A stretch of 64,000 bases of DNA from Ligustrum vulgare. Its lineage: Eukaryota; Streptophyta; Magnoliopsida; Lamiales; Oleaceae. Below the pieces are notes generated by a model that was not told the DNA's origin, made no database searches, and saw nothing but the letters and a program-made list of their open reading frames with translations. The translations under genes were made by a program, and so were the position numbers. Positions 1-64,000 of the stretch are shown here, piece after piece (the first letter of the stretch is position 1; the number at the start of each line of letters is the position of its first letter). The stretch spans positions 57,682,234 through 57,746,233 of the forward strand of contig OY743174.1 in assembly GCA_963555705.1 (NCBI GenBank), given 5' to 3'.

Positions 1-1194
1 ACTTGAATCACCACAATCGGACTTTGGGAGAGAAAGTTATGACCAAAAAATCGAGCACAGGCGCTTCTCGGCAGAATTACACTTACGGCCGTAAATGATA
101 AATTTACGGCCGTAAATTCCAAATTCCGAAAATTTTCAGTAGCTAACTTACGGCCGTGATAAGGAAATTTACGGCCGTAACTTGCTCTCCAAGGAATCTC
201 CTTATCTGATTCAAGGTCTATCTTTGGTATATCTTTGGGGTAAAGTTAGGGCACGATTTTGGGAGCATTAAAGAAGCAAAATCACCACAAAAAGGAGGCT
301 GGACATTGAGGAAAATTAAGAGAAAAATATAGAGCATTCTTGGGAGATTTTCAAGTGCAAGAATATCAATAACGGTGGAATTCATGAAGCAACTTGAAGA
401 ATCTACCACAACCATGCTAGGCTAAATTTCATATCTTGTTCAAAGGGGAAGTTGTGTTAACTTGATTATGTTATTTTCTTTTCCTACAAATTAGTAGCGT
501 GAATTTATTCCTTTATTTCAATTGTTGAATTATTATGTTTTGAATGTTCAATTGAGTTTATTTGATTAATAGTTTAATTTGGCCAATTGGATTATTGATC
601 TTTGGATTCATGAATATGCTATGTTTAGATTCTTGATCCGTAATTGTCATTGAATCTTTACTTTAGTAGCAAATAAATCTCGTGCATGTTTAGTAATAAT
701 TCAACTTGGATTGATTAATTCGAGCTTGTGAAATAACGATCCAATTCAATCTATTCTTCTAGATTTTCATACTAGTCGTGCATTAAATCCTAAGAGCTTG
801 TTTAGGATTGTCCGTGGCTAGAATTGGTTCGAAGAACTTGTTTTGAATCAATATACATAAGGAAGAATTTAGATAATCAGAGCTTGTTGATTATTTATGA
901 TTGATAATTGAATAGGGATATAAACACGTTACAAGGAAAGGTATAACATTAATTAAGGGTACAACCGAACCCGAGAACTAGATTTCTTCTCATATTAATT
1001 ATTTATTTTATGCATAATTTTCATTCAAGCAATTTCACACAACAAAACCCCCCATTCCATTCTAATTGATCGAACAACTAAAATTAGTTTCCGTTCCTTG
1101 TGGGATCGACCCTTACTCTCGCTACTACATTATTAATTATTATTTGACGAGTAAGGATTTATTTATTATTTTGGTGCATTGCGACACGCATCAG
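1..1194 (+). mobile_element. LTR-retrotransposon 5' region fragment (Ty3 Tat/Athila-like)
   Basis: This stretch is non-coding. Near 1093-1190 it carries the phrase 'cttgtgggatcgaccctt' and then 'gcgacacgcatca'. That arrangement is common just upstream of the primer-binding site in plant Tat/Athila-type Ty3 elements. In intact elements a tRNA primer site follows, but here the sequence switches at about 1195 to a transposase relic. The start is outside the window and no second LTR is visible. The family assignment comes from remembered sequence style, not from a domain, so it is tentative. Confidence 0.4.
83..180. repeat. Four copies of the palindrome TTACGGCCGTAA
   Basis: A 12-bp palindrome occurs at 83-94, 104-115, 148-159 (one mismatch, GTGA ending) and 169-180 inside the LTR-like fragment. 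The copies are embedded in otherwise unrelated AT-rich sequence. Function unknown. Confidence 0.8.
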
Positions 1195-1620
1195 ATGGCA
1201 TACTTAGACAAAGGACCTTGTCAACCTCATGGGCATGAATTTCCCAGAAGACGGATGTGAAATGATAACAGGTGTTTTAGGAAAGAGTGGTTTTCTGAAT
1301 TTTATTGGTTGGAATATAGTATTGAAAAAGACGCCGCTTAATGCTTGTATTGTTACTTGTTCAAACCTGATAGAGGAGGTCAAGGGGGTGGATACGTATT
1401 CACTCAGACTGGGTTTAGGGATTGGAGGCATAAAAAAACTTTCAGAGATCATGTTGGACTTGTTGATAGTGTTCATAATCAAGCTTTCAACAAGTGCACA
1501 ATGTTGATAAATCAAAAACAAAGTATTTCTTTTGCATTTTCTAGCCAAAGTAATACTTAACAACGAAGTTATAGGACGAGATTGACTGCGATCTTGCAGA
1601 GCTTTCAAAGTATGAGACCA
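1195..1620 (+). pseudogene. hAT-type transposase relic (ZMYM1/TTF zinc-finger N-terminal part)
   Basis: One reading frame across this stretch gives the N-terminal half of plant ZMYM1-like (TTF-type zinc finger, DUF4371/hAT dimerisation) transposases. In order: KGPCQPHGHEFP, a WFSEFYWLEYSIEKDAA block, CLYCYLF, then NKCTMLINQKQSI and YRTRLTAIL. The frame is broken by stops at 1258-1260, 1339-1341 and 1558-1560, and the rest of the transposase (DUF4371, hAT C-terminal) is missing. The relic begins exactly where the upstream LTR-like sequence ends, so one inserted into or recombined with the other. Family assignment is from the motif series and fairly firm. Non-functional. Confidence 0.72.
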
Positions 1621-1906
1621 CGAAGAATGCAGTTGTCTGAGCTTACAGCTACGGAGTAGGGTTATTTCATGTATTTTTCCTATTATTTTTGTTTGTGTAA
1701 GACTATATTCATATATTAAATGACAACTATGTTTTATTAGCATTTATATGTTGTTCGTATAATTTCAAATATTTTTTAATTAAATAATATATTTCGTTAT
1801 TGGGATTGTCGGATCGGTGAAGGTCGCGAGTCAACGGTCAAGTCAATGGTCAATAGTTAACAGTCAAACTCCGCTCTAGCTCAATCAAAACCCTAGATTC
1901 GTCCCT

Positions 1907-2535
1907 GGTTTGTTTATTAGACATTCATTAGATGTCCAATTAATTGTTGTCAAATAGTACATATTTTTTAGCTTGACAATATTCTATTAGAAATTGGACA
2001 ATGTCTAGTTATATTTTTCTCCAATGCATCCCATATTGTGCTGAGTTGGCAAAAAAATATTAGACATTGTCCAAGGCTATGTCCAATTTTAGAAGACATG
2101 TGTAATATGCTGACTATGCAATAGTAGTGGAAAAACTGTTTTTTTTTAAATATAAAACTAAAAATTAATTACGGCTGTTACCATTTACAGTTAACACCTC
2201 ATATTTATCCCCCACTACCTGTGACCCTAAGCAATTTATTATATTACTTTCAAAAAAAAAAAGCAATTTATATTGATAAAAAAATCAACACGCTTTGTTT
2301 CATAGAGTATTTATTTAAGTATTAAATAGTTTTATTTTAACTAGTTTAAAAAAAAAAGTTTTATTTTAAATAAATTAATGCCACATAGGCATTATTATTG
2401 AATTGTAGACATAATGCATTGGAGATCATTTTTTTGCAACAATGTTTGTTTATTAGACCTTCATTAGATGTCCAATTAATTGTTGCCAAATAGTACATAT
2501 TTTTTAGCTTAGACAATATTCTATTAGAAATGCTC
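1907..2535. repeat. Direct duplication of an approximately 90-bp segment
   Basis: The segment at about 1907-1997 ('tttattagacattcattaga' onward) recurs at about 2444-2535 with few changes. Both copies include the same 'gtccaattaattgttg' core and end near 'caatattctattagaaat'. The sequence between them is AT-rich with no recognisable coding content. Origin unknown; it could be termini of a degraded element. Confidence 0.7.
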
Positions 2536-2589
2536 TTAGCTTCCAATCAATTGCAAGGGGCAAAACATAGCTGTGCTTAATTGAGTGAA

Positions 2590-3700
2590 GGGTAATTATA
2601 TTATTACTAGTACATTATTTACTTATTACACTAAATTATAAATACACAATAAAAAAAATAAAATTTTAATAAATCCACCGTCATAAATTTACAAATATGT
2701 ACATTGTAATTTAATTAAAAAATTCAAAAAGAAAAGATAAAACACAATGCGCACCACATTTGATTGTCTTCCATCTCTCTTCATCTTAATTATGGAAAAT
2801 CTTCCACCTCTCTCCTCTCAATTACGGAATTTTTCATGATCATCGAAGCTTTAATTTCAACAAGAGGTTTCAAAATCTCAAAATAATGGAGAGAGAAAAT
2901 CAATTTCATTTTTTCATATTAAAATCGACAGATTCATTCAAAGTGAAGAAACAATGGTGTATATGCATGTTCAGGAATTTACCTTTAGACTTCTTCCCAC
3001 CTTTAGACTCCATTAGATCATCAATTTCTTTGATATCAATATATTTAAATTTTATAACCAAATAACCTCTCAAAATTAGAATCTCTCTTCAAGAATCAAA
3101 ACAAAAAATGCAACAGATTGTTGAAGAAAAGAGTTAAAACCCTAGAAGAATAAATGATCACATGAATTTATCCATTTTTCAACAATGATGTTCTTTTTGC
3201 GTTAAGGAGAAACTTTTCATAAGAAATGAAGTCACAAAATTCTTGTAGTTATGAAATCATCCAGTGATAAACGCCGGTTTGAATAGGTTGTTTGCCTCAA
3301 ATGTTTTGTCATGGTTCCTAGTTATAAAATCATCCGTCGATGAATGTGATTTAGATTATAGGATCATTTTCAAGATCTTTATCATCGATAATTTTTTAAG
3401 GATTTTATGATTCTTAAGAATTTGAATTTATTGTTTTTTTTTTCTTTGGTAGTCATTAATTATTTTCAAGAAATATTTTTTACCACGAAGATTATGACAC
3501 TTGAGGAGGAGGTGGAAGAGAAGGAGGATGACGGTTGTGGTGTAGGTAGAAATTAGGAAGATATTTTCTAAAAAAACAATTTGTTAGATAAATTTAAAAG
3601 GTAGTTTATGTCATTTTATCAATGTCTGTATTTGTAAATAAGGACTATTTTTGAAAAATTAGTGTAGAAAATAAGTTTTGTAATGGTAATATAGCCACAA
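2590..3700. mobile_element. Putative TIR element, GGGTAATTATATT family, copy 1
   Basis: The left edge reads GGGTAATTATATTATTAC. The reverse complement of the right edge (about 3680-3700) reads GGCTATATTACCATTAC, so the ends are imperfect inverted repeats. Similar edges bound the elements at 5449-6816 and 23081-33464. The interior is AT-rich with scattered CTCTCC tracts and a purine-rich GAGGAGGAGG stretch near 3500. I recognise no coding sequence. Class unproven; no target duplication could be fixed. Confidence 0.35.
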
Positions 3701-3998
3701 TTGAGTAAATTTTACATGAAAAATGTGAAATTAAGAAAAATTATTTTTAGCTTTAGTGTTTGATTGAAAATTTTGTCATGAAATTTTTTTATAGGTACAA
3801 TTAATTAAAGCTTATTTTTGCTAATTTTCAAGAAAATGTTTTCTTATGAATTGAGCTGAAAAAACTTGAAAAGGAAAAACATATATCAAACAGACTGATT
3901 ATCTAAATCTTGGGAGAAAAGCTGATCTCAATTAAACTGATTTGAAAATGCCAAAATCGTGGGACCTACTCTAAAGGTCAAAATATCGATTATTTTAT

Positions 3999-4152
3999 GG
4001 AGCATGCTAGACGCACCTCGGGGCTTACCCCCGAGGTGACCGCCCCCTCACATAGAGGGGGCGGAGCCCACTTGTCGGAAGTGGGCTCCACCCCTCCATG
4101 TGAGGAGGGGGTCACCTCGGGGGTAAGCCCCGAGGTGCGTCTAGCATTTTTC
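3999..4152. mobile_element. 154-bp foldback MITE with 9-bp target duplication
   Basis: Nearly the whole element is one GC-rich inverted repeat. GCTAGACGCACCTCGGGGCT on the left is mirrored at the right end, and the arms meet around 4070-4085. It is flanked by the 9-bp direct repeat TTATTTTAT (3990-3998 and 4153-4161). The paralogous stretch at 6985-7130 carries the same flanking sequence with a single TTATTTTAT (7074-7082) and no insert, so it serves as an empty site. A 9-bp duplication and long TIRs fit a Mutator-like non-autonomous element. It is far more GC-rich than its surroundings. Confidence 0.9.
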
Positions 4153-4521
4153 TTATTTTATCCTTAAAATCGCGCATAGACCGAGGCTTAGGGAAACTCA
4201 CAACTTGATATAGATGTTATCATCACAGATGAGGGCCTGTGGCCTAAACTTCTCCCCATTCTTGTTAGGAGTCAACTTTAATTAACCTCCGTAAGTAAAG
4301 AGAGAAAATGTGTAGAATTAAAGATTAATTTGAAAAATTGTGCAATTTAAAAATTGGTTTAAAAACAGAAAAAAAATCCAAAAAAACAGCCTTATCCGAA
4401 CAGAGGCTAAAAATTAAAATCGGCAACTTGCGGCCCAATTTTTTTTTTTGATTTATTAAAAAAATTGAATTTTTAAACGTGGTAAATTGGAGAATTCGTG
4501 TTAGCACAGTAAAAACTTTTA

Positions 4522-5056
4522 GAATGTGTTTGATAAACCCCTATTTTCCAGGAAAATGTCAAATCATGGAAAATATTTTTCAGCTTTTGTATTTGTTTGG
4601 TGTTTGAAAGGCAAAATTTGCCTTGGAAAATATTTTCTTAGGTACAACCATTTAAAGCACAACTAACTCATTTGCCTTGAAAATATTTTCTTACCTATTT
4701 GTTGAGAAAATTTTTTCCAGCTAAGTTGGAAAATCATTTTGCGTCACGTTTGATCATTTTTATTATTGTTAATTGACTTATTTTTTTCCCAGAAATTAAC
4801 ATTATTATTATCAAGTACAAATGAGTGAAAAATTAAATTTTTTTTAATTAAAATAGTTAAATTTTGATTATTTTCCATGAAAAATAATATTAATCAAACA
4901 ACAAAATTAGGAAAATCTCCCATTTTTTCACCTGGAAAATTAATCTAATCAAACACTTCCAATTATCATTTTCCAGGAAAATAATTTCCAGCCAAATCAA
5001 TTCCTAGAAAATATTTTCCTACCATCTATTTTCCATCTTTTCTATCAAACACACCC
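4522..5056. mobile_element. MITE with TTA target duplication (PIF/Harbinger-like)
   Basis: The element starts GAATGTGTTTGATAAA and ends with TATCAAACACACCC. It is flanked by TTA at 4519-4521 and 5057-5059. A 3-bp TTA duplication with GGGTGTGTTTGat-type ends is typical of Tourist/PIF-Harbinger MITEs. The interior repeats GGAAAATATTTTCC-like palindromes and encodes no protein. The element at 7238-7471 has the same ends and interior style. Confidence 0.7.
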
Positions 5057-5977
5057 TTATAGAAAGCCCAATTGACACGGAAAAAGAGAATCTGATAAAG
5101 AAAGAAACAAAATTTTTAAGTTGCCAAAAAAAGCTTATTTATTTATTAATATAAGAGCATTTTAATATTTTTGATAAAAATAAAATAAATTTTTTAAAGA
5201 TGGAATAGAAGAAAATCATCTAAAATGATATATGACGCTAAATAATACAACTTTTAGGGACCTAAACACCAAATTGAAAGGTTAAGAACTTATTGCGCTT
5301 AATAATGACTAAATTTAGGGACTACTTGCACCAAATTGAATGTTTAGGGACTTAAGCACAAAATTTGAACGTTCAGGGACTAATTACGCCAATATGTACA
5401 AGGGCATTTTCGTTATTTCATTTTTTTATCATTGAAAAGTAAAAAAATGGTGGTTATATTGCCACCACAAAAACTAATAAATACACCACATTTTCAATGA
5501 ATTTTGTTAATTACAAATATAGTCATATATAAAAAGGCTTTAATGACCTTATTTTCATTCTCATGTTTATATCCATACCACTTTAACCTTCGAACAAAAT
5601 TGAATCCCTAAAAAAAGTGCACGTAAATTTCTCCAAAATTAACCGCAATTCTCCAAAAGGAGAAGAAATTTACACGTAGAAATGATTTTCACAACAGTAC
5701 TAACATCCTCACCACAACTCTACTTTCAAAACTCTACTTTTCCACTTATCCAAAGAACAATTCACACATGTTCTGCTAGCTTCTCTTTCAATAACCTCAA
5801 AATGAATTTCGAATTCACAATTTGATCTGAGGACTTACTGGACTACTCTGATTCAAGAAATCAATCACAAACTAGAAGAGGAAATTCCAGTGTAGTACCC
5901 ACAACAGATATAAGAGGCCATGCATTACTCTGTTTTAGCCAAGGAGAAGGCTAGAGAGAGATATTTTTGTTTGAGAG

Positions 5978-6232
5978 ATGGCTCATACTAAGTAAATTGC
6001 TCGTGAATGTACGGGAGGAACGGCTCTCAGAAAGCAACTTGCTACTAAGGCTGCCCGTAAGTCTGCCCCAACCACTCGTGGAGTGAAGAAGCGTCACAGT
6101 TACCACCTTGGTACCGTTGCTCATCGTGAAATTTGCAATTATCAGAAGAGTACTGAATTGTTGATTGGGAAGCTTCCTCTCCAAAGGCTTGTTCGAGAAA
6201 TTCCCGAGGACTTCAAAACTGAAACTACTTAA
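5978..6232 (+). pseudogene. Histone H3 pseudogene, 3'-truncated
   Basis: From ATG at 5978 one frame gives an H3 N-terminal tail and the start of the histone fold: MAHTK, stop, then [27 protein letters not shown] and FKT. The conserved H3 sequence is recognisable through about residue 80 (DFKT); the frame then runs into a stop at 6230-6232 and the last ~55 residues are absent. The codon for Gln5 is TAA (5993-5995), so nothing normal can be made. K9, S10, K14 and P16 are also substituted, while K27 and K36 remain. There is no intron. It lies inside a putative TIR element, so it was probably carried there. Identification is firm; the capture route is inferred. Confidence 0.88.
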
Positions 6233-6429
6233 CTATTTCTAACAGAAATTGAATGCCCCACAAAGTTCTACACAAATGATAAACTTCAAATTGACAATAA
6301 GATAAGAGAAATTTAATGTCCCATTATCAAATTACCATCCAACTCGACGAGAATAAGCACGATTTTCAATACTCAAGCATGAATTTCCATCCATAGGCTA
6401 CAATCTAATACATGTCTCATTTGGAAATA

Positions 6430-6540
6430 ATTCTTCGAGGTCTGAAATAGCTTCGGAATTGAAGAAGCTTAATCGACTTCAAGAACTCGATGTATCTTCC
6501 AATAAGCTCTTCGAACCAATTGCCTGTCGAATTCAACCTC
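6430..6540 (+). pseudogene. Possible leucine-rich-repeat fragment
   Basis: A short plus-strand frame reads SELKKLNRLQELDVSSNKLF, which fits one plant extracellular LRR unit of the receptor-kinase type. The next expected block appears only after a frameshift (QLPVEFNL). An upstream stop interrupts the frame. It is only about 35 residues, so this is a weak call. It sits with the H3 relic between the same inverted repeats. Confidence 0.28.
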
Positions 6541-7237
6541 AAAGTATCAACGTCCATATAAGTTTTACAACTAGGAAGCATTAGCTGTTGAGCCAAATCC
6601 ACTGATTGAACTACATCAGGCGTTGCTGAGAGAGTGGGAGAGATTTTTGGTGTTGGCTGAAGTTAAGAGAGAGAGAGTATAAGATGGAGATATTGTAAGG
6701 TTGAGTAGGGTCATATTGATAATGTGAAATGGGTGTTCGTATCAAAAATGTATTTTTAGAGGTGGTGTAAATATAATGTGGTGTATCGATTAAAAAATGT
6801 AGTGACAATATATTTTTCCTAAAAATATCATTCAAAAGGACATTTTGCGCCAAAGAATACAACGTTTAAGGACTTTAGAACTAAAAATGAAAGGTTAAGA
6901 ATTTATTGCACAAAAATGTAAATGTTTGAGGATTAAATGCGCCAATTTTCCATTTATAAATTGTAATCTTCCGTAAAATAACTGTTCGTAAATCTTGGGA
7001 GAAAAGCTAATCTCAATCAAACTGATTTGAAAATGCCAAAATCGTGGACCCATTCCAAATGTCAAAATATCGATTATTTTATCCCTAAAATCGCGCATAG
7101 AGTCATAGACCGAGGCGCAGTGAAACTGTAATTAATTCAAAAAATTCAAATAAGACCGCACCAGTTCAATTCAAATACAATGCAATCATAATTGACTTTT
7201 TTTAATTATTTAAGATAAAATATGTTTTTAAAAATTA

Positions 7238-7471
7238 GGGTGTGTTTGATAAGTTGGGTAGAAAAGGAAAAGGAAAAGATTTTCTATGGAAAATATTTTT
7301 CCATCAAATCCATGAAAAATTGTTTTCCTTGATTTCAAGGAAAATCTTCACTTTTTTAACTTGGGAGGAAAATATTTTCCATGTAACATTTTGCAATCAA
7401 ACACAAAAGGTGGAAAATTTGGGTGGAAAATATTTTTCTTTTTCTTTTTCACCCGCCTATCAAACACACCC
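7238..7471. mobile_element. 234-bp MITE with TTA target duplication (PIF/Harbinger-like)
   Basis: Terminal repeats GGGTGTGTTTGATA and TATCAAACACACCC are flanked by TTA at 7235-7237 and 7472-7474. The interior consists of GGAAAATATTTTCC-like palindromes. It has the same family features as 4522-5056, at less than half the length. Confidence 0.8.
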
Positions 7472-7930
7472 TTAGAGAAAAAAATATGTATGATTAAAAA
7501 ATAATATAAGAAATTGTATAATTTAAAACATGTAATGATTACCAAAAAAAAAAAAAAACTCCTCCAACCGCACGCAATGTAATTTAAAGCATGGGAGTCA
7601 CAATTTTTTTGTAGCAACATTTGAGATTAAATGGAAGTTGATGTCTTGTTGACTAAACAAATCTTATTTCGACTAATTATATTTACTAGCTAAGACAAAA
7701 ATTTGATTTTAACATTAAGCTAAGCCAAACATGCTCTTATGTCTAATGAATATACCGAACAAAGTAGACACTTGTTAGAAAAATGATCATTATGAGATTT
7801 TAACTTGTAAAGGAATCTCCAATGATGATGTAAAATTGGATATAAAATGACATCTCCAAAATCACTTCTGCAACTCCTCATTTACATTTTGACAAATCTA
7901 AATCAAATTATGCTCCAATTAGAAGATTTA

Positions 7931-8454
7931 ATGCAGCGTTTGATTCGTCATATTTTTCATAATTTTTCACGTGATTTTTCAATTTTGCGCTGTTTGGTTG
8001 TCTAAGTTTTCCATGGAATTCATTTTTCCACTTGCCTCGAAATTCGGTATTTTCCTTGTTTTGGATGAATTCGTTTTCCAAGGAAGGAGGAGATTTTATT
8101 TTTCATGAAAAATCTTATACCATTTTTGTTACATTTGATTATTTTTGTTGTTGTTAATTAATTTATTTTTTTCCCAAAAATTAACATTATTATTACGAAG
8201 TACAAACTTGTTAAAAAATGAAAATAAAAAATAAAAAATATTATAATAGCTAAATTTTACTTTATTTTCCATGAAAAATAATGTCAATCAAACAACAAAA
8301 GTTGGAAAATTCTCCACTTTTTCTACATAGAAAATTAAACAAATCAAACACATTAAACTTTCAATTCCCAGGAATTTAATTCCCTAGAATTCAATTCCCT
8401 GAAATTCATTTCCTTTCCACCCAAATTCTAGCATCGATATCAAACGCAACCCAA
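7931..8454. mobile_element. Degenerate relative of the GTTTGAT MITEs
   Basis: Inverted ends GCAGCGTTTGAT and ATCAAACGCAACC bound AT-rich sequence rich in TTTTCCATGG and GGAAAA motifs, like the two TTA-flanked MITEs nearby. No clean target duplication is visible. The remaining sequence to 8861 shows no gene apart from the SDR 3' flank. Confidence 0.45.
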
Positions 8455-8861
8455 ATCTTCTTTTTTCCATTCGTGGATGTTAAAAATTTACATTTTTGTA
8501 CATTTTTTTGGGCTAAAATTGCAATTTACTTTTCCTTTGCATCTCTCCATTGAATATGTTTTCAACCACTCTCAAGATCTAATCACAATTTGAATCGTCT
8601 TTACAGCACAATTGGAGATGCTTTCAAATAATGAAAGGACATCTTAACTTATAATTCAAGAAAGTAGCTTTTCAGCTTTAGCCACGGAGCAATTCAAGAA
8701 ACATTTTCATTTGATTCAAGAAACCATCATACTTCCAGTAGAAACTTGAGAGTTCATCCATTTGCAAAGAAATTTATTCACCAAATCATCAAACAGTTTC
8801 AAGTCTTGTTTTTGATGAAATGTCAATGGATAGAAATCTATTCTTAATTATCACAAACTCA

Positions 8862-11662
8862 TTACTCTACGACAGACGACACCTCTTTCATCACAAAGAA
8901 CAAGCCAGATGGCCCGTCATCGGGCAGTAAAGCCAACCTTACCGGACTTTCTGCACCTTTTTCCACTGTCAATATCCCAGTATTGAAATTAATATCTGTT
9001 TTAACAAAGCCAGGGCACACGCTATTAATCTGATAATTAGGGAGCTTCTTTGCCAGAATCCTTGTGTATGCATTCATGGCTGCTTTCGACAGTGTATATG
9101 CTCCTAAGAAACGAGGCCAGCCTTTGGCTTCCAAAGAATCTTCTTTGAAGTCTTTTAGAAACTCGTTCAACACCTGATCGATACTCTCCTCTGTGAGGTT
9201 TTCAGCATCATTCAGCACACTTTTAGCCCACTCGTTGGATATATTCTGAAATTCATATGTATGAAAATTTGATTCAATATTGAACTCTTACGAGTATTGG
9301 TATGCATATGAAGGACACGACATGATTCGACACTAAAATTTTAGTTTTTAATCCCTTGAGTATCATCAAGATAACGTACATTCTCGCTCCCGGGACATAG
9401 CTCAGTAGTTGAAAGGTGAGAAATGTCAGCTGAACTAGCAGCTAGCAGCTGCAAGGTGGGAGTTCAAATCCCTACCTTTAGTACGAATGGGGTTCTTTAC
9501 AAGCGTAGTTAAACAACAAACTCTCAATTCTGCTGACACATCCGCCAATTTGCCATTGACATTCTTCACCAATGCTCTAGGGCGGGGGCAGGTGGGGGCC
9601 CTTAAAGTGAAGGTGGGAGTTTCACCTTTTCAAGATAATGTACATTCTCTTGCCAAACAAAGTCCAAAGCCCAAGAACATAATGCTCATAAAATTCTCAG
9701 ACTCGTAGATTTCTAGAGAAAACTTCAGCAAATAAAGAGAGACTTGACAAATGTTGTACCTTCAACTTTCCCATTGAAGAGGAAACATTGACAATCCTTG
9801 GTGAATTAGATAGCTGGAGTAGGGGAAGCAAAGCCTCAGTAGTTCTCTTTGCACCATAGTAGTTTGTTTCCACACATTCCACAGCTATGTCATATGTCTG
9901 AGTCATTATCTCGCTCCAGTTAATTTGTGCCCCTCCTGCCTGCACCCACAAAATAACCGAACGAGTACACTGAGCAATCAATCAACACCGTGAAATTCCA
10001 ACTTCGAAATCATTGAAGAAATATAGAATGGCTCCTTTGTTGGTTGATGGAAGAGGATTAATGGAGGAGGGTACTATCTTTTCTCGAGCATCTGAACATC
10101 CAAAATGAATGTGCAAAAAACCTAATAGCATAAGTGAACGCATGAACTCAAGGGTATCGACAAACATGCCTGCCCTTCTAAGCTATAACTATAACAAAGA
10201 CACAAGGGGAGACTTTCAACGGTAGAAAAGAGGATCTTTCCATTAGTTGTCGGACCAAGTATAAACAATGATCACACGAACTTAAGCCTCAGTTTGGTAA
10301 CTTGTTTATAAACAACACATTTTCTCAAACCACTTTTCAACCACACATTTTACTTGGAAAATATCACGTTTTTTGTTTATAAACAAAAAACTTTTATCAA
10401 ACAAAGGCGAAAATAAGATAGTTCTGCTATTTCTTAGTATCATTTGATAGTTATGCTTCTCAAATTCTCAAGCAAATACGCCCTATAAATTTGCCAGCAA
10501 ACACAAGGTGCATAAGGAATTCCTGCTAAGAACACTAAAAGAGTGCACTGCACATAAGACTTACCGCAGCAGCAGCGCCTCCCTTAGCTATTAGAGCGTC
10601 ACTATCGACAATGGCTCCACCAATTCCGGCATTATTCACCTGCAAGAAGACGCCCCGTCAATTTTTCGATTTTCTATATTTTACAATTTTATTAAACTCA
10701 ACCAAAAAGAGAAAAATTCGAAGTCACCAGTAGTTAGTATACACCTAATTTTGATTCCTTTTGTTTCATATCAATAAAAAATAATAACACATGAATTATG
10801 CTGCCACTCTACAATCATCCAACAATTTAATGCTAAAAAAACAAAAATTCACCCTAAAGAATAGAATTATATCAAGGCATTAGCCCTAGATCAAGAACAT
10901 GATGAAAAGTCCACTCTATCAATTTAAAAGAGTCGTCCCCTATCGTCGTCCCCCAATCAAATCATATCTAAAGCTCATGACTCTTCATTATGCATGTATT
11001 AAGAGTCGTCCCGATCGTCTCACCTATTGGATTCACACATTTTAATCTTTATATACACACGTAAACACCAAAAAAAATTACAAAACCATCAGATGAGATT
11101 TAAAAAAATAGTATCAGAAGCCTTGAACTCCGACTTTAGACTCCTACATAAAGATCAACATCATCAAACTAATTAATCATATAAAAAAAAAAAAATCAAA
11201 AGCAGCTTATATAGCTTATATATATAGACACAAAATTGGGTGGAAAAAAATCAATCTGAAGAAAAGTATCTGACCATACCAAGATATCGAGCCTTCCAAA
11301 CTGGGAGTTGATGAATTCAGCAAGGGAATTCACACTTGCTGGATCCGTAACATCAAGCTGATGAAAGACTATATTCTCAGAAAAACCCAAGTCCTTGAGT
11401 TTCTCAACAGCTTCAAGACCCCTCTTCTCGTCTCTGGCAGTCAACACCACTGTAATTCCATGGGAAGCCAATTGCCTGCATATTTCGAATCCAATCCCTT
11501 TGTTTGAACCAGTAACAATTGCATACCTGATATTAAAGAAAAAAACAACAGCAAATTATCAAAAAAAGACTAGAAAAAAAAATGTTAGTTAATTTCGATG
11601 CTGCTGGAAAATAGTGATGGATACTTGTTTGTTTCAGGGTTCTTGGTGGATTCTTGGGCCAT
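8862..11662 (-). CDS. SDR oxidoreductase, neomenthol dehydrogenase / salutaridine reductase-like (gene 1)
   Basis: Five exons join in frame: 11662-11625, 11526-11280, 10639-10565, 9939-9760 and 9245-8862. All introns are GT-AG. The product is 307 residues, the usual family length. Motifs seen: cofactor loop TGSNKGIG (18-25), ARDEKRG after strand 2 (basic residues favour NADPH), NNAG (97-100), the Ser cluster before MGKLK (173-175), and catalytic Tyr230/Lys234 in YTLSK. Between Ser and Tyr lies the long acidic helical insertion typical of the salutaridine reductase/menthone reductase group. These enzymes are cytosolic monomers that reduce terpenoid, alkaloid or other carbonyls; the substrate here cannot be told. 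The start ATG opens MAQESTKN, and the upstream minus-strand sequence has no in-frame extension I prefer. The frame is intact with no stops. Intron 4 holds a SINE. Gene 2 at 34634-36750 is a close paralog. Confidence 0.9.
9386..9629 (+). mobile_element. tRNA-derived SINE in intron 4 of SDR gene 1
   Basis: An RNA polymerase III A-box-like sequence TAGCTCAGTAGTTG (9398-9411) and a B-box GAGTTCAAATCCC (9460-9472) are spaced as in a tRNA-derived promoter. The insert is bounded by 20-bp direct repeats TCAAGATAAcGTACATTCTC at 9366-9385 and 9630-9649, with one C/T difference. That is a classic target-site duplication of LINE-mediated insertion. The body ends in a short T-rich tail. It is transcribed opposite to the host gene. 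It is not a functional tRNA: the spacing is too long and there is no cloverleaf. Confidence 0.85.
10286..10408. mobile_element. Possible small TIR element in SDR gene 1 intron 3
   Basis: Imperfect inverted ends GCCTCAGTTTGGTAA and TTATCAAACAAAGGC enclose about 120 bp rich in palindromic TTTATAAACA. No target duplication is certain. It lies wholly in intron 3 and does not disturb the splice sites. Confidence 0.35.
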
Positions 11663-11689
11663 GGAAGGTTGAGAAGTTGAAAATTCTGG

Positions 11690-12012
11690 TGAGAAGTTAG
11701 ATGTGACGTACTGGCTTTCTTTGTGCTTTATGTGGAGATTAGGTGACTACTATCATCTTACAAAGCACCTTGTTGTCCACATTTTTTTAAAACACAATTT
11801 ATTAAATATTTAATCTCAATCATCTGTCAAGCAAACTATTTTTTAATCATACATTCTCCCAAATAATTTTTAATCACACATTCTCTGTCAAGCAAACTAT
11901 TTTTTTACTTTTCAAATAATTTTTACTCACAGATTCTCTTAAAAATATTAATTCTGATGATAAATAAGATGTGACTTACTAGCTTTCTTTGTGCTTTTAT
12001 GTGTGGCTTAGA
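11690..12012. repeat. Duplicated promoter-proximal segment of SDR gene 1
   Basis: The stretch just upstream of the start codon (about 11697-11748, containing GGCTTTCTTTGTGCTTTATG) recurs at about 11953-12010 with AGCTTTCTTTGTGCTTTTATG and the same flanking words (GATGTGACtTACT, GATGACTA). The SDR gene 2 leader (36800-36830) also contains GGCTTTCTTGCTGTGCTTT. The outer copy may be the leftover 5' end of a lost tandem SDR copy. Confidence 0.6.
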
Positions 12013-12225
12013 TGACTATTAGCTTTTTGTTTGGAAAATATGTTTTTAAACATGTTTTTTATAATACAATTTTTCAAATTCTGTTCGATTACTCATTATA
12101 AATGAATTTAAACCAACAATTTAATTTACACAATTTTTCTAATAACTTTTTTCTTTAATTTTTAAAAAATACATTTTAACCATAAAACATAAACTATGTG
12201 CAATGCATGAATGACATTATTTTTA

Positions 12226-13592
12226 GGGTAATTGGCAGAAAAGGTCTCTACATTTGGATATTCTTGTACAATTCATCCTAAATTTTTATTTTTTGACATT
12301 TTCACCCTTACCTTCACATTTATTTGTCGAAAACGTCCCTACCGTTTGATTCCATCAAAAGAACTGTTAGTTGACTCAAAAATTACATATAGACCACTTT
12401 AATTTTTGACAAAAATGTCATTTCATTTTGGGTAATTGGCGCAATTGGTGACCTTTCACACTTCTTGTGGAATTCGTCCCAATATTTTTTTATTTTTTTT
12501 GGCAAATTCACCATTACCTTCCCCTTTTCTTGTTAAAAACGTCATTACTTTCTAATTTCATCCAAAAATTCATTAGTTGACCCAAAAATCACCTATAGAT
12601 TATTATTTTTTATAATCTTATTGACTATTTTAATGAAGGGCAAACAAGTCATTTCCTATTATTAAATTTAAAATGATGGAAAAGAAAGAATAAAATAAAA
12701 ACAAACAAAAACAAAAAAAAAAAATATTTGTTATTGTTCATCTTCTTCCCAACCTTATTCATACTCGTTCGGTTCAATTAAACCCTCTTTATTTTTTTCA
12801 TTTGCTGTAATTGCACCCGGAGCATCTTTTCAATGTTAAGGCAGGAAATGATTTAGACTGAAACCCTAATCGTCTCCCTCGAGCCTGTCATTTTCTTTGC
12901 GTCAATTTCAGACCTAAACATGTGAAACCCTAATTTTACACCATCTCTACCAATAAATTAAATGCACAGAAATAGTTGTTTTCTACCATACCAATTATAA
13001 CAATTGAAATAAATAAATAAAGAGGGTTTAATTGAACTGAACGAGTGGGAATAAGGTTGGGAAGAAGATGAACAGTAACAAATATATTTTTGTTTTTATT
13101 TGTTTTTTATTTTATTATTTCTTTTACATCAATTTAAATTAAATAATATGAAATGATTTGTTTGCCCTTCATTAAAATAATAACTAAGATTGTCAAAAAA
13201 ATAGTCAATAGGTGATTTTTGTGTCAACTAACGAATTTTTGGATGAAATTAGACGGTAAGGACGTTTTTAGCAATAAAAGGTGAATGTTAGGGTGAATTT
13301 GCAAAAAAAAAAAAAAAAAAAAAAAAACAAATGTTGGGACGAATACCACAAGAAGTGTGAAAGGTAGGGACCAATTGCGCCAATTACTCAATAGAAAATG
13401 ACATTTTTGTCGAAAATTAAAGTGGTCAATATGTAATTTTTAAGTCAACTAACGGTTCTTTGGATGAAATCAAATGGTAGGGACGTTTTCGACAAAGAAA
13501 TGTGAAGGTAAGGATGAAAATGCCAAAAAATCAAACATTGGGATAATTGCACAAGAATGTCAAAAGGTAGGGACATTTTGCGCCAATTACCC
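12226..13592. mobile_element. 1.37-kb foldback element with ~0.5-kb inverted arms
   Basis: It starts GGGTAATTGGC and ends GCCAATTACCC. The left arm (to about 12800) and right arm (from about 13008) pair almost throughout, for example CAACCTTATTCATACTCGTT against its complement near 13045. A second GGGTAATTGGCGCAATTGG boundary at 12430 and its complement near 13370-13389 show a nested or duplicated terminus. Only about 200 bp in the centre is unpaired. There is no coding sequence, and no flanking duplication could be settled. A transcript would form a very long hairpin. Confidence 0.8.
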
Positions 13593-13714
13593 TTTGAAAT
13601 GGTTAGCGTAATTAACGAAGTTGCGTAATAAAGTGATGAACAAAAAGCAATATAATTGGATATTGATAATCAATATTGAAATTCAATTTGTTTGCAAAAT
13701 CAAACTAAGTTCTA

Positions 13715-15428
13715 GAATTTTTTTTTTAAAACAATATTTGTTGTAGAACTTGTTGGATGCTCATCCTCGTCAGAAATTAGTATCTTCAATCCAGCACAAC
13801 TGGTAACTCGAGACACTACTACATATAGCTGTCCTAGACTAGATACTGAACTTTTCAAATACAACCCAACATGCGAGATAGATTGACTTTGACTCTTATT
13901 AATAGTCATAGCTAGGGGTGAACGCGATCTGTTTTGGGGGGTTTTTGACAATTTTCAAACCAAACCATTTTTAGCGGTTTGACTTTTTTTAAACCAAACC
14001 ATTTTTTACGATTTGATTCGATTTTAATCCACAGTTTACCTATGACATAATATAATATATTTTAGATGTCAAATTAATACGTATTTTTTAATATATAAAT
14101 CTAAATCAGAAGTTAGTATAAGCTAACATATGTTAACATTCTTTGATTCATTCTTCACCTCATTACTCTTGCACTAGATTGATAATAAAAGCATAATGAT
14201 GAGTGAATAATTTCACTGAAATGTGGGAGTATGATTCTCAAACTATCAATTGTCGATATGTACTACACATCATTTGAAAATTTGATAGCTCTACTCAAGG
14301 ATTTGGGTTCCTCTTCATTTTCAGCAGTTCATTGTAATTATGGCTTGTTTTTGCATTATCTTGATCAATTTTCTTGCTTCGTACAATTTTTTTTACCTTT
14401 AGTGCATGCATGACCCAAACCGCAAGGTAGGAAACTTCTATACATTTTTTCTGAGATTATTACAATACAATAAAAACTAGAAAAGATATAAATGAGAATT
14501 TTATTTCATAGTTAGATTTAACTTTTTTTTAGAGGGAAAAGGTAAATTCAAATTAATAAAATTAATTTTTAATTAAAAAATTAAAAGTGGTTTGGTTCGA
14601 TTTTTTGCAATTTTTGAAAATCAAAACCTAAACCAAACTATTTTGAAAGGTTTGATTCGGTTTGAGAGAAAAGAAACCACGAGTTCATGCGGAGGTTCGA
14701 TTTGCGGTTTATTTGTGCAGCCCTAGTCATGGCATATGAGACTATCAACCGAAATTGCATTCGTTGAAACTTGAAAGATAATCGTGGGTCTGATGGAAGT
14801 AAAGTTATTCGAGGAATAAAAACTTTATGTCCAACATTTCTTCCCGAGATTACATTCGCCTCCAAAACATGATTACTAAGTCTTGTAATTACCAATCTAG
14901 TCTCATTACAAAGTCCATCTTAATGATCAATATTTTTCAATAACATAATAAGGGCACCAACCTTCAACTTCAACTCATGATTAGGAACCCCCGAACATCT
15001 AATGATATTAAAAAACTCAGGAGTATGAATGTGTTCAAGTATCTTAATATTTGAATCTGACTTGCATGCTATATCAGAACTGAAATACGTCTTGTCTTCA
15101 GTTAGGTTTCGAGACAACATGTACTCATTTACAGATTTAACAATCTCGAGTGTCAAAGTTAGTATCGCTCTTTCTTGCAAATATGAAATGTTATTAATAT
15201 TTTCCAAGAAGGGGGATACATGCTTTCTATAATTCCAACAATAGAACCTGAAGGATCTTTCAACAAAAGGTAGTCAGGTATGTCAATTGTAGCGTGACCA
15301 TCATTTGTACCATCTTCAATACTTGATATCCATTCAGCAAAACCCTTTAATTCAACATTTTCCTTGTTTGATCCAAGATCTTGGAGCCTTATGTTTTTGG
15401 TCGATTTGAGAACTTTGCAATCTCTCAA
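13715..15428 (-). pseudogene. Helitron-type PIF1 helicase C-terminal relic, interrupted by a MITE
   Basis: Read on the minus strand, successive frames give the C-terminal third of plant Helitron/PIF1-like helicases: ATIDIPDYLLL, then ERAILTLT and CSGVPNHELKLKVG, then ISGRNVGHKVFIPRI, then INKSQSQSISHVGLYL and GQLYVVVSRVTS. The final block is helicase motif VI-like. Frames shift between blocks, and the Rep domain and Walker A region are absent. The coding sequence is split at 13913-14725 by a hAT-type element. Deleting that insert and one copy of its 8-bp duplication would rejoin the AMT and INKSQ codons in frame. No Helitron terminus was located. Confidence 0.82.
13913..14725. mobile_element. 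hAT-like MITE inserted in helicase relic
   Basis: The insert begins TAGGGGTGAACGC and ends GTGCAGCCCTA. It is flanked by 8-bp direct repeats GTCATAGC (13905-13912) and GTCATGGC (14726-14733), one mismatch. The 8-bp duplication and TAGGGGTG-type ends fit the hAT superfamily. The interior is inverted-repeat-like, with AAACCAAACCATTTTT on one side and its complement on the other. It encodes no transposase. A sister element lies at 50489-51333. Confidence 0.85.
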
Positions 15429-15439
15429 TAAATACTATA

Positions 15440-16105
15440 AAACACAAATCAAATTTTTCTCTCCTATTTAAACCGCCACGAAACACTCCTTAACTTTTGT
15501 CCCCTCCGGAAGGTAACATAAAAAAATGCACTAATATAAGTAGGCTATAAGTTGACATTTTGCATGTGTAATTTACTTAACAGTGGGTCAGAAAGTGTTA
15601 ATTAATGTTGTTCCTGGTATAAAAATGTTACAAAAGGAACATATAAAAAGAGCAACAATTTGTCCAGAATAGTGGGTCTCCAACTTTTACGCTGATCACG
15701 CGCGTGATTTCGTATATGTAGAGCGACAAGTAATATAATAAAGTTATAAGTTTGAATATCATTGGGTTAATAGTTCAAATGGTCATTGAACTTTGAGCAG
15801 TATTTTTCGTTTAACCATTAAACTTTAGAATTTTTTGGTTGGTCACCAAACTTATCAAGTTTTATCTCATTTGCCATTACACTTGAAAAGTTTTTTCAAA
15901 TGGTTACCAGACTTATTAAATCGATATAACATTGGTCATTTACTTTATAATTTTTTTTTGATGATTATCGACAAATTAATCATAATAGTTTCTGTAATGG
16001 TTATGATTAAACAAAATACTGGTAGGCCTTTTTTAGGCCCAATGCGATAAAAAGTCCAAGCTCAACATCTAACAATGAGATGCTACAATTAATCCATAAA
16101 TAAAA
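15440..16105. other. Intergenic stretch without genes
   Basis: No coding sequence is recognised. It contains the perfect 14-bp palindrome ATCACGCGCGTGAT at 15695-15708. From about 15764 there is 'ggttaatagttcaaatggtc'-style sequence that resembles the edge of a plant MITE, but no partner end was found. Confidence 0.5.
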
Positions 16106-16282
16106 GGGAAAAGTACATAACTATACAACTAAAACTTTCACTTTTTAAACATAACAAACTTAAATTTTTTTTGTAAAAACCAGGTCTTAATATGTTAATT
16201 AATTAATACAATATTATAATAATGATAATGAGTTGACAAAGAAAGGTATAATATTAAATAATAAAATAAAAACAATATCTAA

Positions 16283-18680
16283 TCCACAACCACCCCACCC
16301 CACCCCACCCCACCCCATAAAATAACTTTTTTTCTTATACTTTTCCACACTCACCCCCACCCCCCAACACCACCTTACCCACCCCACACAACACTCCTCC
16401 CCAACCCCACCCACCCACCCACGCACCCAACCACCACTCACTCACTCACCCACCAACCCCACCCCACCCCACCACACCACACCACAAGAATGATGTTACT
16501 TCCATTTTTTTCTCCCCCCACCCACCCACTAGTCCCATCCCATCACACCCACCCACCACTCCATCCCAACCCAATCCAACTCAACCCCGCACTCACCTCA
16601 CCCCACCCCATCAACCCACCCCACCTCAACTCAATAAATGAATTTTTTCCTTCTACTTTTTCACACTCACCCCGAACCCCGACACCAACTTATCCACCCC
16701 ACCCCATCGCACCCCTCCCCAACCCCACCCCACTCACCCCCACTTACAGACCACACCTCAAATCAATAAATGAATTTTTTCCTTCTACTTTTTCACCCCC
16801 ACCCCCACCCCCGACACCAACTTATCCACCCCACCCCACCCCACCTCACCCCTCCCCTCCCCAATCCCAACACAACCCACCCCACCCCCACTCACCCACC
16901 CACCCCTACCAAACCACACCACAAAAATAATTTTACTTCTATTTTTTTCTCATCTCAGACACCCACCCACCCACCCGTCCCATCCCACCCCACCCCACTG
17001 CTCCCCAAACCCAACCCACCCACCCCTAGTCCCACCCCACCCTATCCCACCCGCACCTCACTCAAAATGATTTTTTTCTACTACTTTTCCACAACTCGCC
17101 TAGACCCTACCATATCCTACCCCGCCACCTACCCCAACCCCACCCACCCCACCCAAAATTAATTTTTTTGCACTAATTTTCGACTCCCCCATCAGCCTTG
17201 CCCCAGACCCTACCCCAACCCACCTCACCAAAAATGATTTTTTTTTTTACTACTTTTCCACTCATCCACCAACCCCTCCCCTCCCCACCCCACCTCACCT
17301 TACCATACCCCGCAAAGTCACAATTGGTCACATTTCGGTCCCACCACCCTACCTACACACCCCACTTCAAAAATGATTTTTCGTCAATTTTTTCCCAAAT
17401 CACCCCACCCTACCCTATCCCGCAAAGTCACAGTTGGTCACACAAAATCACATTTCGATCCCCCGTCCCCTTACCCCACCCTACACACCCACCCCACTCA
17501 CCCAACCCTCAAAATGATTTTTCTTCTATTGTTTTCACTCCACCCACCCCGCCATTCCACCAACCCCACTCTATCTTACTCGTAAAGTCACAATTTGTAA
17601 CAAAATATCACAATTCTATCCCCCACCACCCTACCCTACTCTACCCTACCCTACCCCACTACCCAACCCCACCCCACCCAATAATGATTTTTCTTCTATT
17701 TTTCTCACCCTACCCTACCCGTAAAATCACAATTGGTCATACGAAATCACACCCCACCCTCACCCAATAATGATTTTTCTTCTATTTTCTCGCACCCCCA
17801 CCCCAACCACCCCTACCTGTCCCCCAACCCACCCACCCTATCCCGCGCAGTCACAATTGATTACACAAAGTCATATTTCGGTCACAATTACAAATTTAGT
17901 TACAAATTTTACCCAAGCCCACCCTCCATCCACAAGTCACAGTTAGTCACAAAAAGTCACAATTACAAATTTAGTCGCAAATTTCACGGTGCCCCCAATC
18001 CACCGTACCCACACTCGCCTTCACCCAACCCAAAAAGTCAAGATCATAAAAGTAATAATTCAGTCACAATTACAAATTTAATAGCAAATTCCCCACCCCA
18101 CCCAGCTAAGTCACAGTTGGTCACACGAAACCATAGTGTGGTGACAATTACAAATTTAGTTGCAAAATTAACCCCACCCGAAAGGTCACAGTTGGTCACA
18201 CAAAGTCACAGTTCGGTGGCACAAGGTCATAGTTCGGTGACACAAGGTCATAGTTCGGTAGCACGAGGTCACAGTTTAATCACATGAGGTCACAGTTAGA
18301 TTGCATAAAATCACAATTCTCGATCAAACAAAGTCACAGTTCGCTCACACAAGATCATAATTCGGTCACACGAGGTCACGATTTGGTCACATGAGGTCAT
18401 TGCCACCCCACCCCACTTTACCCCATCCCATCCCACCCGGTCTTACCCCACCCCCACAACCCCAAGATACCCACCACCTAACCAGAGTCACAATATGTCA
18501 CACAAAGTCACAATTCAATCACAATTATAAATCTAGTCGAAAAATTCACCCACCCCACCCCATCTCATCCCGAGTCATATTTGGTAACACAAAGTAACAA
18601 TCGGTCATAATTACAAATTTAGTCGCAACATTCACTCCACCCCATCCTCATTCCACCCACTTGCAAATTCGCAATTTTGA
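16283..18680 (+). repeat. C-rich, nearly G-free tract with (CCCAC/CCCCA)n
   Basis: For more than a kilobase the plus strand is mostly CCCAC/CCCCA units separated by AATGATTTTT[tct]TCTA-like spacers, with very few G bases. Long open frames here (such as 16490-16930 and 17198-17770) give only Pro/Thr/His/Ser-rich translations and are artefacts of composition. The complementary strand has many GGGG runs and could form G-quadruplexes. From about 17300 the spacers acquire GTCAC words. Confidence 0.9.
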
Positions 18681-19720
18681 TCACACAAAGTCACAATTTG
18701 ATCACAATTACAAATTTAGCCACAAATAAAATTTTGTGATCGATAATTTAATTAATATGCCACATCCAGTAATCGTTACAAGTCGCACAAAGTCATAAAC
18801 GACACAAATTTTAGTCACGATTATAAATATAGTAGCAATCAAACATTTTTAGTTGCATATTATTTATTGATCACAACTTACTCGTTTTCTTGACTACAAT
18901 TAGTTACTATTTATTCACAATGACCTAATAATAGGTCACATTTGTGGTTGATCAAAAAATTTTAACATGTAAATTAATTCAAATGATCACGTTTAATGGT
19001 TACACAGTCACATTTGGTCGCAATCATCCATATAATTGGTCACATTTTGACTAGAACTCGTCACAAGTCGAATAAAGTCACAATTAGTCAATATTTTGAT
19101 CACAATTACTTAATAATTTGTCACATTTGTGATTGATAAAATTTTGTAACATATAAATTAATTTAACGTATCACGTCCAATGATCACATAAAGTCACAGT
19201 TGGTCACAATCACCCATATAATTGGTCACAAGAAGGGTCACGTAAAGTCACGATCGACGCAAATCGAACGGTCACATTCCATACTCATCACAAGTCACAA
19301 AATCATAATTAGTCAATATTTTTGTCACAATTACCTAATAAATTGGTCACGTTTGTGAGTAGAAGGATCACACAAAGTCATGGTTGACGCAAACAAAGTG
19401 GTCACATTCCGTACTCGTCACAAGTCACACAAAGTCACAATTAGTTAATATTTTGGTCACAATTACTTAATAAATTGGTCACATCACATACTCGTTACAA
19501 GTCTCACAAAGTCACAATTAATCAATATTTTTGTCACAATTACCTAATAATTTGTCACAATCAACCATATAATTTTTGTATGTTCCAAATATAGTCGAAA
19601 TCAAACATTATTTGTCATATATTATTTATTGGTCACAACTTACTTATTCTTTTGGTTACAATTAATCAATATTTTGATTACAATACCAACTTATTGATCA
19701 CATTTGTAATCGATAATTAG
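17300..19720 (+). repeat. GTCAC-word array
   Basis: The pentamer GTCAC (as GGTCACA, AGTCACA or TCACAATT) recurs every ten to thirty bases for about 2.4 kb. Common phrases are GGTCACACAAAGTCACA and GGTCACAATTACAAATTTAG. Spacing is irregular, so this is a word-dense subterminal array and not a fixed-period satellite. The same words in reverse complement fill 51410-52460, and GTGAC also recurs at 32950-33300. Confidence 0.9.
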
Positions 19721-20269
19721 TTTGAACTGAAAATTAAGAATCAACTCATTGAATTAAGGCCATGAAGAGTCTGTGACCATTATTATTTTTTCCCCACATA
19801 AAATTAGTCGGTTCTCTATTGTTGATCAAAATTAATCAATCCGATTGACTCCATCCCTTACAGACGTTGTACAATTTAATACTTTCTAAGAGAGATAGGA
19901 AAGAAGGAACAAACATTCCACCCCAACTGTGTTGCAGTGACTTTGTACCTTACTCGTGATTGTTAAGATTTAAGAATAACAGGAAAATGGGCAATTACTC
20001 CCAAAACAGAGACTTCTTTTTTAGCATTATTTCTACAAGCGCTAGAGATTTTCCATTCTTGTTATTCCACACACAGTCAAATAAAAAAAATACATATGAT
20101 TATCTTGATCAAGAAAAACACCAGAATGAGTCTCATATATCACCAAAGTTCAATCACGTAAACTCTATAATAAAAATTAGTACATGCCAATGATACATAT
20201 AAAACAAACTCTACATACGTACTCTTTCTAGTTTCTTCCAAGCAAGACCACAAAAATAAGAGATAAATG

Positions 20270-20540
20270 GCCGATGCAAATTCGAGGTAGAAGCGGTGAG
20301 ATATCGAAGCAGCGGGATCTCGCCGTCGCCGCCGGTTCGAGATAGCGGCGACGATCTCTTGCTTCACTTTGTCCGCGGAAATCTCACAAATCGCACTTTC
20401 TTCGAGTCCGGCTGGCGTCGACGATCTCAAAGATCGTGTAGCAACGACGAGAAAAACGTGAGGAGATGTTTGGGCAATGCAACGGTGATGGAGCTTCTTT
20501 GTCTTTCACCACTTTTGTTGGTTCATCCACAATAAAATTG
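20270..20540. other. GC-rich gene-like segment, unrecognised
   Basis: This segment is markedly GC-rich against its surroundings, with CGCCG and GATCTC-rich sequence. Both strands have open frames of about 80-95 codons, but neither translation matches a family I know. Its position at the tip of the GTCAC element suggests a captured exon or 5' UTR piece. Similar GC-rich islands occur at 23700-24090, 50190-50480 and 53030-53340. Confidence 0.35.
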
Positions 20541-20562
20541 ATTTGGGAGAATTTCATTTAGG

Positions 20563-20696
20563 AAAAAGGTTGAACCCCAACCTTAGGGGCCTGAACCGAC
20601 CCTGCCCTGGGCCCTTGGTTCAGGAGGTAAACCGCAGGTTATGCCTCGTCCATGGTTAGGGTAGTACTTATGGCAAGACCCCTACGTCGGGGTAAC
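20563..20696 (-). mobile_element. Short SINE-like insertion with 19-bp target duplication
   Basis: A 134-bp GC-rich insert is bounded by the perfect 19-bp direct repeat TGGGAGAATTTCATTTAGG (20544-20562 and 20697-20715). On the minus strand it ends in a short T run and contains GGGTTCAACC, similar to a Pol III B box. No A box was recognised. Long duplications of this kind mark LINE-type integration. A SINE, possibly 5'-truncated, is the best reading. Confidence 0.65.
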
Positions 20697-21426
20697 TGGG
20701 AGAATTTCATTTAGGGTTTGGAGAGAGAGAATGGGGAGAGAAATCGGTGGTTGCGTGGTTGATTAGTTTGGGTTTAATGTTTTGGAGTTTTAAGTTTTAA
20801 TTATGTATTAAATAATTTAATTAACTATTATTACTACCTGAAAAGTAAAAAAAGAACTTCATTACAGGAATTTAGAATTGTATCTTTTATATATAGGACT
20901 TTGTGTAATTTTCCCTTTATAAAATCCCAACAATTGGACTACAAATAAAGGGAGAGTGAATAAATTAAGGACGAATTTCGGTTTATCCCATGAATCCAGC
21001 AAGATTGAGATTAATATTTAGGATTAATGGACAGTGATGGAGGCATTATCTAAAAATTTAGCCTGCACACAAGGAAAGTAAGATTAAGGCCTACACACAA
21101 GGAAATGAAGATCAATGCTTGCAGGAATCAAGGAAGATGAAATTAGGGGAGAGGCGGAGAGCTACTATAAATGGAAGAAGAATTTCGAGAAGAAGAGACA
21201 ACACATTCATATTTTCACTAATAAAAAATTTACATCAACAGTTTCTAATGATCATGTGAACTTCTCAAACATGTTATGGGCTTGCCTATTGGAAAAATGA
21301 TTCACACGTTCCAAGTCATTGCTGGAATAAGTATAACCATGAGTGGACCTCGTTCATTCATTGCTTCTTGCGCTCATAATGCATGTTCAACTCAAAAAAT
21401 GAGTGGTTAAAATGGGTAGATTTTTA

Positions 21427-21537
21427 ATCTTGCCCCTCGGTAGTTTCCACTGCTTGTCCAGGGTCAAGCTTTGAGATTTGGCGACGGACTTAAAAAGTCA
21501 CCTATAGGCGCTTTAAGTCCATCCATTCGGGGATCTA
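21427..21537 (-). pseudogene. rrn16: Plastid 16S rDNA fragment A (NUPT)
   Basis: The minus strand reads AAAGCGCCTATAGGTGACTT, then TTAAGTCCGTCGCCAAATC, GACCCTGGACAAGC and GTGGAAACTACC. This follows the mid-region of plastid 16S rRNA with many C-to-T and G-to-A type differences. It ends near GAGGGGCA after a small deletion relative to the plastid gene. It is a decayed nuclear copy of plastid DNA, not a gene. Identification is by recall of the conserved rRNA. Confidence 0.8.
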
Positions 21538-21597
21538 AGTTGAGAGAGAAATTGAACAAGTATAATGAGATGTATTATTAAATCAAAATTGGGATTA

Positions 21598-21675
21598 TCT
21601 GCTAAAAACTATGGTAGAGATGAAAGTTAAGGGAGCGAATGAGATTAGATACCCTAGTAGTCTTAGTCGTAAACG
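21598..21675 (+). pseudogene. rrn16: Plastid 16S rDNA fragment B (NUPT), opposite orientation
   Basis: This fragment contains GATTAGATACCCTAGTAGTC, preceded by GGGAGCGAAT and followed by GTCGTAAACG. That is the universally conserved 16S region around E. coli position 790, in its plastid form. Differences from the plastid sequence as I recall it are transitions of the kind made by methylcytosine deamination. It lies about 60 bp from fragment A but on the other strand, so the integrated plastid DNA was rearranged. Confidence 0.85.
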
Positions 21676-23080
21676 CCCCTCAAATTCCCTATTTTTTTAA
21701 AAATAAAAAATCAGGCCCATTAAAAAATGAAATAGGAATTAGTCCCACCAGTCTGCAAGCCCAATTCTTGAACCCAAAATCGGAATCCATGACCCGACCT
21801 ATAAATAATTTGCTAAAAATCTGGCCATTTTCTCTTTGCTGTTTTGGGGTCGTTTTCTATTTTTATTTTATGAAAATACTAAAAACACGTTATTTTTACC
21901 ACTTTCGAAAACTTATTTTGAAAAAAATAAAAAATAAAATTGTATACAAAATGCAAAACGCCAAAAACCTCATTTTGGGCGCTTTGAGTATATTTCAATT
22001 AAAAATGTTCAAAAAGCGGAAAACTCATTTTGATTTTTTTTTTTTTTTAAATGAAGTTGAATTAGTAAACTCTACATTTAGGGTAATATTTCAAAAAAGG
22101 CCTTGAATATGGACTATTTGTGTTATTATTTTAACTTAGGACCACTTGCATTCATTTTATTGAGTCAAACTCTTTGTGTGATTATTTTGTTTACATAGAC
22201 TCATGTAACATGTGACTTGAACATGAATGTGGCAATAATAATTAGATAAACTAATTTCTTATAATATTTTTGGGACTTGACATTAATGACTTTATCTAAT
22301 TTTTATAATTTTTTCTAGTCATTTAAATCAGTCCAATAAAAATTTGATATTTTTTCTTATAATAGAAAGCAAATCCTCAAAAAATAATTTAACCCACAAG
22401 CAAATTAATTACAAATAGTCAAAGTAATATTCTGTAAAATTTCAAATAAAACGTGTTTTCCAATTTTTCAATTTTAGAAACAGTTTTCAGAAATGATAAA
22501 CAGGACGAGTTCAACAAATTTAAAAACACAAAATGAAAAACATTTTCAATAATAAAAACAGAAAATGAAATACAAACAGAACGCAGTTTGTCCATTTTCG
22601 TTAAATTTTGCTCACAAAAACAAAGCCACGCGTGAGAAGAAATTATTTTGCCCTAAAATCCGGTCCTAAATCTCTAAACTTGAAAGTGTGCAACCTAAAT
22701 CTACAATATTCATCGTATATCCGGACTATTTGGAACTTGGGAGCTTGAAAAATTGGGTTTTGAATGTTCGGCAAGACGGGACCGTTCGGCAATTGAAAGT
22801 GACTTCAATATATGAGAGTGTCTGTTTGAGGTTAGGTTTCAACCTAGAATCTTGTTACTTAATACTTGGTACTGATTTTTGATTTTTTGAGATACCTCTC
22901 TCTCATTGACTGTGATTTTGAAATTTGAGATTAATTCTGATTTTACTTTAGATCTTAGGTCATCTCCAATCAGGAAATTTAAAGTGCAGTCAACTTTACA
23001 CTAAAATGTAATTTTTCTTACTCTATCTTTATAACTCATCTTCAATCCAAAATTTCAAATTTCACATCAAATAAATATAC
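21676..23080. other. Intergenic stretch, nothing recognised
   Basis: AT-rich sequence with short open frames (such as 21639-22106 and 22688-22882) of low-complexity Lys/Phe/Ile composition. None shows a family motif. No element edges were identified apart from poly-T near 22036-22048. Confidence 0.5.
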
Positions 23081-24093
23081 GGGTAATTATATTAACACCA
23101 CAATTTAGTTACAAAGAATATCTTCAATATTTGTTTACTTTTATTCTTATGTCCTCAATTTTTCTTCATCGCATTATTATTCATAACATTCAATTAATTA
23201 ACATATTTTATTTCTATTCACAATTTCTATTCAAATATCCTTCTAATTTGCATTGAAAAGATTTGCAAATATTTTTTAAAACTTTTGTATTAATTATTTA
23301 TTTTGATTATTTAAAAGTATGAGAGATAAATAAGTATTTTTCGCCCTTTTAACAAATATTTTGGATGAAAATCGTCTCTAAAGATAAGATGTGAAAATTA
23401 ATAAAAAGTTGATAATAAAAAAATTATAAAATAAAACTTGGCTGGGTAAATTTAAGAGGGATCTTCATTAAAATTAAAATGTGGTGTAGTTAACAAAAGT
23501 GAATATTACAGGGAGGCCTACTTTTAAAGATCAAAATTCAAATATAAGACAAAACTCAAATAATTTCAATTTTCAGGTTGTATACAGAATTTTAAAAATT
23601 AATTAATAAATTAAAATAGCCTAAAATTAAATTAAATACCCAATCCCATACCAAACCCTAATTAATTTCTCACCACTACATCTCTCTCCCACTCTCACCA
23701 TTGTGGTTCAACAGAGGAACGACCACACCCAACACCACATCAGTCTCTCCCCCCACCACCGACGCCACACCTTCCTCTTCGCTGGAGTTGACCACTTCTC
23801 CGAATGCCGCCAGCAAACCGCTGCCGGTAGAGGCGATTTCAACATAAACATCGGCTCTATTACATCAGGGCAGTGGCGACGCCGTCGCTGCTTCGATCTC
23901 GCAGCGTGTCGTCGCCTGCTACTTCGATCTTGTAGGGCTTCGCCGCAAACTATCACTATTACCCCAAGGAAGTGGCGACGCCGCCTGCTGCTTCGATCTC
24001 ACAGGGTGTCGCCGCCTGTTGCTTCGATCTTGTAGGGCGTCTCCACATTGACCACTTCTCCGGCTAGAATATTTAAGGTTTCTGGAATATAAG

Positions 24094-25986
24094 TGTGACG
24101 ACCCGAATTCTCGACCATTCGAGTGCCACAAAAAGTGACTCATATCATATTATCGAGACTTAAATAGTAATGTAAAATTATTCAAAAGAATAATTAGAAT
24201 CCCATAATTTTATTTGTGAATAAAAATAGAACATAATTTTCTTACATAAAGTTCAACATAATTATCTCATCAATCTTAATCACTTTTGCCACTTCCATGT
24301 TGACCGCCTCGAACCTTCAATTATCTGAAAATGGTAAATATCGTGGAGTGAGATTTATAAAATCCCAGTAAGTATACCAAGCATAAATTTTCTTTTGAAT
24401 GCATATGGATCATTTTCATCATAACATAGGATAGGATTGAAATATTCATAAACATAGGGAGACACAAGAATTTTACCGAACTTAAATGGCAAGAATTCTT
24501 ATGTGTAGCGCTACTAAACTCCGGTCCCCTTAGCATAATCATAAACATATCATATGGAACCCATAACAATCTTGTGAGATTGATTTCATAGCAATGATCC
24601 AAACATTTTCATAAAAACATAAGATATACTTACTTGTCATAAAAACATACTTACTTTTCATAAAAACATAAGGTATACTTACTTGTCATAAAAACATACT
24701 TACTTTTCATAAAAACATAAGGTGTATTTACCTTTCATAAAAACATACTTACTTTTCATAAAAACATAAGATATACTTACTTGTCATAAAAACATACTTA
24801 TTTTTCATAAAAACATAAGGTGTATTTACCTTTCATAAAAACATACTTACTTTTCATAAAAACATAAGATATACTTACTTGTCATAAAAACATACTTACT
24901 TTTCATAAAAACATAAGGTGTATTTACCTTTCATAAAAACATACTTACTTTTCATAAAAACATAAGATATACTTACCTTTTAAAAGATTAAAATGAAGTG
25001 TAGTAGTAAATGGACCAAAACTTTCTTGACCACCTTGAATTTCTCTTACTTGTGGATTTTGTCAAGAGATTGGAAATAAGTGTATATGTGTAGAGTTGTG
25101 TGTAAAAGAGATGGGTTTAAATAGATGTATAAAGTTGGCATATTGTAAACATAATCATTCAATTCTATTAATTTTAACACATCATTTTCTTAAAGTAAAG
25201 CACCATTCATATACTTTTCCATATTTATACAAATAATATGCTCTTCATGATTATATATAATGGAGTATATAAATCATTCATATACTTTTCCATATTTATA
25301 CAAATATTATGCTCTTCATGATTACATATAATGGAGTCTTATCAATCATTCATATACTTTTCCATATTTATACAAATATTATGCTCTTCATGATTATATA
25401 TAATGGAGTATATAATTCATTCATATACTTTTCCATATTTATACAAATATTATGCTCTTCATGATTACATATAATGGAGTCTTATCAATCATTCATATAC
25501 TTTTCCATATTTATACAAATATTATGCTCTTCATGATTATATATAATGGAGTATATAATTCATTCATATACTTTTCCATATTTATACAAATATTATGCTC
25601 TTCATGATTACATATAATGGAATCTATCAACCATTTATATACTTTTCCATATTTATTAAATTAAGATTCTCATAATTATTATATATAATGGAACCTCTCA
25701 TGCTTGCATATATTTTCTTAATTTAAATAATAAAAGTAATTTTTGTACAAATAAATATTGGGATAACATTGAATTAAGTACTTAGACTTAATATACTTTA
25801 AATCAAGAGAATGGAGATATTTTTAGAAATTCGGAATTTAAATTAAAATCGAACGATCTCGATTATTTCTTGACTTGGCTATACGAATACGTCGTGGCGT
25901 TAACTTAATAAAAATGGGTGAAATAGTAGCGACACGATTTTCTATTAAAATAATTATTAATCGCGTAAAAATTCTTGGTCGCTACA
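24094..25986 (-). repeat. 3' LTR of the LOG-carrying element
   Basis: A 1893-bp LTR. It contains a tandem array of a 49-bp unit (CATAAAAACATA words, 24606-24980) and about seven copies of a 71-72-bp unit (CATTCATATACTTTTCCATA, 25204-25640). A short minus-strand open frame (24321-24602) recurs at the same place in the other LTR but is not a recognised gene. Confidence 0.93.
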
Positions 25987-26003
25987 AACTTACCCCCTTA
26001 AAA
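25987..26003 (-). promoter_or_regulatory. Polypurine tract of the LOG-carrying element
   Basis: The minus strand reads TTTTAAGGGGGTAAGTT directly against the 3' LTR start TGTAGCG. This is the plus-strand priming site and fixes the element's orientation. Confidence 0.7.
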
Positions 26004-26918
26004 TAATTTCGTCCTCGAAATTAATCTTACTTGATCTTATGATTTCTGAACACTTAATCAGAATCTCTTCTTCTTCTTCTTATGTAGCATCATCGCTACC
26101 ATATTTAACCCAACCATATTTAACCCACTGGACTTTGACTAAATGCATCAATTTGTTTTCTTAAGACATGGACTTTTCTATCAATAATAGACATATGTCT
26201 ACTCATAAATTCTTCTGAATCAAAATAAAAATTCCCAATCGTATGTGATATTTCATCATATCTTGTAGTATTCATGTAACTTGTCATTTATCATCGTATC
26301 ATGTGACCTCAAATATTCGTATTAATATCTCTAAAATTTCAATAAATCTTTACTAACATATCATACCATAATAATTTGTCATTTCTTCTTATCACCAAAT
26401 ATCCCAAAATAATTAAAACGATTACCTGAATATTCTCTATGTAATATACCCAAACATGTTATTCACATATCAACATAATCATCAGTTTATCTTTCCAATA
26501 TTTGTAACCCAAAATTTCTGCAAAATTCAATAAACAAATATCTCCCAAATAATTAAAATTCTTAACTCAAATATCATAACATTTCCCGTAAGGTATTCCT
26601 TTCACTTGCACAAACTTATTAATCCTGATTCAATACAGTCCTTATTTCACTTTCACGTATCCCCGTATTATTTCTATACCTTGATTATTATATCAAAATA
26701 TCAGTACCCAAAATCCAAGAAAATATTCCATATCTCAAATCCCGTCATCATCAAATCTTCCTTTTATCAAGAAAGTAAACGGCGTATAAACTCTTGTTCC
26801 CTCTTTTCCATTATTCTATTCCGCGCTTTCTTGCTGGAATCAATATCACGCGGATTCCCTCCGATCCTTAATGCTTTTAAATAGTTCATGCTGGGAAGAG
26901 GTTAGATCCATCAAAAAC

Positions 26919-27470
26919 ATGGATATCATTCTTACAAACATTCGCAAGTATTATTCCAGTCTTCCAATGAATGATCTGAGGAAAATTTATCGAATAAGAC
27001 TCGAAAGATTGAGGTTGCTGATGGCTCATGGTGTTTCAGAAGATGTTCGCTGGTTGATCGAAGCAAAGGTTCGACTATCTGGTGAATTACCTATGACATT
27101 TCCAAAGCACATGCCTGGTTTAGGCAAAAGCACCTTCGCAAAGAAACGAAGAGCAAAAAGGCTGAATGGTTGCTACAAATGTGCTCGTTGGAACTGTGAT
27201 ACTCGTTGCAAAACAGTAGGATATTCTTCTACTAATCGGGATGATAAAATCAAATTCATAAAGGGTGGACTGAGTAAGGAGTCTTTGGATGATATTCGAC
27301 TGACTCTTGAGACGCACCCAAGTGGTTATGTGCAACGTGAACTTCTCTCCTTATACGCTCAGTTTAACGAGGACAAAAATCGTTATAGTCTCCAAAATAT
27401 AATAGCAAAAGATCCTGTTTGCCAGTCTGTTTTACAAAATGAGGCTTCTGGCAGTTCAACAATGATATAA
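26919..27470 (+). CDS. Cys-rich basic protein resembling plant-virus nucleic-acid-binding proteins
   Basis: An intact 184-residue frame starts at ATG 26919 (context AACATGG). An in-frame ATG lies 16 codons upstream at 26871. The N-terminal half is helical and rich in Arg/Leu. At about residues 72-100 comes KSTFAKKRRAKRLNGC followed by a C-x2-C-x4-C-x3-C cluster. A basic KRRAK run directly before a small Cys cluster is the hallmark of the nucleic-acid-binding/silencing-suppressor proteins of carlaviruses and vitiviruses (Betaflexiviridae). The Cys spacing differs from the usual carlavirus form and the C-terminal 80 residues are unplaced. It lies antisense to the LTR element and 296 bp upstream of the LOG ORF on the same strand. 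It could be an endogenised viral gene or a host/element protein with convergent features. Expression is unknown. Confidence 0.45.
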   Translation: MDIILTNIRKYYSSLPMNDLRKIYRIRLERLRLLMAHGVSEDVRWLIEAKVRLSGELPMTFPKHMPGLGKSTFAKKRRAKRLNGCYKCARWNCDTRCKTVGYSSTNRDDKIKFIKGGLSKESLDDIRLTLETHPSGYVQRELLSLYAQFNEDKNRYSLQNIIAKDPVCQSVLQNEASGSSTMI

Positions 27471-27766
27471 GGTAAATCTCTTGATACACATTTAAAATAT
27501 TTTGTTGTTTTCTTTCACGCGTTTTGGAAATAAAATATATTTTCCTTTCTCGAGTTTTGATAAAGCTGGAAATAAATCACCGAAAGGTGATATCTTTGGT
27601 AAAACAGTCAAAAGTTGGCCGATTTTGACAAAAGTAAATCTTTACTTTTTCATAATCAATCAAAAACAGTAAATTTTTTCGGCTTTAAATAGCCAAACAT
27701 ATTTCATAGTTCAGGCATCCCAAAATCACATCTTCTTCGTAAGTTTTCTCTTCTATACTATCAAAG
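27471..27766 (+). promoter_or_regulatory. Spacer with TATA-like box upstream of the LOG ORF
   Basis: The 296-bp spacer between the two ORFs contains TTTAAATA at 27684-27691, about 80 bp before the LOG ATG. A CT-rich leader (TTCTTCGTAAGTTTTCTCTT) follows. This layout fits a plant promoter and 5' UTR, but no experiment supports it. Confidence 0.4.
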
Positions 27767-28420
27767 ATGGAAGCACCAAAACTTCGACAGATCAAAACTA
27801 TTTGTGTATTTTGTGGATCAAAAGTGGGGAAAGGCTTCAGTTATCTAGAAGCGGCCGTAGATCTTGGAAAGAAACTGGGGGAAAAAGGTATCACTCTTGT
27901 GTATGGGGGTGGTAGCAGTGGTCTAATGGGTTGTGTTTCCCAATCTGCTCTTGCAGAGAAATCAAAAGTAATCGGTGTCATACCTGTCCCTTTGGTAGAT
28001 GTTGCAGGAAAAACACGAGGGCATGAAGTTCAAACATTATCCATCCATGAACGCATAACTTGTATGCTATATGGTTCTGATGCCTTTATAGCCCTGCCCG
28101 GAGGTTTTGGTACCTTAGAAGAAATCTTTAACATTACCTCGTGGGCTCAACTAGATCTCCATACTAAGCCTATTGGGCTTCTGAATGTTAACAATTTCTT
28201 TGATGGCTTGTTAACCTTTCTTGATTATGCTGTGGAACAGGGATTCATCTCTCCATTTTCCAGAAGGCTCCTTATTTCTGCTCCTACTATTGATGAACTA
28301 CTGGATAAGCTGCAGTCATATATCTCAATACAAGATCCAGCAGGGGTTAAGATAGATTGGTCGCAAGGAAGGGGAATCAAGCGAAAATGGAGTCCGGTTA
28401 ATGTAAACTTAACTTTATGA
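27767..28420 (+). CDS. LOG-like: Cytokinin riboside 5'-monophosphate phosphoribohydrolase, LOG-like, intronless
   Basis: An intact 217-residue frame covers the whole LOG fold. It has ICVFCGS at 12-18, the nucleotide-binding GGGSSGLMG at 47-55, the conserved HER with Arg96, the signature PGGFGTLEE at 111-119 with catalytic Glu119, and SWAQL followed by KPIGLLNV. LOG enzymes release active free-base cytokinins from nucleoside monophosphates in the cytosol. Length matches plant LOGs (about 210-225). Plant LOG genes normally have several introns; this one has none, so it looks like a cDNA-derived capture. It lies antisense inside a young LTR element and retains every motif, which suggests recent acquisition or selection. 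The last 25 residues (DWSQGRGIKRKWSP onward) are basic and unlike the usual tail. Sequence identity to the donor gene cannot be measured here. Confidence 0.88.
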   Translation: MEAPKLRQIKTICVFCGSKVGKGFSYLEAAVDLGKKLGEKGITLVYGGGSSGLMGCVSQSALAEKSKVIGVIPVPLVDVAGKTRGHEVQTLSIHERITCMLYGSDAFIALPGGFGTLEEIFNITSWAQLDLHTKPIGLLNVNNFFDGLLTFLDYAVEQGFISPFSRRLLISAPTIDELLDKLQSYISIQDPAGVKIDWSQGRGIKRKWSPVNVNLTL

Positions 28421-28430
28421 ATCTTAGAAT

Positions 28431-28646
28431 AGGTGGGGGTAGAGTACGGAGTATTCTTACTCTCGAGACACCCCTCTAATTTCCTAGGATTTCCTTAATG
28501 TTTAAATCTTGTGTGTACCTCAAAGGTTCCAGGTGGTAGATTACGGAGTATTCTTACTCTCGAAACACACCTCTTTGAAGGTTTCTTTATTTCCTCAAAA
28601 GGTCAGAGGTGGTAGGATACGGCTACTCCGGAAACACATCTCTCAA
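28431..28646 (+). repeat. Three related hairpins downstream of the LOG ORF
   Basis: Three units lie at about 28431-28477, 28530-28574 and 28605-28643. Each reads AGGTGG..., then TACGGAGTATTCTTACTC in the first two (degenerate in the third), then a CACACCT-type end. The outer arms AGGTG/CACCT pair, and the inner arms GAGTA/TACTC close a TTCT loop. All follow the LOG stop codon by less than 230 bp on the same strand, as expected for a structured 3' UTR. Function unknown. Confidence 0.7.
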
Positions 28647-28779
28647 TTTGAGGAATTTCCCATGTTGCTTTCTTTTGATTTTGCGTGTTTCATGTATTTC
28701 TTTCCAATGTGACTCTTGTGTGTTCTCCTTACGAGAAAATAATAAATATCTCTGTTATCATCTACTAAATCTCGTTTGT

Positions 28780-30619
28780 GATGTAAATGAATTTGCATGT
28801 CTAACCTCAATTCTCTTAGTGATTGCATACCATACTATGCTCTTAATTCCAAACGATAAAATTCTAAGCAGAGTTTCCTTTGAAATTTGGACTTATTCAA
28901 ACCGTAAGCATACTTCATAACTCACAATAATAAATAATTCCACATTTGATCACAACGATCTAAAAATTGACCACAATTTCATCAAACTTCAATATCATAA
29001 AAAAATATTCCAGAAAATCAATTCATAATTCCTCAACATAGAAATTTCAAATCATAGTCGTCAATATCACAATATCACTTCCTTCAATACCTTAATTGGC
29101 TCAAAAGATTACTCATACTTATATTTATATGTCATAAATCATATTCCCAAAATTTAATCACAAGGCCAAAGTTCATAATAAATTTCTCTTCAATATAGAG
29201 GCATAATTCACTTACTCAACATAATATCCATTACTTAATTCCCAATAACCAAATCTTTAAATCTCTAACTTCATAATGCTTCTCATAAAAGTCTCATTAA
29301 AATCATATCACTTATAATCTTAACATCTCATAAAAATTCATAAAATTGGCTCGCTATTTCTCATTAAATCTAAATGATAGATAATCTGAACATATTTCTA
29401 ATCATTTCTGTTGACTTCTCATACTTAATGCCATGTCTAAAATCAATTATGCAAAGTCCATTTAAGGTTTATCATTTCTAAACTCGAGGACAACAATTAT
29501 TTTGAAAATCATTCTTAAGTCATATTATTCCCATTATGCTCAACACCCGTTCTCTTTCTTTCTTTTCTTTCTGAATTTTTTTTTTTTTTTTTTTTTTTTT
29601 TCAGAATTGAAACTTGAAGAGTGGTACCAATAATCATCCACAGTTTTTCCTTGCTTTTAAGCAAAGGTAGTGATAAAGGGATAAATTATTGAACCGAAAA
29701 TTGAAACTTGAAGAGGAAGTACTAATAACCATCCACAGTTTTTCCCTTGTTTTTACACAAAGGTAGTGATAAAGGGATAAATTATTGTACGAATTCATTA
29801 TCAATTTTTGTTTGTTTAATATATTATTCCATATATTTTGGGCAAAAGTTACAACCCAACTTAATTTCTAATTGAGTCAATCTTACTAAGCTTAATATGC
29901 ACCAAAATTCATATAAATATCCTCTCTGTCTCATGATTCTACATTGAAAAGAATAAAAAAATTGAGTCTTCTATCAATTTATATCATACTTGACATGTAT
30001 ATTATGTGTAACACATAAAGATTCATAACATATGAAGATTTCATACTTAACATGTCTTAATAAAATCGTAAATGACTTGCAAAGCATATAACATACCTGG
30101 TTCGAGGAGTCAATACGTGGAGAGTGACATAGTAGAGTGATGAGTTAAAATATTTCATATAATCTTATTTTCCTTTAATCAACAATAATTTAATGTGGTT
30201 GTATCCAAATCAACATTTTCTTGAATCATAATTCCTAATTAATCACAGTCTTCAAAACAAATCCAATATCGATATAGTAATTATCTCCCCATCAATAATT
30301 AATAACTTAACCCAAATAAAATTTATCGTCAAATCTTATTTTTCCTTTAGTCCCCGAACTTCTAGAAATTTATCAAAGACATCAATATAAACATCATATC
30401 ACTAACTAATTATATTCCATAAAATTTTCAGGACATTACAAACTCCCTTGCTTAAAATGAATTTTGTCCTTGAAATTCGCACATCAAATTTCATCATGCT
30501 TTTCAAAATCATAACCATACTTGACATGTGAAAATTCAACTTTTTTTTTTAATAATGAATAGTGATTTCGTTCACTGTTCATCATGAATAGCACGTCGTT
30601 TTACTGTTCACGTGAATAG

Positions 30620-30656
<37 letters not shown>

Positions 30657-30699
30657 AATAAAATTTCAAAAATCTACAGAATCGTTTTTAAAACTCTTT
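28780..30699. other. Non-coding interior of the LOG-carrying element
   Basis: AT-rich with no gag-pol frame on either strand. It includes poly-T runs (about 29578-29602 and 30622-30650). A tandem duplication of about 95 bp (29606-29690 and 29702-29787) shares ATTGAAACTTGAAGAG and GTAGTGATAAAGGGATAAAT. Near the primer site there are GAATAGTGA/TCACTATTC and CACGTG palindromes (30560-30625). Confidence 0.6.
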
Positions 30700-30711
30700 G
30701 CTCTGATACCA
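30700..30711 (-). promoter_or_regulatory. tRNA-iMet primer-binding site of the LOG-carrying element
   Basis: The minus strand reads TGGTATCAGAGC, complementary to the 3' end of initiator tRNA-Met. It lies two bases inside the 5' LTR end. Confidence 0.88.
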
Positions 30712-30713
30712 AC

Positions 30714-32606
30714 TGTGACGACCCGAATTCTCGACCATTCGAGTGCCACAAAAAGTGACTCATATCATATTATCGAGACTTAAATAGTAATGTAAAATTA
30801 TTCAAAAGAATAATTAGAATCCCATAATTTTATTTGTGAATAAAAATAGAACATAATTTTCTTACATAAAGTTCAACATAATTATCTCATCAATCTTAAC
30901 CACTTTTGCCACTTCCATGTTGACCGCCTCGAACCTTCAATTATCTGAAAATGGTAAATATCGTGGAGTGAGATTTATAAAATCCCAGTAAGTATACCAA
31001 GCATAAATTTTCTTTTGAATGCATATGGATCATTTTCATCATAACATAGGATAGGATTGAAATATTCATAAACATAGGGAGACACAAGAATTTTACCGAA
31101 CTTAAATGGCAAGAATTCTTATGTGTAGCGCTACTAAACTCCGGTCCCCTTAGCATAATCATAAACATATCATATGGAACCCATAACAATCTTGTGAGAT
31201 TGATTTCATAGCAATGATCCAAACATTTTCATAAAAACATAAGATATACTTACTTGTCATAAAAACATACTTACTTTTCATAAAAACATAAGGTATACTT
31301 ACTTGTCATAAAAACATACTTACTTTTCATAAAAACATAAGGTGTATTTACCTTTCATAAAAACATACTTACTTTTCATAAAAACATAAGATATACTTAC
31401 TTGTCATAAAAACATACTTATTTTTCATAAAAACATAAGGTGTATTTACCTTTCATAAAAACATACTTACTTTTCATAAAAACATAAGATATACTTACTT
31501 GTCATAAAAACATACTTACTTTTCATAAAAACATAAGGTGTATTTACCTTTCATAAAAACATACTTACTTTTCATAAAAACATAAGATATACTTACCTTT
31601 TAAAAGATTAAAATGAAGTGTAGTAGTAAATGGACCAAAACTTTCTTGACCACCTTGAATTTCTCTTACTTGTGGATTTTGTCAAGAGATTGGAAATAAG
31701 TGTATATGTGTAGAGTTGTGTGTAAAAGAGATGGGTTTAAATAGATGTATAAAGTTGGCATATTGTAAACATAATCATTCAATTCTATTAATTTTAACAC
31801 ATCATTTTCTTAAAGTAAAGCACCATTCATATACTTTTCCATATTTATACAAATAATATGCTCTTCATGATTATATATAATGGAGTATATAAATCATTCA
31901 TATACTTTTCCATATTTATACAAATATTATGCTCTTCATGATTACATATAATGGAGTCTTATCAATCATTCATATACTTTTCCATATTTATACAAATATT
32001 ATGCTCTTCATGATTATATATAATGGAGTATATAATTCATTCATATACTTTTCCATATTTATACAAATATTATGCTCTTCATGATTACATATAATGGAGT
32101 CTTATCAATCATTCATATACTTTTCCATATTTATACAAATATTATGCTCTTCATGATTATATATAATGGAGTATATAATTCATTCATATACTTTTCCATA
32201 TTTATACAAATATTATGCTCTTCATGATTACATATAATGGAATCTATCAACCATTTATATACTTTTCCATATTTATTAAATTAAGATTCTCATAATTATT
32301 ATATATAATGGAACCTCTCATGCTTGCATATATTTTCTTAATTTAAATAATAAAAGTAATTTTTGTACAAATAAATATTGGGATAACATTGAATTAAGTA
32401 CTTAGACTTAATATACTTTAAATCAAGAGAATGGAGATATTTTTAGAAATTCGGAATTTAAATTAAAATCGAACGATCTCGATTATTTCTTGACTTGGCT
32501 ATACGAATACGTCGTGGCGTTAACTTAATAAAAATGGGTGAAATAGTAGCGACACGATTTTCTATTAAAATAATTATTAATCGCGTAAAAATTCTTGGTC
32601 GCTACA
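30714..32606 (-). repeat. 5' LTR of the LOG-carrying element
   Basis: The same 1893-bp sequence as 24094-25986 at a constant offset of 6620. The only difference I found is C at 30900 against T at 24280. It contains the same 49-bp and 71-72-bp tandem arrays. Confidence 0.93.
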
Positions 32607-32611
32607 ATAAG

Positions 32612-33300
32612 GGTCATGGATGGTGGTGTTGGTGGGGGTGGTACTGTGGTGTTGCGGTGGTGGGTGAGGTTGTGGTGTAGCAGTGTGGCGATGCGGCGAT
32701 GGTAGTGGTGTGGCGGTCCGTTGATGCAGTGGTGCATTGGGTGACGATGATGGTGGTCGGTAGTGGTAATGCTTTGTGTGTTGCAAAGTGGCGGTGAACA
32801 CTGGTTTAATGCATTTTTTTTTTTGGGTTGAGGTTGATGTGGTGGAGGCATACATGACGACGATGATAGGCGGTGGCGGTGATGGGTGGTGACGTGGAGA
32901 TGCTAATGGTTGTGGACTGGTGGCGATGAGACGGTAACGAGGGCAAGTTTTCGAATTTGTTGTGACCTAATAATAATTAATAAGTGAATTCTGATATAAA
33001 AATATGATAATTGTGACTTTAAAAACATATGATTCAATAATTTGATAAATTGTGACCAATAAATAACTTGAGATTAATTAATTTAAAATTTGTGACCTTG
33101 ATATTATTTGTGATTTCAAAATATTGCCATTGTGACTTGGTATTTTGATAATTTGTGACATACTATTTTAATCATTTGTGACCTACTATTTTAATCATTG
33201 TGACATACTATTTTGAAAATTTGTGACTCTAAAATTATTTGTGACTTAAGAAATTTGTATTTGTGACCTAGATTTATATTATGTTGTGACCTGAATTTAT
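32612..33300. repeat. G-rich GGTGGT island followed by GTGAC words
   Basis: 32612-32940 is GGTGGTG-rich and gives only compositional open frames. 32950-33300 then repeats TTGTGAC about a dozen times with AT-rich spacers such as TACTATTTTAATCAT. The words match the GTCAC arrays elsewhere, but the order of G-rich and GTGAC parts is reversed relative to 51410-52690. Confidence 0.75.
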
Positions 33301-33469
33301 ATAATTAACAAAATATCTATTAATTATTTAATTGAACTAAATGATTATTACAACCTGATTTTTGAAAGTTTTTAAGTTATATCTTAAAATTGAAATTGTG
33401 AATAGTAAACACCTTATATATGTATTCTTCCCTTAAAAAAAAGTGTGGTGTCAATATATTTATCTTAAA

Positions 33470-34215
33470 CATAATATAACTCATATCCAACCCAAAACTT
33501 TTAATATTTTTATTTTCCTTTTTGAACATACTTTTTATTATTATTTTATTTGAAGATTAAATTAATTCATTATTTTAATAAAAATAATAACAAATAATAT
33601 AAATAAATTTAACCAAATAAAATAATAACAAAAAAATGAGCAATGAACATGGAAGAAACAAATTTGATGTAGTACAAAAGGGGCAAATTGGAATAAAAAA
33701 AACTTCAAAATCACGGCAAATGAACGGTGGGACGCCAGTAGAGATATATGTTATGATTTTATCTATTCGTTGTTCACAATGTTTAACTTTAATTGAAAGT
33801 TGATTTTTGAATTTAATGTCAAACAGTGATGGAGAAATATTACAAAAGTAAGTCTCCTAAGTCCTACCTCTTCCAGTCAACAAAATATCAATGGAAGGAA
33901 TGTCTGGAATGATGTTTGGCGTGTTGGAGATGAAATTGACGTTGGACTAGGGGATGAAAGAAATGAAATTTATGTCGGAGATGAAAGTGATGAAATCAAT
34001 GAAAAAAGATGAAATGGATGACATTGATGTTGGAGTAGGAACAGGAAAGTAGTTGTGGAAGAAAGAGGTGAAATTTATGTTGCACAGTTACCTTCAAATC
34101 CAAGATTAAAAACTCCATTTAGTAATTATGATGTTGGCGTTGAGATATATTTCAAAGATAATATGTGAAAAGGGGTACTTCAAACATGGCAACCGATCGA
34201 TGTAATAGTTATTTT
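33470..34215. other. Intergenic stretch, possible decayed coding remnant
   Basis: AT-rich. At 33880-34180 a purine-rich frame reads GDEIDVGLGDERNEIYVGDE with stops further on. I do not recognise it; it may be a decayed transposase N-terminus. Confidence 0.3.
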
Positions 34216-34345
34216 ATACAATAATACTACATAAACAATACATTTGAACAAGGTGAACAATACACTCACAATGGAGGGTGGGGTCCACATGTGAGTGTGT
34301 TGTCCACTAAGTTATTCAAATGTATTGTTCATTTAGCATTGTTCT
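34216..34345. mobile_element. Small hairpin MITE
   Basis: The left arm ACAATACATTTGAA plus ACACTCAC pairs with GTGAGTGT plus TTCAAATGTATTGT on the right, forming a hairpin of about 120 bp with a short GGAGGGTGGGGTCC loop region. The boundaries and target duplication are uncertain. Confidence 0.6.
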
Positions 34346-34633
34346 ACTTTATATGTGAGAAACATATAATTTACTTTCTAATAAATTGAAAACTTACTCT
34401 TGAGAAAAGTAACTTTAAGTTTAGTAAAACATGCTTCCTAGTTGAGAAAACATTTCCATTTGTTTCAGGAGCAATCAAAACATCTTATTTAAACTTAAAT
34501 GAGTTCAAGCATTACAATAAAATTTATTCACCATAACCATCACATGTAACCATCACATGGTTTCTAGTCTCTCTCTTTTTCTCCTATCAAAATGTAACGG
34601 AAATGAAATTCGATCTTAGCTATGACAAAATCA

Positions 34634-36750
34634 TTACTCGAAAGTTGACACTTCATTGTTCACAATGAACTTGCCAGTGGGCCCGTCATCTGGAAGCAAA
34701 GCCAGCCTTATCGGAGCTCCAACACCTTCTTCGACTGTCATTAGGCCAGTATTGTGATTCATATCTGTTTTGATAAAGCCAGGGCACACGGAATTGACGC
34801 GAAAATGTGGGTACTTCTTTGCCAGAATTCTTGTGTATGCATTCATGGCAGCTTTAGACATAATGTATGGGCCAAAAATGTAAGGCCAACCTTTTTCTTC
34901 CAAGGTCCCTTCCTTGAAGGCTTTCAGATACTCACTCAACACATTATGGATCTTCTCTTCTGTAAGGTTTTCAGCGTCATTCAGTACACTTTTGACCCAC
35001 TCGCTGGGTATATTCTGAAATTCATGAATCGAAAATTTGATTATGATTCAATGTATAAATTCTTGTATTATAAAATGAAACGAGAGAGTTGAAAACTATT
35101 GTACGTACCCTTAATTTTCCATACTCGGAGGAAACATTTACAATTCTTGGTGATTTGGATAGCTGGAGTAAGGGAAGCAAAGCCTCAGTAACTCTTTTTG
35201 TAGAATAGTAGTTTGTCTCAACACATTCTACCGTTAAATCATATGTATAACTCGTCAACTCTTTCCAGTTTCTTGTCTCACTCCAGTTTCCTTCTTCCGC
35301 TCCCGTCTGTACGGACAAAATAAATGAAGAAAACGCTGAGCAAAAAATCATTTAGGCATTAAACTCATATTAAGGAGCACAGTACTGCACATTAGACTCA
35401 CCAAATCAGCAACGCCTCCCTCAGCTGTTAGAGCTGCAACATTCCAAATGGTTCCAAGAATTCCGGCGTTATTCACCTGCAAGAAAAAGCTCCCCTCAAT
35501 TTGTTTCTATATTTCAAGATTTTAAAATCAACAAAAAGTGAAAAATTCAAAGTAAGTTTTTTGGTATAAAAAAGCAGTATATGTATCTGACAATTTATTG
35601 TTGAAATCTTATCAGAAGACAGCCATGAACTACGATTTTTGACTTCCTACATTCTGAGTCCAGCTTTCTCCTAGAATTGGAAGTGCTAACGAGTTAGAGA
35701 TGACCAGGAGATGGATAACTAGTTATTCATGGATACGAGTCTCCCCATCTCTCAATCTCTCTTCCATGAAAAAATAATTCCTAGAAGTCAGAGACGACCT
35801 AAGGGTGTGCGAGAAGTGCGATCGCACAGAATCTCAACGTTATAAGGGTACAATTTTATTTTATTTTTTTAATTATAGGACACTTGAAAAACAATAAACC
35901 TTTGTTTGGTAGAGATTAAAAACAAAATTTTAATACATTTCAATAAAAAATGATGAAATGTGCGGTAGAAAATTAAGTTGTGAATCCATGAAATTACTTG
36001 TTTCCGTCAAAAAAAATTAAAATCAGGATAAAATCCAGTATCGAGATCGTGAGTCGTTGCTTATTAAGATTTGCATATCATACCTTTTCTTTTATAGAGA
36101 AAAAATCGTCATCAAATGGATTCTTTTCTAAAATATGATATGATTCTCCAAAATTTCAAATTCTAAGCGTTCAATTCTTAGAAAATTTTACCCCTTACAA
36201 ATTGATTCAATATTCATTTCGATTGAATCTTTTACATTTTCTAATAAAGAAAAGCATATAATCACAAAATTAACATATATTTGCCCTTAGTTTAGTAAAG
36301 TACGAAGCATGTTCATAAAAAAATGAATTGTTTATAAGTAAAAACAAAATCATGGGAAGATAGTGATGATCATACCAAGATATCGAGCCTTCCAAACTTG
36401 GATTTAACAAATTCAGCAAGGGAATCCACACTTGCTTGATCCATAGTATTAAGCTGATGAAATACTATATTATCGGAAGCATCAGACTTCTTGAGTTTTT
36501 CAAAAGCTTCAAGACCCCTCTTCTCATCTCTAGAAGTCAATACAACTGTAATTCCACGGGAAGCCAACTGCTTGCATATTTCAAATCCGATCCCTTTGTT
36601 CGAACCAGTGACGACAGCGTATCTGCAATTAATAAATAAAAAACAACAGCAAATCTTTATCAAATAAGAATAGGAAAATAAAAATTATTTTTAACTTGTA
36701 TACTGCTGGAAAATAGTAATAGCTAGATACTTTTTTGTTTCGGTATTCAT
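34634..36750 (-). CDS. SDR oxidoreductase, neomenthol dehydrogenase / salutaridine reductase-like (gene 2)
   Basis: Five exons join in frame: 36750-36731, 36622-36376, 35476-35402, 35306-35109 and 35014-34634. All introns are GT-AG, giving 306 residues. Intron positions equal those of gene 1. Motifs: TGSNKGIG at 12-19, NNAG at 91-94, SSEYGKLR at 173-180 with the catalytic Ser, and Tyr230/Lys234 in YIMSK. The family-specific helical insert before the Tyr is present. Exon 4 is six codons longer than in gene 1 (RNWKEL region). The start differs: the codon aligned with gene 1's ATG is ACT here, and the first in-frame ATG lies six codons later, so the N-terminus is shortened. This should be harmless because the cofactor loop is intact. 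A TATA box lies about 110 bp upstream. Copia insertion 37114-49070 cuts the promoter about 360 bp from the ATG. Substrate unknown. Confidence 0.9.
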
Positions 36751-36857
36751 GGTGGGTTCTTCGGCAGTAGATAATTGAGAAGTCGAACTGAGAAATTAGT
36801 ATGTGATTTATTGGCTTTCTTGCTGTGCTTTGGTGGTTGTAAGGTGTATGTGTGTGT

Positions 36858-36866
36858 ATTTATATA
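36858..36866 (-). promoter_or_regulatory. TATA box of SDR gene 2
   Basis: The minus strand reads GAGTATATAAATACAC about 110 bp upstream of the start codon, followed by a leader rich in CACACA. No equally clear TATA box is seen at gene 1. Confidence 0.6.
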
Positions 36867-38086
36867 CTCAAACTGAGATGACTTTTTCTTCTTTATGACA
36901 AAAAATCAAATTTGCCGGCTGCATTAGAAAGCAAGACTTGAATATAGTCAAATTAATACAAATGTTAGCAATATTTAATTTCCCCAAAATAGTTTCTCGA
37001 ACTTCATCAAGTAATTCAACTTTTATTTATATTATATATAAATATAATAGTAAAGTACTGATTTTTACAAATCAATTCATTATTTTATTTAACCATTAAA
37101 ATATACTAATTTATGTAGAATGGGAACCCCAAATTGATGATATTCTGAACTTGGAGGACCACACTTGCAATTAAAGTGGCCATTTTTGGCAACCACTTTT
37201 GAACCGTTAGATGAGATCTAACGGTTGTGACTTAATATCCCTTTGTTATATACGTGTTTGGCTAGGCATCTGAGTTCAGACTTCTCTTTCTCCTGCGTGC
37301 GATATTGGTGCCATTCCTCTCTGTTTTTGTGTAATTTCTTGAGGCCTTTGTGAAATAGCTTGTGAATAAGTTAGTCTCGGTGATTTCATTGGTGAAGAGG
37401 GTCTCTAATTTTGTTTCTTGAGAAGAAACGGTGCGCGAAGGATTGTGTGATATCTTGTGCTCGAATACTCTCATTGGAAGGTTGATTGCTAGTGGAATGA
37501 GCTTAATCGCTGAGGTCCCCAGACGTAGATGTTTTTGCATCGAACTGGGTCACCAAATCAGGCCGTGTTGTTCTTTATTTTTAATTATGTTTCTTGTTTA
37601 ATTCGCATGTGATTGTGATTTGCAAGCGATAATTCCCAACAAACTGGTATCAGAGCATGCAGTTAGGGTATCAATTTTTTAGGGTTTACGAAATTTTGGA
37701 TTATATCGTTCTAAGAGTGGATACTGCATTGATTTTTTGTATTTCTTCTGATTTTTCAGAAAAATCCAAGCCTCGATCAAACTGTGTAGTGGCTAAGTTT
37801 GTGACTGGTGACCGTTCTTGAATGTGCTTCACTTGTCTTGGATAATTGGTGAGTTCGTTTCAACTCTCACTTTGTTAAGAATCATATTCTTGGCTTTTTG
37901 GGTATATTGATGTTTTGATGAGCATGTTGTGATTGATGTTGTTTCCACTGTTAGTATATAATTGTGTGTAATTAGTACATGCTTCAATCCACTGCCTGCG
38001 ATTTTTTATGCCCTTGTGTTTTGATAAGTGTTACAATTCTTTGAAAACCTTTTATGTTATTTTAGAATTAAATTGTAAATTCATAA

Positions 38087-38935
38087 ATGAAATCAAGTAG
38101 TTACCAACCTTTTACAGAATCCATCATGGGTTCGAGGGCTGAATCGTCACAATTCGACGGAAAGGGGGACTACTCGATTTGGAAACAGAAAATGAAGGCC
38201 ATTTTGGTCCAACAAAGAGTAGAAAAGGCTATTGAAGATCCCGAAACCTTTTTTAATGAACTAAAAGGTAAACCTGGTCTCATTAGCGATATGAATGAGA
38301 TTGCTTATAGTTATATTATTTTGCACTTATCTGATAATATCATGAGACAAGTTGATGAATATAAGACTGTTAAAGACTTATGTGAAGCTCTTGATACAAT
38401 GTTTCTTACTAAGACCTTGCCCAACAAGATTTGCCTTCTTGAAAAATTGTTTAGTTTTAGAATGGATCCCGAAAAGGAATTAGAAACGAACATGAGTGAT
38501 TTTAGCATCATAGTTAAGAGCCTAGCTCACAATGATAAGAAATTTGATGATGAGGACCTAGCAGCTATTTTATTAGACTCTTTACCTGAATCTTATAAGG
38601 ATATCAAAAATGTCATAAAATACTCTAAGGATAAATTGACTCAAGTCATTGTGATTGATGATGTGAAATATAAAGAATTTGAAGTTAAGAAAGAACAAAA
38701 ATCAAACCATAGAGAGATGAGTATGTATATGAGAGGTAGACTGGATAAAAGACACTTTAAGAAAGGGATAAGTTAGTCTAAAGGTAGGTCTAAGTCTAAA
38801 GAGAAAGAAAATGTTACCATTGTGGGAAAGAGGGGCATTTTAGGAAAGATTGTTTTGAACTAAAGAGAAAACAAGATAGAGATCAAAGCAATGAAGTAAC
38901 AAGCAATGTTGCTGTTGGTTTAGACTTAAATAGCC
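38087..38935 (+). pseudogene. gag: Copia gag of the outer element, truncated by insertion
   Basis: From ATG 38087 comes a 229-codon UBN2/DUF4219-type gag (FDGKGDYSIWKQKMKAIL near the start, LPESYKDIKNVIKY later), ending at a stop 38774-38776. The CCHC zinc knuckle CYHCGKEGHFRKDC follows in another frame at 38812-38853. The reading then runs to LDLNS where the inner copia begins; the next codons resume at 45660 beyond the TAGCC target repeat. Defective. Confidence 0.85.
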
Positions 38936-39092
38936 TGTCAATGAGATCGAGATCAACGGAGATTAGGGCTTGATTAATGGCCTGATTATTTACCATAATT
39001 ATGTATATTATTGTATTTACCTTATGTAGATTAACGTAGTTGTATTTACCATATTTAGGTTAACTCTAACCATATGTAATCTCTATATAATG

Positions 39093-41022
39093 TGTGACGA
39101 CCCGAATTTTCGACCATTCGAGTGCCACTAAAAGTGACTCATATCATATTATCGAGACTTAAATATTAATGTAAAATTATTCAAAAGAATAATTAGAATC
39201 TCATAATTTAATTTGTGAATAAAAATAGAACATAATTTTCTTACATAAAGTTCAACATAATTATCTCATCAATCTTAACCACTTTTGCCACTTCCATGTT
39301 GACCGCCTCGAATCTTCAATTATCTGAAAATGATAAATATCGTGGAGTGAGATTTATAAAATCCCAGTAAGTATACCAAGCATAATTTTCTTTTGAAAGC
39401 ATATGGATCATTTTCATCATAACATAGGATAGGATCGAAATCCTCATAAACATAGAGAGACACAAGAATTTTACCGAACTTAGATGACAAGAATTCTTAT
39501 GTGTAGCGCTACTAAACTCCGGTCCCCTTAGCATAATCATAAACATATCATATGGGACCAATAGCAATCTTGTGAGATTGATTTCATAGCAATGATCCAA
39601 ACATTTTCGTAAAAACATAAGGTATATCTAATTTTCATAAAAACATACTTACTTTTCTTAAAAATATAAGGTATTTTACTTTTCATAAAAACATACTTAC
39701 TTTTCTTAAAAACATAAGGTGTATTTACCTTTCATAAAAACATACTTACTTTTCATAAAAACATAAGGTAATACCTTTCATAAAAACATACTTACTTTTC
39801 ATAAAAACTTAAAGTATATTTACATTTCATAACAACATACTTAATTTTCATAAAAACATAAGATATACTTACCTTTTAAAAGATTAAAATGAAGTGTAGT
39901 AGTAAATGGACCAAAACTTTCTTGACCACCTTGAATTTCTCTTACTTGTGGATTTTGTCAAGAGGTTGGAAATAAGTGTATATGTGTAGAGTTGTGTGTA
40001 AAAGAGATGAGTTTAAATAGATGTATAAAGTTGGCATATTGTAAACATAATCATTCAATTCTATTAATTTTAACACATCATTTTCTTAAAGTAAAGCACC
40101 ATTCATATACTTTTCCATATTTATACAAATAATATGCTCTTCATGATTATATATAATGGAGTCTATCAATCATTCATATACTTTTCCATATTTATACAAT
40201 TATTATGCTCTTCATGATTATATATAATGGAGTATATAAATCATTCATATACTTTTCCATATTTATACAAATATTATGCTCTTCATGATTACATATAATG
40301 GAGTCTTATCAATCATTCATATACTTTTCCATATTTATACAAATATTATGCTCTTCATGATTATATATAATGGAGTATATAATTCATTCATATACTTTTC
40401 CATATTTATACAAATATTATGCTCTTCATGATTACATATAATGGAGTCTATCAACCATTCATATACTTTTCCATATTTATACAATTATTATGCTCTTCAT
40501 GTTTATATATAATGGAGTATATAATTCATTCATATACTTTTCCATATTTATACAATTATTATGCTCTTCATGTTTATATATAATGGAGTATATAATTCAT
40601 TCATATACTTTTCCATATTTATACAAATATTATGCTCTTCATGATTACATATAATGGAGTCTATCAACCATTCATATACTTTTCCATATTTATTAAATTA
40701 AGATTCTCATAATTATTATATATAATGGAACCTCTCATGCTTGCATATATTTTCTTAATTTCAATAATAAAAATAATTTTTGTATAAATAAATATTGGGA
40801 TAACATTGAATTAAGTACTTGGACTTAATATACTTTAAATCAAGAGAATGGAGATATTTTTAGAAATTCGGAATTTAATTTAAAATCGAACGATCTCGAT
40901 TATTTCTTGACTTGGCTATACGAATACGTCACGGCGTTACTTAATAAAAATGGGTGAAATAGTAGCGACACGATTTTCTATTAAAATAATTATTAATCGC
41001 GTAAAAATTCTTGGTCGCTACA
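39093..41022 (-). mobile_element. Solo LTR, relative of the LOG-carrying element's LTR
   Basis: A 1930-bp sequence homologous to the 1893-bp LTRs at 24094 and 30714, with the same termini, is flanked by the perfect 5-bp repeat TAATG (39088-39092, 41023-41027). It lies inside the 5' LTR of the inner copia. It has extra copies of the 71-72-bp tandem unit and many substitutions, so it is an older insertion that lost its interior by LTR recombination. Confidence 0.93.
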
Positions 41023-41573
41023 TAATGCAAGTAATGAATCAATGAAATCATTCAATAAAAATCTTGTTATGGTATCAGAGCCTCCATCTAAGAGGACTCC
41101 CTGTGACATTTAAAGCTCAATTCGCAGTTTCGAGACTCACCTTGGCGGACTACATCTTTGTGGTAGTCGTCGATTTTGATTGAGGTCTATCTGTGTAGGC
41201 GATTCCAGCTTTTGTGTCGCCGATTGCAGTCGATGTTTCGCTGATTTCAGAATTTTAATTGTTGAAATTTTCTACTGTGGTGATTCTTCTTCGTTGTGGT
41301 GCTTCCTTCTTCGCGTGGGCTCAGCCGGACATCTTGAAAGTCCCGAGAAATTGGAAGATTCAAATCAGGTGCTTCGTTATTCTTTAGATTCAGTTGTTTC
41401 TTTATTTCTTTGTGTGGCTGTGGCTAAAGGATTGGGAGATATAGACGTGTTGTTGTAGTAAATTTGGTTCTGGGCCTCTAGCTTTATATTGGGCTATCAA
41501 TAATTTTCTTTGGGCTACCATATTATATTTAATCTTTTTTTGGTTGCTTTATTGCAATTATTGTTTAAAAGTC

Positions 41574-44500
41574 ATGTCTGTTGAAACATTTTGTGTTTAT
41601 TGCAATTATTGTTTAAAAGTCATGTCTGTTGAAACATTTTGTGTTAAGTTTACGGGAAAGAATTATTCAATATGGGAATTCCAGTTTAAGATGTTTTTAA
41701 AGGGAAAAGAGCTTTGGGGTCATATTGATGGGTCGTCTACGGTGCCTGAAGATGCTAAGGATCTCAACGCATGGGAAACAAAGGATGCCCGTATTATTTC
41801 TTGGATTCTGGGATCTATGGAAGCACACATGGTTAATAATCTGCGTTCTTTCACTATTGCGAAAGAAATGTGGGAGTACTTGAAGCGTATTTATTATCAA
41901 GACAATAATGCTCGGAGATTTCAGTTGGAGTTAGAAATTGCTAATTACACTCAAGGTAATCTTACCATTGAGCAGTATTATTCTGGCTTTCTGAACTTGT
42001 GGAGCGGGTACTTAGGGATAATTCATGCTAAGGTCCCTGCGACGGCATTATTAGCATTACTAGAAGTTCAAGAAGTTAGTCAGCGGGATCAATTTCTTAT
42101 GAAATTACGACCTGAATTTGAAGTTGCTCGGGCAGGCCTATTGAATCGCAATCCAGTTCCTTCTCTGGATATATGTTTGGGTGAACTTTTGTGTGAAGAA
42201 CAACTATTGGTTACTCAGGCTACCATGGGAGGCAATATGTCCTCATCTAATGTAATGACTGTTGCATATACTGCCCAAGGACGAGGGAAGAGTAAACTCC
42301 AGTGCTTCTGCTGCAAAGGATATGGTCATATTGCTCGTCATTGCCCTCAAAAGGTCTGCACTTACTGTAAGCAATCGGGACATATCATCAAGGAGTGTCC
42401 CACACGACCTCAAAATCGTAAAGCTCAGGGTCCTACTCCCGCAAGTTCACAAGTTAGCACCAATCAACCAAATCTTACCCCAGAAATGGTTCAGCAAATG
42501 ATTATTTCCGCCTTTTCTACATTGGGTCTACAAGGTAAGGGTGAATCTATTTCTTCTCCCTGGCTTGTTGATTCAGGGGCATCGAATCACATGACAGGTA
42601 GTTCTGACTCTTTGCAAAACATCCGTAGCTATAATGGCACACAACATATTCAGATTGCTAATGGTAGTACCCTTCCAATTACTGCTGTGGGTGATATTGG
42701 GTCTTCATTTCAGAACGTTTTTATATCTCCAGGCTTATCTCCAAACTTGATTTCAGTTGGTCAATTAGTTGATAATAACGGTGATGTGTGTTTCTCTCGT
42801 GATGGTTGTCTTGTGCAGGATCAGGGGTCGGGGAAGGTGATCGCGAAGGGGCCTAAAGTCGGAAGATTATTTCCATTGCAATTTACTTTTCCTACTGCTT
42901 TATCTTTAGCTTGTTTTAGTGTTGGACTTAAACATGAGACTTGGCATAAAAGATTAGGGCATCCAAATATTTTAATTTTATCTCATTTGTTGAAATGTGG
43001 TTTATTGGGTAATAAAGAACAGTCTCAATTATCAAATCTGTCTTTTGATTGTGCTACTTGTAAACTTGGGAAAAGCAAGACTCTTCCATTTCCCTCTTAT
43101 GGCAGTCGTGCTGATAAATGCTTTCAGATCATCCATAGTGATGTTTGGGGCGTGGCACCCGTCACTTCTCATGCTCGTTATAAGTATTTTATAACATTTA
43201 TTGACGATTTCAGTCGTTATACTTGGATATATTTTCTTCGCTCTAAAAGTGAGGTTAGCACCACCCTTAAGACTTTTGTAGCCTATATTGAGACACAATT
43301 CTCTTCCAGTATTCAGATTTTAAGGTCTGACAATGGCGGGGAATATATGTCTCGTGACTGTCAAACCTTTTTGCAACAGAAGGGCATTCTCTCACAACGA
43401 TCTTGTCCATACACTCCTCAGCAGAATGGAGTAGCCGAAAAAAAGAATCGCCACTTGTTAGACTTTGTGTGAGTTTTGCTCTTGGAATCTTCAGTTCCAC
43501 CTAGATTTTGGGTTGAAGCTCTCTCTACAGCTGTATACCTAATTAATCGACTTCCTGTTCAGCATTTGGAATTGTCCCCCCTCATTTCCGCTTGTACCGT
43601 ATACATCCTGGATATGCCATTTTGTATACTTTTGGATGTGTTTGCTTTGTTCATTTGCCTTCTCATGAACGTCACAAGCTTTCTGCTCAATCCGCACGGT
43701 GTGCTTTCATGGGTTATAGTATTCCTTAAAAGGGTTTTATTTGTTATGATGGTGTTGCAAATCGCTTTCGTATATCTAGGAATGTGGTTTTCTTTGAGAA
43801 TCAGTATTATTTCCAGCAACATGTTGTAACCCCTTCTGATTTGGCTCCACTCATTAACTTTGAGGATGAGGATGATTCTCGATCTATTGAACGTTTTAAA
43901 CCAGGTGTGGTATATCAACGACGAAGGCCTCCAACTCCACCACCCCTTCCCGACCCTGATCCCGTTCCTGGCTCTACTGATCTTAGGCGATCCACTCGCG
44001 TTACTCGTCCTCCCAATTGGTATGGATTCTCTACAACTTTATCTCATATCACAGTTCCTACTTCTTATTCTCAGGCAGTTACCTAACCATGTTGGGATAA
44101 AGCTATGCAAGAGGAAATTCAAGCCCTACAAGAAAATCACACATGGGATATTGTTTCTTGCTCTCCTGTTGCCAAAATGACAACGGTCCGAATTGTTCTT
44201 GCTATAGCTGCCTCCAAGGGATGGTCTTTGCGGCAGATGGATGTCAAAAATGCTTTCTTACATGGTGACCTTAAGGAAGAAATTTATATGACGCCTCCCC
44301 CGGGCCTCTTTTCTTTGCCATCCTCTAATGTGTGTAAACTAAAGCGTTCGCTTTATGGATTGAAACAAGCTCCTAGTGCTTGGTTTGACAAGTTTCGCTC
44401 CACTCTTTTGGGGTTCTAATTCACACAGAGTCAATATGATTCGTCTCTCTTTATCTCTAACACCAAGGATGGTACTGTACTTCTTCTGGTCTATGTGGAT

Positions 44501-45448
44501 GATATTGTTATTACCGGGACTAACTCTGAATTGATATCTCAACTTCAAAATCAACTGAAGGAATCCTTTAATATGAAGGATTTGGGTCCCTTACAGTACT
44601 TCTTAGGTCTAGAAGTGCTTTCAAGTCCAGTCGGAACTTACCTACATCAGCATAAGTATATGGAGGAGTTGATTAATTTAGCAGGACTTCAGGATGGTCG
44701 CTCGGTTGATACCCCCATGGAGGTGAATGTGAAGTATCGTAAGGAGGAGGGTGATCTTCTTCCTGATCCCTCTCTATACCGCCAATTAGTGGGTAGTCTA
44801 AACTATCTCACTATTACACGGCCCGATATTTCTTTTTCCGTACAACAAGTTTGTCAGTTTATGCATGCTCCACGACATCTTCATTTGGCCGCAGTTCAAC
44901 GCATTATTCGATACTTGTTAGGTACACCTGATAGGGGATTTTTCTTTCCTGCCAAATCTTGGCTTCAGTTGGTAGGTTATAGTGATGCGGATTGGGCCGG
45001 ATGTACTGATACTCGTCGGTCAATTACAGGTTGGTGTATGTTTCTTGGGAGTGCGTTAATTTCTTGGCGAAGTAAGAAGCAGGACCGCGTCTCTAAATCT
45101 TCCACTGAATCTGAGTATCGAGCTATGTCTTCAGCCTGTTCTGAGATTGTTTGGCTTCGAGGTCTTCTAGCGGAGCTTGGTTTTCCTCAGTATGAGCCTA
45201 CTCCACTTCATGCCGACAACACTAGTGCCATTCAAATTGCTGCTAATCCTGTGTTTCATGAGCGCACTAAGCACATTGAAGTCGATTGTCACTCTATTCG
45301 TGAGGCTTATGATGGTCGCATTATAACTCTTCCTCATATCACTACTAATGTCCAGACCGCTGATGTGTTTACCAAGGCAATGACTCGACAAATGCATCAG
45401 TTTCTTGTTAGCAAATTGATGCTTCTTGATCACCCAGCATCAATTTGA
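41574..45448 (+). pseudogene. gag-pol: Copia gag-pol of the inner element, broken
   Basis: From ATG 41574 a long frame encodes gag, two CCHC knuckles (CFCCKGYGHIARHC and CTYCKQSGHIIKEC), protease (WLVDSGASNHMT), integrase (HKRLGHPN, IIHSDVWG, FIDDFSRYTW, RSDNGGEY, TPQQNGVAE) up to a stop near 43471. Integrase C-terminal pieces follow in shifted frames (43476-44086). RT resumes at 44105 but lacks about 40 residues between SPVA and KMTTVR. It has [11 protein letters not shown] and YGLKQAP, a stop at 44417, then YVDDIVITG and RNase H (SDADWAG, ADNTSAI) to 45448. An in-frame 48-bp tandem duplication repeats the first 16 codons (41574 and 41622). Non-autonomous now. Confidence 0.92.
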
Positions 45449-45659
45449 GGGGGGATGTCAATGAGATCGAGATCAACGGAGATTAGGGCTTGATTAATGG
45501 CCTGATTATTTACCATAATTATGTATATTATTGTATTTACCTTATGTAGAGTAACCTAGTTGTATTTACCATATTTAGGTTAACTCTAACTATATGTAAT
45601 CTCTATATAATGCAAGTAATGAATCAATGAAATCATTCAATCAAAATCTTGTTATAGCC

Positions 45660-48600
45660 TGCATGTCATAACAATTTCTAGTGATGACATGAGTGAGGAA
45701 TGAATACTTGATTCAGGATGTACTTTTCATATGTGTCCTGTTAGGTATTAGTTTTACAACTATAAGGATACTGAACCTATAAAAGTATACATGGGAGATA
45801 ATAATATCCAGACTATTGTTGGCACCTATAAAAGTATACATGGGAGATAATAATATCCAGACTATTGTTGGCATTGGTGACATTGCTATCAGAATACATG
45901 ATGGCATTGTCAATGCAATGAACAATGTCAGATATGTTCCTCATCTAAAAAGGAGTCTCATCTCATTAGGAGTCCTTTAAGATGAGGAACATGTGTTTAA
46001 GCCTGACAATAATACTTTGAAGATAATGAAGGGTTCAGTGGTTGTTATGAAAGGACCTAAGAGAAATGTATTGTATTACCTTGTAGGTGAAGTTATGTCT
46101 TCACAGAACTGCAATTCCTTCACTGTTACTGAGTGTAAATCTGAATTGTGGCATAATAAAATGGGACATATAAGAAATAAAGAGTTAAAATTCTTGAGTA
46201 ATCAAAAATTACTTGGCAAAGAAGTAATTGAACCCATAAATTTTTGTGAGACGTGTGTTCTTGGTAAATCACATAGGGTGTCATTTAAAGTAGGATCTCA
46301 CTGTTCTAAGAGATCCCTGGACTATGTCCATGCTGATTTATGGAGGCCTAAAAACATCCTACTTTTGATGGAAACAAATTATTTCTATCCATTGTTGATA
46401 ATTACTCTAGAAAAGTATAAGTTTTCCCATTGAAGATTAAATTTGAGACATTTCTCAAGTTTATAGCCTGGTTAAAATTTTTAGAAAACAGAATGGAAAG
46501 AAAGTTAAAAACTTTAAGAACCAATAATGGACTTGAGTTTTGTAACTTTAAATTTGACAACTTTTGTAAAAAGGACATAGAAAGACACAAAACTGTGAAA
46601 TATACACCACAACAGAATGGGATGACTGAGAGAATGAATAGAACCTTAATGAATAAGGTTAAGTGTATGTTGATTAGCTCAGATCTTGCTAAAAGTTTTT
46701 TGACTAAAGCTATCAGTACTGTAGCTTACCTTATTAATAGATCCCCATCTAGTTTTGTTGATTTCAAGACTCCAATGGAGCTGTGGACTAGTAAACCACC
46801 TGATCTTATTCACATAGGGGTATTTGGGTGTGCTGCATATGCACACTAGAATGAGGGTAAACTGGAGCTGAGGGCCATCAAATGTGTTATGTTGGGGTAT
46901 CCTGATGGGGTAAAAGGGTATAGATTGTGGATGCTAGGAGTTCTGGGTATAAAAATTATTAATAGCAGGGATGTTGTGTTTAATGAATCTGAGATGCCTT
47001 GTTTAAAGAAGCAAAATGTTAAGGTTGATGAACCTGAAGCTATTAATAGGACTAAAAATCTTGTAGAGTTGACCAAGTTAACTGATACCCATAATGATAC
47101 TCTTGAGCCTGTAATTCCTCTAATTGGAGAGAATGAAGTTGGACCTACTGAACATGCAAGATTACCAATTAGTTAGAGATAGGGAAAGGAGATAGGTGAG
47201 ACCTAATCCTAGGTATGAAATCCAAAACCTCACTGATTTTGCCTTAATTTCAGGTGAAGCCACTGAGAAAGGTAAACTTACTTCCTATGAGGAAGCTATG
47301 AATGGGCCTAAATTTGAAAGCTAGAAAGAGGCAATGAGAGAAGAAATGAAATCTATGAGTGAAAATAAAACTTTGAGTCTTTTAAAGTGCTTGAAAAACA
47401 GAAAGTAATCTAATGTAAGTGGATTTACAAGTTAAATGAGGGATTAAGTCCTAGAGATCCTTTAAGGTATAAGGCCAGATTAGTAGCTAAGGGATTCACC
47501 AAAGAGAGGGCATTGACTATAATGAGATATTCTCTCTTGTGATAAAATACAAGACCATAAGATCGGTGCTTGCCTTGGTTGTTCAATACATTTGGAATTG
47601 GAACAATTGGATTTTAAGACAACTTTCCTGCATGGAGAGCTAGATGATGATTTCTATATGAGTCAGCCTCAAGGCTTTGAGACGAATGGAAAGACTTATT
47701 TTGTTTGCAAACTTAATAAATCCTTATATGGTTTGAAACAAAATCTCTGGCAATGGTATAAATGGTTCGACTCTTATGCCATTAAAATTGGTTTTAAAAT
47801 AAGCGAGTATGATTCCTGCCTTTACTTTAATAACAGTAAATATGGAAGTAAGGTTCACCTACTTCTATATGTTGATGATATGTTATTGACTAGTCCTAAT
47901 AAGGGAGAAATCATGAGAATGAAGAATCTTTTAAAATATGAGTTCAATATGAAAGATCTGGGCAGTGCTAGAAAGATTTTAGGTGAAAGATGTTAAACCC
48001 GTTAATGTACCTTTGGCTGCTCACATGAATTTGTCATCAGCTCATTCTCCTAAGACTGAGGAAGAACTAAATGAGATGAAGCATATTTCTTATACTAATG
48101 CAATAGATTCTGTTATGTTTTCTATGATTATTACCAGAGCTGATTTTGCGTATGATAATAGTTTTCTCAATAGGTTTATGTCTAATCCATGGAAACCACA
48201 TTGGGCTGGGTTGAAATGGCTCTTAGGATACATTAGTGGTACTTTGAGAGTAAGATTAATGCATGGGAAGAAGTCTGATGTATTAACCTGGAAATGTTAT
48301 ATGGATTCAGACTTTACTAGTGACAAAGACCAAAGGAAATCTACTACTGCATACTTTTTCATTTTAGTTAATAATTGTATTACTTGAAAGTCTCAATTAC
48401 AGTGACTTTGTCTATTACTGAGGCTAAATATGTAGCCATTACTGAGGTTGTGAAAGAGAGTATCTAGCTTAGAGGGATTTTAAATGAATTAAATGTTTTG
48501 CATGAATCTATTACCATTTATACTGATAGTCAAAGTGCTTTGTTGTTGAGTAAAAATCTTGTATACCATGAAAGATCTAAGCACATTGAAGTTAAGTATC

Positions 48601-48780
48601 ATTTCATTAGAGAAAAGACAACTACAAGTGAAGTTAATTTGGTTAAAGTTCATACTGATTTAAATCCTTCTAATATGGGCTCAAAAGTTTTAAATGTTGG
48701 TAAGTTTAAAACTTGTTTATCTTTGTTTCATATTGATACTGGTTACACTCTTTGCAGGTACTGGGCAATGATGCAAGATT
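45660..48780 (+). pseudogene. pol: Copia pol of the outer element, heavily decayed
   Basis: Continuing the outer element after the nested insertion: protease (ILDSGCTFHM, 45710-45745), integrase zinc and core parts (45993-46850: LWHNKMGHIRN, YTPQQNGMTERMN, AYLINRSP), RT (LDFKTTFLHGELDD, SLYGLKQ, LLYVDDMLLT, 47592-47990) and RNase H (YTDSQSALLLSKN, ERSKHIEVKYHF, 48498-48660). There are many stops and frameshifts, including a 49-bp tandem duplication at about 45776-45873 that breaks the frame. Confidence 0.88.
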
Positions 48781-49070
48781 AGTCACGTTCACTTTGTTTT
48801 TAGCAACCATGAGAGAAAGTGAGACCGTGAGAGTAGGGACATTTGTAGATCAAGGTAATGATTGTAAAATGTAATTTCCAAATTGATGATATTCTAAACT
48901 TGGAGGACCACACTTGCAATTAAAGTTGGAGGGCTGAGCCCTAGACCTAGGTGTTTTTGCACCAAATAGGGTCACCAAATCAAGTCAATTTGTTCTCTAT
49001 TTATGTTTCTTGTTTATGTTTCTTGTTTAATCCGCATGCGATTCTGATTTACAAGAGATAATTCCCAACA

Positions 49071-50480
49071 ATAAATATAGTCCACCTGTTCATATAAAGT
49101 TCAAACCAAGAAAATACCCGGCCAAATTTAAAAATTACTTTTTATCTTAAAAAGGTCAAAAATGGTAGCCAACGATCATTTACAAATCGAAATTGTTGAC
49201 TTTTAAAAAAAATGGAAAATAAAATATTGTCGTGTGATTATTTATACTTTATAAGCCATAAATAAAATTTATAACTAAATTTTACCAAACTGAACTTTCT
49301 AAATTACATTATTATACTAAAAAATAAAATATTTAAATGATTTAGAGGTGTCGGCTATGACTTTCCTTAAATAAAATATTGACTATAATCTAGAACCTTC
49401 GGCTATGCACTGTGCACATATGACTTGGCCAAGATACCAGTCATGTTCATTGTTAAGTATCTGTTCGACTGGTAAATTAAATGTAAGAAAAATACAAAAT
49501 TTAACTTACGCAATTTCTCACGTTATATTTTAATTACACATATTTTTTCTCTTCAATTTTTAACCACACACCTTACTTAAAAAATTCAAATAAATCCAGT
49601 TTCATTTGACCAGCTGCTGAAGAGGGCTAAGTAAAAATAAAAATAAATAAATAGTCATAAGATTGTAAGGTTAAATGAATTTGCTAAATAGTATAAAAAT
49701 ATTTTCCAATAACGTCCCATCAAAAAAAATTTCTTTTAGTAACATTGTAGTGGTTTATAAATTGATTTATTTATAATTTTGAGGTAAGATCTGCGATTGA
49801 AAAGTGAAGAAAAAAATATGTTTGATTAAAAAGTGATTTAAAAAATTATATAATTTATAAACTGATTTATAAATCGTTTAACAAACGGAGATATTTTCCA
49901 ATAGCATTCTGACCGTGCCAAAGGGATCATCCGTGTGAGCGTCGTCAGCTTGCGATTTGCAAATCGAGGTCAACCTTGCAATTTAGAGTTTTACATTTTG
50001 GTCCCTATTTAAAATTTTTCTGATAGTTTTGATAATATTTAATTTCGATATTCTTGTTGAATTCTCTTTGCAACATGTCGGTCCTGTGACTTGTATCCTG
50101 TAATTCCAAATCAATATTTATTAATTCGATATTTTATTATTAAAAATTAAACCTATTAACCCCTGTCTACCCACCCCACCCGGCCGTTCATTCCCAAAGC
50201 AGAGAAATGGAGCACCAATTCAACCTAACTCCTCAATTCAAATCAATCTTCCACACAAAATTCACAACCTCGTAGACGTTGACAATTGGAATCAGAGTCT
50301 CCAGAGGTAGCATGTTCGACTCCTTCGCTTTGTGGGTGTATGTGCGGTGGTTTTGTGATGAGTTGGGTGCAGGCGATGGTTTGTGGTGCGTTGGGAGATG
50401 GCTGCGATCGTTAACGGCGAGCGTAGATCTTGATAGCTCGTGCAGGCAGTGTGCATAAGAAATACGGTAGTGGTGGTAGT
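49071..50480. other. Intergenic flank beyond the copia nest
   Basis: AT-rich sequence that was originally upstream of SDR gene 2. No gene is recognised. The phrase AATAAAATATTG..TG.TTTATA near 49215-49255 resembles 63608-63645 beside the SDR exon fragment, hinting at shared ancestry of these flanks. 50190-50480 is a GC-rich island with GGTGGTT words and no known coding match. Confidence 0.4.
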
Positions 50481-50488
50481 GGTTTAGT

Positions 50489-51333
50489 TAGGGGTGGGCG
50501 TCAGGTGGTTCGGTTCGGGTATCTAAAGAATCGGAACAGAATCACACTTTTTCGGTTCTTGTAAAATGGAACCATTCGGTTCCATTGAATTGTAAGAACC
50601 AAACCAGAACCAAAACATTCGATTTTGGTTCGATTTCAGTTCTTCAATAATAATTATTTTTCGAGAGCTTTATCGAGGAGTATCAGGCCTCGGGAAGTAA
50701 GCCAATAACTTGAAATAAATTTTTACCGAATACACCAAGATCAAGGATTTAAAAAATCATTTCACCCCAAAGAAAGTATAGGATTCTCCATGAAACGGAA
50801 GATATTCATAAACAAAAATAGAAAACAAATGGTCAGAAAGTTTTTCGAGTATGACAATATAGTAAATTTGTGAGATGAATCATGAGTTTTAAATGCATTA
50901 TTAATAATTATTTTATATTTGTATTTAAATATTTAATTTACTCCATCGTGGTCATCTACAATTTCGCTTATTAATAAGTTAATCTCATTTGATTTTCATT
51001 GACTAATTTCAGTCCAAGTGTGAAGTTAAATGTTAAAATGATGTAGAGATGTAACAAATTTTATTTTAAAAAATTAATTATTTTCACTTTACCCAAAAAT
51101 TACAAATTCTTTTGATTTTTGTTTTAGGACAACCAATTAAGACCATAAAAAAAAAAATTAAACAAGGATCAAAGACCCGTTCTAACTTTGATTTTTCGGT
51201 TCTAAAGGCGGAATCGAGAACCGAACCGAAAACCAATCGGTTCTCGGTTCCAAAATCGATTTCCTATTTTATTTTTTTAAAACCATACGGTTCCGGTTCG
51301 ATCATATCGGTTCCCTTTTTTTGCCCACCCCTA
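50489..51333. mobile_element. hAT-like MITE
   Basis: It begins TAGGGGTGGGCG and ends TGCCCACCCCTA. It is flanked by 8-bp repeats GGTTTAGT (50481-50488) and GGTTTGGT (51334-51341). Subterminal GGTTCGGTTCGGG and CGGTTCCGGTTCGATC words form inverted repeats. No transposase is encoded. Same class as 13913-14725. Confidence 0.85.
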
Positions 51334-51341
51334 GGTTTGGT

Positions 51342-52914
51342 GATGATATGGGGGGTGGGTGTGTTGGTGCAGGTAGGGCAAGGCAGGGCAGGTTTAGATG
51401 GATTGTGACTTAAATTTTTTTTATTTATGATAAGAAAATGACATATGACCTAAAAAAATTTGAGATTGCAACTTAATTTGTAATTGTGATTTAATTGTAA
51501 CTTTATGTGATCGAGTCGTAACTTTATGTGACTGAACTGTAACCTGCGTGATTGAATTGCGACCTCATGTGATCGAACTATGACCTTGTGTAATCTAACT
51601 GCGACTTTGTGTAATCTAACTGGGACTTTGTGTGACCTAACTGACTTTGGGGGTGGGGGGTGGGTGTAGGCAAACGGTGACCTCGTGTGACTGGACTGCG
51701 ACTTTGTGCGAATGAATTGTGACCTTGTGTGACCAAACTTTGACTTTGTGTGACCAACTGTGACTTTGTGTGACCAATTGTGACCTAACTGCAACTTTGT
51801 GTAATCGAACTGTGACCTTGTGTGATCAACTGTGACTTTGGGAGTCGGGTGGGTGGGATTTTGCAACTAAATTTGTAATTTTGACCGAATTGTGACCTTG
51901 TGTGATCAATTGTGACTTTGCATGTAGGGGTGCTATGGGGTGGGGAAAATTTTGCAACTAAATTTGTAATTTGATCGAATTGTGACTTTGTGTGACCAAA
52001 TGTGGCTTTGCATGTGGGGTAGAGTTGGATGGGGTGGGGGTGGGGTGAAATTTGCGATTATGATTTGTGACTGAAATGTAACTTTGTTCTGTCCAATTGT
52101 GATTTTGCTGGTTAGGTGAGGTGGGGGTTGGAAAAAATAGCAAAAAAAAAAAAAAAAAATCATTTTGAGTTAGGATGAGTGGGTAGGGAAATATGGAGAA
52201 AAAAATCATTTTTGGGGTTATGTGTGATCTTGTGTGACCTAATTACGACTTTGTATGATGGAACTGTGACCTTGTGTAACCAATTGTGACTTTGGGGTGG
52301 GGTGGGGGTGGGGGTGAGGTGGGGTTTTGTAACTAAATTTGTAATTGTGACCCAATTGTGAGTTTATGTGATTATGAATTTGCATGTCGGGTGAGATGGG
52401 GTGGGATTGAGGTAAAATTTGCGATTAAATTTGTAATTTTGATTTTGTGTGATCAATTGTCACTTTGTGGGTAAGGTGAGGGTGGCAGCGTAGGGTAGGG
52501 TGGAAAAATATCGAAAGAGAGAAAAGAAAAAGAACCTCATTTTTGCGGGGTAGGTAGGGTGGGGGTGGGTTCGAGGTGGGGGTAGGGTGGGAGTTGGGAA
52601 AAGTAGAAGAAAAAAATCATTTTTTGGGGTGGGGTGAAGGTCGGGAAAAGTAGAAGAAAAATATTATTTTTTTGGGGTGGGTGGGGTCGAGGTTGGAGCT
52701 ATGATAGACGTACCCATGTTGTTTGATAACTTTTTTTAATTTAAATGTTATATTAGTTTTAATTTAATATATAATTGATAATTACTTTTATATTAAACAA
52801 TATTATATTTATTAATTATTAATTAATACCTGTTTTTTTTTTTAAAAAAAAAAATCTTAAGTCTGTTAGTTTTAAAAAGTGATAGTTTTAAGTTTGTAGT
52901 TATGTACTTTTCTC
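51342..52914. mobile_element. GTGAC / G-rich element, partial (copy 2, inverted)
   Basis: The plus-strand order is GTGAC-word array (51410-52460), G-rich GGGTGGGG tract with AAAAATCATTTTT spacers (52260-52690), an AT zone, and terminus GTTATGTACTTTTCTC (to 52914). This is the reverse complement of the arrangement at 16106-18700, and the last 70 bp match its left edge. The far end was not found; it may precede the hAT MITE at 50489. Open frames here are compositional. Confidence 0.6.
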
Positions 52915-53029
52915 TAATAATATTAATTTGGGGTTAATTGCACAATTTACTATCATTAGATAATGAAACTGATGTTTATTGCACCAAAAAAGAAAGATGA
53001 AAAATACGTTGTATCGTCTTCCAACATCT

Positions 53030-53700
53030 ACGCTGAAGCAACATCCATGGCGCACCTGTAGAGAGTTTAACGGGGCTACCACCAGCTGACCTCATCACCC
53101 GTCGCCGGCGGCAGCACGACATCACCCTACCCCTTAACCTATTGCAGCTGGCGCCAACGCCGGCGTCGATATCACCCAAAAAATTTCATATCACAAATCC
53201 AATCATTGCAGTCGCTCCATCGACGCCTCAATCCACCACCACCATCTCCATCAACACACAACCACCGTCAACCACCTGCACTACAACTTATCCTACCCTA
53301 AGAGGGACCATATCGAGTTTGGGGAGTGTAGGCACTTCCAAATTGTTTTGAACGCTTGTTGGGTTCCTCTAATCGAGACTCGGTGCTGGACTTCGATGCT
53401 GGAATACTCTACTTCTTCACCATAACGTTTTGAGTTCACGGTGGGATTTTCGTTTTCGTTTTGGTGCTGTTCATCTTGCCACATCCCAATTTCAGTTCTG
53501 GTTTGGGGGAGCTTGATGCAGTGAGGTGTTCTTCTACCCGAGTTTTGAATTTTGTGGTTCGATTTTGTTGGTGGTTGATGGTGGTGGCTGTGGTTCGGTG
53601 ATGGTGATGGTGGTAGGTTGGTAGTTGTGGTTCTGTGATCAGTAATGGTGGTGGGATGTGGTTCGATGATGGTGATAGCTGTGGGCAAATGTAGTGTATG
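53030..53700. other. GC-rich gene-like island, unrecognised
   Basis: 53030-53340 is GC-rich (CGCCGGCGGCAGCACGAC, CACCACCACCATC), and 53570-53660 is GGTGGTGGT-rich on the same strand. The open frames are short and compositional. It sits between the GTGAC element and the GTATCAT repeats. Confidence 0.35.
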
Positions 53701-53729
53701 AAAATTGTTTGGCGAGATTTGTAAAGTAT

Positions 53730-53940
53730 GTATATATTATACTAAAAAAAAATATTGAAACGTATCATAAGTATCATACTGTGATACTAATAAATTTGAG
53801 AAGTATCATATTGCGATACTAAAAAAATTGAAAAATATCATAAGTATCATAATATGATACCAACATAATCATAATTATCATACTGTGATACTAATATATT
53901 TAAAAAGTACCATAAATATTTTTCAATTTTTAAGATTTTA
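53730..53940. repeat. GTATCAT / ATGATAC word cluster (copy 1)
   Basis: The word GTATCAT and its complement ATGATAC or GTGATAC recur about a dozen times in 200 bp, often as palindromic pairs such as GTATCATACTGTGATAC. A second cluster lies at 62230-62460. Confidence 0.85.
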
Positions 53941-56299
53941 TTATTAGTAGTTTTCAAGTTTTATAAAATGTAAGTAAATTTCAGCTTGATCCCTAAAAGT
54001 AGGGTGAAGAGCCCTAATATTTGTTAATTTTTCGGCCCATCTTGTATTATTTATTGTCATATTTAATTTTTGAATCAATTTTTTGGCCCAATTGTATTAG
54101 CAACCCATAATCCATAGATTAAAACTTAAAACAAACTTGAAACTTAAATTGAAAAAAATCAGAAGTTGATGAAATTTTAACTTTTAACGTTTTTTATTTT
54201 TGAAATAGTGATGGATCGGTTTGGTTTGGTTTAGTTCGGATCATTTGTTTGAACCTGAACCCAAACCAAATCAAGCTAAAATTAAATTTTTCGACCCATA
54301 GACCAACCCAATTACTTGAAAACTCGACCCAAATCGATCAATTTGGAATGGGTCCATTGAGTTCGTCAGTTTAATTTGATTTTTGCCCCGCCCTAGTCGG
54401 GAGAGTTGCACTGGTCAATGCTCTAGAATAAATAACTAGAGGTGCATACATATTGTTGAACAACAGAGACTGATGCTGGCGGATGTGCCGTTTGGGGGTT
54501 GTGTTTATGCTCAAGTCTTTTTATCTAAAAAATGAATCTTTATTAACATTGACTTCAAGCATTTGATAAGTTCTTCACATAGCTGTTTCGGCTTGTAATT
54601 ATTGTAAGGTTTCGATACATATATGCACGGCGGAAATTAAACAAACACGAAACCATAGCCCGGATCAACATTGCACTTAGATAGAATTTGTGATTAGAAT
54701 AATACCTTTGATGAACGCCGTGAATCTGAGATCTGAAACAGGAGGTACAAACTTGTCACCACCAGCTGTCCAATTGTCCAGCCTCTAACAGAAATCCACA
54801 CAGCGAGTTGATTCTGGAACTCCATCAATCTCCAACCTTTGGAATGGATTCGAGAGAATTGATTTTTCTCTTTGTGCTAGCAAGAGAAAAATCTGCGCTA
54901 GAATATTATGGAAAAGCGACTATCTTAATTATCTTTACAATAGTGCACATATTAATATGTGCATCTCAAAACCCTAACCCTAATGACAATAGGGCTTTTA
55001 ATGGGCCTTGATTAATTAATCATATTAATTAATCTAATTGTAAAGTCCGGCCCAACAATTGGTCTTGTACATTAATTCTAACAATCTCCCACTTGGACAA
55101 GATCCAATTCCAGATATTCAATTCTCGCCTTTTGTGTGTGACCCATTAGGTTCCATTCACGATGGCAAACGTCGTGATATTATTATTATTCATTGATCTG
55201 ATTGGAATAAGATGAATTTAAATATCTATTTCTAATTCATCATCGACTCACCAAGATCGATTAATTCACGTCGCCGTCCTAGATTGACATCTAGCAATGT
55301 GTCAAGACAAGACCAGTTCATGTGCGGTTACTGTGGAAATACAATCCCTTCATCAATATAACCCAATTGGTTAAGAGATATGGATAGCGTCAATCTCATT
55401 TCAACCAATTATGTTATTCACTTCTTATCTTAGTTGATCTTGTTATGACTGAAAACACCTTTTTCAACTCATAACTTCACCTCGACCGAGGAATTTACAT
55501 CAACTTAAGTGAGTGAAATACAGGTTATAATCTCCTACTACCCAGGAGTGACGAATCCTCATATTGGACATACACAACCTTCATATGACTCTCACTATAC
55601 CCGTACGGCGTCATCCTGATGACTCCCTCTCACGAGCCAACATCAACGCTCGCCAAAGTATAGTAATCCTCATATAAGATTCTATGACGTCCTCAAGTCA
55701 AAGGACCAAATCCACAACCGCGCATTAGAGATTCAACACTGACGCTTGGATAGTTATCCATGTGAAATCTCTAGGCGGGTCATCCAATGCTTTGTTCATC
55801 TAACAATGCATCCACGTGTTCATTCGAATGTCCCTCTACATTCTAGCTTGTGAAATAAGCTACTTTCTTCATAAGAAAGAAATGTAACACATACTAGTCT
55901 GACTTCAACAACAATATCCGTATCTTGTTGTTACTTCGACTAGGGAAAATTTTAGAATAAGATATTAATGACTTGTATCTCACAGTTACAACACCTTGTG
56001 ACTTACAAGTTAATTAAACTTACTCTACGGACTCTATTATTTAAATAATGAGTTAAACTCAATATAATAATAGATCTGCCTTTATTGAACCAACGATAGT
56101 ATGTGTTATGCTATCTCAACTATTGGATTTAGAGTATAACACTGACATACTCCCACTCGACCCAATAACTCATGTGTCTTATACATAACGAGTTTATATG
56201 ATAATCATATTCCTGTTGGGATAATGGTTTTACAGGTGGATCTTCAATATGTGATTCTTCACGTATTCAACCTTCTCAAGGTTAGTGGACATGATTCTA

Positions 56300-57402
56300 T
56301 TTTTCTACAATCTTCGAATAAGATAGTAGCCCCTAAATACATACTCAGATCATCGATGAGACTCAGTTCCCTCGCTTGCGCGATGGCTCCATTGTCGTCA
56401 CAGTACTCATTACTGGAGCTACAATGTCAGGCACAGTTATAGTTCACTAATGAACTTAACGATCGATATTGCTTCACAAGCACTTATGTATTTGGTCTCT
56501 GTTGTATAGTTAGCGGTCTTTCTTGTTTGAACCATTTCAAACTAACCACACCACTACTATGAGTTAATTAAAAATTAGACTGAATATTTCCTTCTTCACT
56601 TCCTAGACTAAAGGATGGTATCTCTGTACCTGAAGACTGTAAATCTACATTTCTCCTCGTGTCTATTGTATTCTTAGTATTTCTCAAGTACTCAATAATA
56701 CAAAAGGTATCGTACATAATGTGCGGTTAAGAAGATCTTATTGTCAAACAATCAAGTATCTTCTCCATGTCATTCTTTCTCAATACGTGTTCTAAACACC
56801 ATTTTGAAAAGATTAACCCCAAAACTTTTGGGATAGAATCTTATATTGGATTCACTCATGCTAACCCCATTAGCATTACATCTATGTACGTGGATTAAGA
56901 ATCAAAACAACCTTCCAAATCTATCTCTATAGATTCTGGTTCCCAAAGCAAAGGTTTTATTTCTCAAATCCATCATGGAGAAATTCAAAAAATAATTGTA
57001 CTTTCATTTTATAGGTTAGAGACTCAACTTCTGATCAATAATATGTCATCTACATTTAGTATCAGAAATATTGAATACTCCCACTAACCTTTTATATACA
57101 CACATTCTTTATCTTCAACTTTTGATAAAATCAAACATTTTGATTATCTCATCAAAATTAAGATTCTAGCTCCCTGAGGCTTGCTTTAATCCATAATAGA
57201 TATCTGTAGCTAGTATACTATGTTTAAGTATATATAAGGATTCAAAAATTCCATAGTTACAGGATGTTGCTACTACAAGCAGAATTCGAATTGATTCAGA
57301 GTAAACACATTTACAGCCTATGGGTCTTACCCATTTCAGGCGAATCAAATAAGTTCCAAAACTTGTTCTTGTCTCGAATTCCATGGCTTCCTGCCATCTC
57401 AT
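56300..57402 (-). pseudogene. pol: Copia RT and RNase H remnants
   Basis: The minus-strand frame 57402-57166 reads MRWQEAMEFE, then RPIGCKCVYSESI and YGLKQAS, which are conserved copia RT stretches with the middle deleted or shifted. At about 56415-56310 the minus strand resembles NGAIAQARE and the following copia RNase H block. Stops and shifts are frequent. Confidence 0.7.
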
Positions 57403-59104
57403 TTAGTCAATACTTGACTTAGCTTCTATGTAAATATTGGCTCATTATCCTTGATGACTAATACAATATTAGCAATCAAGGATGTGTAACTCAATGGAGT
57501 ATACATGATCCTAATATCTTTACATTGAGCTAGTGTGTTCTCAATCGTCACCACGTCCTGAGCAGTGCGCGTGTTCCAAGCATTGATCTATGCTTCATCC
57601 AATGCAAGCGCAAATTCTAGCTTATTTAATCGGTTAAGTATATGTGCAATCATGAACTCTTACATGTTCTACTTTTACTCCCACTGTCTTCTCTTAGATG
57701 GACTGTTTCTCTAAGACAATGACAGAATTCGAGATAGACTTTCTTTCTCGATAGGAATATAGAAATAATATCCAACAATCTTTTGGATATCCTACAAATA
57801 TACATATTTGACTAAGGCTATTGCTTATCCAAATTTGGTATACTTCTAATAAGTATCGAGGTCTTAAATCTTAACGCGAGGAATATTAGAACTTTGAAAT
57901 CCATATCTTATATGGACCTTCATCAACCGATTATCATGGAACATGACTAAGTGTGTAATATAAAGTTTTTAGTGCAAGGCTCCAAAAACTGTTTTGGAGA
58001 TTTTTGCGTGGCTTCATCAATGATTGCATCAATTACAATCTTTGTCCTTTCGTTTTCGTCATTGTGCAGAGACGTATATGAAAAAGTTATCTATGCGAAA
58101 ATTATGTTCTCATAACATAATATTGAAGTCAATCACTTTAAAACATTCTTCACTTTGGTCAAATCTATGTGCTTAGAATATTTTACTCATTTTGGTACTC
58201 TAATTTATATCTGTATTATTTGAAATTTTCAAACTTACAGATTTAAATTTTATTATAGATAACAATGACAATCATGGTTATCTAATGATTAAAGACCAAT
58301 CTGACATATGTCTGCTTACATCCGAATGTAACAGGCTCAGTGGATCAACCATCCCACCTTTTCCCTTTTCAAAGAAAATTGACTTATCAATTTACCTCCA
58401 AGGTGAGATATACATATCTCTATTAATTGAATAAGTCAAGTGTTAGATTTAAGTGTGACTTCTTCTTTGCCAATATTCAGAATGTAGACTGTTTGTTATT
58501 TACCTCACTTCCATAAAATCCCATTTAAGTTATCGAATAACTATTATTCTTAATTAAAGAGGATAATCACTTCATGTCCAAACATGAAGTGGAAGTGTTG
58601 TTCTTCATAAGAACTGTAATTAACAATTGTCTAATTTTAAACTGAATGAGAAGGCAAAGAAAGGTGATAGCTTCTTAAGCTGTTGAAGAAACATTTGCTT
58701 TATTACCTACAAATAGGTATATCACCATTTTTCGCAATTATTCTACTTTTAACCATTGTATATTATCAGTATCTAATACTCGATTGGCTAAGTAGATTTT
58801 TTAACCTCTATCAAATAGAAAATTGAAGTAGAAGATTCACCAAACTTCTCACTTCTTCAGTTCGGTTAAAGAAGCCTTACAATTATAAATGTAGTGTCCT
58901 ATTATTGGAATGTTCGAGAAGAATATTCTCGATCATATCGTGTTTTTGAGATCATTTCTCAAAGAACGATGCCAATTTAAGGATTTCAGTCTAATGAACT
59001 TACTCAGTGTCAATTGCACTGTATAAGTTCACGTAATAACTCAAATTTTAAAACTCATACAAGAACAATAAAAAATAAATCATGTATTATCATGTATAAA
59101 TCAA

Positions 59105-59600
59105 CAACCTTGAGTGACTCAACAAGCTCTAATGAGACATCCATGTAGATACTCCCATCAATCACATCTCCATGTGACTCCTAGATCATCAAGTAGACAA
59201 CTCTTTGTCGCACACATCTTATGTATTTACTTGATTGTGCCTCCAAAATCTCATCTCCTTGAGTGACTCAACAAAAGATAGATTTCGGTTAAATTCTACC
59301 CATTGTTCAGAAACATCTTATGTTTCATAGTGATAAACACACCTTCCCACTTGCAGTATTGAGTGACTCAACAAACCGCATCGAGGGCGGATTCTGGTTT
59401 TTCACTATAACAATGGAAGACACTTTGTATTAACCAATTAATACGAATTTAATAAATTGCTTCCAAAATCACTTTTGATTGACTCAAAATGATGTTGTTT
59501 TGGTTAAGTATGACTCATTGTTCAGAAGTATCTGATACTTCATAATGAGAAACATATCTACCATTGAGTAGCCTTGAGTGACTCAACAAGCTGACATCGA
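59105..59600. repeat. Recurrent TTGAGTGACTCAA palindrome
   Basis: The 13-bp sequence TTGAGTGACTCAA occurs near 59113, 59262, 59358 and 59573, with a degenerate TTGATTGACTCAA near 59478. Several copies begin CCTTGAG and continue CAACAA. It contains TGACTCA, a known bZIP/GCN4-type core. It lies inside the degenerate copia, in its 5' half by element orientation. Confidence 0.75.
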
Positions 59601-59919
59601 TAGTAAACTCTGGTTTTTCATTACAACAATGGAAAGCGTATGTCTTAATATAATATTAAGTGAGGGGTTTGTCTCATCATTATTATGTATATTAACTAAC
59701 ATCCACCATGCAATTAATCATACATACAATATTAATGTGGATGATTATGGACAATATCTATCTAGTCTTCTCGAGCCATGAAGAAAACTAGTTGGTCAAT
59801 TCCTAGGGGACATTGCATTCGATCATCGAATGCTAAATGCAATCATCTCCATCTGCTGCTGCAACCTGTATCCTATACTAGTTGTCTTCTTGTGGCCAGC
59901 TCCAACCTTTATCCTATAC

Positions 59920-60900
59920 TAGTTGGCACGCAGGCCTGTATCAAAGGACGCGTAGGCCCATATCTACAAACTAGGGCTCGCAGACCCAAATAAATTAAAT
60001 AATAGGCACGCAGGCCCAATTAAATAATAATAGGCTCGCAGGCCCAATCAACAAAAACAGAATAAATTAACCATCCAACCAATCACATGGGTCGAGTCCT
60101 TAACCATCCACTAAATACACATTCATCATATAAATGTATTATAATATAATATCTAATATTATATAAACAAATTTCAAGTTTCTAGCAATTTAGGCCGTCT
60201 AAACTAATTTAGATAAAATGGATCAGAACAATAATTAATTAATCAAATTAATTAATTAACTTAAGTTAGCGGGTCTTATTTAATTAAAATCATATTTTAA
60301 TCAAATACCAAATTAGAGTCCAACTCTAATTCCAAAAGAGGCAAATTGAATTAAAATCTTAATTTAGGATAAAACTCCTAAAATAAAATAAAATTCAATT
60401 TAGTAATTAACTAATCAAATTAATCAATTACATTAATTGACGGGTTTATTTAAATAAAATCAAATTTTAATTAAATACTAAATTAGAGTCAAACTCCAAT
60501 TTCAAGATTTTAGGGCTAATTGAATTTAGGATCAAATCCTAAATAAGGTTCAATTAATAATCAATTAATCAAATTAACTAATTATTAAATTTAATTAAAA
60601 TCAAATTTTAATTAAACACCAAATTAGAGTCCAAACTCTAATTCTAGAATTAGGGCAAATTGAATTAATATTTTAATTTAGGATAAAACTCCTAAATAAA
60701 ATAAAATTCAATTTAGGGTCAAAATTATATATTCGTTAAAATCCAATTTTAACAATAATTTAAAAGTCGTGAATTTTAAAATATAATTTTGAATTGAGTC
60801 AAAATTAAAAATCTGGTCAAAGTTTTAAATTGGGTCAAACCCATTTAAAATCAAAATTTAAACCCTTTTAAAAAATTGTAATTTGACCCATATTTAAAAT
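59920..60900. repeat. CGCAGGCCCA words and ~180-bp degenerate tandem repeats
   Basis: 59926-60050 repeats GGCACGCAGGCC / GGCTCGCAGGCCCAA five or so times. 60200-60900 contains repeated blocks with TTAATTAAAATC, AATTAGAGTC and GGATAAAACTCCTAAA. Both lie in the non-coding leader of the copia element. Confidence 0.65.
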
Positions 60901-61079
60901 TACATTGAGACCCTCGAATTTCGCAAATTACATGATAGGTCCTTCAATTAAAAATTGTATTTTGACCTTATTTCATAATTGCAGACAGGGGCTCACAATT
61001 TCATAAATTGCAATGATACCCCGCTTCAATTCTGAACCCTAAACCGAAAATTGCAACTTGGGGCCTGAAATTACGTAAA

Positions 61080-61480
61080 TTGCATGACAAACCCCCGCCC
61101 CAAATTCCTCCAACCAGTCTGAATCCTTACTCCTCTTCCGATATAGGTGGCGCCGGAACTGGCGCCGCGTCTCCCTCCTGCGGCGATGATTGTCGATGTG
61201 AAGCGGTATTATTCCACCGCCTGTAGCAGCGCGAAACGCGCTGCAGCAACGGTTTCCCGCAGCAAAGCTCCAAGCAACTGCTGTTGCAGCAGCGGCGCCT
61301 TCAACCACGCTGCAGCAGCGCGACCTTCGCACTGCTGACACGCCGCAGCAGCGTCGCACGCTGCTGCGAAAAAGCAGCGGTGCTGCTACCACCGCGCTGC
61401 TAACTGAAGCAGCGCCCGCCGATCTGTTTGCAAAGCCTGCTGCGCCGCCATGTCCGGTGACCAATTTCGCCGGAATTTCC
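61080..61480. other. GC-rich GCAGCAGCG segment in the copia leader
   Basis: Rich in GCTGCAGCAGCG trinucleotides. The Ala/Ser-rich minus-strand frame (61039-61482) and its plus-strand counterpart are compositional, and no domain is recognised. It could be captured host sequence. Confidence 0.4.
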
Positions 61481-62035
61481 AATCAGTTTCTTTGTCCAAT
61501 TTTCGACCCAAAAATTAGTTTTCTTTTCTAAATCAAATTTAGAACAAGAAAATCAATTTTTTCAAAAGGTAGAAAACTAAAAAATATTTATTCAATCATA
61601 TTGAATCGTCAAAGAATTAAACAAATTCTAACAAGTAACAAGGCAGGCTCTGATACCGCTGTAAGGTTTCGATACATATATGCACAGCGGAAATTAAACA
61701 AACACGAAACCATAGCCCGGATCAACCTTGCACTTAGATAGAATTTGTGATTAGAATAATACATTTGATGAACGCCGTGAATCTGAAATCTGAAACAGGA
61801 GGTACAAACTTGTCACCACCAGCTGTCCAATTGTCCAGCCTCTAACAGAAATCCACACAGCGAGTTGATTCTGGAACTCCATCAATCTCCAACATTTGGA
61901 ATGGATTCGAGAGAATTGATTTTTCTCTTTGTGCTAGCAAGAGAAAAATCTGCGCTAGAATATTATGGAAAAACGACTATCTTAATTATCTTTACAATAG
62001 TGCACATATTATCTTTACAATAGTGCACATATTAA

Positions 62036-62056
62036 TTATCTTAATTATCTTTACAA

Positions 62057-62112
<56 letters not shown>

Positions 62113-62490
62113 GGTTGCTGCTGTGCGTTATGGAGAAATGGAGATGCTGGTGCTCAAGGCTACCAGCCGTTGGTGTGAAGAGAAGTACTGAGTAAAATAT
62201 TATAAGAAATAGTGTGAAGTTTCAAGTTGTGATACTACAATTTCGTCCAAAGTATCATAAACATTTGATAAAATTTCAAGTTATGATACCAAAAATTTGA
62301 AAGTATCATAAGTATCATGTTATGATACAAGTATCATAAGATACTTTGAAAGTATCACAACATGATACTTGATGAAAACAGTATTTTTACAAAAAGAAAA
62401 AAAAAATTGAAGTATTTTTCAATTTTTTTTTTAAATGTAGTAAATTTCAATTATGATACAAAAAGATAGGTATTTATGCAAACGTCCCTT
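62036..62490. repeat. Insertion in the 5' LTR: (TG)n(AG)n microsatellite and GTATCAT cluster (copy 2)
   Basis: The 5' LTR differs from the 3' LTR by about 450 bp that begin with reiterated TTATCTTTACAATAGTGCACA. A (TG)n run (62057-62076) and (AG)n run (62077-62110) follow, then GTATCAT/ATGATAC words (62230-62460). The insert ends near CGTCCCTTTA, where LTR homology resumes. Confidence 0.75.
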
Positions 62491-62548
62491 TAATTAATCT
62501 AATTGTAAAGTCCAGTCCAACAATTGAGCTTGTAAATTAATTCTAACA

Positions 62549-63330
62549 ATTATTGTAACACACAACTCTTTCAATAATTTCATAACGATGTTGAGCTATG
62601 TATCTGTTAAGAGTTACACTTAGTACAGCTTCTACTATATTGTATTTTGCTATTTTATCCTTTTAAATAAAGATGATTTAACTCTGTATCAGTACATTAT
62701 ATTTTATCAATGAAATATATCCGTACATCGCACGAGTGTGAAACTAGTTTTCAATTAATTTGAACTAGCTTCATTATGCTCAAAATCTCCTTTTTGCTTC
62801 AAGTACGTTCAAGTCCGAATTTTGCTTAAGATAACAATATTTACAATAAATTAAATAGAAATTCACTCAGTTTATAAATACATCTAAAGTTTATTATCTC
62901 GAGAGAAAAGAGTAACTTTGAATGAAGTTCAAAAATATTAATAAAAAGTAATTTTTAAATTTGACCAAGTATTCTCTTTTGTGGTTTTTTAAATGGAAAG
63001 GGTGACTATATTATTATATTTTATTTTATATTTGTGGAAATCATTACCATGTAACTCCATAATAATATACATATATATATGTTGAAGTTGGTCGGAGAAA
63101 CCCTCTACTCTTTTGTATTTGTATTATTTTGACCAAGGAATACAGTCTTGCTTTTGAAAGACGTCGGCAAATTTGTTTTATTTTTTATAACAAGAAAAAC
63201 TGTGATGCTATCAAACAAAAAAGGGTCCGAAAAAATCTAGATATTATTATTCTCCAGAAGTATCGAAGTTAAAATAACATTTTTTTCTAGTCTTATCTGA
63301 TAATTTGCTAGTTTTTTTTTTTTTTTTTTA
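62549..63330. other. Intergenic stretch, nothing recognised
   Basis: AT-rich sequence with a poly-T run (63312-63329) just before the SDR fragment. No gene or element edge recognised. Confidence 0.5.
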
Positions 63331-63432
63331 TTTAATTGCAGCTGTTGTCACTTGTCACTGGTTCAACCAAAGGGATTGGATTTGAATTTTGAAATATGCG
63401 GGCAGTTGGCTTCCAATAGAATAACAGTGATC
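63331..63432 (+). pseudogene. SDR exon 2 fragment (third copy of the cluster)
   Basis: The splice-acceptor sequence TTTAATTGCAG (63331-63341) is followed by sequence matching the start of exon 2 of both SDR genes: GTCACTGGTTCAACCAAAGG, GGATTGGATTTGAA, ATATGCGGGCAGTTGGCTTCC and ATAACAGTGAT. Two 7-bp tandem duplications (TTGTCAC twice; TTTTGAA inserted after TTTGAA) break the frame, and homology stops at about 63432. Because intron sequence is retained, this is a DNA-level duplicate, not a retrocopy. It is on the strand opposite to genes 1 and 2. Confidence 0.88.
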
Positions 63433-64000
63433 TGTTGAAAAACTCAGGAGTCCGGATCCCTACTTCTTTCGTAAACCGTTGATTATTTATAAAAAAAGTT
63501 ATTTATAAATAACGACGTTTCAACGTTTCGTTTGTTCATTTTTTTAAAAATAAAAAATAGTGGGTAAAAATCTTTGACCAGTTTAAGTTGTTGACTTTTT
63601 AAAAGAATTGTCTAATAAAATATTGCTACATGATCGTTTATAAATAAAATTTATCAAAAATATTAAATTTTAGAAAATAATCTATTTGATGACGGTTTTT
63701 CTTCATATCCAATGTTTAAAAGAAAAAAAAAAAAGAGTATGATATGCAAATTTTTTTAAGCATCAGAACTGCTTGCTAGACTGAGGAGTAAATCTCTAGA
63801 TAGATAATAACATACATGAAGGAACCACTCCATACTTGTAACGAGAAAATAAGAGGTTTCACATGGGTTTTTCCTTGGGTGTAAATATCTCGATAGCGGT
63901 AACATGTAAAGAAATTTATTTCACCATCCAATTTCAGTTTTTGTAATTAATTCTTTAATTCTATATGAAAGCAAATTTGAAAGAATAATTAGGATAAAAG
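63433..64000. other. Window end, no gene recognised
   Basis: AT-rich. The phrase GTTGACTTTTTAAAAGAATTG to TAAATAAAATTTAT (63588-63650) resembles 49185-49272 upstream of SDR gene 2. No exon 3 of the SDR fragment is present. Confidence 0.45.

What the first reader, a model, noticed from the sequence alone, without database searches (positions are those of the whole stretch)
24094..32606. A very young LTR retrotransposon carries an intact cytokinin-activating LOG gene and a virus-like ORF instead of gag-pol
Seen: near-identical 1893-bp LTRs, ATAAG target duplication, PBS and PPT fixing minus orientation, no gag-pol. Two intact plus-strand ORFs are present: a 217-aa LOG with PGGFGTLEE and Arg96, and a 184-aa protein with KKRRAKRL next to a Cys cluster. 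Established: LOG enzymes make free-base cytokinin, and plant LOG genes have introns. Inferred: the element captured a spliced LOG cDNA, possibly with viral sequence, and spread it recently. A mobile cytokinin-activating gene, antisense to its carrier, could be a selfish or host-co-opted trait.
Basis: partly seen in the sequence, partly recalled or inferred. Interest (0 to 1): 0.92.

Follow-up and report, generated by a model that had tools for sequence, protein, structure and literature searches.

The report
Retrotransposon carrying virus-like and hormone-enzyme genes
A recently inserted retrotransposon without copying genes of its own carries, on its reverse strand, two intact genes, one related to nucleic-acid-binding proteins of plant viruses and one to a plant hormone enzyme with an altered substrate pocket, and this conserved pair likely helps such elements to spread, possibly by blunting host silencing.

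Summary
Window 24094-32606 is a young non-autonomous LTR retrotransposon in minus orientation: 1893-bp LTRs with one mismatch, TSD ATAAG, no gag-pol domain found. Two intact ORFs lie antisense inside it. The interpretation changes. ORF 1 belongs to the carlavirus nucleic-acid-binding protein family (Pfam Viral_NABP, 1.2e-7). ORF 2 is a LOG, but not a recent host capture: it sits in a clade of 116 sequences (support 0.957) apart from 95 canonical plant LOGs. The two are a couple: 20 of 20 cassettes fetched around LOG hits in this genome have NABP next door, and at least 150 copies encode an identical NABP. A ~2.1-kb module (both genes, conserved TATA-like boxes, 3' repeats) lies antisense in two different LTR backbones here. 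dN/dS between module types is 0.06-0.10 (LOG) and 0.16-0.20 (NABP). 'Cytokinin-activating' is doubtful: catalytic Arg/Glu are kept in 106 of 115 relatives, but two prenyl-pocket residues in only 5 and 4 of 115; 92 of 120 relatives end in an EAR-type LxLxL tail (canonical 0 of 120; the window protein lacks a strict one). LOG domains in LTR elements are in print; the viral partner, the tail and the backbone exchange I did not find.

The parts
24089..24093 (.). target-site duplication ATAAG, left
24094..25986 (-). LTR (3' LTR in the element's own orientation), 1893 bp
25987..26003 (-). purine tract next to the LTR (PPT), AAGGGGGTAAG on the minus strand
   Evidence: sequence
26600..28688 (+). module shared with the B-type element (79% over 2133 columns); nothing else of the element matched B1 at E 1e-3
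26876..26884 (+). TATA-like TTTAAATAG 35 bp upstream of the NABP ATG, identical in B1 and B2
26919..27470 (+). NABP-like ORF, 183 aa: basic KKRRAKRL then C-x2-C-x4-C-x3-C
   Evidence: Pfam Viral_NABP 1.2e-7, Carla_C4 7.7e-5; alignment A1
27684..27692 (+). TATA-like TTTAAATAG upstream of LOG, identical in B1 and B2
27767..28420 (+). LOG-type ORF, 217 aa, no intron: PGGFGTLEE, Arg96, Glu119 kept; Ile97 and Asn122 at pocket positions; tail KRKWSPVNVNLTL
28435..28644 (+). three related repeats downstream of LOG (28435-28477, 28532-28574, 28605-28644), highly conserved between A and B types
30700..30711 (-). primer-binding site TGGTATCAGAGC
30714..32606 (-). LTR (5' LTR in the element's own orientation), 1893 bp
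32607..32611 (.). target-site duplication ATAAG, right
39093..41022 (-). another LTR of the same family (pieces 92-96% identical), probably solo: no second such LTR or interior match beside it in the window

Best explanation
The element is a non-autonomous LTR retrotransposon that carries, antisense to itself, a two-gene module (a carlavirus-type nucleic-acid-binding protein and a divergent LOG protein) whose dN/dS between module types is 0.06-0.20 and which likely acts as an accessory-gene pair helping the element against host silencing. How it would work: the backbone has LTRs, PBS and PPT but no gag-pol found, so it is inferred to be copied in trans by other elements. Each gene is predicted to be transcribed from its own TATA box (boxes conserved; transcription untested). 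NABP, with a basic motif followed by four cysteines as in viral cysteine-rich proteins, would bind nucleic acid and blunt RNA silencing (inferred from the viral family). The LOG relative keeps fold and catalytic pair but has an altered substrate pocket and, in most relatives, a basic plus LxLxL tail; it would act in the nucleus on another nucleotide and/or bind TOPLESS-type corepressors (inferred; no strict LxLxL in this plant's copies seen). The module occurs in two different LTR backbones of this genome, so it has likely moved between them and behaves as a unit of its own.
For: Viral_NABP/Carla_C4 above curated cut-offs; 20 of the top 25 viral structure matches are small flexivirus proteins, 18 labelled nucleic-acid/RNA-binding or silencing suppressor, though none reaches E 0.001. 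[quoted passage not shown] NABP beside LOG in 20 of 20 cassettes fetched from a LOG-only search; three fused gene models in Orobanche. dN/dS 0.162-0.203 (13 NABP pairs) and 0.057-0.104 (17 LOG pairs) against B type. Conserved TATA-like boxes and 3' repeats. Module in a second LTR backbone. NABP in sense behind integrase in another plant. Tail 92 of 120 against 0 of 120; pocket and catalytic counts. At least 150 identical NABP ORFs.
Against: No transcript or protein data. In the 20 copies fetched by NABP, 6 have a premature stop or indel in LOG; in the 20 fetched by LOG, 4 have a broken NABP. Fetched copies come from best-scoring, mostly open hits, so constraint is somewhat overstated; within A type dN/dS is uneven on few changes (NABP 0.19, 0.51, undefined; LOG 0.78, 0.12, 0.32). 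The window LOG ends VNVNLTL, and the 20 B and A tails seen also lack strict LxLxL. The NABP model is weak (pLDDT 62.4). The cysteine spacing differs from the C-x2-C-x9-C-x4-C given for potato virus H. Selection might act in autonomous donors only. L025 shows NABP without LOG within the 1 kb held downstream.
Confidence: 0.5

Rival explanations
1. Passenger: the module is useful only in autonomous gag-pol elements (the kind glimpsed in L025); non-autonomous elements have taken it up and copy it as ballast, and the low dN/dS reflects selection in the donors.
For: NABP lies in sense behind integrase in L025. LOG singletons in A copies look neutral: 20 of 26 are non-synonymous or stops. 10 listed NABP hits in this genome are nearer to L025 (70-73%), 4 of them with a stop.
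Against: Both non-autonomous types carry intact pairs in large number; of 7 shared LOG variants inside A the three at frequency 8 or more are all synonymous (few sites); promoter-like and 3' parts are kept with the genes.
Confidence: 0.27
2. Selfish hormone gene: the LOG is an ordinary cytokinin-activating enzyme by which the element drives division of the cells in which it copies itself.
For: LOG fold (Foldseek best 2a33, TM 0.77/0.96); catalytic Arg and Glu both kept in 106 of 115; LOG has the lower dN/dS of the two genes.
Against: Lys100 kept in 5 and Glu125 in 4 of 115, against 95 of 95 each in canonical LOGs (roles from PMC4979012 passages, where the prenyl site is itself inferred by superposition and one mycobacterial LOG also differs there). 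The gained tail is not explained.
Confidence: 0.13
3. Recent capture of a host LOG mRNA by this element.
For: The ORF has no intron.
Against: Separate clade from 95 canonical LOGs of many plants; the same pair lies in a second LTR backbone with dS 0.38-0.77 from the window.
Confidence: 0.03
4. A fragment of an unknown plant RNA virus with NABP and LOG near its 3' end was integrated and then amplified.
For: NABP is the 3'-proximal gene of carlaviruses (PMC3689765 passages); repeats follow LOG.
Against: No NABP relative confirmed in the viral contig collection by sequence or alignment; LOG-type hits there are only 24-41% identical; TATA-like boxes before each gene; named relatives in the two lists are plants.
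Confidence: 0.07

Closest known systems
LTR elements with a LOG/YgdH domain in Citrus sinensis, C. clementina and Populus trichocarpa (PMC9289625, section 12 read; it cites Steinbauerova et al. 2011, not held; that they were called Athila-like with similarity to LOGL4 is recalled)
   Same: LOG domain inside plant LTR elements
   Different: There found in consensuses chosen by reverse transcriptase; no NABP partner, tail or pocket change mentioned in what I read; here no gag-pol and antisense genes
Antisense additional ORFs (aORF-3R) of Grande, RIRE2, Retand, PvRetro13 (PMC7264820 and PMC11963269, passages)
   Same: Conserved ORFs antisense to the element; own promoter shown for Grande gene23 according to PMC7264820
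   Different: Those are between pol and 3' LTR of Gypsy elements, mostly TRP28 or no known domain and of unknown origin; here two ORFs with recognisable viral and LOG kinship
Carlavirus cysteine-rich / nucleic-acid-binding proteins (PMC3689765, passages)
   Same: Pfam family, basic motif followed by a cysteine cluster
   Different: Different cysteine spacing, longer protein, in plant transposons, paired with LOG
AlkB-carrying Ty3/gypsy elements of Phalaenopsis (PMC9289625, abstract and section 12)
   Same: LTR element with an added enzyme proposed to act against host surveillance
   Different: One gene in a 25-kb gag-pol element of one orchid genus
EAR-motif repressors such as SUPERMAN (PMC6479872, passages)
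   Same: LxLxL at the C-terminus of most relatives
   Different: On a LOG enzyme, not a transcription factor; degenerate in the window protein

Membership tests
Non-autonomous LTR retrotransposon | paired LTRs, TSD, PBS, PPT | tested here: met
   for other copies
Non-autonomous LTR retrotransposon | no gag-pol | tested here: met
   no Pfam domain in six translations
Athila-type Ty3/gypsy element | Ty3/gypsy pol domains in the element | tested here: not met
   in L025 RNase H and integrase are present, but the Athila label for L025 is recalled, not tested
LOG phosphoribohydrolase | LOG fold and PGGxGTxxE with catalytic Arg and Glu | tested here: met
LOG phosphoribohydrolase | prenyl-pocket Lys and Glu of cytokinin-making LOGs | tested here: not met
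   Ile97 and Asn122 in the window; 5 and 4 of 115 relatives keep them
LOG phosphoribohydrolase | release of free-base cytokinin | not testable with these tools
   needs enzyme assay
Carlavirus-type NABP/CRP | Pfam profile above cut-off | tested here: met
   Viral_NABP 32.4 bits (cut-off 23), Carla_C4 23 (20.9)
Carlavirus-type NABP/CRP | basic motif followed by zinc-finger-like cysteines | tested here: met
   KKRRAKRL, then C86 C89 C94 C98, each at 90% or more in 34 sequences; spacing differs from potato virus H
Carlavirus-type NABP/CRP | 3'-proximal gene of an RNA virus genome | tested here: not met
   lies in plant LTR elements
Carlavirus-type NABP/CRP | nucleic-acid binding or silencing suppression | not testable with these tools
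   needs bench assay
EAR-motif (LxLxL) protein | LxLxL motif | tested here: inconclusive
   92 of 120 relatives have it in the last residues, 0 of 120 canonical LOGs; window protein ends VNVNLTL and does not

The most novel reading that the evidence does not exclude
A virus-descended silencing suppressor and a neofunctionalised, nucleus-directed, corepressor-binding LOG form a two-gene anti-host module that hops between unrelated retrotransposon families across flowering plants and turns elements without copying genes into some of the most numerous in a genome.
Probability: 0.33. Interest if true: 0.93.

Novelty: new variant of a known kind. Interest (0 to 1): 0.82.

Why it matters
Antisense additional ORFs of plant LTR elements are described as being of unknown origin and function (PMC7264820, passages). 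Here both genes have recognisable kin, conserved promoter-like and 3' parts, low dN/dS and very many copies, so the question of what such accessory genes do becomes directly testable: does the NABP suppress silencing of transposon RNA, and what does a LOG without the usual cytokinin pocket but (in most relatives) with a repressor-type tail do? It would also be a case of one functional module exchanged between different LTR backbones, and of a viral gene family kept under constraint inside transposons.

Tried and rejected
Recent host-LOG capture: disfavoured by the tree. Assembly chimera: excluded by many copies. Virus in IMG/VR: no NABP relative confirmed; window LOG alone found none; the LOG alignment found 24 distant hits, 24-41% identical, not studied further. 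Rfam: no match at E 0.1. Folding of the 3' repeats: z -0.96 to -1.50 for single repeats, +0.86 for a longer piece; no claim of structure. Solved structures for NABP: best E 0.26, no relative. Pairing NABP and LOG of unnamed contigs by equal contig length is an inference (8723, 4511, 1524, 1558 bp); equal lengths 905, 873, 1018 (both ORFs cannot fit) and 1006 (different sources) were dropped by me. Distances over 9 pairs (4 of them these, 3 Orobanche fusions, window, one B copy) correlate, Mantel r 0.70, p 0.0002; with one Orobanche only, 7 pairs, r 0.52, exact p 0.033. The within-family contrast rests on 7 shared variants. The autonomous partner and the surroundings of the 70-73% NABP group stayed unseen.

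Selections and rows dropped: the tree used 115 of 120 transposon-type LOGs plus the window and 95 of 120 canonical ones (length limits); residue counts used those 115 and 95. Copies fetched: 20 of the 40 listed and 20 of the 150 listed, picked by me for spread; 2 of 17 B copies with flanks. In one search four of 20 copies (L034, L045, L051, L052) did not show both LTR ends and were left out of the age range. NABP dN/dS used 16 of 20 cassettes, the 4 broken ones left out. TSDs of the B copies were not determined.
Full report
WHAT IS THERE. The element at 24094-32606 has two 1893-bp LTRs with one mismatch, an ATAAG duplication and, in minus orientation, a PBS and a purine tract. Six translations of its 4.7-kb interior, three minus frames of all of it and three plus frames of the part after LOG, hold no Pfam domain. 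Two ORFs stand on the plus strand, antisense to the element: 26919-27470 and 27767-28420. Another LTR of the family, probably solo, is at 39093-41022.

COPY NUMBER AND AGE. A DNA search with the NABP region gave 532 first-look candidates; 40 were scored, all about 100% identical. A protein search gave 8802 candidates; 150 were scored and all 150 are 100% identical over 184 residues without a stop. These are the best hits, so their identity is ascertained, but 150 (the window included) is a floor for the number of identical ORFs. I fetched 20 of the 40. Both LTR ends were found in 16; LTR-LTR divergence is 0-0.59%; 14 of 16 have identical TSDs, L035 differs at one base, and L043 does not match and has a further NABP copy beginning within the same 10 kb. 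With the NABP fixed by ascertainment, nucleotide diversity in 21 copies (window included) is 0.0087 in the spacer, 0.0073 in LOG, 0.0137 upstream and 0.013-0.048 downstream. In 6 of the 20, LOG has a premature stop or an indel.

THE FIRST GENE. It matches Pfam Viral_NABP (1.2e-7, 32.4 bits, cut-off 23) and Carla_C4 (7.7e-5). The protein search returned 439 relatives at E 0.1, the best 120 listed; those with an organism name are plants (Orobanche, Populus, Xanthoceras, Acer). Its four cysteines and parts of the basic stretch are invariant or conserved at 90% or more in 34 sequences. The AlphaFold model is weak (mean pLDDT 62.4). In the viral structure library no hit reaches E 0.001 (best 0.044), yet 20 of the top 25 rows are small flexivirus proteins, 18 labelled nucleic-acid/RNA-binding or silencing suppressor (that all 20 viruses are flexiviruses is partly recalled). 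[quoted passage not shown]

THE SECOND GENE. It is a LOG by profile, sequence and fold. Of 7230 relatives the best 120 were listed, 48-63% identical to the window except P0001 (93%); named ones are plants. In a tree 115 of these plus the window form one clade (support 0.957) apart from 95 canonical plant LOGs (support 0.692) and Arabidopsis LOG8, with a bacterial outgroup. The canonical list is 74-98% identical to Arabidopsis LOG3. Catalytic Arg and Glu are both kept in 106 of 115; Lys100 in 5 and Glu125 in 4, against 95 of 95 each in canonical LOGs (residue roles from PMC4979012, passages; the mapping of C. glutamicum numbers onto the window is mine, by the shared motifs). LxLxL stands in the last residues of 92 of 120, a basic cluster in the last 25 of 105 of 120; for canonical LOGs 0 and 1 of 120. 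LxLxL is an EAR repression motif (PMC6479872, passages). The window protein has the basic KRK but ends VNVNLTL, and the tails of the 20 cassettes seen likewise lack a strict motif. In the AlphaFold model residues 201-217 are below pLDDT 50.

THE PAIR. A search of this genome with a LOG of another source (P0021) gave 8983 candidates, 150 scored, all open. In 20 of 20 cassettes fetched from that list NABP lies just upstream on the same strand: 3 resemble the window (A), 17 are a second type (B). LOG is full length in 20 of 20 (they were chosen by LOG), NABP in 16 of 20. In Orobanche three gene models fuse NABP with a LOG piece (P0139, P0140, P0142).

TWO BACKBONES. Two B copies with flanks show a different element: LTRs of about 215 and 235 bp at 99.1 and 99.6% identity, 6.3 and 6.0 kb in all, no ORF of gag-pol size, the module again antisense by PPT and PBS side. 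The PBS side (TTATCAGCACGATGCTCTAACCAAC) resembles half-tRNA primer sites of copia-type elements, a label I recall and did not test. Outside window 26600-28688 the window element matches B1 nowhere at E 1e-3. Within the module the TATA-like boxes, stretches of the LOG leader and the third 3' repeat are almost identical, while synonymous divergence is 0.38-0.77.

SELECTION. Window against B: NABP dN/dS 0.162-0.203 in 13 pairs, LOG 0.057-0.104 in 17 pairs. The three comparisons inside A rest on few changes (NABP 0.19, 0.51, undefined; LOG 0.78, 0.12, 0.32). NABP of the window against L025 gives 0.22 (NG86) or 0.35 (LWL85). Inside A, 20 of 26 LOG singletons are non-synonymous or stops, as expected of copies decaying after insertion; of 7 shared variants 4 are synonymous, including all three at frequency 8 or more. 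The hits were chosen among open, well-scoring ones, so the constraint is an upper estimate.

ANOTHER CONTEXT. L025, a 3.3-kb contig filed under a bacterial MAG but looking like plant DNA, has part of RNase H, the zinc-binding and core integrase domains, then NABP on the same strand, 62-65% identical to the window. So NABP also occurs as a sense gene behind pol of a Ty3/gypsy element. LOG was not found in the remaining 1 kb of that contig.

LITERATURE. LOG/YgdH domains in LTR elements of Citrus and Populus are in print (PMC9289625, section 12 read). I found no paper on an NABP partner in plant transposons, on the tail or on the exchange of backbones in the searches; the library lacks most subscription journals, and Steinbauerova et al. 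2011 was not held.

VERDICT. The reading shifts from a recently captured cytokinin gene to an older, mobile, constrained two-gene module of viral-type and LOG kinship. Its anti-silencing and nuclear roles are inferred.

Noticed in passing
window 28435-28644; L025:1676-1712: Three related repeats follow LOG; the third is almost identical between A and B types although synonymous sites have diverged. A similar stretch lies upstream of NABP in L025. Function unexplained.
   Followed up: partly
window 39093-41022: Probably a solo LTR of the same family, 92-96% identical in pieces.
   Followed up: partly
G000, for example C22:1306460-1326777 and C23:10311325-10338627: NABP copies at regular ~6.6-6.7-kb spacing on one strand, as if elements stood head to tail in arrays.
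   Followed up: no
L025 (DAIEQH010000041.1): A contig filed under a Candidatus Nomurabacteria MAG carries plant-type Ty3/gypsy pol and NABP, so probably plant contamination of a bacterial genome record.
   Followed up: partly
window 41445-45448: Copia-like gag-pol fragments in long open frames (by eye; no profile run).
   Followed up: no
window 16283-18287: Overlapping plus-strand open frames of low complexity, rich in Pro, His, Thr and Ser.
   Followed up: no
Reevesia pubescens rows: Dozens of proteins of the transposon-type LOG clade are listed as predicted proteins of Reevesia pubescens, so LOG gene counts in such genomes may be inflated by transposons.
   Followed up: no
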